A stretch of DNA of 64,000 nt from Alphaproteobacteria bacterium (GTDB lineage: Bacteria; Pseudomonadota; Alphaproteobacteria; Rhodobacterales; Rhodobacteraceae). The translations under genes were made by a program, and so were the position numbers. Below are positions 1-64,000 of this stretch, in pieces. The DNA is taken from NCBI GenBank assembly GCA_030427405.1, contig JAUHXK010000007.1:186001-250000 (forward strand). The letters run 5' to 3'. The first letter of the stretch is position 1. Each line of letters begins with the position of its first letter. Below the pieces are notes generated by a model. The model saw nothing but the letters and a program-made list of their open reading frames with translations, was not told the origin of the DNA and ran no database searches.

Positions 1-150
1 CGGATCAAGTTGTATCCGCCGGATCGGGCGGGCTTTGTCAGTTTCGGTGACGTTTTCGATGTCTGGTGTGGCGTTTGCTTGAATGCTATAGGCGCCGGAA
101 ACGTCCAGATTGGGCCAACTCCGCCCGATGATTTTCAAAAGGCCCGCGAC

Positions 151-1071
151 ATGAGTTCTGAAATCCGCCTTGCCTTTGCCCACCCCTCCGAGCGGTCCGA
201 GGCGACCGCGCAGCGTGGGCCGCTGGACCGGATATCCCTGCGGGACCATATCGTCGAGGTCGAGATCGGCGCGTTTCAGTCCGAACGGGGCACAACCCAG
301 CGTATCTGTTTCAACATCGTGGTCGAAGTGCGGCCGCTGTCGGACCCAATTGATGACGATGTGGACAGAATACTGTCCTATGACCGCGTGACCGAGGCCA
401 TCGCCTTTGAGCTTGGCGACGAGCGATTGAACTTGCTGGAAACGCTTGCCGAGCGCATCGCCGAGCGAATTTTGCTTGAACCTCAGGCCGTAAGGGCTTT
501 TGTAAGAATAGAAAAGCTCGACCGTGGACCGGGTGCGCTTGGGGTCGAGATTGTGCGCGGCAAGGATGGTGTGCATCACGAGGTCGTCGAAGAAGACCGC
601 CCCCATCCCCGGCTGGTTTTTCTGTCCAACGCGGCCATCGGGTCGGGCAATCTGACCGGGTGGATCGACCAGCTGGAAAATCGCCAGCGCCCTTTGATCC
701 TGTGCGTCGGGGCCTCGGACCTGGTCGTGCCGCAAACCGGGCACGCCATGACCCAGCGCCGAGTTGATCTTTTGGCAATCGAACAGAATGCCTGGGTTCT
801 GGCCGCCAAGGACCCCCGCTGTGTCGTCGTCTCGACGCGGACCGAGCTGGATTGGGCGATGAAGAACGGGCAGATATGTGTCTGGGCACCGTCCAAGATC
901 GTGCTGGACGCGGTGGACGGTCCGTCCGCTGCACCGTCGGACGCGGTGGCGCTTGCCGCGTGGTTTGCCGCCACATTCGAGGCCAGCGAGATGCTTGTCA
1001 TCGGCGGAGAGCTGCCCGACGCCCCCAAGACACCCCTGCGTGCGGTTCCCGTGGAACAGGCGCAGCTGTGA
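151..1071 (+). CDS. folB: Dihydroneopterin aldolase (FolB) with long C-terminal extension
   Basis: Translation from internal ATG (MSSEIRLAFAH...) contains FolB-like 'DRISLRDHIVEVEIGAFQSERGTTQRICFNIVVEV...SYDRVTEAI...LNLLETLAERIAERIL'; adjacent to folP. Confidence 0.85.
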   Translation: MSSEIRLAFAHPSERSEATAQRGPLDRISLRDHIVEVEIGAFQSERGTTQRICFNIVVEVRPLSDPIDDDVDRILSYDRVTEAIAFELGDERLNLLETLAERIAERILLEPQAVRAFVRIEKLDRGPGALGVEIVRGKDGVHHEVVEEDRPHPRLVFLSNAAIGSGNLTGWIDQLENRQRPLILCVGASDLVVPQTGHAMTQRRVDLLAIEQNAWVLAAKDPRCVVVSTRTELDWAMKNGQICVWAPSKIVLDAVDGPSAAPSDAVALAAWFAATFEASEMLVIGGELPDAPKTPLRAVPVEQAQL

Positions 1072-2066
1072 CGGGGTATTACCGGCCATTGGTCCAGCAC
1101 GGCCCGGCCCGTCCGGATGGCGCGGTGGCGCTGGCCGGGCAACGCCTGTGGTTCACCCATGCCCAAATTCTGACGCGCGATGGCGCGCCCAGGGTCGTCG
1201 CTGCGCGGGACATACCGGCCAAGATGCTGGAACGGTTATCTGGCCCCCGCGCGCCGATTGCCGGGCTTGCCATGGACACCCCGCAGATCATGGGAATTTT
1301 GAACACAACGCCCGACAGTTTCTCGGATGGGGGCCGACACAACTCGATCCCCGCGGCGCGGGCTGCGGCTGTGGAAATGGTGGCGCATGGGGCCAGCATT
1401 CTTGATATCGGCGGAGAATCCACGCGGCCCGGCGCGGATTTCGTGCCCGAGGATGAAGAAATCGCGCGCACACAGCCAGTGATCCGGGCAATCCGTGACG
1501 AAACCGATGCTCTCATCTCGATCGATACCCGAAAGGCCGGGGTTGCTCGCGCGGCCCGTGATGCCGGTGCCGGTCTGGTCAATGATGTGTCCGGGTTTAC
1601 CTTTGATCCGGCGCTTGCCCCGTTCTGCGCCGAGGCGGGCATGCCGGTTTGCGTCATGCACATGCAGGGCGAGCCCGGCACGATGCAGGAAAGCCCGACC
1701 TACGGGAATGTCTTGCTGGACGTTTACGACTTTCTCGAAGCCCAGGTTGATTTGCTGGAAAAGGCGGGATTAAAGCGGCACAACATCATAGTCGATCCAG
1801 GTATCGGTTTCGGCAAGACCGAAGACCATAACCTGGAACTGCTGCGCAATCTCAGCCTGTTTCACGGGCTGGGCTGCCCGCTTCTTTTGGGGGTGTCGCG
1901 CAAGGGCTTCATTGGCAGGATCGGGCAAGAGCCCCGCAAAGATGCGCGGGCTCCGGGGTCAATAGCCGTTGCTTTGGCCGGATTGTCGCAAGGAGTGCAG
2001 ATCATTCGCGTTCATGACGTGGTCGAAACGGCTCAGGCCTTGCGCCTGTGGGCCGCCGTCCGGTAA
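1068..2066 (+). CDS. folP: Dihydropteroate synthase
   Basis: '[16 protein letters not shown]', '[16 protein letters not shown]', '[14 protein letters not shown]', '[12 protein letters not shown]' motifs; GTG start overlapping the folB stop. Confidence 0.95.
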
Positions 2067-2100
2067 TCCGGTCACAGGTAATTTTTGTGGAGTAGCACGT

Positions 2101-3444
2101 ATGCGCAAGCTGTTCGGAACCGACGGGGTGCGAGGCACCGCCAACACGCACCCGATGACGGCAGAGATGGCATTGCGCATCGGGGCGGCCGTGGGGCGTT
2201 ATTTCCGGCGCGACGCAAGCGGCGTGCACCGTGTGGTAATCGGCAAGGATACGCGGCTTTCGGGCTACATGCTGGAAAACGCGCTGACGGCGGGTTTGAC
2301 GTCGACGGGTATGAACGTGTTGTTGCTGGGTCCGGTTCCGACGCCGGCTGTCGGGTTGATGACCCGGTCGATGCGCGCGGATCTGGGGGTGATGATCTCG
2401 GCCAGCCACAACCCGGCCGAAGATAACGGGATCAAGTTTTTCGGCCCGGACGGGTTCAAGCTGTCGGACCAGGCCGAACTTGAGATCGAGGAACTGATCG
2501 AAAACGGTGTCAGCCCCGCGCAGGCAAAGAATATCGGGCGGGCGCGCCGTGTGGATGATGCGCGGTTCCGCTATGGCGAACGGATCAAGTCTTCGTTGCC
2601 GCGCGACCTGCGCCTGGACGGCCTGAAGGTGGTGATCGACTGTGCCAATGGCGCAGCACACCGTACCGCGCCCGAGGTCCTGTGGGAACTGGGGGCGGAT
2701 GTCATCCCCATCGGCACGTCGCCGGATGGCAAGAATATCAACCTTGGTTGCGGCTCGACCCAGCCGCGCATTGCCGCGGAAACCGTGGTTGCGCATGGGG
2801 CGCATGTCGGGATCTGCCTGGATGGCGATGCGGACCGAGTCGTCGTCATAGACGAGACGGGCCAGGTCGCGGATGGCGATCAGCTGATGGCGCTTCTGGC
2901 TTCGACCTGGAACCGGGCGGGGCTTTTGAAGGGCGGCGCATTGGTTGCCACGGTGATGTCGAACCTTGGCCTAGAGCGGTATCTGGCAGGGCAGGGGTTG
3001 CGGCTGGAACGGACCGCAGTGGGCGACCGCTATGTGGTGGAACGGATGCGCGCGGGCGGGTTCAACCTGGGCGGAGAGCAATCCGGCCATATCGTCATGA
3101 CCGATTACGCAACAACCGGCGACGGATTGATGGCCGGGCTGCATTTCCTGGCCGAGATGGTTGATTCCGGGCGCAAAGCCTCGGAACTGGCCGGTCAGTT
3201 CGAAACCGTTCCGCAACTGTTGAAGAATGTGCGATATGCCGACGGGCAGGCCCCGCTTGAGGTGGATCGGGTCAAGTCTGCCATCGCCGCGGCCGAAGAA
3301 CGCCTGACCGGTCTGGGGCGCCTGTTGATCCGAAAGTCCGGAACCGAGCCATTGATCCGCGTGATGGCAGAATGTGAGGATGACGCGCTTTTGACCCAGG
3401 TGGTCGACGGCATCGTGGCCGAGGTCGAGGCGGTTGCAGGCTAA
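2101..3444 (+). CDS. glmM: Phosphoglucosamine mutase
   Basis: '[15 protein letters not shown]', '[20 protein letters not shown]' catalytic Ser loop, 'LDGDADR' metal site. Confidence 0.97.
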
Positions 3445-4343
3445 CGCCCGACCAGCATCTTGCGCAGGCTGAACCACTGGCTGATCGCCAGCCCGGTCAG
3501 GATCATGATCAGCGCGATGTAGAATCGCAATGGCAGCGCCTCGGACAGAACCCAGGCGCCGAAGATCATCGACCAGATCGGCACTTGATAGTTGACCAGA
3601 GTCAGGAACACGGAGCCGGCGCTGCGAATGATCGAAACGCGCAGCAAGGTGGCGAATGCGGTGGGCAAAAGGCCCAGCGCGATGATCGCCAGACCAGAGC
3701 GCGTGCCCTCCCAGCGAGGAACGCCTTCGGTCACCAGCATGATCGGCAGCAAAAGCACCGCGCCAACCACCAGCGACAATGCGGCCAGCGCCACGGGATC
3801 AACCGGCGGGCACCGCCGGGTAAAGATCGACGCGCAGGAATAGCACAGGGCCGCCCCGATACAGGCTAGCTGAGCCAGGGGTTCGGCACCCTGTCCGATT
3901 TGCGCCAACCCCGGGCCAATCAGCACCAGTGCACCACAAAAGCCCAGCGAAACCCCAAGGAGCCTGCGCAAGTTCAGCGGCTCATCCGAAAAGAAATGCG
4001 CCAAAGGCAATACCATCAGTGGAATCGCTGCCATCGACAGGCCCGCAAAGGCCGAGGCCACATATTGCTGCCCCCAACTGAGCAGCATGAAGGGCAACGC
4101 TGTGGACAATACGCCAATGATGGCGATATAACCCCAGAGTTTCGGATTGCCCGAAGGCAGCCTGCGCCCGGTCAGTGCCATCATCCCAAGCAAGGTCAAC
4201 GCACCTAATGTGGTCCGTGCGGCGGCAACGGTAACCGGGCCATACCCTTCCAGCGCCATTGCGACGACCATGAAAGTACCGCCCCAGATGAGGCCCAGGG
4301 CAATGACGCCGCTCCAATCGCGGGATGTGGGTTGATCAACCAT
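3441..4343 (-). CDS. DMT/EamA-family transporter
   Basis: Two EamA-like hydrophobic repeats ('[26 protein letters not shown]...'). Confidence 0.8.
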
Positions 4344-4374
4344 TTCGGGCCTTAAAACCAGGAGGTGTTGAGAC

Positions 4375-4404
4375 AAAAAAGGGCGGCCGCTTGGCCGCCC
4401 CTTC
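4375..4404 (-). terminator. Rho-independent terminator downstream of ilvC
   Basis: GGGCGGCC-GCTT-GGCCGCCC stem with an A6 tract on + (T-run on - strand) just after the ilvC stop. Confidence 0.8.
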
Positions 4405-4421
4405 TTAAAGAACCGTCAGGA

Positions 4422-5573
<1,152 letters not shown>

Positions 5574-5575
5574 TC

Positions 5576-6031
5576 ATGCTTGATGACCTTGATCGGCGAA
5601 TCCTGCGCCATTTTCAGGCCGACCCCAGCCTGACAACAGCGGAGCTGGCGGATCGATGCCGGATTACCCAGGGCGTATGCTGGCGGCGTATTGAAAAGAT
5701 GCAGGCGGCGGGGATCATTCAGGGGCAGGAGGCCATCATTGATTGGGCGGCGCTGGGATATGCTGTCGAAGTTTCGTTGCGGGTAACGCTGGACAAGACA
5801 CAGCCCCGGGCCTTCGATGATTTTACCGCGTCCGCGCGCGAGGTTGCCGAGGTTATTGAAATCCAGACCTTTCTGGGCCGGGTGGATGTGCGGCTGTCGG
5901 TGCTGGCGCGTGACATGGCCCATTATCAGCAGGTCTATCGCGATTGCATTCTGACCCTGCCGCATATCGCGGATATCGAGGCGCTGATGCATATTGCACG
6001 GGTCAAGCAGGACGAGGCGCTGCCGATATGA
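5576..6031 (+). CDS. Lrp/AsnC-family transcriptional regulator (1st of tandem pair)
   Basis: N-terminal HTH 'MLDDLDRRILRHFQADPSLTTAELADRCRITQGVCWRRIEKM' plus RAM-like C-terminus. Confidence 0.9.
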   Translation: MLDDLDRRILRHFQADPSLTTAELADRCRITQGVCWRRIEKMQAAGIIQGQEAIIDWAALGYAVEVSLRVTLDKTQPRAFDDFTASAREVAEVIEIQTFLGRVDVRLSVLARDMAHYQQVYRDCILTLPHIADIEALMHIARVKQDEALPI

Positions 6032-6486
6032 TGGAGCTGGACGATATTGACCGAAAGATCCTGCGTGCGCTGGCGCAGGATGCAAGCCAAAGTGCCGGGG
6101 CGTTGGGGCGGGTTTTCGGGTTGTCGCAACCAGCCACATGGCGCCGAATTCGCCGGCTGGAACAGGCCGGAGTAATCAAGGGGCGCCGGTTGCGGCTGAA
6201 CAGAGAGGCACTGGGATTTGGGGTCACGGTGTTTCTGGGGGTCAAGCTGGCGCGCAAGGGCCAGGTCAGCCTGGCGGATTTCGAACGCGCCGTCAGCGCC
6301 ATTCCCGAGGTGCAGACGGTCGAGCATGTGCTGGGATTATACGATTACAGGCTGCGGGTCGTGGCGCGCGACCTGGCCGATTTCGAGCGTGTCTTGCGGC
6401 GTAGGATCATGACCCTTCCCGGCGCGGGCGAGGTCGAGGCCAATGTGTTGCTCAGCGAAGAACGGCTTTCCGGGCCAATCCGTTGA
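6028..6486 (+). CDS. Lrp/AsnC-family transcriptional regulator (2nd of tandem pair)
   Basis: 'MMELDDIDRKILRALAQDASQSAGALGRVFGLSQPATWRRIRRLEQAGVI'; ATGA overlap with preceding gene. Confidence 0.9.
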   Translation: MMELDDIDRKILRALAQDASQSAGALGRVFGLSQPATWRRIRRLEQAGVIKGRRLRLNREALGFGVTVFLGVKLARKGQVSLADFERAVSAIPEVQTVEHVLGLYDYRLRVVARDLADFERVLRRRIMTLPGAGEVEANVLLSEERLSGPIR

Positions 6487-6492
6487 TGCGGA

Positions 6493-7194
6493 TCAGTACC
6501 GGGTGCGGATGCAATAGCCCTGGTGATGGGTCATGCGCGCAAAGGTCATCGGGTGCCCGCTTTTCCAGGTGGTCCGTTCAAGTTGGATCATCGAGGTCCC
6601 GGTTGTTGTCCCCATGTACTCGGCCAGCCGCCCATCGGCGGAAATGGCGCTGAAGGCGATTTCCGCCTCGGTGAACGGGGCCACATTCAGCAACCATTCG
6701 TGCGGACCGCTTTCGCGGAAATCTGCCTGTTCGACATCGGGGGCTGCATCAATGTTGATCCAGCGTTCTTCAAGCTGAAAGGGGCGGTTGTTGCCGTAAT
6801 GCATGCAGATCAAGTGCAGAACGCGCGTCTGTGACCCGAGGCCGAGCTGCGAGCTGAGCCAGCCGGGGCTTGCGATGACTTCGCGTTCGACCAGGGAATA
6901 CCGGTAGATGGCGTTTTGATCTTCGACCATTTGCCGCGCCAGAAGAAACTCGAGCTTGGCTTGTTTGCTGGGCGATTTCTTGACGCGTGTGCCGCTTTTG
7001 CGTTTGCGCTCGACAAAGCCCTGTTCGGCCAGTTCCCGCAAGGCCCTGTTCACTGTGGCGCGGGCACAGCCGAATTCTTCGGCCAGTTGCGTCTCGGTCG
7101 GCAGCAGGGACCCTTGGGGCCAAACGCGGGTTTCGATCCGTCTTTTGACCTCGTCGCGTACGACCTGAAAACTGATCCGCTTATGCGCCGTCAC
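6493..7194 (-). CDS. GntR-family regulator with UTRA (HutC-like) domain
   Basis: 'VRDEVKRRIETRVWPQGSLLPTETQLAEEFGCARATVNRALRELAEQGFVERKRKSGTRV'; GTG start chosen at conserved N-terminus. Confidence 0.85.
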   Translation of the reverse strand: MTAHKRISFQVVRDEVKRRIETRVWPQGSLLPTETQLAEEFGCARATVNRALRELAEQGFVERKRKSGTRVKKSPSKQAKLEFLLARQMVEDQNAIYRYSLVEREVIASPGWLSSQLGLGSQTRVLHLICMHYGNNRPFQLEERWINIDAAPDVEQADFRESGPHEWLLNVAPFTEAEIAFSAISADGRLAEYMGTTTGTSMIQLERTTWKSGHPMTFARMTHHQGYCIRTRY

Positions 7195-7427
7195 GGGTGT
7201 CCTCGCCTGCTCTTGTTCAAAGTGTGCGTATCTGTTCAGAAACACGTCAGGGTGTAAAGAGAGGGTGACACTAATTGGCGTCATTTCCGTGGAATTCCCC
7301 GTAAGCAAGTGGCGGAAATTGGCGCATTTATCCAGTGTTTCATGCATTTGCGGGCTTGACGGGGCCGGGCTTTGTCATTGTTGTCGAACCGTGCAGAAGA
7401 TCGGGGCGTCAAAGGGAAGGACACAAT

Positions 7428-8555
7428 ATGCCGGCATTGTTGAAAACTGTTGACCCGGAAGGGCTCGAGGAGTTCTCGGTCGTGTTCACGGATCGGTCGC
7501 TCAATCATATGTCCCAGACCTTTCAACAGGTGATGCGGGATATCTCGGGGATGTTGCGGGCGGTGTACAATGCCGATGCCGTGGCCGTCATTCCGGGGGG
7601 TGGCACCTATGGGATGGAGGCCGTCGCCCGACAATTTGCCCGGGGGGCCAGTGTCGTGGTCGTGCGAAACGGATGGTTTTCCTACCGCTGGAGCCAGATT
7701 TTCGAACCCGGTGACCTGACGGCGGATACGACCGTTCTTAAGGCGCGCGAAACTGGCAATTCCAGCCCGTCGCCCTTTGCGCCTGCCCCCATCGAAGAGG
7801 TCGTGGACACCATCCGGTCAAAGAAACCGGACATCGTGTTTGCCCCGCATGTGGAAACGGCAGCGGGGGTCATTTTGCCTGACGAATACATCTCGGCGAT
7901 GGCTGCCGCCGCGCATGAGGTTGGCGCCTTGATGGTGTTGGATTGTATCGCGTCGGGATGTGCCTGGGTGGATATGAAGGCAACGGGGGTCGATGTCCTG
8001 ATCTCGGCGCCGCAAAAGGGATGGAGCGCGTCGCCCTGTGCCGGTCTGGTGATGCTGTCCGAGCGGGCCGAGGCACGTCTTGCGGAAACAACATCCGACA
8101 GTTTTGCGATTGACCTGAAGAAATGGCGGCAGATCATGCAGGCCTATGAAGACGGAGGTCACGCCTATCACGCGACGATGCCCACGGACGCATTGCGCGC
8201 CTTTCGCGATACGATGGCCGAAACCCGCGATTACGGGTTCGAAAAGCTGAGGGCCGCGCAATGGGCGCTGGGCGATGGGGTGCGTGAGATGCTGCGCGGC
8301 AAGGGTGTCGTTTCCGTGGCCGCAGACGGGTTTGGCGCGCCCGGGGTTGTTGTCAGTTACACCGCGGATCCAGACATTCAAAACGGCAGCAAATTTGCCG
8401 CGCTGGGCATGCAGATCGCAGCGGGTGTTCCACTGCAATGCGACGAACCCGAAGGGTTTCGCACCTTTCGGCTGGGTTTGTTCGGGTTGGACAAATTGTA
8501 CGACGTGCCCGGCACGCTGGCGCGTCTTGAACGGGTTCTGAACAAGGTCCTGTAG
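7428..8555 (+). CDS. Class V (alanine-glyoxylate/serine-type) aminotransferase
   Basis: PLP-lysine context 'LISAPQKGWSASPCAGLVMLS', 'VIPGGGTYGMEAVARQF'. Confidence 0.85.
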   Translation: MPALLKTVDPEGLEEFSVVFTDRSLNHMSQTFQQVMRDISGMLRAVYNADAVAVIPGGGTYGMEAVARQFARGASVVVVRNGWFSYRWSQIFEPGDLTADTTVLKARETGNSSPSPFAPAPIEEVVDTIRSKKPDIVFAPHVETAAGVILPDEYISAMAAAAHEVGALMVLDCIASGCAWVDMKATGVDVLISAPQKGWSASPCAGLVMLSERAEARLAETTSDSFAIDLKKWRQIMQAYEDGGHAYHATMPTDALRAFRDTMAETRDYGFEKLRAAQWALGDGVREMLRGKGVVSVAADGFGAPGVVVSYTADPDIQNGSKFAALGMQIAAGVPLQCDEPEGFRTFRLGLFGLDKLYDVPGTLARLERVLNKVL

Positions 8556-8569
8556 CGGCGGCGCCTGCC

Positions 8570-9766
8570 TCAGCGCACGCCCAGCCCCATCTGCATCAGC
8601 GTCTTGCGAACGGGGGGCAAGGAATACAGTGCGTTCAGCCCCATGGCGCGGGCGTCGCGCAGCGGGCGGGCCTGCATCATGGATGCCCTGTTCAAAAGGT
8701 CGATGCCTTTCACACGTATCGCGATCTCGGTATGGCGGGCCTTGTGATAAGCCCCGAGCATCTGTGCGTCACCCAGTCCATCCCGCCGCGCCACGGCCAG
8801 GTCAAGAAGGCATCGAAGATCGCCCAATGACATGTTCAGGCCCTGCGCCCCGATTGGCGGAACCACATGGGCGGCCTCGGCCATAAGCGCAACGCGTTCA
8901 CCAGACAGCCGTTCGGCAGATTGGCTGATAATTGGCCAGATCGTGCGCCGCGACGTCAGGCTGAGCGGGCCAAACAGCCCACAGGACCGCTGGGTCATGG
9001 CTTGTTCGAAGGTTTCGGTATCCATGTTCAGTAACTCAACCGCGCGGGGGCCGCGTTCCATCCAGACGATGGCCGAAGACGGCTGACCCTGCCAGTCGGG
9101 CAGAGGCACCAGTGTGAACGGTCCGCCCGAGCGGTGGATCTCGGTCGAGACATTTTTATGCGGGATCGGGTGGGTGACCGCGAATGCCAGCGCCTTTTGA
9201 CCATACCGCGTGGTGTGCACCTCGATCCCCGCGGCCTCGCGCATGGGCGAAGTGCGCCCGTCCGCCGCGACCACCAGCTTGCACCGGATACGGCTGCCGT
9301 CGCTCAGCCCGACGCGTGCCTCATGCGTGCGGGTGAACAGGCTGACTGTTCCGGTTCCCGGGCGGAAATCGACATTGGGAAGTTCGGCCAGTCGCGCGAC
9401 CATCTCGCGCCGCAGCAACCAGTTGGGCAGGTTCCAGCCAAAAGGTTGGTCCGAGATATCTGCCGCGTTGAAATCGCGCACGACACGCGGTTCCGGGACA
9501 TCGCCGCCGGCATCCACGATGCGCATGATCTGCAACGGGGCGGCATGGGCATCCAGACGTTGCCACAGGCCGCATTGTTCAAGCAGCCCATGAGCCGGTT
9601 GCAGAAAGGCCGTCGTCCGCAGGTCCGAACCATCGACGTCACGTTCGGTGATCGGCGGAGCAGGGTCGACGCATATGACGTCGAAACCGGCCGTTCCAAA
9701 GACCGCCGCGGCAGTCAGCCCGGCGATCCCGCCGCCGGAAATCAGGATGTCACATTTGTCGGTCAT
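8570..9766 (-). CDS. UbiH/UbiF/COQ6-family FAD-dependent hydroxylase
   Basis: 'CDILISGGGIAGLTAAAVFGTAGFDVICVDP', 'VALMAEAAHVVPPIGAQGLNMSLGD'. Confidence 0.88.
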   Translation of the reverse strand: MTDKCDILISGGGIAGLTAAAVFGTAGFDVICVDPAPPITERDVDGSDLRTTAFLQPAHGLLEQCGLWQRLDAHAAPLQIMRIVDAGGDVPEPRVVRDFNAADISDQPFGWNLPNWLLRREMVARLAELPNVDFRPGTGTVSLFTRTHEARVGLSDGSRIRCKLVVAADGRTSPMREAAGIEVHTTRYGQKALAFAVTHPIPHKNVSTEIHRSGGPFTLVPLPDWQGQPSSAIVWMERGPRAVELLNMDTETFEQAMTQRSCGLFGPLSLTSRRTIWPIISQSAERLSGERVALMAEAAHVVPPIGAQGLNMSLGDLRCLLDLAVARRDGLGDAQMLGAYHKARHTEIAIRVKGIDLLNRASMMQARPLRDARAMGLNALYSLPPVRKTLMQMGLGVR

Positions 9767-9840
9767 TGCGCAGTTCTCCGATTCAGGGGGACACTAGTCC
9801 TGAACTCAGCCGGGCACCAAGTGACATCCTGTCCCGTGCC

Positions 9841-10089
9841 TCAGCCGCGGGAAACGAGGATCAGCAGCAAGAACATGACCGGCACCATTGCCAGGGCCGG
9901 CAGGTACAAGCCCGGCAGGCCGAACAGCATGATCAGGCATCCCCACATCGACAGAACCGCGCCCAACGTGTACCACAGGTCGTCCGGCGTGCCATTTGCC
10001 GCGTCCCGGGCCATCCAGCCAAAAAGCGGAATTGCATAGACAATGCGCTGCCAGAGCGGCAGGCGCGGGTAAAGTTCCGTTGCACTCAT
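9841..10089 (-). CDS. Hypothetical small membrane protein
   Basis: 82-aa ORF with hydrophobic C-terminal half, in an otherwise empty gap. Confidence 0.55.
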   Translation of the reverse strand: MSATELYPRLPLWQRIVYAIPLFGWMARDAANGTPDDLWYTLGAVLSMWGCLIMLFGLPGLYLPALAMVPVMFLLLILVSRG

Positions 10090-10174
10090 GAAGGGCTCCT
10101 ATCCGTTCGTCGCACTTCGGATATAGGTGCGGGGCCCGCCTTCGGTCAGATGCAATTCGTCGCAGGTTGGCCGG

Positions 10175-10819
10175 TCAGGTCAACAGGGCGAGAAACGCGG
10201 TCAGATCGTCTGTATGGTGGTGAATATGATCCGCCTCATGCGGGTCGGGCGCGACATGAACCGTGCGCATCCCCATGGCATGCGGCGCCGCCAGGTTGCG
10301 GGGGTCGTCCTCGAACATGGCGGCCCGGTCGGTGCGGATACCATCGCGCGCAAATATCGTCTCAAAAGCGGCCTGATCCGGTTTCGGGCGGTACTCGGCG
10401 TGTTCGACGCCGTATATTGCATCGAACAGGCCGGTCAATCCGCGGGCGGCCAGAACCCGTTCCGCATAGGGTGCGCTGCCATTGGTGTAGACGATGCGTC
10501 GTCCGGGCAACGCCCCGATATGCGCCGCCAGCGCGGGGTCGGGCTGCATGTGGCTCAGGTCGACCTGGTGCACCGCGTGCAGATAGGGGTCGGGGTCTAG
10601 GTCATGCTCGGCCATCAGCCCGGCAAGCGTTGTGCCGTATTGCTGCCAGTACAGAGACCGCAGACGGTCCGCCTCGGGCCGGTCCACGCGCAGGGCATCG
10701 ACCACGTAATCGGTCATCAGGACCTCGATCTGGTCGAACAGGCGCATATGCGGCGGATAAAGGGTGTTGTCGAGGTCGAACACCCATTGGGATACGTGGT
10801 TGAAGGCAGGTTTGACCAT
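10175..10819 (-). CDS. Pyrimidine 5'-nucleotidase, HAD superfamily
   Basis: 'WVFDLDNTLYPPHMRLF' HAD motif I, 'YTNGSAPYAERVL' motif II, 'AAMFEDDPRNL' motif IV. Confidence 0.9.
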   Translation of the reverse strand: MVKPAFNHVSQWVFDLDNTLYPPHMRLFDQIEVLMTDYVVDALRVDRPEADRLRSLYWQQYGTTLAGLMAEHDLDPDPYLHAVHQVDLSHMQPDPALAAHIGALPGRRIVYTNGSAPYAERVLAARGLTGLFDAIYGVEHAEYRPKPDQAAFETIFARDGIRTDRAAMFEDDPRNLAAPHAMGMRTVHVAPDPHEADHIHHHTDDLTAFLALLT

Positions 10820-10920
10820 GCCGCGGGTTTAGGCCGCGGCGGTGCAGAAATCAATGCCGCTCTTGATCGGTGACCCGTAGGACGGCTAGACATGGCGGAA
10901 CGAACAGAAAAAGAGATCAA

Positions 10921-11568
10921 ATGAGCCAGTCCCGACACCCCGGCAAGGATGCCTACAGCCTAATACTGGAAGCGATCGATATCGGGGTTTACAAACCGGG
11001 GGACCGGTTGGTGGAAAGCGAACTGGCCGAGCGGTTCGGCGTTTCCCGCACACCGATCCGCGAGGCGTTGCAGCGGCTGGAAACACAGTCATTGCTGGAA
11101 CGCGACGGCCGTTCCCTGATTGTTGCGTCGCTGGATCACAACCAGATGGCCGAACTGTATGTCGTGCGCCGCGAGCTGGAAGGCCTTGCGGCCCGTCTTG
11201 CCGCGCGGCACGCCACCGAAGAGGAAATTCGGGTTTTACAGGACATGGTGGCCGAAGATGACGCGCTGGTGGATGACCCAAGCGCGTTGTCGCGGGCCAA
11301 CCGGCGGTTTCACGAACAGATTCACCTGGCGTCGCACAATCGCTACCTGGTGCAGCAATTGGACCTTGTGCACCGGACCATGGCGTTGATGGCGACGACG
11401 TCACTGGCGGCGCAGGGGCGCGGAGAACTGGCACAGGGTGAACACAAAGGGATTGTCGAGGCCATTGCCGCGCATGACGAGGACGGGGCCGAACGGGCGT
11501 TGAAGGAACATATCTCGGTGGCGTTCATGACCCGTTTGAAACAAGACGCGATTCAACGCGAGAAATAG
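10921..11568 (+). CDS. GntR-family regulator (FCD/FadR subfamily)
   Basis: 'YKPGDRLVESELAERFGVSRTPIREALQRLETQSLLERDG' wHTH plus FCD region. Confidence 0.92.
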   Translation: MSQSRHPGKDAYSLILEAIDIGVYKPGDRLVESELAERFGVSRTPIREALQRLETQSLLERDGRSLIVASLDHNQMAELYVVRRELEGLAARLAARHATEEEIRVLQDMVAEDDALVDDPSALSRANRRFHEQIHLASHNRYLVQQLDLVHRTMALMATTSLAAQGRGELAQGEHKGIVEAIAAHDEDGAERALKEHISVAFMTRLKQDAIQREK

Positions 11569-11574
11569 CGCCGC

Positions 11575-13446
11575 TCAGCTTGCTGCGCATTCTTCGGCGG
11601 CTTGTCCGTGCTGTGTCTTGTCCCAGAAAAAGGGTTTGCCCAGGAGTTCCCACAGCGCTTTGTACCCGGCCAGGACCCCAAGTGGATAGTACAGCGCCAT
11701 TGTCGGAACCCAAGGGATCAGGAACCGGCGTTTGCCTGCCTCGACCCCCAGCGTGCCCACCAGGAAATTTGCCAGTTCGGCGGCGAAAAACACATAGACA
11801 CAAGCGGACAGGATCGCGGGCGCGACAAGCCCCTGAAACGGCTGCGCCACACCCAGAAAGGTCAGCCAGAACACCCACAGGACCGGCGCCAGCAGGAATT
11901 GCCCGACAGTTCCCAGAAAAAATGCCTGAATACCCAGAAACCGCAGCAACCCCAGTTCCTGCAACAATCGGCGCGGTGATCGCATGTGCACAAGGTATGT
12001 CACCATAAAGCCCTTGAGCCAGCGCGAGCGTTGTTTGACCCATGGCCAGGCACGGAAATTCGCCTCTTCGTATGTGGCGGTGTCGACGACTTCGGTACGA
12101 TACCCCGCGCGGCAGAGCCGCACACCCAGATCCGCGTCCTCGGTCACGTTATGCGCATCCCACCCGCCCAGCTCGATCAATGTGTCCCGGCGGAAAAAGA
12201 AGGTTGTTCCCCCCAGCGGAACGACAAGCCCAAGCCGTGCGATGCCTGGCAGAATGACCCGGAACCAACCGCTGTATTCGATGGTAAAGCATCGCGACCG
12301 CCAATTGGACCGCGGGTTGTAATAGTCCAGAACCCCCTGAAGACAGACAACGTCATCGGGCGCGCTGGCAAAATGTCTGGCGACGGTTTCGATCTGGTCG
12401 GGAACCGGGGCGTCCTCGGCATCCCAGACCCCAAGAATGTCACCCCGGCAGAAATCCAGGGCATAATTCATCGCACGGGGCTTGGTTGCCAGGTCTCCGC
12501 GCGCGGGCACCACAATGGCGCGGATCCAACTTGGCAGGTCAACATTTTCCAGCGCCGCGCGTGTGACCTCATCCCGTTCTTCCAGAACCAGGATCACATC
12601 CAACAACGCCTTGGGATAGGTCAGTCGGCGCAACCGCTTGATCAGGACATCTGCGATTTCCCGTTCCTTGTAGAGCGGGACCATCACCGACACGCAGGGC
12701 ATCCGAAGCGGCACGAGAGTGTCCTTTTTCATCCGGGGGCGACCATAGATCAGAAAGGCGGCCAATCCGGCCAGCCGCAGGGCCAGAAACAGCGCCAAGG
12801 TCAGAACCGCCGCCCAGAACAGGATCGCGCCACCGGTCGCCGGTGCGCTGGCGAAAACGGCCAAAGCGCCCAACAGGCAGGCCAATGGCCGAAGGCGCGA
12901 TTTTGCCGCCCAGTTCCGGCAGCTTTGGTTCGGATCGACCCGGGTTTCCGCGCTTTGTGCCAAATCGGATTTGTAACACCGCGCTATGGCTGCATCGATC
13001 GCCTCGGGCGCGGCCAGAACCGGGGAAACAGCGTAGCCGCAATCGGCCATCTCGCGGCGGATCCGGTCGAAACGGTCCGGGCGTGCGGTTGCAACCAACA
13101 GGACAGGCCCCACGCGCATCCAGGGAAGGACATTATGTTCCAGCCAGAAAGAGACAGGTTTGATCGCGCAAAGACCCGGCAGCGGTGGCGTTCCTTGCAG
13201 ATCCGCAACCTGAAGTCCCGTCTGCTGCGACAGCGCGTCCAGCACATCGGCCCGGCTTGCCCAGCCTTCGGCCACCATAATCTCGCCCAAGGGCGCATTC
13301 TGGCGCCCTTGCAGGTGCAAGGCCTTGTTGACCTGATCCTGCGTGACGATCCCAAGGTCCACCAAATAGGACCCAAGCGGCTTTCCCGCGTGCCTTCGCG
13401 GAACCGCCGATACTGCCAACGGGTGCCGAAGGTTCATTTCGACCAT
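11575..13446 (-). CDS. Family 2 glycosyltransferase with N-terminal MshEN/GspE-N-like domain
   Basis: GT2 motifs 'VWDAEDAPVPDQI', 'VTEDADLGVRL', 'QRSRWLKGF' and multiple TM segments; N-terminus carries two PLGxxLVxxG-type repeats. Confidence 0.88.
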   Translation of the reverse strand: MVEMNLRHPLAVSAVPRRHAGKPLGSYLVDLGIVTQDQVNKALHLQGRQNAPLGEIMVAEGWASRADVLDALSQQTGLQVADLQGTPPLPGLCAIKPVSFWLEHNVLPWMRVGPVLLVATARPDRFDRIRREMADCGYAVSPVLAAPEAIDAAIARCYKSDLAQSAETRVDPNQSCRNWAAKSRLRPLACLLGALAVFASAPATGGAILFWAAVLTLALFLALRLAGLAAFLIYGRPRMKKDTLVPLRMPCVSVMVPLYKEREIADVLIKRLRRLTYPKALLDVILVLEERDEVTRAALENVDLPSWIRAIVVPARGDLATKPRAMNYALDFCRGDILGVWDAEDAPVPDQIETVARHFASAPDDVVCLQGVLDYYNPRSNWRSRCFTIEYSGWFRVILPGIARLGLVVPLGGTTFFFRRDTLIELGGWDAHNVTEDADLGVRLCRAGYRTEVVDTATYEEANFRAWPWVKQRSRWLKGFMVTYLVHMRSPRRLLQELGLLRFLGIQAFFLGTVGQFLLAPVLWVFWLTFLGVAQPFQGLVAPAILSACVYVFFAAELANFLVGTLGVEAGKRRFLIPWVPTMALYYPLGVLAGYKALWELLGKPFFWDKTQHGQAAEECAAS

Positions 13447-13547
13447 GTTCAAACCCTGCCGCCTTGTTTGGCGCCAAGGTCGCTTGACCATGGTTAATTT
13501 GGCGTTAACGCGTGAGAATCACCGCAAATGGCGATCCGCGCACCGGT

Positions 13548-14714
13548 TCAGGCGTGGGCTTTTTTCTCGGCCATCGCGGCGGCGAAACGTTCAAAAAGAT
13601 AGAAACTGTCCTGCGGGCCGGGCGAGGCTTCGGGGTGGTATTGAACCGAATACACCGGGCGATCTTTCACGCGGATGCCGCAGTTCGAGCCGTCGAACAG
13701 CGACTGGTGGGTTTCGACCACGCCGTCCGGCAGCGATTGTGCATCCACCGCAAAGCCGTGGTTCATCGACGTGATCTCGACCTTGCCGGTTTCCAGATCC
13801 TTGACCGGGTGGTTGGCGCCGTGGTGGCCGTGGTTCATCTTGACGGTCTGACCGCCCAATGCCAGCGCCAGCATCTGATGCCCAAGGCAGATACCGAAAA
13901 CGGGGATTTCCGTGGTTTCCAGGACCTCTTTGATCATCGGCACCGCGTAGGTGCCAGTGGCCGCCGGATCGCCCGGGCCGTTCGACAGGAACAGGCCGTC
14001 AGGATTGTGGGCCAGCACGTCAGCCGCCGTCGCCGTGGCAGGCAAGACGGTGACATCGCATCCGGCAGAGGCAAGGCAGCGCAGGATATTGCGCTTTGCG
14101 CCGTAATCCACCGCGACAACCTTGTGAACCGGTGCCTCTTGCCGCTGGTAACCATCCGGCCAGGCCCAGCGCATTTCGTCCCAGCGATAGCTTTGGGCAC
14201 AGGTGACGTCCTTGGCCAGGTCCATCCCCTCAAGCCCGGCAAAACCGCGGGCGGCCGCAATCAGCGCTGCGATGTCGAAATTGCCTTCGGGATCATGCGC
14301 CAGCGCAACATGGGGCGCACCCTGCTGGCGGATCGCACGGGTCAGGCGGCGCGTGTCCACCCCGCCGATGGCGATACGTCCGCGCCGTTCCAGCCAGGTC
14401 TTGAGCTCTTCGGCCGAGCGCCAGTTGGACGGCTCGGTCGGGTCCCACTTGACGACCATGCCGGCGGCAACCGGATCAGTGGTTTCGTCGTCTTCGGGGT
14501 TTACACCGACATTGCCGATATGCGGGAAGGTAAAGGTCACGATCTGCCCCGCATAGGACGGGTCGGTCATGATTTCCTGGTATCCGGTCATGGCCGTGTT
14601 AAAGCACAGCTCGGCCACGGTTTGGCCGGTTGCTCCGAAGCCCATGCCGTAAAACAGGGTTCCGTCGGCCAGCGCCAGACATGCTGTGGGCTTGGACGTG
14701 GCATTCTGGGTCAT
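13548..14714 (-). CDS. carA: Carbamoyl-phosphate synthase small subunit
   Basis: 'GRIAIGGVDTRRLTRAIRQQGA', GATase 'VFGICLGHQMLALALGGQTVKMNHGHHGANHPV', 'SVQYHPEASPGPQD'. Confidence 0.97.
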   Translation of the reverse strand: MTQNATSKPTACLALADGTLFYGMGFGATGQTVAELCFNTAMTGYQEIMTDPSYAGQIVTFTFPHIGNVGVNPEDDETTDPVAAGMVVKWDPTEPSNWRSAEELKTWLERRGRIAIGGVDTRRLTRAIRQQGAPHVALAHDPEGNFDIAALIAAARGFAGLEGMDLAKDVTCAQSYRWDEMRWAWPDGYQRQEAPVHKVVAVDYGAKRNILRCLASAGCDVTVLPATATAADVLAHNPDGLFLSNGPGDPAATGTYAVPMIKEVLETTEIPVFGICLGHQMLALALGGQTVKMNHGHHGANHPVKDLETGKVEITSMNHGFAVDAQSLPDGVVETHQSLFDGSNCGIRVKDRPVYSVQYHPEASPGPQDSFYLFERFAAAMAEKKAHA

Positions 14715-14897
14715 GACGCGACTCTCCTGATGGGTAAATCGGCGCATTCCTAAGGGGGATATGGCGCTGGGTCAAGTGTGTTCAAATTTTGGGCTATTGT
14801 TGTTTTTCAATAGTTTAACCTTTTTCGAGGCCGGTTGTGCCCCGCTTTTTGTTTCTATATGGTCGGGGTTCCGTTGCCATGGGGATGGACCAACAAG

Positions 14898-15383
14898 ATG
14901 GATATGCGATCAAGGGTGAACACCGCCCTGAAGCAAGCAATGAAAGACAAGGCCGCCGAGCGTTTGTCGACTCTTCGCCTTATCAACGCCGCGATCAAGG
15001 ACCGCGATATCGCGACCCGCGGTGGCGCCAGCGAAGAGGCCAAGGGCTGCGGCGACGCAGAGGTGCTTGAGATTCTTGGGAAAATGACCAAGCAGCGCAA
15101 GGAAAGCGCGCGCGCCTACGAAGAGGGCGGGCGTCTGGACCTGGCCGAGCGGGAATTGCGCGAGGTCGCCATCATCGAGGAATTCTTGCCCAAGCAGTTG
15201 GATGACGACGAAATCGCCAAGGCGATTCAGACGGCGGTCAGTTCGACCGGCGCGGGCTCGATCCGCGACATGGGCAAGGTGATGGGTGAGCTCAAGGCGC
15301 GCTATACCGGACAGATGGATTTCGGCAAAGTCGGCCCAATGGTCAAGGACCACCTGTGCGCCGCAGGCGGCAACGGCTGCTGA
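14898..15383 (+). CDS. GatB/YqeY domain protein
   Basis: 'ALKQAMKDKAAERLSTLRLINAAIKDRDIA', 'IEEFLPKQLDDDEI', 'MGKVMGELKARYTGQMDF'. Confidence 0.92.
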   Translation: MDMRSRVNTALKQAMKDKAAERLSTLRLINAAIKDRDIATRGGASEEAKGCGDAEVLEILGKMTKQRKESARAYEEGGRLDLAERELREVAIIEEFLPKQLDDDEIAKAIQTAVSSTGAGSIRDMGKVMGELKARYTGQMDFGKVGPMVKDHLCAAGGNGC

Positions 15384-15398
15384 CCCGAAACAAGGCGC

Positions 15399-15896
15399 CT
15401 AGCGGCAGGCACCGCCGCCGTTGGGCAGTTTCTTAACCAGATCATCATAAAGTGCAATCCGTTCGTCTTCGGACAGGAACGCCCCGATTTCGACCTCGCG
15501 GCCGTCGCCGACAAGAGTGACGTAATGGGGAACAGGCCCCCCATGCCGGTGCATTTCCGGGCGGGCCCAATACCGGTTGCAGGTCCATTCCTTGGCGGCA
15601 TTTCGGGGTGTTTGGTGCACAAGATGTGCCTGATCATCCGTCAGGGTCAGAACTTCCAGCACGCTGCGCGCGCGGTAATTGGCCTCGAACGCCAGCCAAA
15701 GCCCGGCAACTGTTATCAGGAGAAACGGCAGCAGCCCCCAAAGCAATGCCGATCCCAGCACCGCCATCAGCGGGATCAGGCCAAAAGCAAAGACCAATAG
15801 CACAACACCCATCGCACCGCGCGGCGGCAGGGCGTTGTGCGGCCACAGGCGCAGCTCTTGTTCACGTTCCGAAATCTGTGACCAATGATAGGGCAT
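15399..15896 (-). CDS. DUF2244-type membrane protein
   Basis: Two TM segments and 'WTCNRYWARPEMHRHGGPVPHYVTLVGDGREVEIGAFLSEDER' typical of the family. Confidence 0.75.
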   Translation of the reverse strand: MPYHWSQISEREQELRLWPHNALPPRGAMGVVLLVFAFGLIPLMAVLGSALLWGLLPFLLITVAGLWLAFEANYRARSVLEVLTLTDDQAHLVHQTPRNAAKEWTCNRYWARPEMHRHGGPVPHYVTLVGDGREVEIGAFLSEDERIALYDDLVKKLPNGGGACR

Positions 15897-15940
15897 AAGG
15901 CGAAAATAGTGTGTCGATCCTCAGAGTCGATGGTCCGCCG

Positions 15941-16540
15941 TCAGACAACATGTCCCACGCGGGCCCAGGACAGCGCGTCATCCAGCCGATCATCGCCCCA
16001 AAACACCTCTCCGCGAACGACAAAACTGGGCGCGCCGAACACACCCAGCCGGGTTGCGGTGTCGGTTGCGGTCGCAAGCGCCGCCTGAATGTCCGGACCG
16101 CGCGCCCGTGCAAGGGTGGGGCGGGGGTCTTGCTGACAGCGAAACAGAGCCTCGGACAATGCACTTTCGCTCCCGGCCTCGACGCCGTCTTCGAACCAGA
16201 TGCGATACAGCGCCTGGGTAAATTCCTTGCCCCACCCATCGGACATACCCATCAGGGCAACCTGGTTGGCCAGTGCCAAATCCGAGATCGGATAGGGCGC
16301 CGGCAGTTGCGCGTGTATGTGGTACTTGGCGGCCCGGCGTTCGATGTCGCGCCACATATACGCCGATTTCACCGGCTTTCCGGCGAATGGGATGTTCTGC
16401 TGCTGCGACATGACCGTGCGCACGTTGAACGGACGCCAGTGCACCGTCGCGTCATGTTCATTGCACCAATCGTCCAGGCGCATGACGGTCAGGTAGCTGT
16501 AGGTGCTGCCGATGGAAAACCAGAAATCGATTTCGGGCAT
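15941..16540 (-). CDS. 2-hydroxychromene-2-carboxylate isomerase / DsbA-family protein
   Basis: 'MPEIDFWFSIGSTYSYLTVMRL', 'RLGVFGAPSFVVRGEVFWGDDRLDDAL'. Confidence 0.88.
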   Translation of the reverse strand: MPEIDFWFSIGSTYSYLTVMRLDDWCNEHDATVHWRPFNVRTVMSQQQNIPFAGKPVKSAYMWRDIERRAAKYHIHAQLPAPYPISDLALANQVALMGMSDGWGKEFTQALYRIWFEDGVEAGSESALSEALFRCQQDPRPTLARARGPDIQAALATATDTATRLGVFGAPSFVVRGEVFWGDDRLDDALSWARVGHVV

Positions 16541-16644
16541 GGTGATCCTCCGGGGCTGCGGATGGAAGACTACAATACCCGATTTTTGCCGTTCTGGCGA
16601 TAACCGCCCGATTTCAGCGCGGTGCAGGACCTGTTCCCACAAAG

Positions 16645-16676
16645 AAAAAACCCCGCCGAAATCGGCGGGGTTTTCC
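16645..16676 (-). terminator. Rho-independent terminator downstream of ctaD
   Basis: AAAAAACCCCGCCGAAATCGGCGGGGTTTT; CCCCGCC/GGCGGGG stem with T-run in both directions. Confidence 0.88.
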
Positions 16677-16692
16677 TTGATTTGCCTTGGGA

Positions 16693-18351
16693 TCAGTGGG
16701 CGTGGCCCTTGTCCCAATCCTCTTGCTTGGGCAGCTGCTCGAACGTGTGTTCGGGCGGCGGCGAGGGCAGGGTCCATTCCAGCGTATCCGCGTATTCGTT
16801 CCAGTAGTTGTTCTGGGTGATCTTCGCGCCACGCAGCAGGGCGTAGATCACGATCGCAAAGAACAGCAGGAACGAAGCGAACGAGATGAACGCACCAATC
16901 GACGACACAAAGTTCCACTGGGCGAATGCCTCGGGGTAGTCGATATAACGGCGCGGCATGCCCTGACGGCCCAGGAAGTGCTGCGGGAAGAAGGTCAGGT
17001 TGGCGCCGATGAAAAACAGCCAGAAGTGAACCTTGCCCCAGAATTCCGAATACTGACGACCGGTCATCTTGCCAAAGTAGAAATACATGCCGGCAAAGAT
17101 CGCAAAGACCGCACCCAGCGACATCACATAGTGGAAGTGAGCCACCACGTAATAGGTGTCGTGATATGCGCGGTCCACGCCTGCCTGCGACAGCACAACG
17201 CCGGTCACACCGCCAACGGTGAACAGGAACAGGAAGCCGAAGGCGAACAGCATCGGCGTCTTGAACTCGATCGAACCGCCCCACATGGTCGCGATCCACG
17301 AGAAGACCTTAACGCCGGTCGGAACCGCGATGACCATCGTGGCCAGCATGAAGTAGGCCTGCTGACGCAGCGACATGCCAACGGTGTACATATGGTGCGC
17401 CCAAACGACGAAGCCCAGAACACCGATCGCGATGATCGCCCAAACCATCGGCAGGTAGCCAAAGATCGGCTTGCGCGAGAAGGTCGCGATGACGTGGCTG
17501 ATGATGCCGAAACCGGGCAGGATCACGATGTACACTTCCGGGTGGCCGAAGAACCACAGGATGTGCTGATACAGGATCGGGTCGCCGCCACCGGCCGGAT
17601 CAAAGAAGGTGAAGCCAAAATTGCGGTCCATCAGCAGCATGGTGATCGCACCCGCCAGAACCGGCAGGGACAGCAGAATCAGCCACGAGGTGACGAAGAT
17701 CGACCAGCTGAACAGCGGCACCTTGAACAGGGTCATGCCGGGGGCACGCATGTTCAGGAAGGTGGTGATCATGTTGATCGCGCCGAGGATCGAGGAGGCG
17801 CCCGATACGTGCACGGCAAAGATCGCAAGGTCCATGGACATGCCGCCCTCGGTCGTGGACAGCGGCGGGTAAAGCACCCAACCCACGCCCGACCCGAGCT
17901 GGTCATTGCCGCCGGGGCTGAGCAGCGAGGCCACGCCCAGCGAGGTACCGGCGACATAAAGCCAGAAGGACAGGTTGTTCATCCGCGGGAACGCCATATC
18001 CGGCGCGCCGATCTGCAACGGCATGAAATAGTTGCCAAATCCGCCAAACAGGGCGGGAATGACCACGAAGAACATCATCAGAACGCCGTGATAGGTGATC
18101 ATCACGTTCCACAGGTGCCCGTTCGGGGTGCAAGGATCGGCCATGAAGCCTTCCAGGCACATGTACTGAACACCGGGGTGCATCAGTTCAAGCCGCATGT
18201 AGACGGTCATCATGACCGAAATCAAACCGGCAAGTGCCGAGACGATCAGGTACAGAATCCCGATGTCCTTGTGGTTGGTCGACATGAACCAGCGGGTGAA
18301 AAAGCCGCGCTGGTCTTCATGATCATGACCATGAATGGCTGCGTCTGCCAT
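16693..18351 (-). CDS. ctaD: Cytochrome c oxidase subunit I (aa3-type)
   Basis: '[13 protein letters not shown]', '[21 protein letters not shown]', '[11 protein letters not shown]', '[17 protein letters not shown]'. Confidence 0.97.
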
Positions 18352-18453
18352 TAGGTGCCTCCTGTTGCAACTAGACCGCGCAGCCAGACCTCTCCGGCGC
18401 GCGGGTTTCACGCTGGTTTTAGATTGCAAGGGGGGCGCCTTCAATGGCCGAGT

Positions 18454-18467
18454 TTGATCTGGATCAA
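18454..18467. promoter_or_regulatory. FNR/FnrL-type binding site (TTGAT-N4-ATCAA)
   Basis: TTGATCTGGATCAA, perfect dyad, about 100 nt upstream of ctaD start (- strand). Confidence 0.7.
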
Positions 18468-18653
18468 GAATAATTGTCGCGGGCAGGCGCCTGCGGCGCG
18501 AAAAAAGCGCGTCTGACGCCGAATATCTGGGGGTAAGGGGCGCGGATTTCAACGATGCCCGTAAACAGAAGGGGGCTGTGGCTCCGCAATCGCGGCTTGA
18601 CCCTTTGCGGACAGACCCGCAGAACATTGTCACGCCATTACCGGAGATGCCAC

Positions 18654-19073
18654 ATGACCGCCTATGACCCCGACAATATCTTCGCCAAAATCCTGCGCGA
18701 CGAAATCCCTTCGACTCGGGTTTTCGAAGATGACGAGACGCTGGCCTTCATGGATATCATGCCGCGCGCTGACGGACATCTGTTGGTGATCCCGAAAACG
18801 CCCTGTCGGAACGTGCTGGATGCCTCGCCGGACCAACTGGCCGCGGTCATCCGGACAGTCCAGAAACTGGGGCGCGCGGTCATGACCGCTTTCGACGCCG
18901 ACGGCGTCACGGTGCAGCAGTTCAATGAAGCCGCAGGCGGGCAGGAGGTGTTCCACTTGCATTTCCACGTTCTGCCGCGGCACGAGGATGTATCCCTGCG
19001 CCCGCCCGGCAAAATGGGGGATTTCGACGTGATTGCCGAACATGCCGAAAAGATACGCGCGGCGCTGAGCTGA
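18654..19073 (+). CDS. HIT-family protein
   Basis: '[41 protein letters not shown]' and '[10 protein letters not shown]' (HxHxH triad). Confidence 0.95.
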
Positions 19074-19715
19074 TCGCGCAGGGCAGCTGCGTCGGGCCTC
19101 ACTATCGTATTCGGTCCGGTGGGGTCCGGTGCCGGGGCGACCGGGCCTATCTCTGACCCAGCGGTCCGAATTGAAAAACTGTGTGGTTCAGCGCGTTGGT
19201 TTCAGGCTATCTGAGGCTTGAATAAATTAGCGTAAAACAGCCTATTACACGCTTATCTTAAAGTGATTTTTTGCAGCATCCTAATTGCCAGCTTTTCCTT
19301 GGCCGGATTGCGAGGATCAGGGTCGAAAACATCGCGCCGAGACGCGGCATACCCACGGAAGGTTTTGCCGAAAAGTGTTGTGCGGATCATCCGATTACGA
19401 GAGATGCCGTTCCGACTATGGGGGCCGGAACGGCAGACTCGTACTCAAACACTTACACGATTTTCGCGGACGAGCCGCGATCACCGGTTAACAAACCACT
19501 CACTCTGAATGGTGATCCTACAATAGCAGCAACTGGGGCGGATGTATGGTCGTTGAATGAAATTTCCCTAAATTACACGCCAAATCGCGTGAAACTTGGT
19601 TAAGATTCTATGGATCGAGAAACAGAAGGCGCGCCACTGCGCGATTGTTGTTTCCGAAAGGTATCAAAACGATTCTCTGGCGAAGCTGGCCAATCCTTGA
19701 AAGCCGCGCGTTTTG

Positions 19716-20372
19716 TCAGGGATCGGGGCCGTCGAAAACCTCTGCAAAGGTCTTTTGCAGGGCAACATCCACATCTCCCATCGTCACGGGCAGCCCCAGG
19801 TCGACCAGCGAGGTGACGCCGTGGTCGCGAATGCCGCAGGGCACGATCCCGGTGAAATGGTTCAGGTCGGGTTCCACGTTGATCGAAATGCCGTGAAAGC
19901 TGATCCATTTCCGCAAACGAATGCCGATCGCGGCGATCTTGTCCTCGGCAGGGTGCCCCAGCGCCGTCAGCGGCTTGTCCTTGCGCTGAACCCAGACACC
20001 GACCCGCCCGTCGCGAATCTCGCCCTGTACGTTGAACTCGGACAGGGCGGAAATAACCCAGGCTTCCAGCTGCTTTACAAACCGGCGCACGTCGTGGCCA
20101 CGTTTGCCGACATCGAGCATGACATAGACAACCCTTTGGCCGGGTCCGTGATAGGTATATTCACCGCCCCGCTTGCTAGGGTGCACGGGAAAGCGGTCCG
20201 GGTCCGTCAGGTCCTCGCGTTTGGCCGAGGTTCCGGCTGTATAAAGAGCAGGGTGTTCCACAAGCCAGATGCATTCTTCCGCCTCGCCAGCGGCAATTGC
20301 CGCCACGCGGGCCTCCATAAAGGCCACGGCCGCGTCGTAATCCGTCAGCCCGTCACTGATTTTCCATTCCAT
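19716..20372 (-). CDS. lipB: Lipoyl(octanoyl) transferase
   Basis: '[20 protein letters not shown]', '[36 protein letters not shown]'. Confidence 0.95.
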
Positions 20373-20411
20373 GATCGCCTCTTACCGACCTTGCCGCCCC
20401 GATGAAAGGTC

Positions 20412-21071
20412 TCAGGCCGCTTCTGACAGGCATCTGCGCAGAACCTCGGCATAGGTTTGCGCGCCCTGTGCCCCGGTCAACAGGTATTTGCCGCCAAAAA
20501 CCATTGACGGAACGCCTGAAACGCCGCGGCTGGTCCAGAAGGCCTGTTTGTCGCGCACCGCCGCCGCATGAGCGCCGGATTGCAGCGCCGCCTGTGCGGC
20601 ATCACGGTCCAGGCCCGCCGTATTGACAGCGTCAAGCAGGGTGTCGGGGTCGGACACATCCTTGCCATCGGTGAAATAGGCCTCAAACAGCGCCAGTTTC
20701 AGAGGATGCTGCCGCCCCAGCCCCTCGGCCCAGTCCAGTAGTTGATGCGCGGCGAAGGTGTTGTAGATTCGGCTGTTGTCACCGAAGTTGAAGGCAAAAC
20801 CCAGTTCGGCCCCAAGCGCGGTGATGCGTTCGCGCGCCTGGCGGCTCTGATCGTCGGTCGACCCGTATTTTTCTGCCACATGTTCCCGCAGGTCCTGGCC
20901 ATCGGGGCCCATGTTTGGGTTCAGTTCAAAGGGATGCCAGCGCAGGCGCGCCAGCACATCAAGCTGATGCAATGCGGTATCCAGTTGACGAAACCCGATG
21001 ATGCACCACGGGCATACAACGTCCGAGACAATGTCGATCTGAACCACTGGGCGGGGGTCGGTCTGGGTCAT
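20412..21071 (-). CDS. DsbA-family oxidoreductase (FrnE-like)
   Basis: 'VQIDIVSDVVCPWCIIG' with C-x-x-C, 'GVSGVPSMVFGGKYLLTGAQ'. Confidence 0.92.
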   Translation of the reverse strand: MTQTDPRPVVQIDIVSDVVCPWCIIGFRQLDTALHQLDVLARLRWHPFELNPNMGPDGQDLREHVAEKYGSTDDQSRQARERITALGAELGFAFNFGDNSRIYNTFAAHQLLDWAEGLGRQHPLKLALFEAYFTDGKDVSDPDTLLDAVNTAGLDRDAAQAALQSGAHAAAVRDKQAFWTSRGVSGVPSMVFGGKYLLTGAQGAQTYAEVLRRCLSEAA

Positions 21072-21215
21072 GCGCTGTCTCCGGGCTGGTCGCGGCTGGT
21101 TTTGAAGACAGTACAGATATACCCGCGGGCGCTGATTTCAATCGTCGGGGATTTTTTGCCTCTTCACATCCCCATCGTCACCGACTATACGCCGCTCTAC
21201 CAAGTCATTGGCAGT

Positions 21216-21302
21216 GCGGTCGTGGCGGAATTGGTAGACGCGCAGCGTTGAGGTCGCTGTGGGGTAACACCCGTGGAAGTTCGAGTCTTCTCGACCGCAC
21301 CA
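21216..21302 (+). tRNA. tRNA-Leu (anticodon GAG)
   Basis: Acceptor GCGGTCG/CGACCGC, D-arm, anticodon stem CAGCG-TTGAGGT-CGCTG, long variable arm TGGGGTAACACCCGT, T-arm TTCGAGT, encoded CCA. Confidence 0.96.
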
Positions 21303-21632
21303 TATCCAGAAATCAAGCCCATAAGCCGGTTGTATCGCCACGCGCGTTGGCAAGGCGGCAACAGATTCCGTTGCGGGACATGGTTCAGATTGCCGCGCCA
21401 AAGGATGTCGTCAGGCGGGGCGTGCATTTGGGGCGCAGGGGCAGGGATTGCAGCCCTGCAGACCCCAAACAGGTTGCAAGCCGCCCGTTTCCGCGCTGTG
21501 ACACGCGGGTCGTTGGGCGGAAATCGCAAGACCTTGTGGGTTGGGATCATGTCCGGCGGCAGAATCGTGCTGCCACCGGTCGTAATGCGGGCGCCAAAGT
21601 TCGGGCGCGGGTGCGCCAGGCGCTGACAAGCC

Positions 21633-22754
21633 TTAGATGTTTTCGCCGCGAATTGCGTCGCAGACCGCGTCCGTGACCTCTTGCGTGGTTGCGGTCCCGC
21701 CCACATCAGGTGTCAGCGTGCCTTCGGCGCAGACCTTTTCAACTGCGCGCATAAGCCGTTTGGCGGCATCCGCCTCGCCGAGATGTTCAAGCATTTGCGA
21801 GGCGGTCCAGAAGGTGGCGACAGGGTTTGCGATACCTTTGCCGGTGATGTCAAAGGCAGACCCGTGGATTGGCTCGAACATCGAGGGATAGCGCCGCTCG
21901 GGGTCGATGTTGCCGGTGGGTGCGACACCCAGCGAACCCGCCAGCGCACCGGCCAGATCCGACAGGATATCGGCATGCAGGTTCGTCGCGACAATCGTAT
22001 CCAGGCTGCGCGGGTCCTTGACCATGCGTACGGTCATCGCATCCACCAGCATCTTGTCCCAGGTCACGTCCGGGAAGTCACGGCTGACCTCTTCGGCAAT
22101 CTCGTCCCACATCACCATGCCATGCCGTTGCGCGTTGGATTTGGTCACCACGGTCAACAGCTTGCGCGGGCGCGACTGGGCCAGCGAAAAGGCATAGCGC
22201 ATGATGCGTTCGACGCCGGTGCGGGTGAAAATTGAAACCTCGGTTGCGACTTCTTCGGGGAAACCGCGATGTGCGCGGCCGCCGACGCCGGAATATTCGC
22301 CCTCGGAGTTTTCGCGCACGATCACCCAATCCAGATCGCCGGGGCCGACCCCCGCAAGCGGCGAGGTGATACCGGGCAGGATCTTGGTCGGGCGCACGTT
22401 GGCATATTGGTCAAACCCCTGGCACAAGGGCAGGCGCAGCCCCCACAATGTCAGGTGGTCCGGCACATCCGGCGCGCCGACGGCGCCAAAGAAAATGGCG
22501 TCGAAATCCTTGACCTGGTCGCGGCCATCCTCGGGCATAAGGGCCCCGGTGCGCTTGTACCGGTCCGAACTCCAGTCGAACTCGGTCACGTCGATCTTGA
22601 AGCTGCCGTCACGGCGGGCGAGCGCCTCAAGCGCCTGCAATCCGGCCGCGATGACCTCGGGGCCGATACCGTCGGCGGGAATGGCTGCAATTCGATAGGT
22701 CTTTGGGGTGGCGCCAACCGTTTTTGTGTTCGAAGCTGTTTCGTGAACTGTCAT
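21633..22754 (-). CDS. Tartrate dehydrogenase / isopropylmalate-dehydrogenase family
   Basis: 'IPADGIGPEVIAAG', 'VRENSEGEYSGVGGRAHRG', 'VTKSNAQRHGMVMWDEI', 'YPSMFEPIHGSAFDITGKGIANP'. Confidence 0.88.
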   Translation of the reverse strand: MTVHETASNTKTVGATPKTYRIAAIPADGIGPEVIAAGLQALEALARRDGSFKIDVTEFDWSSDRYKRTGALMPEDGRDQVKDFDAIFFGAVGAPDVPDHLTLWGLRLPLCQGFDQYANVRPTKILPGITSPLAGVGPGDLDWVIVRENSEGEYSGVGGRAHRGFPEEVATEVSIFTRTGVERIMRYAFSLAQSRPRKLLTVVTKSNAQRHGMVMWDEIAEEVSRDFPDVTWDKMLVDAMTVRMVKDPRSLDTIVATNLHADILSDLAGALAGSLGVAPTGNIDPERRYPSMFEPIHGSAFDITGKGIANPVATFWTASQMLEHLGEADAAKRLMRAVEKVCAEGTLTPDVGGTATTQEVTDAVCDAIRGENI

Positions 22755-22869
22755 TTCTGTGCCCCATGCCGCATGCCTGAATTCGTCGGAAAACCTATCG
22801 CCGGGGGATTGGTCTTCTCAAGGCAGGTATGATTATATACTATTCAGTGATAATTGTGGGGGGCGAAAA

Positions 22870-23784
22870 ATGGATACTGAACAGTTGCGGTGTTTTGTTG
22901 TTGCGGCCGAAACGCTCCATTTCGGGCGGGCGGCGCAATCGCTGGACATCTTGCCGGCAACGTTGGGGCGGCAGATCAAACATCTTGAAGACCGGCTTGG
23001 CGCGCAGCTGTTTATCAGAACGACCCGCAGCGTTTCCCTGAGCGAGATGGGAGGCGCGATCCTGGAAGAGGCGCGTGTCCTGGTGACCCAGGCCGACCAG
23101 TTGGAGGCCAGGGCCCGCAGCGTGCGCAGCGCGGGGGTCACGCCGCTGCGCGTTGGTGCCATCGACAGTGCCGCGGCCGGGCTGATCCCGCAATTGCTGG
23201 GGATCATACGGCGCGAAAATGTGGATATGGAAATCCAGATCGTCGAACAAAAGACCATTCACCTGCTGCCAAAGCTCCTCAGTGGCAGTCTTGACATTGT
23301 TTTTTGCCGCCCACCGGATATGCGCGATCCCAAGATCATCTTTCGAACGTTGTTTTTTGAAACGGCTGTGGTTGCGCTGCCGGAAAACCACGCACTTGCT
23401 GGCCGGGATGAAATTGACATCACCGATCTTGCGGACGAGCCGCTGATTGTCCCCGACCGCCGTTCGCGGCCGCATTCGCATGACCTGACGATCAAGCTGT
23501 TTCTGGATTCTGGCATGACAGCCCGGATCGCCCAGGTTGCCGAAGAAAAGCAGACAATCGTCAACCTTGTCGCTGTCGGCGCCGGGCTTGCCATTGTGCC
23601 GCGCTGGACCTCACGGCTGGCCGTGCCCGGCGTGCGTTTCGTGCCATTGCGAACTTCAAAAGGGGCGACCCTGTCCAAGCTGATGCTGGCCGCGGCCTGG
23701 GCGCGCGGCGCGCGGGATCCCATGCGCGACCGTTTCATGGACCTTTTAGAGGTCCATTTGCCGGAAATCGAAGCCTCGGCCTGA
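22870..23784 (+). CDS. LysR-family transcriptional regulator
   Basis: 'MDTEQLRCFVVAAETLHFGRAAQSLDILPATLGRQIKHLEDRLGAQLFIRTTRSVSLSEMG'. Confidence 0.95.
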   Translation: MDTEQLRCFVVAAETLHFGRAAQSLDILPATLGRQIKHLEDRLGAQLFIRTTRSVSLSEMGGAILEEARVLVTQADQLEARARSVRSAGVTPLRVGAIDSAAAGLIPQLLGIIRRENVDMEIQIVEQKTIHLLPKLLSGSLDIVFCRPPDMRDPKIIFRTLFFETAVVALPENHALAGRDEIDITDLADEPLIVPDRRSRPHSHDLTIKLFLDSGMTARIAQVAEEKQTIVNLVAVGAGLAIVPRWTSRLAVPGVRFVPLRTSKGATLSKLMLAAAWARGARDPMRDRFMDLLEVHLPEIEASA

Positions 23785-23909
23785 TTATATCAATTTTGAA
23801 TATATTCTATGATCCGTTGAGTCGGAAAACGGGTCATTTCATTGTAAATCTACCGGGAAACGCGCGTATCGCGTGACGTCCCAAGGGGAGATTTTGGAGG
23901 AGAGGCCCA

Positions 23910-24884
23910 ATGAAATTCAGCACCTTTGCCGCTATGGCTGTTGCCACCGTTGCCGCGTTGCCCGCAACTGCACAGGACCGGGAAGGATGGCCCGACAGCA
24001 TCACGATCGGAACCGGCAGCCAGGGGGGGACCTATTTCGGGTATGGCAGCGGTTTCGGCGCGATGATCAGCGAGAACCTGGACATCAATGCCGGTGCCGA
24101 GATCACCGGCGGCCCGGTGCAAAACGTCACGCTGGTCGAAACCGGTGAACATCAGCTTGGCTTTGTCACACTTGGCCCCGCGGACGAGGCCCGCAAGGGC
24201 GAAAGCCCGCTGATGCCGGGTGTGCCGCATGAAAACGTGCGCGCGCTGTTCCCGATGTACCAAACCCCGCTGCAGGCTGCCGTCCTGGCAAGCACGGATA
24301 TTGCCAGCTTTCAGGACATGGCGGGCAAGCGCGTTGGCGTTGGACCCGCAGGCGGGACATCGGCGACCTACTGGACCCGTTTCTTCGAGAACGCGGACGG
24401 GTATGACGGCGTGGTCATTTCCAACGCAGGCGGCTCGGACACGGCGGGTCAGCTCAAGGACGGGCTGATTGACGCCTTCGTCTATGCCGCGGGCCTGCCG
24501 ACGGGCGCCTATGCACAATTGGCGGTCGAGAACGATGTGCGGTTCATCTCGATGGACGAAGAAACCCTGGCCAAGATGATGGAAATCGTACCGGCCATGG
24601 CTCCGTTCACGATCCCGGCCAATACCTATGAGGATCAGCCCGAAGACCTGCAGACCGTGTCGCTGTGGAACTTTGCCATCGCACATCAGGACATGCCGGA
24701 AAGCCTGGCCTATGCAATCACCGCGCTGGCCATGGAAAACAATGACCGCATGGTAACCAATCACGCCGCCGCCAAGGAAACACTGGCGGAAAACGTGCTC
24801 AAGAACCAGGTCATCCCGTTCCATCCGGGCGCTGTGAAGTGGTTCGAGGAAAACGGTTACGAGATTCCGGACAACCTCAAGTAA
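23910..24884 (+). CDS. TAXI-family TRAP transporter solute-binding protein
   Basis: Signal peptide plus 'ITIGTGSQGGTYFGYGSGFGAMISENL', 'AGKRVGVGPAGGTSATYWTRFF'. Confidence 0.92.
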   Translation: MKFSTFAAMAVATVAALPATAQDREGWPDSITIGTGSQGGTYFGYGSGFGAMISENLDINAGAEITGGPVQNVTLVETGEHQLGFVTLGPADEARKGESPLMPGVPHENVRALFPMYQTPLQAAVLASTDIASFQDMAGKRVGVGPAGGTSATYWTRFFENADGYDGVVISNAGGSDTAGQLKDGLIDAFVYAAGLPTGAYAQLAVENDVRFISMDEETLAKMMEIVPAMAPFTIPANTYEDQPEDLQTVSLWNFAIAHQDMPESLAYAITALAMENNDRMVTNHAAAKETLAENVLKNQVIPFHPGAVKWFEENGYEIPDNLK

Positions 24885-24972
24885 CCTGACATCTGAAACC
24901 AAAGCGGGCGGAGCCGAAGTCATGGGTCCGCCCGACGTGTCTCTGCAGCATTGTAAAATCGAGCGCCCGAGT

Positions 24973-27168
24973 ATGACAGATCATCCCAACAGACCCGCAG
25001 AGAAGGCCGGCACCGAAGATCTTGAGATCGACTTTGAAACGGCCGCGTCCAAGGTCGACGAAGAGCCTCTTTCCGCCAATCAACGCGATTTTTCGGGCTA
25101 CCGGAACTGGATCATCTCGGGGATGTGCGTTGCGTATTCGGTCTTTCACCTGCTGGTGATGAACGTCTATCCGCTGGAGACCTGGGCGTATCGCCTGTGC
25201 CATGTCGGCGGCGGCCTGATCCTTGGGTATCTTCTTTATGGGGCCACGACTTTTGGTGTGCCGCGGCCCGAGCGGAGCTCGCCCCTGTCCACGGCGCTTT
25301 TGGTCATTGCCGGGCTAGGGGTGTTTTATGGTTTCGCCGGGGTTCTGGCGGTCTGGATCAATGGCACGCTTATGGGTGTTGCGCTGCCGCCGAAATGGGC
25401 GATGTCCACGTTTGGCATTCCTTTGACGGTGGGCACGGCCCTGGCAATTGTCCATGGTTGGCTGTTTCCCGATCGGGACCGCGACCGGTTTTCGGTCGGC
25501 GATGCCCTGCTGGCGCTGGCCTCGCTGACGGCCATTGCATACTTGATTTTCTTTGCCCGTCAGTTGCAGCTGCGTGCGGGTATGCCGATGGCGCTGCCCG
25601 GCGACATGTGGGCGGCCGTCACCGGTATGCTGCTGATCATCGAACTGACACGCCGCCTTGCCGGTCTTGCGCTTGTGATCATCGCGTCGGTTTTCGTCGC
25701 CTATGCTTTTCTTGGCCCGTGGCTGCCCGGCATATTTGAACATCGCGGATATGATGCAAAACGGTTCTTTTCGTATATCTTCACCGATAACGGCATCCTG
25801 TCTGCACCAATCGCGATTTCGTCGACCTACATCATTTTGTTCGTGATCTTCGCGGCCTTTCTGCAAGCGACGCGCGTGGGTGAGTATTTCGTGAACCTTG
25901 CTTTCGCCGCCGCGGGGCATCGGCGCGGTGGCCCGGCCAAGGTGGCAATTTTTGCATCCGGCCTGATGGGCATGATCAATGGAACCTCGGCAGGGAACGT
26001 GGTGGCCACCGGATCCTTGACGATTCCCATGATGAAAAAGGTAGGCTACAAACCCCAAACCTCGGCCTCGGTCGAGGCCGCGGCCTCGACGGGCGGGCAG
26101 ATCATGCCGCCGATCATGGGGGCAGGGGCCTTCATCATGGCCGAGATTACCGGCATTGCCTATATGCAGATCGTCTATGCCGCGATCATTCCGGCCATCA
26201 TCTACTTTATCTCGGTCTATTTCATGGTCGATCTCGCGGCCAAAAAGGCCAACATGAAGGGCTTGCCCCGTGACATGCTGCCCAAGCTCGATGCGCTGCT
26301 GAAACAGGTTTACCTGTTCAGCCCTATCGTCGTGCTGATCACAGCCTTGTTCATGGGATATTCGGTCATCCGCTGCGGTACGCTGGCGATGGTGACGGCC
26401 GCCGTCGTGTCGTGGTTGACCCCGCATGCGATGGGGCCCAAGCGGTTGTTTCACGCCCTGGACGTGGGCGCGCGGATGGTCCTGCAGCTGGTGGCGGTCT
26501 GCGCAACGGCGGGGATTATCGTGGGTGTGATCGCCCTGACCGGCATCGGGTCGCGGTTCTCGACCGTCCTGCTGACCTTGGCGGATCAGAGCCAGATCCT
26601 TGCCCTGTTCTTTGCCATGGTGGTCTCGATCATCCTTGGGATGGGGATGCCGACCACGGCGGCCTATGCGGTTGCGGCCAGTGTCATCGCGCCGGGCGTG
26701 ATCAACCTTGGGGTCGAGCCGCTGGTGGCGCATTTGTTCATCTTCTATTTCGCGGTGATGTCCGCCATCACCCCTCCTGTTGCGTTGGCAGCCTATGCGG
26801 GCTCGGCGCTTGCCGGGTCCGACCCCATCAGGACCAGTGTCGAAAGCTTCAGGATTGGTCTGGCAGCTTTTGTCGTGCCCTACATGTTCTTCTTTTCGCC
26901 CGCGATGCTGCTGGACGGAACGTGGTTGGAAATTGTGCATGTCGCGATCACTGCCGCAATTGGTGTCTATCTGCTGTCCTGCGCCGTTCAGGGGTGGTTC
27001 ATGGGGCATGCCGGGGCATTGGTTCGCGTCGCCCTGCTTGTTGCCGGCCTGACGATGATTGCGGGCGGATGGACAACGGATGCAATCGGACTGGCGATCG
27101 TGGCTGCAATCATCCTTGTGCAAAAACGGCTGGTTTCGGCCCATGACGTCGCGCATGGCGCGGACTGA
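24973..27168 (+). CDS. TRAP transporter fused permease (4TM-12TM)
   Basis: Multiple TMs, 'GLMGMINGTSAGNVVATGSLTIPMMKKVGYKPQTSASVEAAASTGGQIMPPIMGAGAFIMAE', 'GMGMPTTAAYAVAASVIAPG'. Confidence 0.95.
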   Translation: MTDHPNRPAEKAGTEDLEIDFETAASKVDEEPLSANQRDFSGYRNWIISGMCVAYSVFHLLVMNVYPLETWAYRLCHVGGGLILGYLLYGATTFGVPRPERSSPLSTALLVIAGLGVFYGFAGVLAVWINGTLMGVALPPKWAMSTFGIPLTVGTALAIVHGWLFPDRDRDRFSVGDALLALASLTAIAYLIFFARQLQLRAGMPMALPGDMWAAVTGMLLIIELTRRLAGLALVIIASVFVAYAFLGPWLPGIFEHRGYDAKRFFSYIFTDNGILSAPIAISSTYIILFVIFAAFLQATRVGEYFVNLAFAAAGHRRGGPAKVAIFASGLMGMINGTSAGNVVATGSLTIPMMKKVGYKPQTSASVEAAASTGGQIMPPIMGAGAFIMAEITGIAYMQIVYAAIIPAIIYFISVYFMVDLAAKKANMKGLPRDMLPKLDALLKQVYLFSPIVVLITALFMGYSVIRCGTLAMVTAAVVSWLTPHAMGPKRLFHALDVGARMVLQLVAVCATAGIIVGVIALTGIGSRFSTVLLTLADQSQILALFFAMVVSIILGMGMPTTAAYAVAASVIAPGVINLGVEPLVAHLFIFYFAVMSAITPPVALAAYAGSALAGSDPIRTSVESFRIGLAAFVVPYMFFFSPAMLLDGTWLEIVHVAITAAIGVYLLSCAVQGWFMGHAGALVRVALLVAGLTMIAGGWTTDAIGLAIVAAIILVQKRLVSAHDVAHGAD

Positions 27169-27278
27169 ACCGGCCCGAACCTGCGCCGCCCAGGGCGCAG
27201 CCGGGCAAATTTGATCACTACACCGAGGACACCCTGCCGCCATCGCTGGTGGCGGGGTGCGCCCATTAGAGCTCTGGG

Positions 27279-28307
27279 TCAGATATTTTCAGAGGTGAAA
27301 ATGTCGAAGCCAAGCGCCACCCGCTGCGCGCCTTTGTCGGGGCCGTCCCGCTTGGCCTTTATCATCGTCTCGATTGTTTTCCGGGCGAACCGGTCCAGGG
27401 GATGAGAGATCACCATCTTCAGCGTGCCGTCGATCAGGGCATCGCGGGTGGCGTCGAAAAGTTCATAGCCTATTGCCACGAAATCATCCCGCTTGCCGGC
27501 CTCTCGCAGCGCAGCCAGCGCGCCGGTGATACCGCCGCCCGAGACAAACAGACCACAAAGGTCCGGATGGTCCCGGAAAAGATGTTCGACCATCTCACGG
27601 GCGACGGCCGAGGATTCGTAGGTCGCCAGGGGTTCGAGGATGGAGAAGCCGGTATTGTGTTCGCGAAAATATGACCGGAAACCACTTTCGTTCATTTCCT
27701 GGTTTCGATAGCGGTGGTTGCCGACAAGGACACCGATCTTGCCGGGGTCCTTGACCATATTGTCAAAGGCCCAGGCTGCGGTTCGCCCGACCACCCAACT
27801 GTCCAGCCCTACGAAGCTGACATTGGCGCGGGCCGAAAGCGGTGCAATCAGCGCAACAACCGGAACGCCACTTGCCGAAACCACATTGATCGCGTCCGCG
27901 ATTTTGGGATGCTGGGCGGCAACCAGCGCAACGCAGTCGCACGCCATTCCAAGTTCGATCAGGCGCGCCGCCACGTTGTCGGGTGAAAGGTCGTCGAGAT
28001 ATTCCAGATCCAGTTCGACCTGATGCTGAACGTGGCGTTCAGCTTCCTTTCGTATGGCACCGCCCAAACCCCGATAAAAGGCCCGCCCGCCCTGATGCAG
28101 CAGGATGCCCAGCTTGTGCGTTTCGCGCCCTTTCCGAACAGAACGTTCGAGCGTTCCAAGACCGTAAAACCCGATCTCGTCGGCGGTGGCCAGAACATGT
28201 TCCCGCGTGTGCTTTCGGACCGAGTCGGGATTGTTCAAAACCCGGTTGACGGTCGATACCGACACATCGGCCGCTTTGGCCAAATCAGCAATCGTCTGAC
28301 GTTTCAT
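27279..28307 (-). CDS. LacI-family transcriptional regulator (paralog 1)
   Basis: 'MKRQTIADLAKAADVSVSTVNRVLNNPDSVRKHTREHVLATADEIGF' HTH; periplasmic-binding-like effector domain. Confidence 0.95.
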   Translation of the reverse strand: MKRQTIADLAKAADVSVSTVNRVLNNPDSVRKHTREHVLATADEIGFYGLGTLERSVRKGRETHKLGILLHQGGRAFYRGLGGAIRKEAERHVQHQVELDLEYLDDLSPDNVAARLIELGMACDCVALVAAQHPKIADAINVVSASGVPVVALIAPLSARANVSFVGLDSWVVGRTAAWAFDNMVKDPGKIGVLVGNHRYRNQEMNESGFRSYFREHNTGFSILEPLATYESSAVAREMVEHLFRDHPDLCGLFVSGGGITGALAALREAGKRDDFVAIGYELFDATRDALIDGTLKMVISHPLDRFARKTIETMIKAKRDGPDKGAQRVALGFDIFTSENI

Positions 28308-28404
28308 GCAATTCGCCTCGCATCATTCTGAGTGGGTTTGGCTCATTGTGGAGCAAAAAACTAGCAAAATGAAACAATAATATCATGCATCGCGCGGTCA
28401 TATT

Positions 28405-28419
28405 GAACCAATCGGGTTC
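28405..28419. promoter_or_regulatory. Candidate LacI-family operator dyad
   Basis: GAACC-AATCG-GGTTC perfect inverted repeat between the divergent lacI1 and hydroxylase genes. Confidence 0.35.
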
Positions 28420-28466
28420 CGGGTGTCACTGTTACGGCATCAGGCGCAAGCTGGGAGGAACGTTCT

Positions 28467-29498
28467 ATGAAAGACCTTGAGCATGGAACCAGGGACAAAC
28501 GCGGGAACTGGACGCCGCACAAGCTGGCGGAACCCGCCCCGATCTGGCATCGCCCCTTTAGCCCGTCCAAAGTGCTGGCCTGGGTTCCCGAATACCTATG
28601 GCCGTGGAACGCGTTTCACCTTGCCACGGCTTTGCTGTGGGTTCTGGTTCTGATCCCAAGCTGGGACAGCCTCGCGACCCTGTCGCTGGGAAATTACGCC
28701 TACCTGTACTGCCTGAACGCCGTGGGCATGTTCCTGTTTCTGGGCAGTTTCGAGTTTTTCTTCTACGTCAAGCGCAAGCAGGAAAACCGTTACAAATACA
28801 ATGGCAAGTTCCCCGCCGATCACCCGTCTGACGTCTTCTGGTTCAAAAGCCAGAATATTGACAACTTCCTTCGGTCGTTTCTGATCACCATCCCGCTGTG
28901 GACCGTGGTCGAGATCGTGATGCTGTGGGCCTATGCCAACACCTGGGCGACCTGGTTGCCGTGGTCGACCCATTGGCTCTGGCTGAGCTTTATCGTCCTG
29001 ATCGCACCGGCCGTGCATGAAGTGTATTTCTTCTGTCTGCACCGGGCGATCCACTGGCCGCCGCTTTACAAACATATCCACTCGGTCCACCACAACTCGA
29101 TCAATCCCAGCCCGTGGTCCTCGCTGAGCATGCATCCCGGCGAAGGCTTTCCCTATATGGCCGAGGCGTGGTTGCACCTGCTGATCCCCTCGAACCCGGT
29201 ATGCGCCTATTTCACGTTGCATTCTGTGGGATTCGGCGCCGTGAACGGGCATTTGGGCTTTGAGAAGTTCGAGCTGACCGAAAACACCATGCTCGATAGC
29301 CACGCCTACACTCACTACCTGCACCACAAGTATTTCGAGGTGAACTATGGCGGTGATGGTCTGGTGCCCCTCGATAAGCTGTTTGGCACCTGGCATGACG
29401 GCTCGAAAGAAGCAGACGAGCAGATGAAAGCGCGTTTCCGCAAGAAGAAAGAGCGCCTGAAAAGCAAACGCGCTCAGGCATCCTCGGCTGCTGGCTGA
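28467..29498 (+). CDS. Sterol desaturase / fatty acid hydroxylase superfamily membrane protein
   Basis: Histidine boxes HRAIH, HSVHHNS, HYLHHKYFEVNYGG plus TM segments. Confidence 0.9.
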   Translation: MKDLEHGTRDKRGNWTPHKLAEPAPIWHRPFSPSKVLAWVPEYLWPWNAFHLATALLWVLVLIPSWDSLATLSLGNYAYLYCLNAVGMFLFLGSFEFFFYVKRKQENRYKYNGKFPADHPSDVFWFKSQNIDNFLRSFLITIPLWTVVEIVMLWAYANTWATWLPWSTHWLWLSFIVLIAPAVHEVYFFCLHRAIHWPPLYKHIHSVHHNSINPSPWSSLSMHPGEGFPYMAEAWLHLLIPSNPVCAYFTLHSVGFGAVNGHLGFEKFELTENTMLDSHAYTHYLHHKYFEVNYGGDGLVPLDKLFGTWHDGSKEADEQMKARFRKKKERLKSKRAQASSAAG

Positions 29499-29565
29499 CC
29501 GAAAAAACAACCAACCCGACCGTGACCCTGGCAGGCGATGACACCTGCCACAACAGGAGAGAACT

Positions 29566-29877
29566 ATGGCTGAATGGATCGACGCCTGCGCAGCAGATGA
29601 TATCGACGAAGAAGAGGTTATCCGCTTTGACCACGGGGCCCGCACATTCATCATCGTGCGGGATCACCAGGATAATTATTACTGTACCGACGGGCTGTGC
29701 ACCCATGAAGAGGTGCATCTGAGCGAGGGGCTGGTCGTCGAGGCGACGATCGAATGCCCCAAGCACGCCTCGATCTTCGACTGCACAACCGGCGAGGTGG
29801 AAACGCCGCCCGCCTGCGACAACCTACATACCTATTCCACCAAGGTCGAAGGTGGCCGCGTCTACGTGGAAATCTGA
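29566..29877 (+). CDS. Rieske-type [2Fe-2S] ferredoxin (MocE-like)
   Basis: 'CTDGLCTHEEVHLSEGLVVEATIECPKHASIFDCTTGEVETPPA' Rieske C-x-H / C-x-x-H motifs. Confidence 0.9.
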   Translation: MAEWIDACAADDIDEEEVIRFDHGARTFIIVRDHQDNYYCTDGLCTHEEVHLSEGLVVEATIECPKHASIFDCTTGEVETPPACDNLHTYSTKVEGGRVYVEI

Positions 29878-29906
29878 CACAGCTGCGCAGCAAAAGGACC
29901 GACCCA

Positions 29907-30725
29907 ATGTATCACAACCGCCCTCATGTCGAGGATATTCGCGCCATGAAACAGCGTGGCGAAAAGATCTCGATGCTGTTTGTCACCACGCCCGAGGAGG
30001 CCGCGGCCGCTGCAGCCGCAGGCATCCACATGCTGTCGATTGAAGGGCGTTTTTTCGATGCTGAAATGCGCGAGGCCGCTGGCGATTGCTTTGTGCAGGT
30101 CGGCTTGCCCTATGGCGGCTGGGGCCGGTTCGAAGGACGCGCGATTGCAACCGCCGAGGACTATTTGCGGGCCGCATTTCACTATGCCGGAATTGGCGGC
30201 GACGCGTATTATTGCGCGGCGTCCTACGATATTCAGAAGGTTCTGTGTGACAATCATTTGCCGGTGGTCGGTCATATCGGTCTGATCCCCAGTTACATCA
30301 CATGGACGGGGTGGCGCGCCGTCGGCAAAACAGCCGAAGAGGCGCAGGCGCTATGGCGGCACACCCAAAAGCTGCAAGAGATTGGCGTATTTGCGGCCGA
30401 GCTTGAGGTCGTGCCAGATCGGGTCGCCAGGTTCCTGACGGAAAACTCGTCTTTGATCATGCTTGGGATGGGGGCGGGGGAACATGCGGATGCCCAGTAC
30501 CTGTTTACCGAAGACGTCTGCGGTTACGGCCGGAACCACAAACCGCGTCACGGCAAGCAATACCGCAATTTCGCGCCCGAATTCGAACGCTTGCAGAATG
30601 AAAGGATCGCCGCATTCCGCGAGTTCAAGGCCGATGTTGATGCAGGCCTATATCCCGGCAAAGAACACTCGGTGGAGATTACGAGTGCAGAGTTCAGCGC
30701 ATTCCAAAAGTCGGTCGGGTGCTGA
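29907..30725 (+). CDS. PanB-like (ketopantoate hydroxymethyltransferase superfamily) protein, divergent
   Basis: 'LPVVGHIGLIPSYITWTGWRAVGKTAEEAQ', 'AELEVVPDRVARFLTENSSLIMLGMGAGEHADAQYLFTEDVCG', 'YPGKEHSVEI' match PanB C-terminal motifs; several PanB active-site residues not conserved. Confidence 0.7.
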   Translation: MYHNRPHVEDIRAMKQRGEKISMLFVTTPEEAAAAAAAGIHMLSIEGRFFDAEMREAAGDCFVQVGLPYGGWGRFEGRAIATAEDYLRAAFHYAGIGGDAYYCAASYDIQKVLCDNHLPVVGHIGLIPSYITWTGWRAVGKTAEEAQALWRHTQKLQEIGVFAAELEVVPDRVARFLTENSSLIMLGMGAGEHADAQYLFTEDVCGYGRNHKPRHGKQYRNFAPEFERLQNERIAAFREFKADVDAGLYPGKEHSVEITSAEFSAFQKSVGC

Positions 30726-30728
30726 TCG

Positions 30729-40068: not shown

Positions 40069-41965
40069 AAAGCTTGACCTGATCACGATCGGCCGGTCCT
40101 CGGTCGACCTTTACGGCGCGCAGATTGGTGGCCGTCTTGAAGATATGGGCGCCTTCGATAAGTATATCGGCGGCTCGCCGACCAATATCGCCTGCGGTAC
40201 GGCGCGGCTGGGTCTGAAATCGGCCGTGATCACCGGTGTCGGTGACGAGCACATGGGCCGGTTCATCCGCGAACAGCTTGCCCGCGAGGGTGTGAACACG
40301 GACGGGGTCAAAACCGATCCCGACCGCCTGACGGCGCTGGTGCTTCTGGGCATCCGCGACCAGGAACAGTTCCCGCTGATCTTCTATCGCGAGAACTGTG
40401 CCGATATGGGTCTGACCGAGGATGATATCGACCCCGATTTCATCCGTCGGGCGCGCGCGGTTGTGGCGACCGGAACCCATCTCAGCCACCCGCAGGTCGA
40501 GGCGGCAACGCTCAAGGCGCTGCAGGTCGCGCGCGAGGCGGGGATGCAGACGGCGCTGGATATCGACTATCGCCCCAACCTTTGGGGCGTGGCCGGTCAT
40601 GGCGAGGGCGAAAGCCGCTTTGTCGAAAGCGCGGCGGTGACGGCCAAGCTGCAATCGACGCTGCATCTGTTCGACCTGATCGTCGGCACCGAGGAAGAGT
40701 TCCACATCGCAGGTGGTACCACCGACACCATCGCCGCCCTGCGCGCGGTGCGCGCGGTTTCGGGTGCGACGCTGGTCTGCAAACGCGGCGCGGCCGGTGC
40801 TGTGGCCTTTGAAGGCGACATTCCGGACACGTTCGATGAAGGCCAGACCGGACCGGGTTTCCCGATCGAAGTCTTCAACGTTCTGGGCGCGGGCGACGGT
40901 TTCATGTCGGGCCTGTTGCGGGGCTGGCTGGACGGTGAAAATTGGCCGACCGCTCTTAAATACGCCAATGCGTGTGGGGCCTTTGCGGTCAGCCGCCATG
41001 GCTGTACGCCCGCCTATCCCAGCTGGGAAGAGCTTCAGTTTTTCCTTGAGCGCGGTATCAAACGGGCAGATCTGCGCCATGACGCGGAACTGGAGCAGGT
41101 GCATTGGGCAACGAACCGTCCGGGCGATTGGTCCGAGATGCGCGTTTTTGCCTTCGACCATCGCAGCCAGATGGAAGAAATGGACGGCGCGACCCCCGAC
41201 AAGATCGGGCGGTTCAAAGAGCTGTGCCTGGACGCCGCGCTGCAGGTCAAGGACGGCGGCGATGGCTATGGGATCTTGTGCGATGGCCGTCTTGGGCGCG
41301 ACGCGCTGTACAAGGCGACGGGCACCGGCCTGTGGGTCGGCCGACCCGTGGAATGGCCGGGTTCGCGTCCGTTGCGCTATGAACCGCAGCTTGGCCCCGA
41401 TTTTGGTGGTCTTGGCGAATGGCCGCGCGATCAGGTGGTCAAGGCGCTGTGTTTCTGCCACCCCGATGACGACGACGCGATGTGGGCGGATCACCTGTCT
41501 ACCATCGAACGGCTGCATGCGGCGGCCCGGCGCAACAACCTTGAATTCCTGCTCGAGGTTATCCCCTCGAAAGTCGGAGAGGTCGTCGCCGAAACCACGC
41601 CGCTTATCATTCAGCGGTTCTATGACGCGGGTATCTTCCCCGATTGGTGGAAGCTTGAGCCGTTCAAGACCGAAGACGCCTGGCAAAAGGCCGTCGATGC
41701 GATCACCCGCAACGATCCCCGCACGCGTGGTATCGTAGTGCTGGGTCTGGATGCCCCGCAGGACGAGTTGGCCGCAAGCTTTGCGCTGGCGGCGCGGCAA
41801 CCGCTGGTCAAAGGCTTTGCCGTGGGCCGGACCATCTTTGGAAACGCAGCCCGCAATTGGATGGCAGGCCATATCACCGACGGTGAAGCCGTGGCCGAGA
41901 TGAGCGGCAATTTCCAGCAGCTTTGCGCTGTGTGGGACGCCGCGCGCGCCGAGGCGCTGAAGTGA
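40061..41965 (+). CDS. iolC: Bifunctional 5-dehydro-2-deoxygluconokinase / DUF2090 (phosphogluconate aldolase-like)
   Basis: PfkB motifs 'YIGGSPTNIACGTARLG', 'NVLGAGDGFMSGLLRGW' and C-terminal DUF2090 domain. Confidence 0.93.
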   Translation: MSEKLDLITIGRSSVDLYGAQIGGRLEDMGAFDKYIGGSPTNIACGTARLGLKSAVITGVGDEHMGRFIREQLAREGVNTDGVKTDPDRLTALVLLGIRDQEQFPLIFYRENCADMGLTEDDIDPDFIRRARAVVATGTHLSHPQVEAATLKALQVAREAGMQTALDIDYRPNLWGVAGHGEGESRFVESAAVTAKLQSTLHLFDLIVGTEEEFHIAGGTTDTIAALRAVRAVSGATLVCKRGAAGAVAFEGDIPDTFDEGQTGPGFPIEVFNVLGAGDGFMSGLLRGWLDGENWPTALKYANACGAFAVSRHGCTPAYPSWEELQFFLERGIKRADLRHDAELEQVHWATNRPGDWSEMRVFAFDHRSQMEEMDGATPDKIGRFKELCLDAALQVKDGGDGYGILCDGRLGRDALYKATGTGLWVGRPVEWPGSRPLRYEPQLGPDFGGLGEWPRDQVVKALCFCHPDDDDAMWADHLSTIERLHAAARRNNLEFLLEVIPSKVGEVVAETTPLIIQRFYDAGIFPDWWKLEPFKTEDAWQKAVDAITRNDPRTRGIVVLGLDAPQDELAASFALAARQPLVKGFAVGRTIFGNAARNWMAGHITDGEAVAEMSGNFQQLCAVWDAARAEALK

Positions 41966-41966
41966 C

Positions 41967-42060
41967 CATCAGGCGCGGCGGACAGGAAACGATACCAGCG
42001 GCACGGGTTCCACTGACCTCCTGACGGAACGTGCTGCGGTCCTGTCCGCCGCCCCTGATG
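41967..42060 (+). ncRNA. Candidate structured RNA / long imperfect inverted repeat downstream of iolC
   Basis: CATCAGGCGCGGCGGACAGGA ... TCCTGTCCGCCGCCCCTGATG (20/21 complementary), inner stem GCGGCAC/GTGCTGC and GTTCC/GGAAC, 14-nt apical loop containing CCTCCT. Confidence 0.45.
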
Positions 42061-42065
42061 TACAG

Positions 42066-42096
42066 ACGATGGCCCCTCTGGGGCCATCGTTCATTT
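42066..42096 (+). terminator. Terminator-like hairpin
   Basis: ACGATGGCCCC-TCT-GGGGCCATCGT, 11-bp perfect stem, followed by TCATTTC (weak U-tract). Confidence 0.6.
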
Positions 42097-42381
42097 CAGA
42101 CAGATGTGCGGTTACACAGCCCCGGCATCCCGGTTTGGCACGACGGGCCGGGCTATCCAGACGCAGTTTGCACCACCTTCGCTCAATTCCCTACTTGGGC
42201 ACTTCAGCGCGCGACGACATCAGGCACCGCCTTCGCCCCGCACAGGGCGGTGTCCTGTGCGCACGGTTGTGTTAAACGAGGGCAAACTAGAATCGAAAAC
42301 CGCCCCGATGGCCTTGCAACCCGGCTTGAAAATCCCTTGGTCATCATGGAATGGGTCTTGATCGAATGAGAATTTAACGCT

Positions 42382-43389
42382 TTGAAAAATAACGCACAAA
42401 AAGCGTCGCGTTTAAGCGTGGCACCCATGATGGACTGGACCGACCGTCATTGCAGGTACCTGCATCGGCTGCTCAGTCAGCAGGCGCTTTTATATACCGA
42501 AATGGTGACGGCCCCGGCATTGGTGCGGGGTGGGGCGGTGCATTTGCTGGAACATTCCGAGGCCGAGCATCCCGTTGCCCTGCAACTGGGCGGGTCGGAC
42601 CCGCAGGAACTGGCGCAGGCTGCGCGATTGGGGGCCGAAGCCGGGTATGACGAAATCAACCTCAATTGCGGGTGTCCGTCGGACCGGGTGCAATCGGGGA
42701 CCTTTGGCGCGGTCTTGATTAAACAGCCGCACCTGGTTGCCGAATGCGTCGATGCGCTGCGCGGCGCGGTGGATATTGACGTTACGGTCAAATGCCGCAT
42801 CGGCGTCGACACGCAGGAGCCCGAGGAAACGCTGCCGGTGTTTCTGGATCAAATCCGAAACGCAGGCTGCAGCCGCGTGACAATCCATGCACGCAAGGCC
42901 TGGTTGCAGGGGTTGAGCCCCAAGGAAAACCGGGACATTCCGCCGCTGGATTACGCGCTGGTCCACAGGATGAAGGGCGCGTTTCCCGACATGCATATCT
43001 CGATCAACGGTGGTGTTACGAGCTTGGAGCAGGCCGACAAGTTGCTGCAGGGCGGTCTGGACGGCGTCATGATCGGGCGGGCAGCTTATCATCAGCCGGC
43101 GGACATTCTGGCCGACGCGGACCGGGTGATTTTCCACACCGGGGAATCACGCGATGCAACAGATGTCGTGGTCCGGATGCTGCCTTACATTGAACGCCAC
43201 CTGTCCGGGGGAGGGCGGTTGCATCAGATCACGCGGCATATGCTGGGCCTGTTTGCAGGGCGGCCCGGCGCGCGCGCCTGGCGCAGGCTGTTGTCGGAAG
43301 GCGCGGTCCGAGACAATGCAGGCCCCGAGATCGTTCTTGAGGCGCTGGCCCGCGTCGCTCCGACGACCACGACGGAAATCACGGCCTGA
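42382..43389 (+). CDS. dusA: tRNA-dihydrouridine synthase A
   Basis: 'LSVAPMMDWTDRHCRYLHRLLSQQALLYTEMVTAPAL', 'INLNCGCPSDRVQSG', 'ARKAWLQGLSPKENRDIPPLDY'; start appears to be TTG. Confidence 0.95.
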   Translation: MKNNAQKASRLSVAPMMDWTDRHCRYLHRLLSQQALLYTEMVTAPALVRGGAVHLLEHSEAEHPVALQLGGSDPQELAQAARLGAEAGYDEINLNCGCPSDRVQSGTFGAVLIKQPHLVAECVDALRGAVDIDVTVKCRIGVDTQEPEETLPVFLDQIRNAGCSRVTIHARKAWLQGLSPKENRDIPPLDYALVHRMKGAFPDMHISINGGVTSLEQADKLLQGGLDGVMIGRAAYHQPADILADADRVIFHTGESRDATDVVVRMLPYIERHLSGGGRLHQITRHMLGLFAGRPGARAWRRLLSEGAVRDNAGPEIVLEALARVAPTTTTEITA

Positions 43390-43418
43390 AGGGTCAAGTG
43401 GGAAGGAATAGGGGATTG

Positions 43419-44243
43419 ATGTCCGAGACGATGTTGCTGGCCCAGATGCTGGGGCTTTTGCTGGCAATCGGGGCCCTGGCCGGTGTTCTGGCCGGATTGC
43501 TGGGGGTCGGTGGCGGGATCGTTCTTGTCCCGGCGTTTTTCTATGCGTTCCAGACCCTGGGCTATGGCGGGCCGCAGCTTATGCAATTGTGTCTTGCGAC
43601 CTCTTTGGCCACGATCATCGTGACCTCGGTCCGGTCGGTTCTTGCCCATAACCGCAAGGGGGCGGTTGACTGGGATATCCTGCGCGGGTGGGGGCCTGGC
43701 ATAGCCGTCGGAGCAATCGTCGGTGTCCTGGTCGCGTCATCCCTGCGCACCGAGGCCTTGCAGGCCCTGTTCGGTATTCTGGGTATGGTCATCGGCGCTT
43801 ATCTGGGGCTGGGGCGGTCCGAATGGCGGCTTGCGGATGCTATGCCAAAAGGGGTGGCCAGGGCGGCGCTGTCGCCATTGGTCGGCTTCCTGTCGGTTCT
43901 CATGGGGATCGGTGGGGGCAGTTTTGGCGTTCCGCTCATGAGCCTGTACAACACACCCATCCACAGGGCGGTTGCCACCGCGGCCGGGTTTGGCGTGATC
44001 ATTGCGGTGCCATCGGTACTGGGCTTTCTGTTCCTCGACATCGCGCCCGACCATCGTCCGCCGCTGACGATCGGCGCGGTCAACCTGATTGCCTTTGGCA
44101 TTGTCATCACTATGACAACGATCACCGCCCCGTGGGGGGTGAAGCTGGCGCATTCGATGGACCCCAAGCCGTTGAAACGGGTTTTTGCCGTGTTCCTGAC
44201 ATTGGTTGCCCTCAACATGCTGCGCAAAGCGCTGGGGTATTGA
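43419..44243 (+). CDS. TSUP / TauE-SafE family permease
   Basis: 'GVLAGLLGVGGGIVLVPAFFYAF' and 'MGIGGGSFGVPLMSLYNTPIHRAVATAAGFG' duplicated glycine motifs. Confidence 0.92.
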   Translation: MSETMLLAQMLGLLLAIGALAGVLAGLLGVGGGIVLVPAFFYAFQTLGYGGPQLMQLCLATSLATIIVTSVRSVLAHNRKGAVDWDILRGWGPGIAVGAIVGVLVASSLRTEALQALFGILGMVIGAYLGLGRSEWRLADAMPKGVARAALSPLVGFLSVLMGIGGGSFGVPLMSLYNTPIHRAVATAAGFGVIIAVPSVLGFLFLDIAPDHRPPLTIGAVNLIAFGIVITMTTITAPWGVKLAHSMDPKPLKRVFAVFLTLVALNMLRKALGY

Positions 44244-44440
44244 ACGGCTTTCCCGAAAGGGGATGCGTCCGTTTTTTCTGTAACCCTGCCAACCGGTCCC
44301 GGCGCGGCACCGCGATTGCGTGCAATTCCTGGCACGCCGTGCAACGACGGCCAAAGCCGGGCCGGATGGTCGGATGATCGCCTATTTCAGACCCGGTGCT
44401 TTCGCCGGTCTGGCCGAATGGATCGAAACCGCCTAACGTC

Positions 44441-44464
44441 CCTCCATTGTTAAAACGTTGGAGG
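44441..44464 (+). promoter_or_regulatory. SD-sequestering hairpin in 5' UTR
   Basis: CCTCCA-TTGTTAAAACGT-TGGAGG, 3' arm contains the GGAGG SD 8 nt before ATG 44473; followed by TTTTT. Confidence 0.55.
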
Positions 44465-44472
44465 TTTTTCAG

Positions 44473-45201
44473 ATGATTACGGTGCACAAGAATTCTGACG
44501 GAGCCCTGATCGAGGTCGAACTTTCGGGCGAAGTGACCAGTGCAGATTATGCCTCGTCGCTGGTGCCGGCCATCGAATCCGCGCTTGCCGAGCATGACAC
44601 CGTGCGCCTGCTGGCAATCGTCGGAGAAGAGTTCAAGGGCTATGATCTGGGCGCGGCCTGGTCCGATACCAAGCTGGGGCTCAGCCACTGGCGCGGTTTC
44701 GACCGCATTGGCGTGGTCGCAGATCAGGGCTGGGTGCAGACCAGTATCCGGCTGGCCGCGCCAATCCTGCCCTGTCCGGTCCAGATATTCGAGATGTCCG
44801 AGCTTGAGGCCGCGCGCCGCTGGCTGCGCGAATCCCTGGGCGCAATTCATGTCACTGATCTGGGTGGGCCGTGCGTTCAGATCAGCCTTTTGGGCAAGCT
44901 GGGCCCCGAAGATTACAAACAGGCCGGGCGGGATCTTGATGCATTGCTTGCACAGCGCGACGGCTTTCGCCTGTTGATTGACCTGCGCGAATTTGATGGC
45001 TGGCAGGGGCTGACGGCCATTGCTGCCCATGTCAGGCTGGCGGGCGGGCATATCGGTCTGCTGGACCGCGCCGCGATTGTCGGTGACAAGGCTTGGCAAC
45101 GCATGGCGCAGCGGGTGGCCAGCCATATCCTGGGCGCACGGACCGAATTTTTCGCGTCAGACGAGATTGAAAACGCCAAGTCCTGGCTTGCCTCGGGCTG
45201 A
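44473..45201 (+). CDS. Tandem SpoIIAA/STAS-like domain protein
   Basis: Two consecutive repeats: '...GYDLGAAWSDTKLGLSHWRGFDRIGVVADQGWVQ' and '...GWQGLTAIAAHVRLAGGHIGLLDRAAIVGDKAWQ'. Confidence 0.75.
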   Translation: MITVHKNSDGALIEVELSGEVTSADYASSLVPAIESALAEHDTVRLLAIVGEEFKGYDLGAAWSDTKLGLSHWRGFDRIGVVADQGWVQTSIRLAAPILPCPVQIFEMSELEAARRWLRESLGAIHVTDLGGPCVQISLLGKLGPEDYKQAGRDLDALLAQRDGFRLLIDLREFDGWQGLTAIAAHVRLAGGHIGLLDRAAIVGDKAWQRMAQRVASHILGARTEFFASDEIENAKSWLASG

Positions 45202-45237
45202 GGCAGATCAGAACCCGGCGCGCAGGGTGTGGCCGCG

Positions 45238-45471
45238 TCAGGCGCGGTCTATCCGTGCCGCACGCCCACCGCGCCGCTTGGCCAGCCGGGGTTTGCGTTC
45301 TGGCAGGGCGCTCATGATTTCAGCCCGTTCCGAGCTGTCCATTTTGGACCAGCGCGTGATTTCGTCGATGGTGCGGTAACAGCCGGTACAGATCTTTTCG
45401 GTGGGATGCACGACACAGATCTGGATGCACGGGCTTTCGACCTCGTCCCTTTTCCAAACCATGTTCGTCAT
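45238..45471 (-). CDS. DUF1289 protein
   Basis: 'ESPCIQICVVHPTEKICTGCYRTIDEITRWSKMDSSERAEIM' four-Cys motif. Confidence 0.9.
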   Translation of the reverse strand: MTNMVWKRDEVESPCIQICVVHPTEKICTGCYRTIDEITRWSKMDSSERAEIMSALPERKPRLAKRRGGRAARIDRA

Positions 45472-45488
45472 CTGCGCTCTCCGACAGC

Positions 45489-45953
45489 TTACAGCGCGCG
45501 CAACCGATCCAGCGCCCCTTGCAGGATATAACCCGCAGCGACGTGATCGATAACCTGTCCGCGACGTTTTCGGGTCGTATCCGCCTCGAGCAGTGCCTTT
45601 TCTGCCGCAACCGTGCTGAGCCGCTCGTCCCAAAACCCGACCGGCAGGTCCGTCAGGCGCGACAGGTTGCGGGCAAATGCACGTGTCGACTGACATCGGG
45701 GGCCTTCGGTGCCGTCCATGTTCTTGGGCAGGCCCAGAACAATCCCGCCTATTTCCCGGTGGGCCGCAAGTTCCAGAAGGCGCGCGGAATCCAATGTGAA
45801 TTTCTTGCGCCGCACGGTTTCGATCGGACTGGCTATGCCGCGCATCCGATCGGACACGGCGACGCCGATTGTCTTTTCGCCAAGATCCAACCCCATCAGC
45901 GCGTGCATTGGTTGCAGGGCAGCGGCAAAATCTTCGAACTGATCGTGGATCAT
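45489..45953 (-). CDS. ruvX: Holliday junction resolvase RuvX (YqgF)
   Basis: 'MGLDLGEKTIGVAVSD', 'IGGIVLGLPKNMDGTEGPRCQSTRAFARNL', 'FWDERLSTVAAEKAL'. Confidence 0.95.
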   Translation of the reverse strand: MIHDQFEDFAAALQPMHALMGLDLGEKTIGVAVSDRMRGIASPIETVRRKKFTLDSARLLELAAHREIGGIVLGLPKNMDGTEGPRCQSTRAFARNLSRLTDLPVGFWDERLSTVAAEKALLEADTTRKRRGQVIDHVAAGYILQGALDRLRAL

Positions 45954-47179
45954 TGGGGCAGTCCCGCCTGCCGGGCGGCGGCTTCGATCATTTGCAGCGC
46001 CTCCGCATTGCCTGCGAAAACAGTTTGTGCCTCGTCCACGATGCCGCTTGCGCGGTCGGTTTCACCGATCACACCCAGCGCGGCAATCAGCCGGGCCCAT
46101 TCCTCGGGCGACCCGCCTTCGGTCGCAAGACGATCCGAAAGCTGGTTCACCATACCCCGGATCATTTCCTGACGCTCGGCATCGCTCAGTTCTGCGGCGG
46201 CCTCCATGTCGTCCTGGCTGGGACCGGGCGGCATTTCCGCCGGGGGGATATCGGGGGCGTTGAAGGCACCCGCGCGGAAGGCAAGGTCGTCAATCTGGGC
46301 GCGGATGGCGTCGGCCCAGGGCGCACCGGCCGGGGCGTGTTGCAATGTGTTCAGCCACAGGCTGTAGGCCAGGTCGGGGCGCCCGGTCTGCGCCAGCATC
46401 TGGCCCCAGTAATACCGTGCCGGACCATGATCGGGGTCGCGTTGCAAAGCTTGCTCCAGCGCGATTTCGGCCTCGGGCGAGACATAACCGCTCGTCGCAA
46501 GGATCATCATTTCCGCGAGGTTCGAATAGACATCGGCCGATGTGTCCGGGGCAGACAATTCGGCAACCCGCTGTTGCGCGGCATAGGCTGCCTTGAAATT
46601 CCCGGCATTTGCCTCGTGCTGGGCAAGCAGGGTATGCCCTTGCAGATCATCGGGCCGCGCGGCAACGGTTTCGCGTAATTGTTCCAACAGCTTGACATAG
46701 CTTTCTTCAAGTTGCGGCGCGGCAAAGGGGGTGGCCAGTTCCTCGGCATCCGCCTGGCTGGGCCGGTTCTGACGCAGGTCCTCGGCCCGTTCCAATCGCT
46801 GCGACAAAGGCATGTCCGGCAGGCCGACAGCCCCCAGTTTCTGATAAAGAAACAGCGCGCCGCCGATCAGGACCGCCGAAACGGCCAATACCGTGACACC
46901 GGACACAAGGCGCGACGGCCCGGCACCGCCCGAACCGGCGCGCAGTTGCGCATCGGCGGCCAGGATCCGGCGCGAGATCTCGGTCCTTACCCTTTCGGCA
47001 TCGGCCGAGCCGATGACACCGCGGGCCAGGTCACGGTCGACGCCGGCCAGCTGTTCGCGATAGACCCGCAGGTCATAAGCCGCCGCAGGCTCGCCGCCCT
47101 GCCGCCCGCGCAACAGGAACAGTCCTAGAAACGCCGCGATCAAAACGGCGGTCAAGATGATCAGAACCTCAAAAGACAT
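45950..47179 (-). CDS. ccmI: c-type cytochrome biogenesis protein CcmI
   Basis: N-terminal TM, 'YDLRVYREQLAGVDRDLARGVIGSADAERVRTEISRRIL', TPR-containing C-terminus. Confidence 0.9.
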   Translation of the reverse strand: MSFEVLIILTAVLIAAFLGLFLLRGRQGGEPAAAYDLRVYREQLAGVDRDLARGVIGSADAERVRTEISRRILAADAQLRAGSGGAGPSRLVSGVTVLAVSAVLIGGALFLYQKLGAVGLPDMPLSQRLERAEDLRQNRPSQADAEELATPFAAPQLEESYVKLLEQLRETVAARPDDLQGHTLLAQHEANAGNFKAAYAAQQRVAELSAPDTSADVYSNLAEMMILATSGYVSPEAEIALEQALQRDPDHGPARYYWGQMLAQTGRPDLAYSLWLNTLQHAPAGAPWADAIRAQIDDLAFRAGAFNAPDIPPAEMPPGPSQDDMEAAAELSDAERQEMIRGMVNQLSDRLATEGGSPEEWARLIAALGVIGETDRASGIVDEAQTVFAGNAEALQMIEAAARQAGLPQ

Positions 47180-47354
47180 GGTCCCTCCGAAATCGTTGCC
47201 CAGACTTAGACCTGTGCGGCGATGGAAAAAAGGGACAAATGGCCGCGAATGGGCGTCATGTCGCAATAGTGCGATATTGTGGCGTTGTCCGGCGGGGGTA
47301 TGATGGCATCACGCGGCATATCTGCGCCCAATAACGAACCGGACGGATTCGCTC

Positions 47355-48599
47355 ATGAGACATTACTCTGCCTTTGCTGTTGCCCGAGAAGCGCTGCGCT
47401 ATCACACCGGGTGGGAACGGGCCTGGCGCTCGCCCGAACCGAAGAAACGGTATGACGTGATCATCGTCGGTGCTGGCGGCCATGGCCTGGCAACCGCGTA
47501 TTACCTGGGCAAGAACTACGGCATTCAGAATGTCGCCGTCATCGAAAAGGGCTGGCTGGGCGGTGGCAACACCGGCCGGAATACGACCATCATCCGGTCG
47601 AATTACCTTCAGGACCCTTCGGCGGCGATCTATGAAAAGGCCCGCGACCTCTATGAGAATCTCAGCCAGGAGCTGAACTATAACGTCATGTTCAGCCCGC
47701 GCGGCGTGATGATGCTGGCCCAGACCCAGCACGAGATTCGCGGCTATCAGCGCACGGCCCACGCCAACGCCTTGCAAGGGGTCAAAACCGAATGGATCAC
47801 ACCTGAACGCGTCAAGAAACTGGTTCCGATCATCAATATCGACGGCCCCCGCTATCCGGTTCTGGGGGCGCTGTGGCAGGAACGCGGCGGCACGGCCCGC
47901 CACGACGCGGTGGCCTGGGGCTATGCACGCGCATGTTCGGCGATGGGCATGGATATCATCCAGCAATGCGAAGTCACCGGTGTCCGGTCTGAAAACGGCC
48001 GTGTTGTCGGCGTTGATACAACCAAGGGCGCCATCGACTGCGACAAGTTGGGCATCATCGTTGCCGGCCACTCGGGGCAGTTGGCGCAGATGGCAGGGTT
48101 CCGTCTGCCACTCGAGGCCATCGCGCTGCAGGCGCTGGTGTCCGAGCCGATCAAACCGTGCATGGACGTGGTCGTCATGGCCAACACCGTTCACGGCTAC
48201 ATGTCGCAATCCGACAAGGGCGAAATGGTCATCGGCGGCGGCACCGACGGGTTCAACAACTACACCCAGCGCGGCAGTTTCCATCATATCGAGGAAACCG
48301 TGCGCGCATTGGTCGAAACCTTCCCGATGATTTCGCGCCTCAAGATGCTGCGCCAATGGGGCGGGATTGTAGATATGACAGGCGACCGGTCTCCGATTCT
48401 GTCCAAAACCCCCCTGCAGGGATGCTTCATCAACGGCGGATGGGGGACAGGGGGGTTCAAGGCGATCCCCGGTTCTGGCTGGGGCATGGCACAGCTGATG
48501 GCCACCGGCCATTCATCACTGACCGAAGCCTTCACGCTCGACCGCTTCAAAGAGGGCCGGTTCATCGACGAAAGCGTCGCCGCCGGGGTGGCGCATTGA
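47355..48599 (+). CDS. soxB: Sarcosine oxidase subunit beta
   Basis: 'YDVIIVGAGGHGLATAYYLGKNYGIQNVAVIEKGWLGGGNTGRNTTIIRSNYL'; followed by soxD, soxA and soxG. Confidence 0.97.
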   Translation: MRHYSAFAVAREALRYHTGWERAWRSPEPKKRYDVIIVGAGGHGLATAYYLGKNYGIQNVAVIEKGWLGGGNTGRNTTIIRSNYLQDPSAAIYEKARDLYENLSQELNYNVMFSPRGVMMLAQTQHEIRGYQRTAHANALQGVKTEWITPERVKKLVPIINIDGPRYPVLGALWQERGGTARHDAVAWGYARACSAMGMDIIQQCEVTGVRSENGRVVGVDTTKGAIDCDKLGIIVAGHSGQLAQMAGFRLPLEAIALQALVSEPIKPCMDVVVMANTVHGYMSQSDKGEMVIGGGTDGFNNYTQRGSFHHIEETVRALVETFPMISRLKMLRQWGGIVDMTGDRSPILSKTPLQGCFINGGWGTGGFKAIPGSGWGMAQLMATGHSSLTEAFTLDRFKEGRFIDESVAAGVAH

Positions 48600-48654
48600 T
48601 GGTGAACCTGCAGGCTCATGTCAGGCCACACCCGGCCCGCCAAAGAGGTGCGTG

Positions 48655-48984
48655 ATGGCCTATTCCGAGATCATGGCCGAAACCATGCGCGCCGATTTGG
48701 GGGTCGAGCCGGGGCTGTCCGAAAAAAGGATGTTCGGCGGTCTGTGTTTTCTGCTCCATGGCAACATGGTCTGCGGCATTACCAAGGACGGCGCGATGTA
48801 TCGCCCCGGCAAGGACCGCGAGGCCGAGGCCCTGAAGGCCGGGGCCCAGCCGATTTCTTTCACCGGTCGCCCGATGGGCGGGATGGTCGAGGTCGACGCC
48901 GGCGCCTTCGAAGATGCCGACCTGCGCATGAAACTAACCGAAATGTCGCTGGCCCATGCCGCCAGCCTGCCGCCAAAAGGATGA
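48655..48984 (+). CDS. TfoX/Sxy N-terminal domain protein
   Basis: 'LGVEPGLSEKRMFGGLCFLLHGNMVCGITKDGAMYRPGKD'. Confidence 0.88.
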   Translation: MAYSEIMAETMRADLGVEPGLSEKRMFGGLCFLLHGNMVCGITKDGAMYRPGKDREAEALKAGAQPISFTGRPMGGMVEVDAGAFEDADLRMKLTEMSLAHAASLPPKG

Positions 48985-48988
48985 ACCG

Positions 48989-49318
48989 ATGCTGATCCTG
49001 AATTGCCCCTATTGCGGCGTGGACGCCGAAGAAACCGAACTGGCCGCCGGAGGCGAGGCGCATCTGAAACGTTTTGGCCCGGGGTCTTCGGACGACGAAT
49101 TCCACGACTACCTGTTCATGCGCGAAAACCCCAAGGGCGTGCATTTCGAACGCTGGCGCCACGCTAACGGGTGCGGCAAGTGGTTCCACGCGGCCCGCTG
49201 CACCCAGACGCTCGAAGTATTTGGAACCTACTCCGCCCAAACCTCGGAACCGCCACAAGCGATCAAGGACGCAATCAGCGCCAGACGCCCCGGCTGGACC
49301 TGGAGAGACCTGTCCTGA
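48989..49318 (+). CDS. soxD: Sarcosine oxidase subunit delta
   Basis: 'MLILNCPYCGVDAEETELAAGGEAHLKRFGPGSSDDEFHDYLFMRENPKGVHFERWRHANGCGKWFHAAR'. Confidence 0.96.
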   Translation: MLILNCPYCGVDAEETELAAGGEAHLKRFGPGSSDDEFHDYLFMRENPKGVHFERWRHANGCGKWFHAARCTQTLEVFGTYSAQTSEPPQAIKDAISARRPGWTWRDLS

Positions 49319-49320
49319 TG

Positions 49321-49344
49321 CTTCATCTTTTCAAAAATACTCCC
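49321..49344 (-). repeat. Dispersed intergenic motif, copy B (TATTTTTGAAAAGATGAAG on - strand)
   Basis: CTTCATCTTTTCAAAAATACTCCC; reverse complement resembles motifs at 5521-5540 and 53031-53049. Confidence 0.5.
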
Positions 49345-49385
49345 GCCGGAGGCTCCGCCGCTTCCATCCGCGAAAGGTCCGCACA

Positions 49386-52300
49386 ATGAGCACCCGCCTC
49401 GCCAAACAAGGCCGCCTGATCGACCGGACGAAACAGGTCACCTTTACCTTCAATGGCACCTCGATGCAGGGATACCAGGGCGATACGCTGGCCTCTGCGC
49501 TGCTTGCCAATGACCAGATGATGATGGGCAGGTCCTTCAAATATCACCGGCCCCGTGGCGTTGTTGCCAGCGGTGCAGAAGAGCCCAACGCGCTGGTCGG
49601 ATTGGGGCAGGGCAACCGGTTCGAACCGAACCAGCGTGCCACAACGACCGAACTGTTCAATGGCCTGACCTCGGTGTCGCAGAACCACTGGCCGAACCTG
49701 GAATTCGACATCGGCGCCGTGAACACGGCCCTGGCGCGGTTCCTGCCGGCCGGGTTCTACTATAAGACCTTCATTCACCCCAAACCGTTCTGGAAACATG
49801 TCTACGAACCGTTCATCCGCCAGTCCGCCGGTCTGGGGAAAGCCCCGGACAAAGACAGCCGCGATGCCGACACTTACGAGCATTTCTACCACTTCACCGA
49901 TGTTCTCGTGATCGGGGGCGGTGTTGCCGGTCTGCAGGCGGCCAAAGCGGCGGCTCAATCTGGTGCCAAGGTCATGCTGATCGAGCAGACCGCGCATTGG
50001 GGCGGTCGCGCTCCGGTTGATGGTGGAACCATCGATGGCGCTCCTGTGGATAAGTTCGTGGAACAATTGGTTTCCGAACTCGAAACAATGGGCAACGTCA
50101 CCCTGCGCAACCGCTGCATGGGGGCAGGGGTCTATGACCACGGTTACGTGCTGGGATACGAGCGTCTGACCGACCACACGCCGGGCGTGCAAGGCCCCCG
50201 TCACCGCCTGTGGCGCATCCGTGCCAAACAGGTCGTGACAGCCACCGGCGCGATTGAGCGTCCGCTGTCGTTCGCGGGCAATGATGTTCCGGGCGTCATG
50301 CTGGCCTCGGCCATGCGGGATTATGTGGTGAACTGGGGCGTGACCCCGGGTGAGCGCGTGATCGTTGCAACCAACAACGACGATGCCTATCGCACAGCGA
50401 TTACCCTCAAACAGGCCGGTGTGGACGTTCTGCGCGTGGTCGATGCGCGCGACAGCGCCGGACCTCTGGCGGAAGAGGCGCGTCAGCTGGGCATCCGTGT
50501 CGATCCGGGCAAAGCCATTGCCAAAGTCAAAGGCGGCAAGCGCGTCAAGAAAGTTGCGCTGTGCAACCAGGAAGGCATCGGTGGTGCGCGGGAAGAGGTT
50601 GAATGCGATGCGGTTGCCATGTCGGGCGGCTGGTCTCCGGTCGTTCACATGTGGTCGCATTGCGGCGGCAAGCTGATCTGGGATGAGGCGAACGCCCATT
50701 TCCGTCCCGACCCCGAGCGTCCTCCGCTGGGGGCAAACGGCGAGGGCTTCGTAATCGCCGCGGGTTCGTCCAACGGTCCGCTGGCTCTGGGCGAGGTTTT
50801 GGCGGATGCCGATGCCGCTGGGAAAGCGGCGGCCAAGGCGGCCGGTTGCAAAGCGAAACGTACCAAGGCGCCATTGGGCGAAACCACGGCCGAGGCTCCG
50901 ATGGCAGCCGTCTGGTTGATGCCTGCCAATGCAGACATCCAATTGCGCATGAAGTCGTGGTTGGACTTCCAGAACGACGTTAAGGTCTCGGACGTTCAGC
51001 TGGCAGCGCGCGAAGGCTATGAAAGCGTCGAACACACCAAGCGTTACACCACGCTCGGCATGGCGACCGATCAGGGTAAGTTGAGCAACATCAACGGTTT
51101 GGCGATCCTTGCTGATGCGCTGGATAAGGACATCCCGAAGGTCGGCACCACCACGTTCCGCCCGCCATACACGCCGATCTCGCTGGCGTCGATCGGTGGT
51201 GAAGCGCGCGGCGAGGTGTTCCAGCCAATCCGTCAAACTCCGATGCACAATTGGCATGACCAAAACGGCGCAGACTGGGAGCCGGTCGGCCATTGGCGCC
51301 GGACCTATGCCTATGTGCGTCCGGGTGAATCCGTGCATGACGCGGTCAATCGCGAGGTGAAGAACACCCGCGAAAACCTCGGCCTGCTGGATGCCTCGAC
51401 ACTGGGGAAACTGATCGTCAAAGGCCCCGATGCGGGCAAGTTCCTGGACATGATGTACACCAACATGATGTCCACGCTGAAGGTCGGCAAATGCCGCTAT
51501 GGCCTGATGTGTTCGGAAAACGGCTTTCTGATCGACGACGGAGTTGTCGCTCGTATCGACGAGGACACATGGCTGTGCCACACCACCACCGGCGGGGCCG
51601 AGCGTATCCATGGTCATATGGAAGAATGGCTGCAGACCGAATGGTGGGACTGGAAAGTCTACGTCGCCAACGTGACCGAGCAATACGCCCAGGTCGCCGT
51701 AGTGGGCCCCAACGCCCGGAAGGTGCTGGAAAAGCTTGGCGGTGGCATGGATCTGTCGAAAGAGGCGCTGCCGTTCATGGAATGGCGCGACGGCCAGATC
51801 GGCGACTTTGATTGCCGAGTCTACCGCATCTCGTTCTCGGGCGAGCTGTCCTATGAGATCGCGGTTCCGGCAAGCCAGGGTCAGGCGTTCTGGGACGCGC
51901 TGATGGAGGCAGGCAGAGAGTTCGGCGTGATGCCTTACGGCACTGAATGCCTGCACATTTTGCGGGCCGAAAAGGGCTTTATCATGATCGGCGACGAGAC
52001 CGACGGCACCGTGATCCCGCAGGATCTGGGGCTGCACTGGGCGCTGTCCAAAAAGAAAGAGGACTACCTCGGAAAACGCGCCCATTTGCGCAGCCATATG
52101 GCCGATCCCGAGCGTTGGAAACTGGTCGGTCTTGAGACTGTGGATGGATCGGTCCTGCCGGACGGTGCTTATGCGGTGGGCGAGGGCATCAACGCCAACG
52201 GTCAGCGCAATATGATCGGGCGTGTGACCTCGACCTATTACTCGGCCAATCTTGGCAAGGGCATCGCCATGGGGCTGATCAAGCACGGCCCCGATCGGAT

Positions 52301-52403
52301 GGGCGAGATCGTCGAGTTTCCGGGCACGGACGGCAAAACCTATAAAGCCAAGATCGTCGATCCGATCTTCTACGACAAGGACGGGGAGAAGCAGAATGTC
52401 TGA
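49386..52403 (+). CDS. soxA: Sarcosine oxidase subunit alpha
   Basis: 1005 aa; N-terminal 2Fe-2S-like domain, 'VLVIGGGVAGLQAAKAAAQSGAKVMLIEQ', C-terminal GcvT-like domain. Confidence 0.97.
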   Translation: MSTRLAKQGRLIDRTKQVTFTFNGTSMQGYQGDTLASALLANDQMMMGRSFKYHRPRGVVASGAEEPNALVGLGQGNRFEPNQRATTTELFNGLTSVSQNHWPNLEFDIGAVNTALARFLPAGFYYKTFIHPKPFWKHVYEPFIRQSAGLGKAPDKDSRDADTYEHFYHFTDVLVIGGGVAGLQAAKAAAQSGAKVMLIEQTAHWGGRAPVDGGTIDGAPVDKFVEQLVSELETMGNVTLRNRCMGAGVYDHGYVLGYERLTDHTPGVQGPRHRLWRIRAKQVVTATGAIERPLSFAGNDVPGVMLASAMRDYVVNWGVTPGERVIVATNNDDAYRTAITLKQAGVDVLRVVDARDSAGPLAEEARQLGIRVDPGKAIAKVKGGKRVKKVALCNQEGIGGAREEVECDAVAMSGGWSPVVHMWSHCGGKLIWDEANAHFRPDPERPPLGANGEGFVIAAGSSNGPLALGEVLADADAAGKAAAKAAGCKAKRTKAPLGETTAEAPMAAVWLMPANADIQLRMKSWLDFQNDVKVSDVQLAAREGYESVEHTKRYTTLGMATDQGKLSNINGLAILADALDKDIPKVGTTTFRPPYTPISLASIGGEARGEVFQPIRQTPMHNWHDQNGADWEPVGHWRRTYAYVRPGESVHDAVNREVKNTRENLGLLDASTLGKLIVKGPDAGKFLDMMYTNMMSTLKVGKCRYGLMCSENGFLIDDGVVARIDEDTWLCHTTTGGAERIHGHMEEWLQTEWWDWKVYVANVTEQYAQVAVVGPNARKVLEKLGGGMDLSKEALPFMEWRDGQIGDFDCRVYRISFSGELSYEIAVPASQGQAFWDALMEAGREFGVMPYGTECLHILRAEKGFIMIGDETDGTVIPQDLGLHWALSKKKEDYLGKRAHLRSHMADPERWKLVGLETVDGSVLPDGAYAVGEGINANGQRNMIGRVTSTYYSANLGKGIAMGLIKHGPDRMGEIVEFPGTDGKTYKAKIVDPIFYDKDGEKQNV

Positions 52404-52962
52404 ACCCATCAGCGCACTGAATCACGCCAGCTATGACGGAATTGCCCGTATCGAGGAGTGCGGGTTGCAGGGCATGATCACCCTGCGCGGCGATCTGTCG
52501 GACAAGGTGTTGGCCAAGGCCGTCAAGGATGCCACCGGGCAGGCTGTACCTGGTCAACGTGCGGCGTTCGTTGATGGTGACACCGGTGTTTGCTGGATGT
52601 CGACGGACGAGTTGCTGGTGTTGGTGCCATATGCCGAGGTCGAGGCAAAACTGGCGGCGATGACCAACGCGCTGGGCGGTACGCATGCACTGGCCGTCAA
52701 CGTCTCGGACGCGCGTGCGGTATTCCGCATTTCGGGTGCACATGCGCGCGAGGTGTTGGGCAAGCTGGCCCCGGTCGATCTGTCGGCCGAGGCGTTCCAG
52801 CCTGGCCAAATCCGCCGTTCGCGTCTGGCGCAGGTGGCGGGTGCCTTCTGGTTGGATGACGAACAGACCTTGCGCGTGGTGTGTTTTCGGTCGGCTGCGG
52901 ATTACGTATTCAAATTGTTGAAAATCGCCGCGCAACCGGGCAGTGAGGTTGGGGTATACTGA
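52396..52962 (+). CDS. soxG: Sarcosine oxidase subunit gamma
   Basis: Small GcvT-like protein overlapping soxA stop, 'LAPVDLSAEAFQPGQIRRSRLAQVAGAFW'. Confidence 0.93.
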   Translation: MSEPISALNHASYDGIARIEECGLQGMITLRGDLSDKVLAKAVKDATGQAVPGQRAAFVDGDTGVCWMSTDELLVLVPYAEVEAKLAAMTNALGGTHALAVNVSDARAVFRISGAHAREVLGKLAPVDLSAEAFQPGQIRRSRLAQVAGAFWLDDEQTLRVVCFRSAADYVFKLLKIAAQPGSEVGVY

Positions 52963-53030
52963 TCCAGGGCGCAAGCGCCGGGCTGGGGCAAGGGGGCTTT
53001 GCCCCTCGGCCTGCGGCCTCACCCCCAGGA

Positions 53031-53049
53031 TATTTCTGGCCAGATGAAG
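53031..53049 (+). repeat. Dispersed intergenic motif, copy C (TATTTCTGGCCAGATGAAG)
   Basis: Downstream of soxG with associated GC hairpins (GGGGCAAGGGGGCTTTGCCCC). Confidence 0.5.
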
Positions 53050-53071
53050 AGCGGATCGGTGGCGCGTGAGG

Positions 53072-53839
53072 TCACGGGTTTGCGTTGAAAAGCACCGTTG
53101 GAAACTGGGTCAGGCCGCGATCTCCGGTCAGGGCGGATTTGCCTGTTTCGCCGGTCACCGGGTCGTGGCAGTTTGGGTAAAAGGCAAGGGCATCGGACAG
53201 GTCGGCCATGGCCGCGGCCCTGGTTTCTGCGGCGAGGTAGGGCGCGTGGGTCGACAGGAGCAAGGCGGGGTACGTTTCCTGCAACCATGGAACCAGTGAG
53301 GGCAGAACCGAGTATTCGGCCCCTTCGATATCCATTTTGACCAGCGACACCTGCGACAGGTCGATGGCATTTGCGAAGGCGGTCCATCCGATCGTCAGTG
53401 CATCGGTGCCATGGGAACCGTCATGCAGGAGCGAAGAGGTGGAATCGCCTGCTTCGCCATGTGCGGACGCCATGCGCGCGACGCCGAAGCCATCCGAAAG
53501 GGCGACACCGAAGGCGGACACATTGCGGATGCCGTTCAGTTCAAGGTTCCATACGAGGTGGCGATAGGCGACCGGGTCGGGTTCGAAGCACCAGACGTGG
53601 CGCGCGCGGCGCGCGGCGTAGAGAACGGTGGGACCGATCCAGGCGCCGATATCCAGGTAGTCCTTGTCCGCAGAGAGATGGGCGTCGAGGGTCGCGAATG
53701 TTTCCGGTTCCCAGTTGCCTGCCGATACTTTGCGCCAGAACTTGGAATGATAAGGGTCCAGCCGGAACGGTTGCCCGTTGAGGTTGCCTGAATAATAGCC
53801 GCGGGCGCGGTAGAACATCTTGCGCGCCTGTGTCAGCAT
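53072..53839 (-). CDS. FkbM-family methyltransferase
   Basis: 'DYLDIGAWIGPTVLYAARRARHVWCFEPDPVAYRHLVWNLELNGIRNVSAFGVALSD', 'LVKMDIEGAEYSVLPSL'. Confidence 0.92.
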   Translation of the reverse strand: MLTQARKMFYRARGYYSGNLNGQPFRLDPYHSKFWRKVSAGNWEPETFATLDAHLSADKDYLDIGAWIGPTVLYAARRARHVWCFEPDPVAYRHLVWNLELNGIRNVSAFGVALSDGFGVARMASAHGEAGDSTSSLLHDGSHGTDALTIGWTAFANAIDLSQVSLVKMDIEGAEYSVLPSLVPWLQETYPALLLSTHAPYLAAETRAAAMADLSDALAFYPNCHDPVTGETGKSALTGDRGLTQFPTVLFNANP

Positions 53840-53939
53840 CGCGGACCTCCGGGTTTTATTGTCTCGGCCCTTGACCTGCGGCGGTTGCCAAAGCATTTAA
53901 CCCTTGGGAACCGCAACTTTTATTTTACAGGGGGCCGAC

Positions 53940-54539
53940 ATGGCTTTTGAACTTCCTGATCTTCCTTATGCACATGATGCGCTGGCAGCCAAGGGCATGT
54001 CCGCGGAAACGCTGGAATATCACCACGACCTGCACCACAAAGCCTATGTCGACAACGGCAACAAGCTGATTGCCGGCACCGAGTGGGACGGCAAGTCGCT
54101 GGAAGAGATCATCGTAGGAACCTACGACGCAAACGCCGTTGCGCAGAACGGTATCTTCAACAACATCAGCCAGCTGTGGAACCACAACCAGTTCTGGGAG
54201 ATGATGGGCCCCGGTGGCAACGCTATGCCTGGTGAGTTGGAAAAAGCGCTGACCGAGAGCTTTGGCTCGGTTGACGAGTTCAAATCGCAGTTCAGCGCCG
54301 CCGGTGCCGGTCAGTTCGGCTCGGGCTGGGCATGGCTGGTCAAAAACGCGGACGGCTCGCTGGCCGTGACCAAGACCGAAAACGGCGTGAACCCGCTGTG
54401 CTTTGGTCAGACCGCTCTGCTGGGTTGCGACGTGTGGGAGCATTCCTACTACATCGACTTCCGCAACAAGCGTCCGGCTTACCTGTCGAACTTCCTCGAC
54501 AACCTGGTGAACTGGGAAAACGTCGCATCGCGCATGTGA
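53940..54539 (+). CDS. sodB: Fe/Mn superoxide dismutase
   Basis: 'MAFELPDLPYAHDALAAKGMSAETLEYHHDLHHKAYVDNGN', 'DVWEHSYYIDFRNKRPAYLSNFL'. Confidence 0.97.
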   Translation: MAFELPDLPYAHDALAAKGMSAETLEYHHDLHHKAYVDNGNKLIAGTEWDGKSLEEIIVGTYDANAVAQNGIFNNISQLWNHNQFWEMMGPGGNAMPGELEKALTESFGSVDEFKSQFSAAGAGQFGSGWAWLVKNADGSLAVTKTENGVNPLCFGQTALLGCDVWEHSYYIDFRNKRPAYLSNFLDNLVNWENVASRM

Positions 54540-54567
54540 TAATACGCCCATCAATCGGGCGTACGGG

Positions 54568-54600
54568 ACCTGCTGGCCGACAGGCTGGCAGGTCTTATTT
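54568..54600 (+). terminator. Rho-independent terminator downstream of sodB
   Basis: ACCTGCTGGCC-GACA-GGCTGGCAGGT stem followed by CTTATTT. Confidence 0.75.
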
Positions 54601-54631
54601 GTTTGGGCGGCAGGGCAAGCGGATTGCCGGG

Positions 54632-55198
54632 TCAGCCTATGGCAGGCGTCAGGCTGGATCGCAGGGCGGCCATCGCGGCCTCGGCATCGTCGACCCAGGT
54701 TACAAAATCGCCCAGCGACCTGTCCGCGAAGCCCTGCGTGATCACCTGATCCAGCAGGTCCCTGAGCGGGGTCCAGTATCCGCCGACATTGACGACAACA
54801 ATCGGCTTGTCATGCAGCCCCAGTTGCCGCCATGTCAAAGCTTCGAACAGCTCATCCAAAGAGCCGGGCCCGCCGGGCAGGACAACCACCGCGTCGGCGT
54901 TCATGATCATGACCTTCTTGCGCTCGTGCATGGTTTCGGTGATCACGAAACTGGTCAGGTCCGTCTTGCCGACCTCGCGGCGTACAAGGTGCACCGGAAT
55001 CACGCCAAAGGTTTCCCCGCCACGGGCCTGGGCTGCGCGCGCGACCTCGCCCATCAGGCCGACATCGCCAGCGCCGTAAACCAGCCGCCAGCCCGCATCG
55101 GCCAACAGGTGCCCGAATTGGCGGGCCGTGTCGGAATAGGCCTTGTTTTTGCCATTCCGTGACCCGCAATACACACAGATGGACTTCTGGGACGACAT
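54632..55198 (-). CDS. LOG-family protein (TIGR00730 type)
   Basis: 'VYGAGDVGLMGEVARAA', 'VVLPGGPGSLDELFEALTWRQLG'. Confidence 0.93.
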   Translation of the reverse strand: MSSQKSICVYCGSRNGKNKAYSDTARQFGHLLADAGWRLVYGAGDVGLMGEVARAAQARGGETFGVIPVHLVRREVGKTDLTSFVITETMHERKKVMIMNADAVVVLPGGPGSLDELFEALTWRQLGLHDKPIVVVNVGGYWTPLRDLLDQVITQGFADRSLGDFVTWVDDAEAAMAALRSSLTPAIG

Positions 55199-55321
55199 TG
55201 GGCCTCTCCGGGGTTGTGTCAGATGTTTTGACCCGTGATAGCGGGATTGATAGATTGGCTCAACTGTCCGCTGGAATGCTTGGAAGTCAAAGCATTTGCG
55301 AGGCGGAGTGAAAGGAAAAGA

Positions 55322-56692
55322 ATGAACGCCAAGTCGGGAAACGGAAGGTCCGGGACTTTCATCTGGGGGGTGATTGCCGGTGTTGTTGCGCTGTTCGGGG
55401 CCGGGTGGCTTTATCTGAGTGGAAATTCAGGTGGTGATCCAGAGCCTGTCGCGGATGTGCAGGAGCAAACCGAACAGACGCCTGAAGTAGAAGCGCAGGC
55501 GACAGCAGGGAACCAGCAGGTCGCGGCCGAGGATGCGGAAGAGGATGCCGCGAAAGCGGTAGAGGCGGCGCCCAAGACAGGTGACGCCGAGGCGGTCCAG
55601 ACAGGCACGGCGCCCGAGGATACGGCCCAGGCGGATGCGCCTGTTGAGCCCGCGGATGCGACCAACGAATCCGTTGATGCGCAGGGGACGGCTACTGTAG
55701 CGCCGCCGGTTCTTGACCAGATTTTTGTCGAAAAGGACGGCAACGCATTGCTGTCGGGCAAGGCCGAGCCGGGCAGCCAGATCAGGGTGTTGCTGGACGG
55801 CGAGCCGGTACACAGTTTTGAGGTCGATGACAGCGGGCAGTTCGCCGAATTTGTGACGATCCCGTTCAGCGAGACTGCGCGCGGATTGGTTCTGGAAAAC
55901 TCTGATGGTGAACAGAGCGCGTCATCGGATGACTACCTGATCGCCGCGCTGCCCAAACCGGCAGTGGAAGAGGCGGCGGATCAGGTGGCCAGTGCCGCGC
56001 CCGCCGCAACCGAAAGCGACACAAGTGGCGAAAGCAGCACCGCCCAGGGCAGCGCAGACACACCCGAAGGCGATGCAGAGCAGCAGGTGGCCGATACCGG
56101 GTCGGGTGATGCGACCGCGAACGGCGACGAGGATCAGCAGATCGCGGTGTTGCGTTCGGGAGAAGAAGGCGTTGAGCTGGTGCAAGCTCCGGCAGGGCAA
56201 AGCGCCGCCGCAGATCAGGTTGCGCTGGATACGATCGGGTATTCGGATGCCGGCGAGGTCCAGTTGACGGGCCGTGTCAAAGATGGCGCGACCGTCAGGC
56301 TTTACCTGGACAACCGTTTGGTCGGCGAGGTCTCTCCCGAGAATGGTGGGAACTGGCGCGGAGAAGTCGAAGGTGTCGCGCCGGGCGTCTATACCCTGCG
56401 CGTCGACGAGGTGGATACCGACGGCACGGTTGTCAGCCGCCTTGAAACGCCGTTCAAGCGCGAACCGGTGGAATTGCTGCAGGCGGCCGAGGCCGACAGC
56501 GATGCACAAGGCGCAGAAACGACCGCGCCGATCCGGTCCGTGACCGTTCAGAAGGGTGATACTTTGTGGGCCATTTCGCGGGATCGGTTTGGCGATGGCG
56601 TGCTGTATGTAAAGCTGTTCGAAGCCAACCGTGGCCTGATCCGCAATCCGGACCTGATCTATCCCGGACAGGTGTTTACCATCCCTGAATAA
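55322..56692 (+). CDS. LysM-domain protein with acidic linker and bacterial Ig-like segments
   Basis: N-terminal TM, Ala/Glu-rich linker, 'VLDQIFVEKDGNALLSGKAEPGSQIRVLLDG', C-terminal LysM 'VTVQKGDTLWAISRDRFGDGVLYVKLFEANRGLIRNPDLIYPGQVFTIP'. Confidence 0.9.
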   Translation: MNAKSGNGRSGTFIWGVIAGVVALFGAGWLYLSGNSGGDPEPVADVQEQTEQTPEVEAQATAGNQQVAAEDAEEDAAKAVEAAPKTGDAEAVQTGTAPEDTAQADAPVEPADATNESVDAQGTATVAPPVLDQIFVEKDGNALLSGKAEPGSQIRVLLDGEPVHSFEVDDSGQFAEFVTIPFSETARGLVLENSDGEQSASSDDYLIAALPKPAVEEAADQVASAAPAATESDTSGESSTAQGSADTPEGDAEQQVADTGSGDATANGDEDQQIAVLRSGEEGVELVQAPAGQSAAADQVALDTIGYSDAGEVQLTGRVKDGATVRLYLDNRLVGEVSPENGGNWRGEVEGVAPGVYTLRVDEVDTDGTVVSRLETPFKREPVELLQAAEADSDAQGAETTAPIRSVTVQKGDTLWAISRDRFGDGVLYVKLFEANRGLIRNPDLIYPGQVFTIPE

Positions 56693-56779
56693 ACTGCCCG
56701 CGCCCCTTTCCCGCGGGACGAGGGGCGCGCGCGCGATACCGGGTCAAAACCGCGACACATAAGGAGACCGTCAGAGCAG

Positions 56780-58585
56780 ATGAGTTCCGAGGAAGTGACC
56801 GCAACCGACGAACGGCGGTCGGGCTGGCTGACCATACGCAAGGTTTCCCCGTATCTTTGGCCGGATGACGAACCGTGGGTCAAACGCCGCGTCATGCTGG
56901 CGATGACCATGCTTGTGCTGGCCAAGCTGATCGCCGTTTACACGCCCATTTTGTACAAAGGCGCGGTGGACACGCTGGCCGGGGAAGGCGTGCCGCCGCT
57001 GGCGCTTGGCGCAGTCGGGCTAACTGTCGCCTATGGCATGGCGCGGCTGATGACCGTGGGGTTGCAGCAATTGCGCGACGCGTTATTCGCCCCTGTCGGA
57101 CAGCGGGCCTTGCGGGCGCTTGCGTTGGAGACGTTCCAGCATATTCACCGGTTGTCGATGCGTTATCACATCACCCGCCGCACCGGAGGCCTGAGCCGCA
57201 TCATCGAACGCGGCGTGAAAGGCGTGGCTTTCCTGTTGCGCTTCCTGCTGTTTTCTATTGCCCCGCTTATTCTTGAACTGGTGCTGGTGGCCGTCATCCT
57301 GATGTGGCTGTTCGACATCTGGTATCTGGTCATCGTCGCGGTGACCATCGTGCTGTATATCTGGTTCACCTTCGCGGTGACAGAATGGCGGGTCAAGCTG
57401 CGCCGCGAGATGAACGACCAGGATAACGAAGCCAACCAACGCGCGATCGACAGCCTTTTGAACTTTGAAACCGTCAAGTATTTCAATGCCGAAGAGCGTG
57501 AAGCGCGTCGTTATGACGTGTCGATGAAAGCCTATGCGCAGGCCGCCCTGAAGACGAGCTATTCGCTGGCTTTCCTGAATTTCGGTCAGTCGTTTCTGAT
57601 CACGGGGGGGCTGATTGGCGTCATGGTCCTTGCGGCGTTTGGCGTGCAACAGGGCACCCTGACCGTTGGCGATTTCGTGATGGTCAATGCCTACATGATC
57701 CAGATAACCGTTCCGCTGAACTTTCTCGGAACGGTCTACCGGGAAATCAGGCAGTCGCTGGTGGACATGGGGCAGATGTTCCAGCTGCTCGAACAGCCAT
57801 CCGAGGTGAACGACAAGGCCGGTGCGCACGACCTGCGCGTTCAGGGCGGGGATGTGACACTGGACAATGTACGCTTTGGCTATGACCCGGACCGCGAAAT
57901 CCTCAAGGGGATAACCTTGCATGTCCCCGCCGGGCAGACTGTCGCCATCGTCGGGGCCACAGGTTCAGGGAAATCCACCATCGGGCGCCTGTTGTTCCGG
58001 TTTTACGATGTCACCAGCGGCGCGTTGAAGATTGACGATCAGGACGTTCGGGACGTCACGCAGACCAGCCTGCACGCGGCCATAGGCGTTGTGCCGCAGG
58101 ACACGGTCCTGTTCAACGACACGATCCGGTATAACATCGCTTATGGGCGCGAAGGCGCCACCCAAAGCGATGTCGAGGCGGCAGCCAAGGCGGCGCAGAT
58201 ACATGACTTTATCGTTGCCTTGCCCGAAGGGTATGACACCCGTGTCGGGGAACGCGGGCTGAAACTGTCCGGTGGCGAGAAGCAGCGCGTCGGGATTGCC
58301 CGGACCTTGCTGAAGAACCCGCCAATACTGTTGCTGGACGAGGCGACCTCGGCCCTCGATACCGAAACCGAACGCGACATCAAGGACGCCCTTGCCCGCG
58401 CCGGGGAAGGGCGCACGGTGATCACCATCGCGCACCGTCTCAGCACGATTGCCGAAGCCGACAAGATCGTGGTGCTGGAAAGCGGCGAGATCATCGAGCA
58501 GGGCACCCATGACGACCTGCTGGTGCGCGAAGGGCGTTACGCCCAGCTCTGGAACCGCCAGCAGTCAGACAGCGACGCGGCCTGA
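56780..58585 (+). CDS. ABC exporter, Atm1/HMT-type (ABCB7-like)
   Basis: 'FNAEEREARRYD', Walker A 'GATGSGKSTIGRLLFRF', signature 'LSGGEKQRVGIARTLLKNPPILLLDEATSALDTETE'. Confidence 0.95.
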   Translation: MSSEEVTATDERRSGWLTIRKVSPYLWPDDEPWVKRRVMLAMTMLVLAKLIAVYTPILYKGAVDTLAGEGVPPLALGAVGLTVAYGMARLMTVGLQQLRDALFAPVGQRALRALALETFQHIHRLSMRYHITRRTGGLSRIIERGVKGVAFLLRFLLFSIAPLILELVLVAVILMWLFDIWYLVIVAVTIVLYIWFTFAVTEWRVKLRREMNDQDNEANQRAIDSLLNFETVKYFNAEEREARRYDVSMKAYAQAALKTSYSLAFLNFGQSFLITGGLIGVMVLAAFGVQQGTLTVGDFVMVNAYMIQITVPLNFLGTVYREIRQSLVDMGQMFQLLEQPSEVNDKAGAHDLRVQGGDVTLDNVRFGYDPDREILKGITLHVPAGQTVAIVGATGSGKSTIGRLLFRFYDVTSGALKIDDQDVRDVTQTSLHAAIGVVPQDTVLFNDTIRYNIAYGREGATQSDVEAAAKAAQIHDFIVALPEGYDTRVGERGLKLSGGEKQRVGIARTLLKNPPILLLDEATSALDTETERDIKDALARAGEGRTVITIAHRLSTIAEADKIVVLESGEIIEQGTHDDLLVREGRYAQLWNRQQSDSDAA

Positions 58586-58664
58586 CGCGGGCGTGCTGCG
58601 CCAACGGGCCGGTCACCGGGGGCGGTGTTTCACCGCTTGGTTGCGCCGGGTGCGCGCGCCGGTT

Positions 58665-64000: not shown

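Follow-up and report, generated by a model that had tools for sequence, protein, structure and literature searches.

A protein annotated as the pantothenate (vitamin B5) biosynthesis enzyme PanB has lost the metal-binding site of that enzyme, does not belong to the pantothenate pathway and is instead a regular partner of oxygen-dependent enzyme sets that probably remove methyl groups from sugars, where we tentatively propose that it most likely handles the one-carbon (formaldehyde) unit that is released. The gene lies in a stretch of 64,000 nucleotides (the window; GCA_030427405.1, contig JAUHXK010000007.1, positions 186,001 to 250,000) from an alphaproteobacterium of the Rhodobacteraceae, and we refer to the protein and its relatives as PanBX. 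The linkage to the oxygenase module is shown by our data, whereas the chemistry is inferred.

The open reading frame is intact, starts with an ATG preceded by a purine-rich stretch (AAAAGGACCGACCCAATG) and encodes 272 amino acids. It matches the Pfam profile PF02548 with 120 bits, but only over residues 56-251, and it falls far below the cut-offs of both NCBIfam PanB models, TIGR00222 (88.4 versus 207.55 bits) and NF001452 (111.5 versus 272 bits). The best relatives of solved structure by sequence are all PanBs, although the identity to E. coli PanB is only about 25%. An AlphaFold model (pLDDT 91.7) was compared with the PDB by Foldseek and the best hits were all PanB (E about 1e-17, TM about 0.7), albeit with a large rmsd that probably reflects a different placement of the C-terminal helices. 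The end motif YPGKEHS and other C-terminal motifs of PanB are retained.

In order to establish the register of the active site, 118 relatives were aligned with 31 canonical PanBs using MAFFT. In PanB, Asp45, Asp84, Lys112 and Glu114 form the Mg2+/oxoacid site and Glu181 is the base. In the window protein Asp45 is replaced by Gly47, Ser46 by Arg48, Asp84 by Gly66, Lys112 by Tyr102 and Glu114 by Ala104, and a loop of 15-20 residues, comprising nearly all of Gly48-Ile65 (G-M...S-T..V-T), is deleted in the whole clade. None of the 118 relatives has Asp84, Lys112 or Glu114, and Lys and Glu are both absent from the positions of Lys112 and Glu114; eight have an Asp in the Asp45 column but never together with Asp84. 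His136 (His123 in the window protein) and Glu181 (Glu167) are 100% conserved in both groups, and Gly138, Pro141, Asp209 (Asp195), Asp217 (Asp203) and Pro257 are also kept. Conversely, Glu165 in place of Val179, Phe200 in place of Val214 and the pair Arg214-His215 in place of Lys228-Phe229 have been gained and are 97-100% fixed down to about 27% identity. The pattern is not due to chance and indicates a rebuilt rather than a decayed active site; a decayed pseudogene is ruled out by the intact reading frames, the strong conservation and the new invariant residues. The preliminary description, which reported that the two metal aspartates were replaced by Glu and Gly and the lysine/glutamate of the KIEGG motif by another segment while the His of GHxGL and the Glu of LE.VP were kept, is confirmed, with the nuance that the residue in register with Asp45 is Gly47 and the Glu (Glu46) is one place before. 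It did not list the loop deletion or the gained residues.

PanBX forms a clade that is monophyletic against canonical PanBs. A tree of 70 sequences, which included canonical PanBs from several lineages and three further kinds of PanB-like protein, separated PanBX with 99/100 support. In a search of 399 Pseudomonadota genomes, the strong full-length matches (over 300 bits) were all in genomes of the same class as that of the window, and the bulk of the rest (140 bits or less) looked like canonical PanB. Further PanB-like groups (loci L221, L222, L223 and L224) differ from both PanBX and canonical PanB, and one of them carries a CCGSPGPMG motif in place of VGDSxGM.

The preliminary description had interpreted the protein as a paralog with different chemistry rather than a pantothenate enzyme, and this interpretation is supported, although the new chemistry itself remains inferred. 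In addition to the alignment, in which the ligands are not in register in any of the 118 members, the same genome carries a canonical panB (363 bits with PF02548) next to panC elsewhere (C7:283514), as well as a second PanBX paralog (C7:381254-382039; locus L112:8231-9076). Of 35 genomes of the same family as the window that were tested for PanC, those with canonical PanB all have PanC, whereas those that have only divergent copies, four at 97-100% completeness (G014, G059, G093 and G094) and three less complete ones, have none; the four near-complete genomes carry one to several PanBX genes and are probably pantothenate auxotrophs. Furthermore, the relative RHE_PE00443 of Rhizobium etli CFN42, encoded on plasmid p42e, was reported to lack the metal-binding domain and to keep 5 of 12 active-site residues; the panB mutant is an auxotroph although RHE_PE00443 is present, and constitutive expression of RHE_PE00443 does not complement it (PMC3082293). 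The only PanB-like place that we found on p42e is a gene (locus L183) that belongs to the PanBX clade, is 50.6% identical to the window protein and shows the same altered sites. We take it to be RHE_PE00443 since plasmid and length agree, but the old locus tag was not printed in the record. That study does not appear to assign a function or family to the protein or to discuss its oxygenase context.

The context of the gene, which was not recognized in the preliminary description, suggests what the protein probably does instead. In the window, PanBX follows genes for a MocD-like oxygenase and a MocE-family ferredoxin in a putative operon, and the wider cluster looks like catabolism of an inositol or its derivative (Table 1).

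Table 1. Genes at and around the PanBX locus (window coordinates).
Position	Strand	Feature	Support
23910-27168		TRAP-type solute-binding protein (by sequence reading) and fused TRAP permease, directly upstream of the first LacI gene
27279..28307	-	LacI-family regulator with sugar-binding domain, divergent from mocD	PF00356 + PF13407
28467..29498	+	MocD-like membrane di-iron oxygenase (FA_hydroxylase / sterol desaturase family), first gene of the putative operon	PF04116, 67.5 bits
29566..29877	+	MocE-family Rieske [2Fe-2S] ferredoxin	TIGR02377, 145.7 bits, above cut-off 136.15
29907..30725	+	PanBX, divergent PanB-family protein with rebuilt active site	PF02548, 120 bits
30729..31766	+	Gfo/Idh/MocA-family dehydrogenase, starts 3 bases after the PanBX stop	PF01408/PF02894/PF22725
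31791..32819	-	second LacI-family regulator	PF00356 + PF13407
33267..34226	+	sugar-type ABC substrate-binding protein, distantly like the rhizopine-binding protein family	NF052284, 158.6 bits, below cut-off 420
34321..35358	+	sugar ABC permease	PF02653; start from codon-usage gene call
35370..36194	+	sugar ABC ATPase	PF00005
36293..37315	+	inositol dehydrogenase-like (Gfo/Idh)	NF052679, 262.6 bits, below cut-off 540
37312..38271	+	IolE-like sugar-phosphate isomerase/dehydratase fold	TIGR04379, weak hit, 32.6 bits
38306..39049	+	xylose-isomerase-like TIM barrel (IolI/Hyi type)	PF01261
39073..40068	+	inositol 2-dehydrogenase IolG	TIGR04380, 423 bits, above cut-off 355
40061..41965	+	IolC-IolJ fusion (5-dehydro-2-deoxygluconokinase / phosphogluconate aldolase)	NF047869, 681 bits, above cut-off 600

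To investigate whether this arrangement recurs, we examined 126 PanBX loci and 20 canonical panB genes as controls. Neighbours were called by codon usage, since antisense reading frames are long at this G+C and a longest-ORF call mislabelled many of them; as the codon-usage caller fails on low-G+C loci (L006, L008, L026, L093, L121, L128 and L170), the counts were obtained by tblastn. A MocE-type gene lies on the same strand within 6 kb of PanBX in 98 of the 126 loci, a MocD-type oxygenase in 42, a desaturase-type oxygenase in 46 and a Rieske oxygenase in 2 (any of these in 85), MocF in 33, PurU in 12 and FolD in 5, whereas none of these was found around the 20 canonical panB genes. The PanBX figures are minima because many loci are cut by contig ends. 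folD and/or purU lie downstream on the same strand within 4.5 kb of PanBX in 12 loci of at least four arrangements, in Rhizobiaceae and in several Rhodobacterales arrangements, and in locus L123 directly after PanBX; however, these counts are not phylogenetically independent, and 12 of 126 versus 0 of 20 is not significant by itself.

The carbohydrate genes differ between clades (inositol; aldose 1-epimerase-like plus Gfo and isomerase; rhamnose-mutarotase-like; ribokinase plus RbsD, some of these names being based on reading of the sequence rather than on a profile hit) while the oxygenase, ferredoxin and PanBX stay. The minimal unit stands without sugar genes, as desaturase-mocE-mocF-panBX behind a LacI gene, in R. 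etli p42e (where the reductase is an FAD reductase), S. meliloti and others. In relatives L004 and L005 mocF lies between mocE and panBX, but it is missing from the window cluster and the nearest homolog is on another contig (C7:250180, 43% identity). In a Mesorhizobium plasmid cluster (L186:8986-11436) a different 2Fe-2S protein, not of the usual MocE Rieske type, stands next to MocD, PanBX and MocF. In L124 (6808-8502) two tandem PanBX genes follow a Rieske oxygenase and a class II aldolase-type gene and are followed by an M24/creatinase-type gene and a MocD-type gene. The second PanBX of the window genome is the last gene of an operon that lacks MocD and MocE and comprises a PhyH-type dioxygenase as its first gene, a sugar ABC transporter, ribokinase, RbsD and PanBX, an arrangement also found in L114, although the dioxygenase was noticed after the hypothesis was formed and without a control. 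A few PanBX genes (e.g. L099, L119, L125 and L178) have no recognized oxygenase neighbour. Conversely, MocD-MocE(-MocF) clusters of S. meliloti pSymA and Shinella (L192, L193 and L194) lack any PanBX, and thus PanBX is not strictly required.

Among the closest known systems is mocDEF, which belongs to catabolism of the methyl ether 3-O-methyl-scyllo-inosamine (rhizopine) and was modelled as a ferredoxin-oxygenase complex (Bahar et al. 1998, cited in PMC10107442). The window shares with it a MocD-type oxygenase and a MocE-family ferredoxin next to inositol-type genes and a rhizopine-binding-protein-like protein. However, the described moc set (mocRABCDEF) lists no PanB-like gene, and we rejected rhizopine catabolism proper for the window cluster, since the binding protein is below the rhizopine cut-off and mocF and a MocR-type regulator are absent.

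In light of these data, we propose that PanBX is a one-carbon-handling partner of an oxidative O-demethylase, although this remains tentative. In this view, the MocD-type oxygenase, fed with electrons by MocE and by a reductase encoded elsewhere in this genome, would hydroxylate an O-methyl group on a carbohydrate, here probably an inositol methyl ether, which is a guess from the iol genes, to a hemiacetal R-O-CH2OH. PanBX keeps residues thought in PanB to deal with the hydroxymethyl group (His136 and Glu181) but has discarded the Mg2+/2-oxoacid site, and it would therefore most likely transfer the CH2OH unit, or formaldehyde, to tetrahydrofolate (THF) to give 5,10-methylene-THF, as PanB run in reverse would, with FolD and PurU taking it on to 10-formyl-THF and formate. 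A constant module attached to varied carbohydrate genes points to a product common to all, i.e. the C1 unit, and the downstream folD/purU genes suggest entry at methylene-THF. PanB is by definition a CH2-THF hydroxymethyltransferase, and the invariant His123, Glu165, Glu167, Asp203, Arg214 and His215 argue for an active enzyme. What our data establish is a conserved clade, the loss and gain of active-site residues, the lack of a link to pantothenate synthesis, the tight linkage to the oxygenase/ferredoxin module and the recurrent linkage to folD/purU; that the reaction of this cluster (or of mocDEF) is O-demethylation giving formaldehyde, that THF is the acceptor and bound by PanBX, and the catalytic step itself are inferred from sequence and gene context alone. 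Many PanBX loci, including the window, have no folD or purU nearby, and this genome has FolD elsewhere but no PurU above cut-off.

He et al. 2020 measured the spontaneous condensation of formaldehyde with THF as far too slow to sustain growth and considered PanB as a possible promiscuous catalyst, although deletion of E. coli panB (with ltaE) did not change formaldehyde-dependent growth (PMC7073904). A bolder reading, which we consider rather unlikely but which is not excluded, is that PanBX is a dedicated natural enzyme that loads formaldehyde or a hydroxymethyl ether onto THF, a reaction long treated as spontaneous, and is the unrecognized C1-capture component of a widespread alphaproteobacterial O-demethylase module for methylated sugars and inositols. 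It would then be the THF counterpart of the formaldehyde-activating enzyme Fae (H4MPT); Fae and Gfa (glutathione) also catalyse capture of formaldehyde by a carrier but differ in family and carrier, and no dedicated formaldehyde-THF enzyme was known in the literature consulted. If PanBX loads C1 units onto THF, it fills this gap, adds a fourth component to MocDEF-type demethylation, used on methylated carbohydrates in soil and marine bacteria, and could be useful for synthetic methylotrophy. Literature searches for PanB with demethylation, pinitol, MocE or formaldehyde found no prior description of this function; the missing metal site and the failure to complement were already known for the R. 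etli relative, whereas the pathway context is new.

Other explanations were considered. It is possible, but doubtful, that PanBX is a hemiacetal lyase that acts without folate, cleaving R-O-CH2OH and speeding up the release of formaldehyde and the free hydroxyl after MocD-type hydroxylation, with Glu165, Glu167, His123 and His215 as acid-base residues or new metal ligands. This fits the constant module with varied carbohydrate partners, the loss of the 2-oxoacid site and the loci without folD/purU, and needs no folate site, but such hemiacetals break down by themselves, and it does not explain the repeated folD/purU genes or why a folate-enzyme fold was recruited. Somewhat less likely, PanBX could be a C-C lyase or isomerase acting on the oxidised sugar or inositol itself, since PanB shares its fold with lyases and mutases of the related isocitrate-lyase / PEP-mutase superfamily (Foldseek hits included 2-methylisocitrate lyase) and the window gene sits among IolG/IolE/IolC-like genes; however, the partner carbohydrate genes vary widely while PanBX and the oxygenase stay, the stand-alone operons carry no sugar genes, and the metal/oxoacid ligands of PanB are lost. 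An assembly factor or scaffold for the membrane oxygenase or its ferredoxin, with no enzymatic role, would agree with the association being strongest with MocE and the oxygenase and with the loss of canonical catalytic residues, but it appears unlikely given the polar residues typical of an active site that are invariant down to about 27% identity, the mocDEF-like clusters that do without PanBX, and its occurrence with Rieske oxygenases and PhyH dioxygenases. Finally, a functional ketopantoate hydroxymethyltransferase (EC 2.1.2.11), perhaps with altered metal use, is very improbable despite the PanB-like sequence and predicted fold, being contradicted by the residues, by the separate canonical panB-panC, by the PanC co-occurrence and, for a family member, by the R. 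etli complementation test; the public records that name PanBX proteins 3-methyl-2-oxobutanoate hydroxymethyltransferase (L183-L186 and L195), most with a pantothenate GO term, are likely misannotated.
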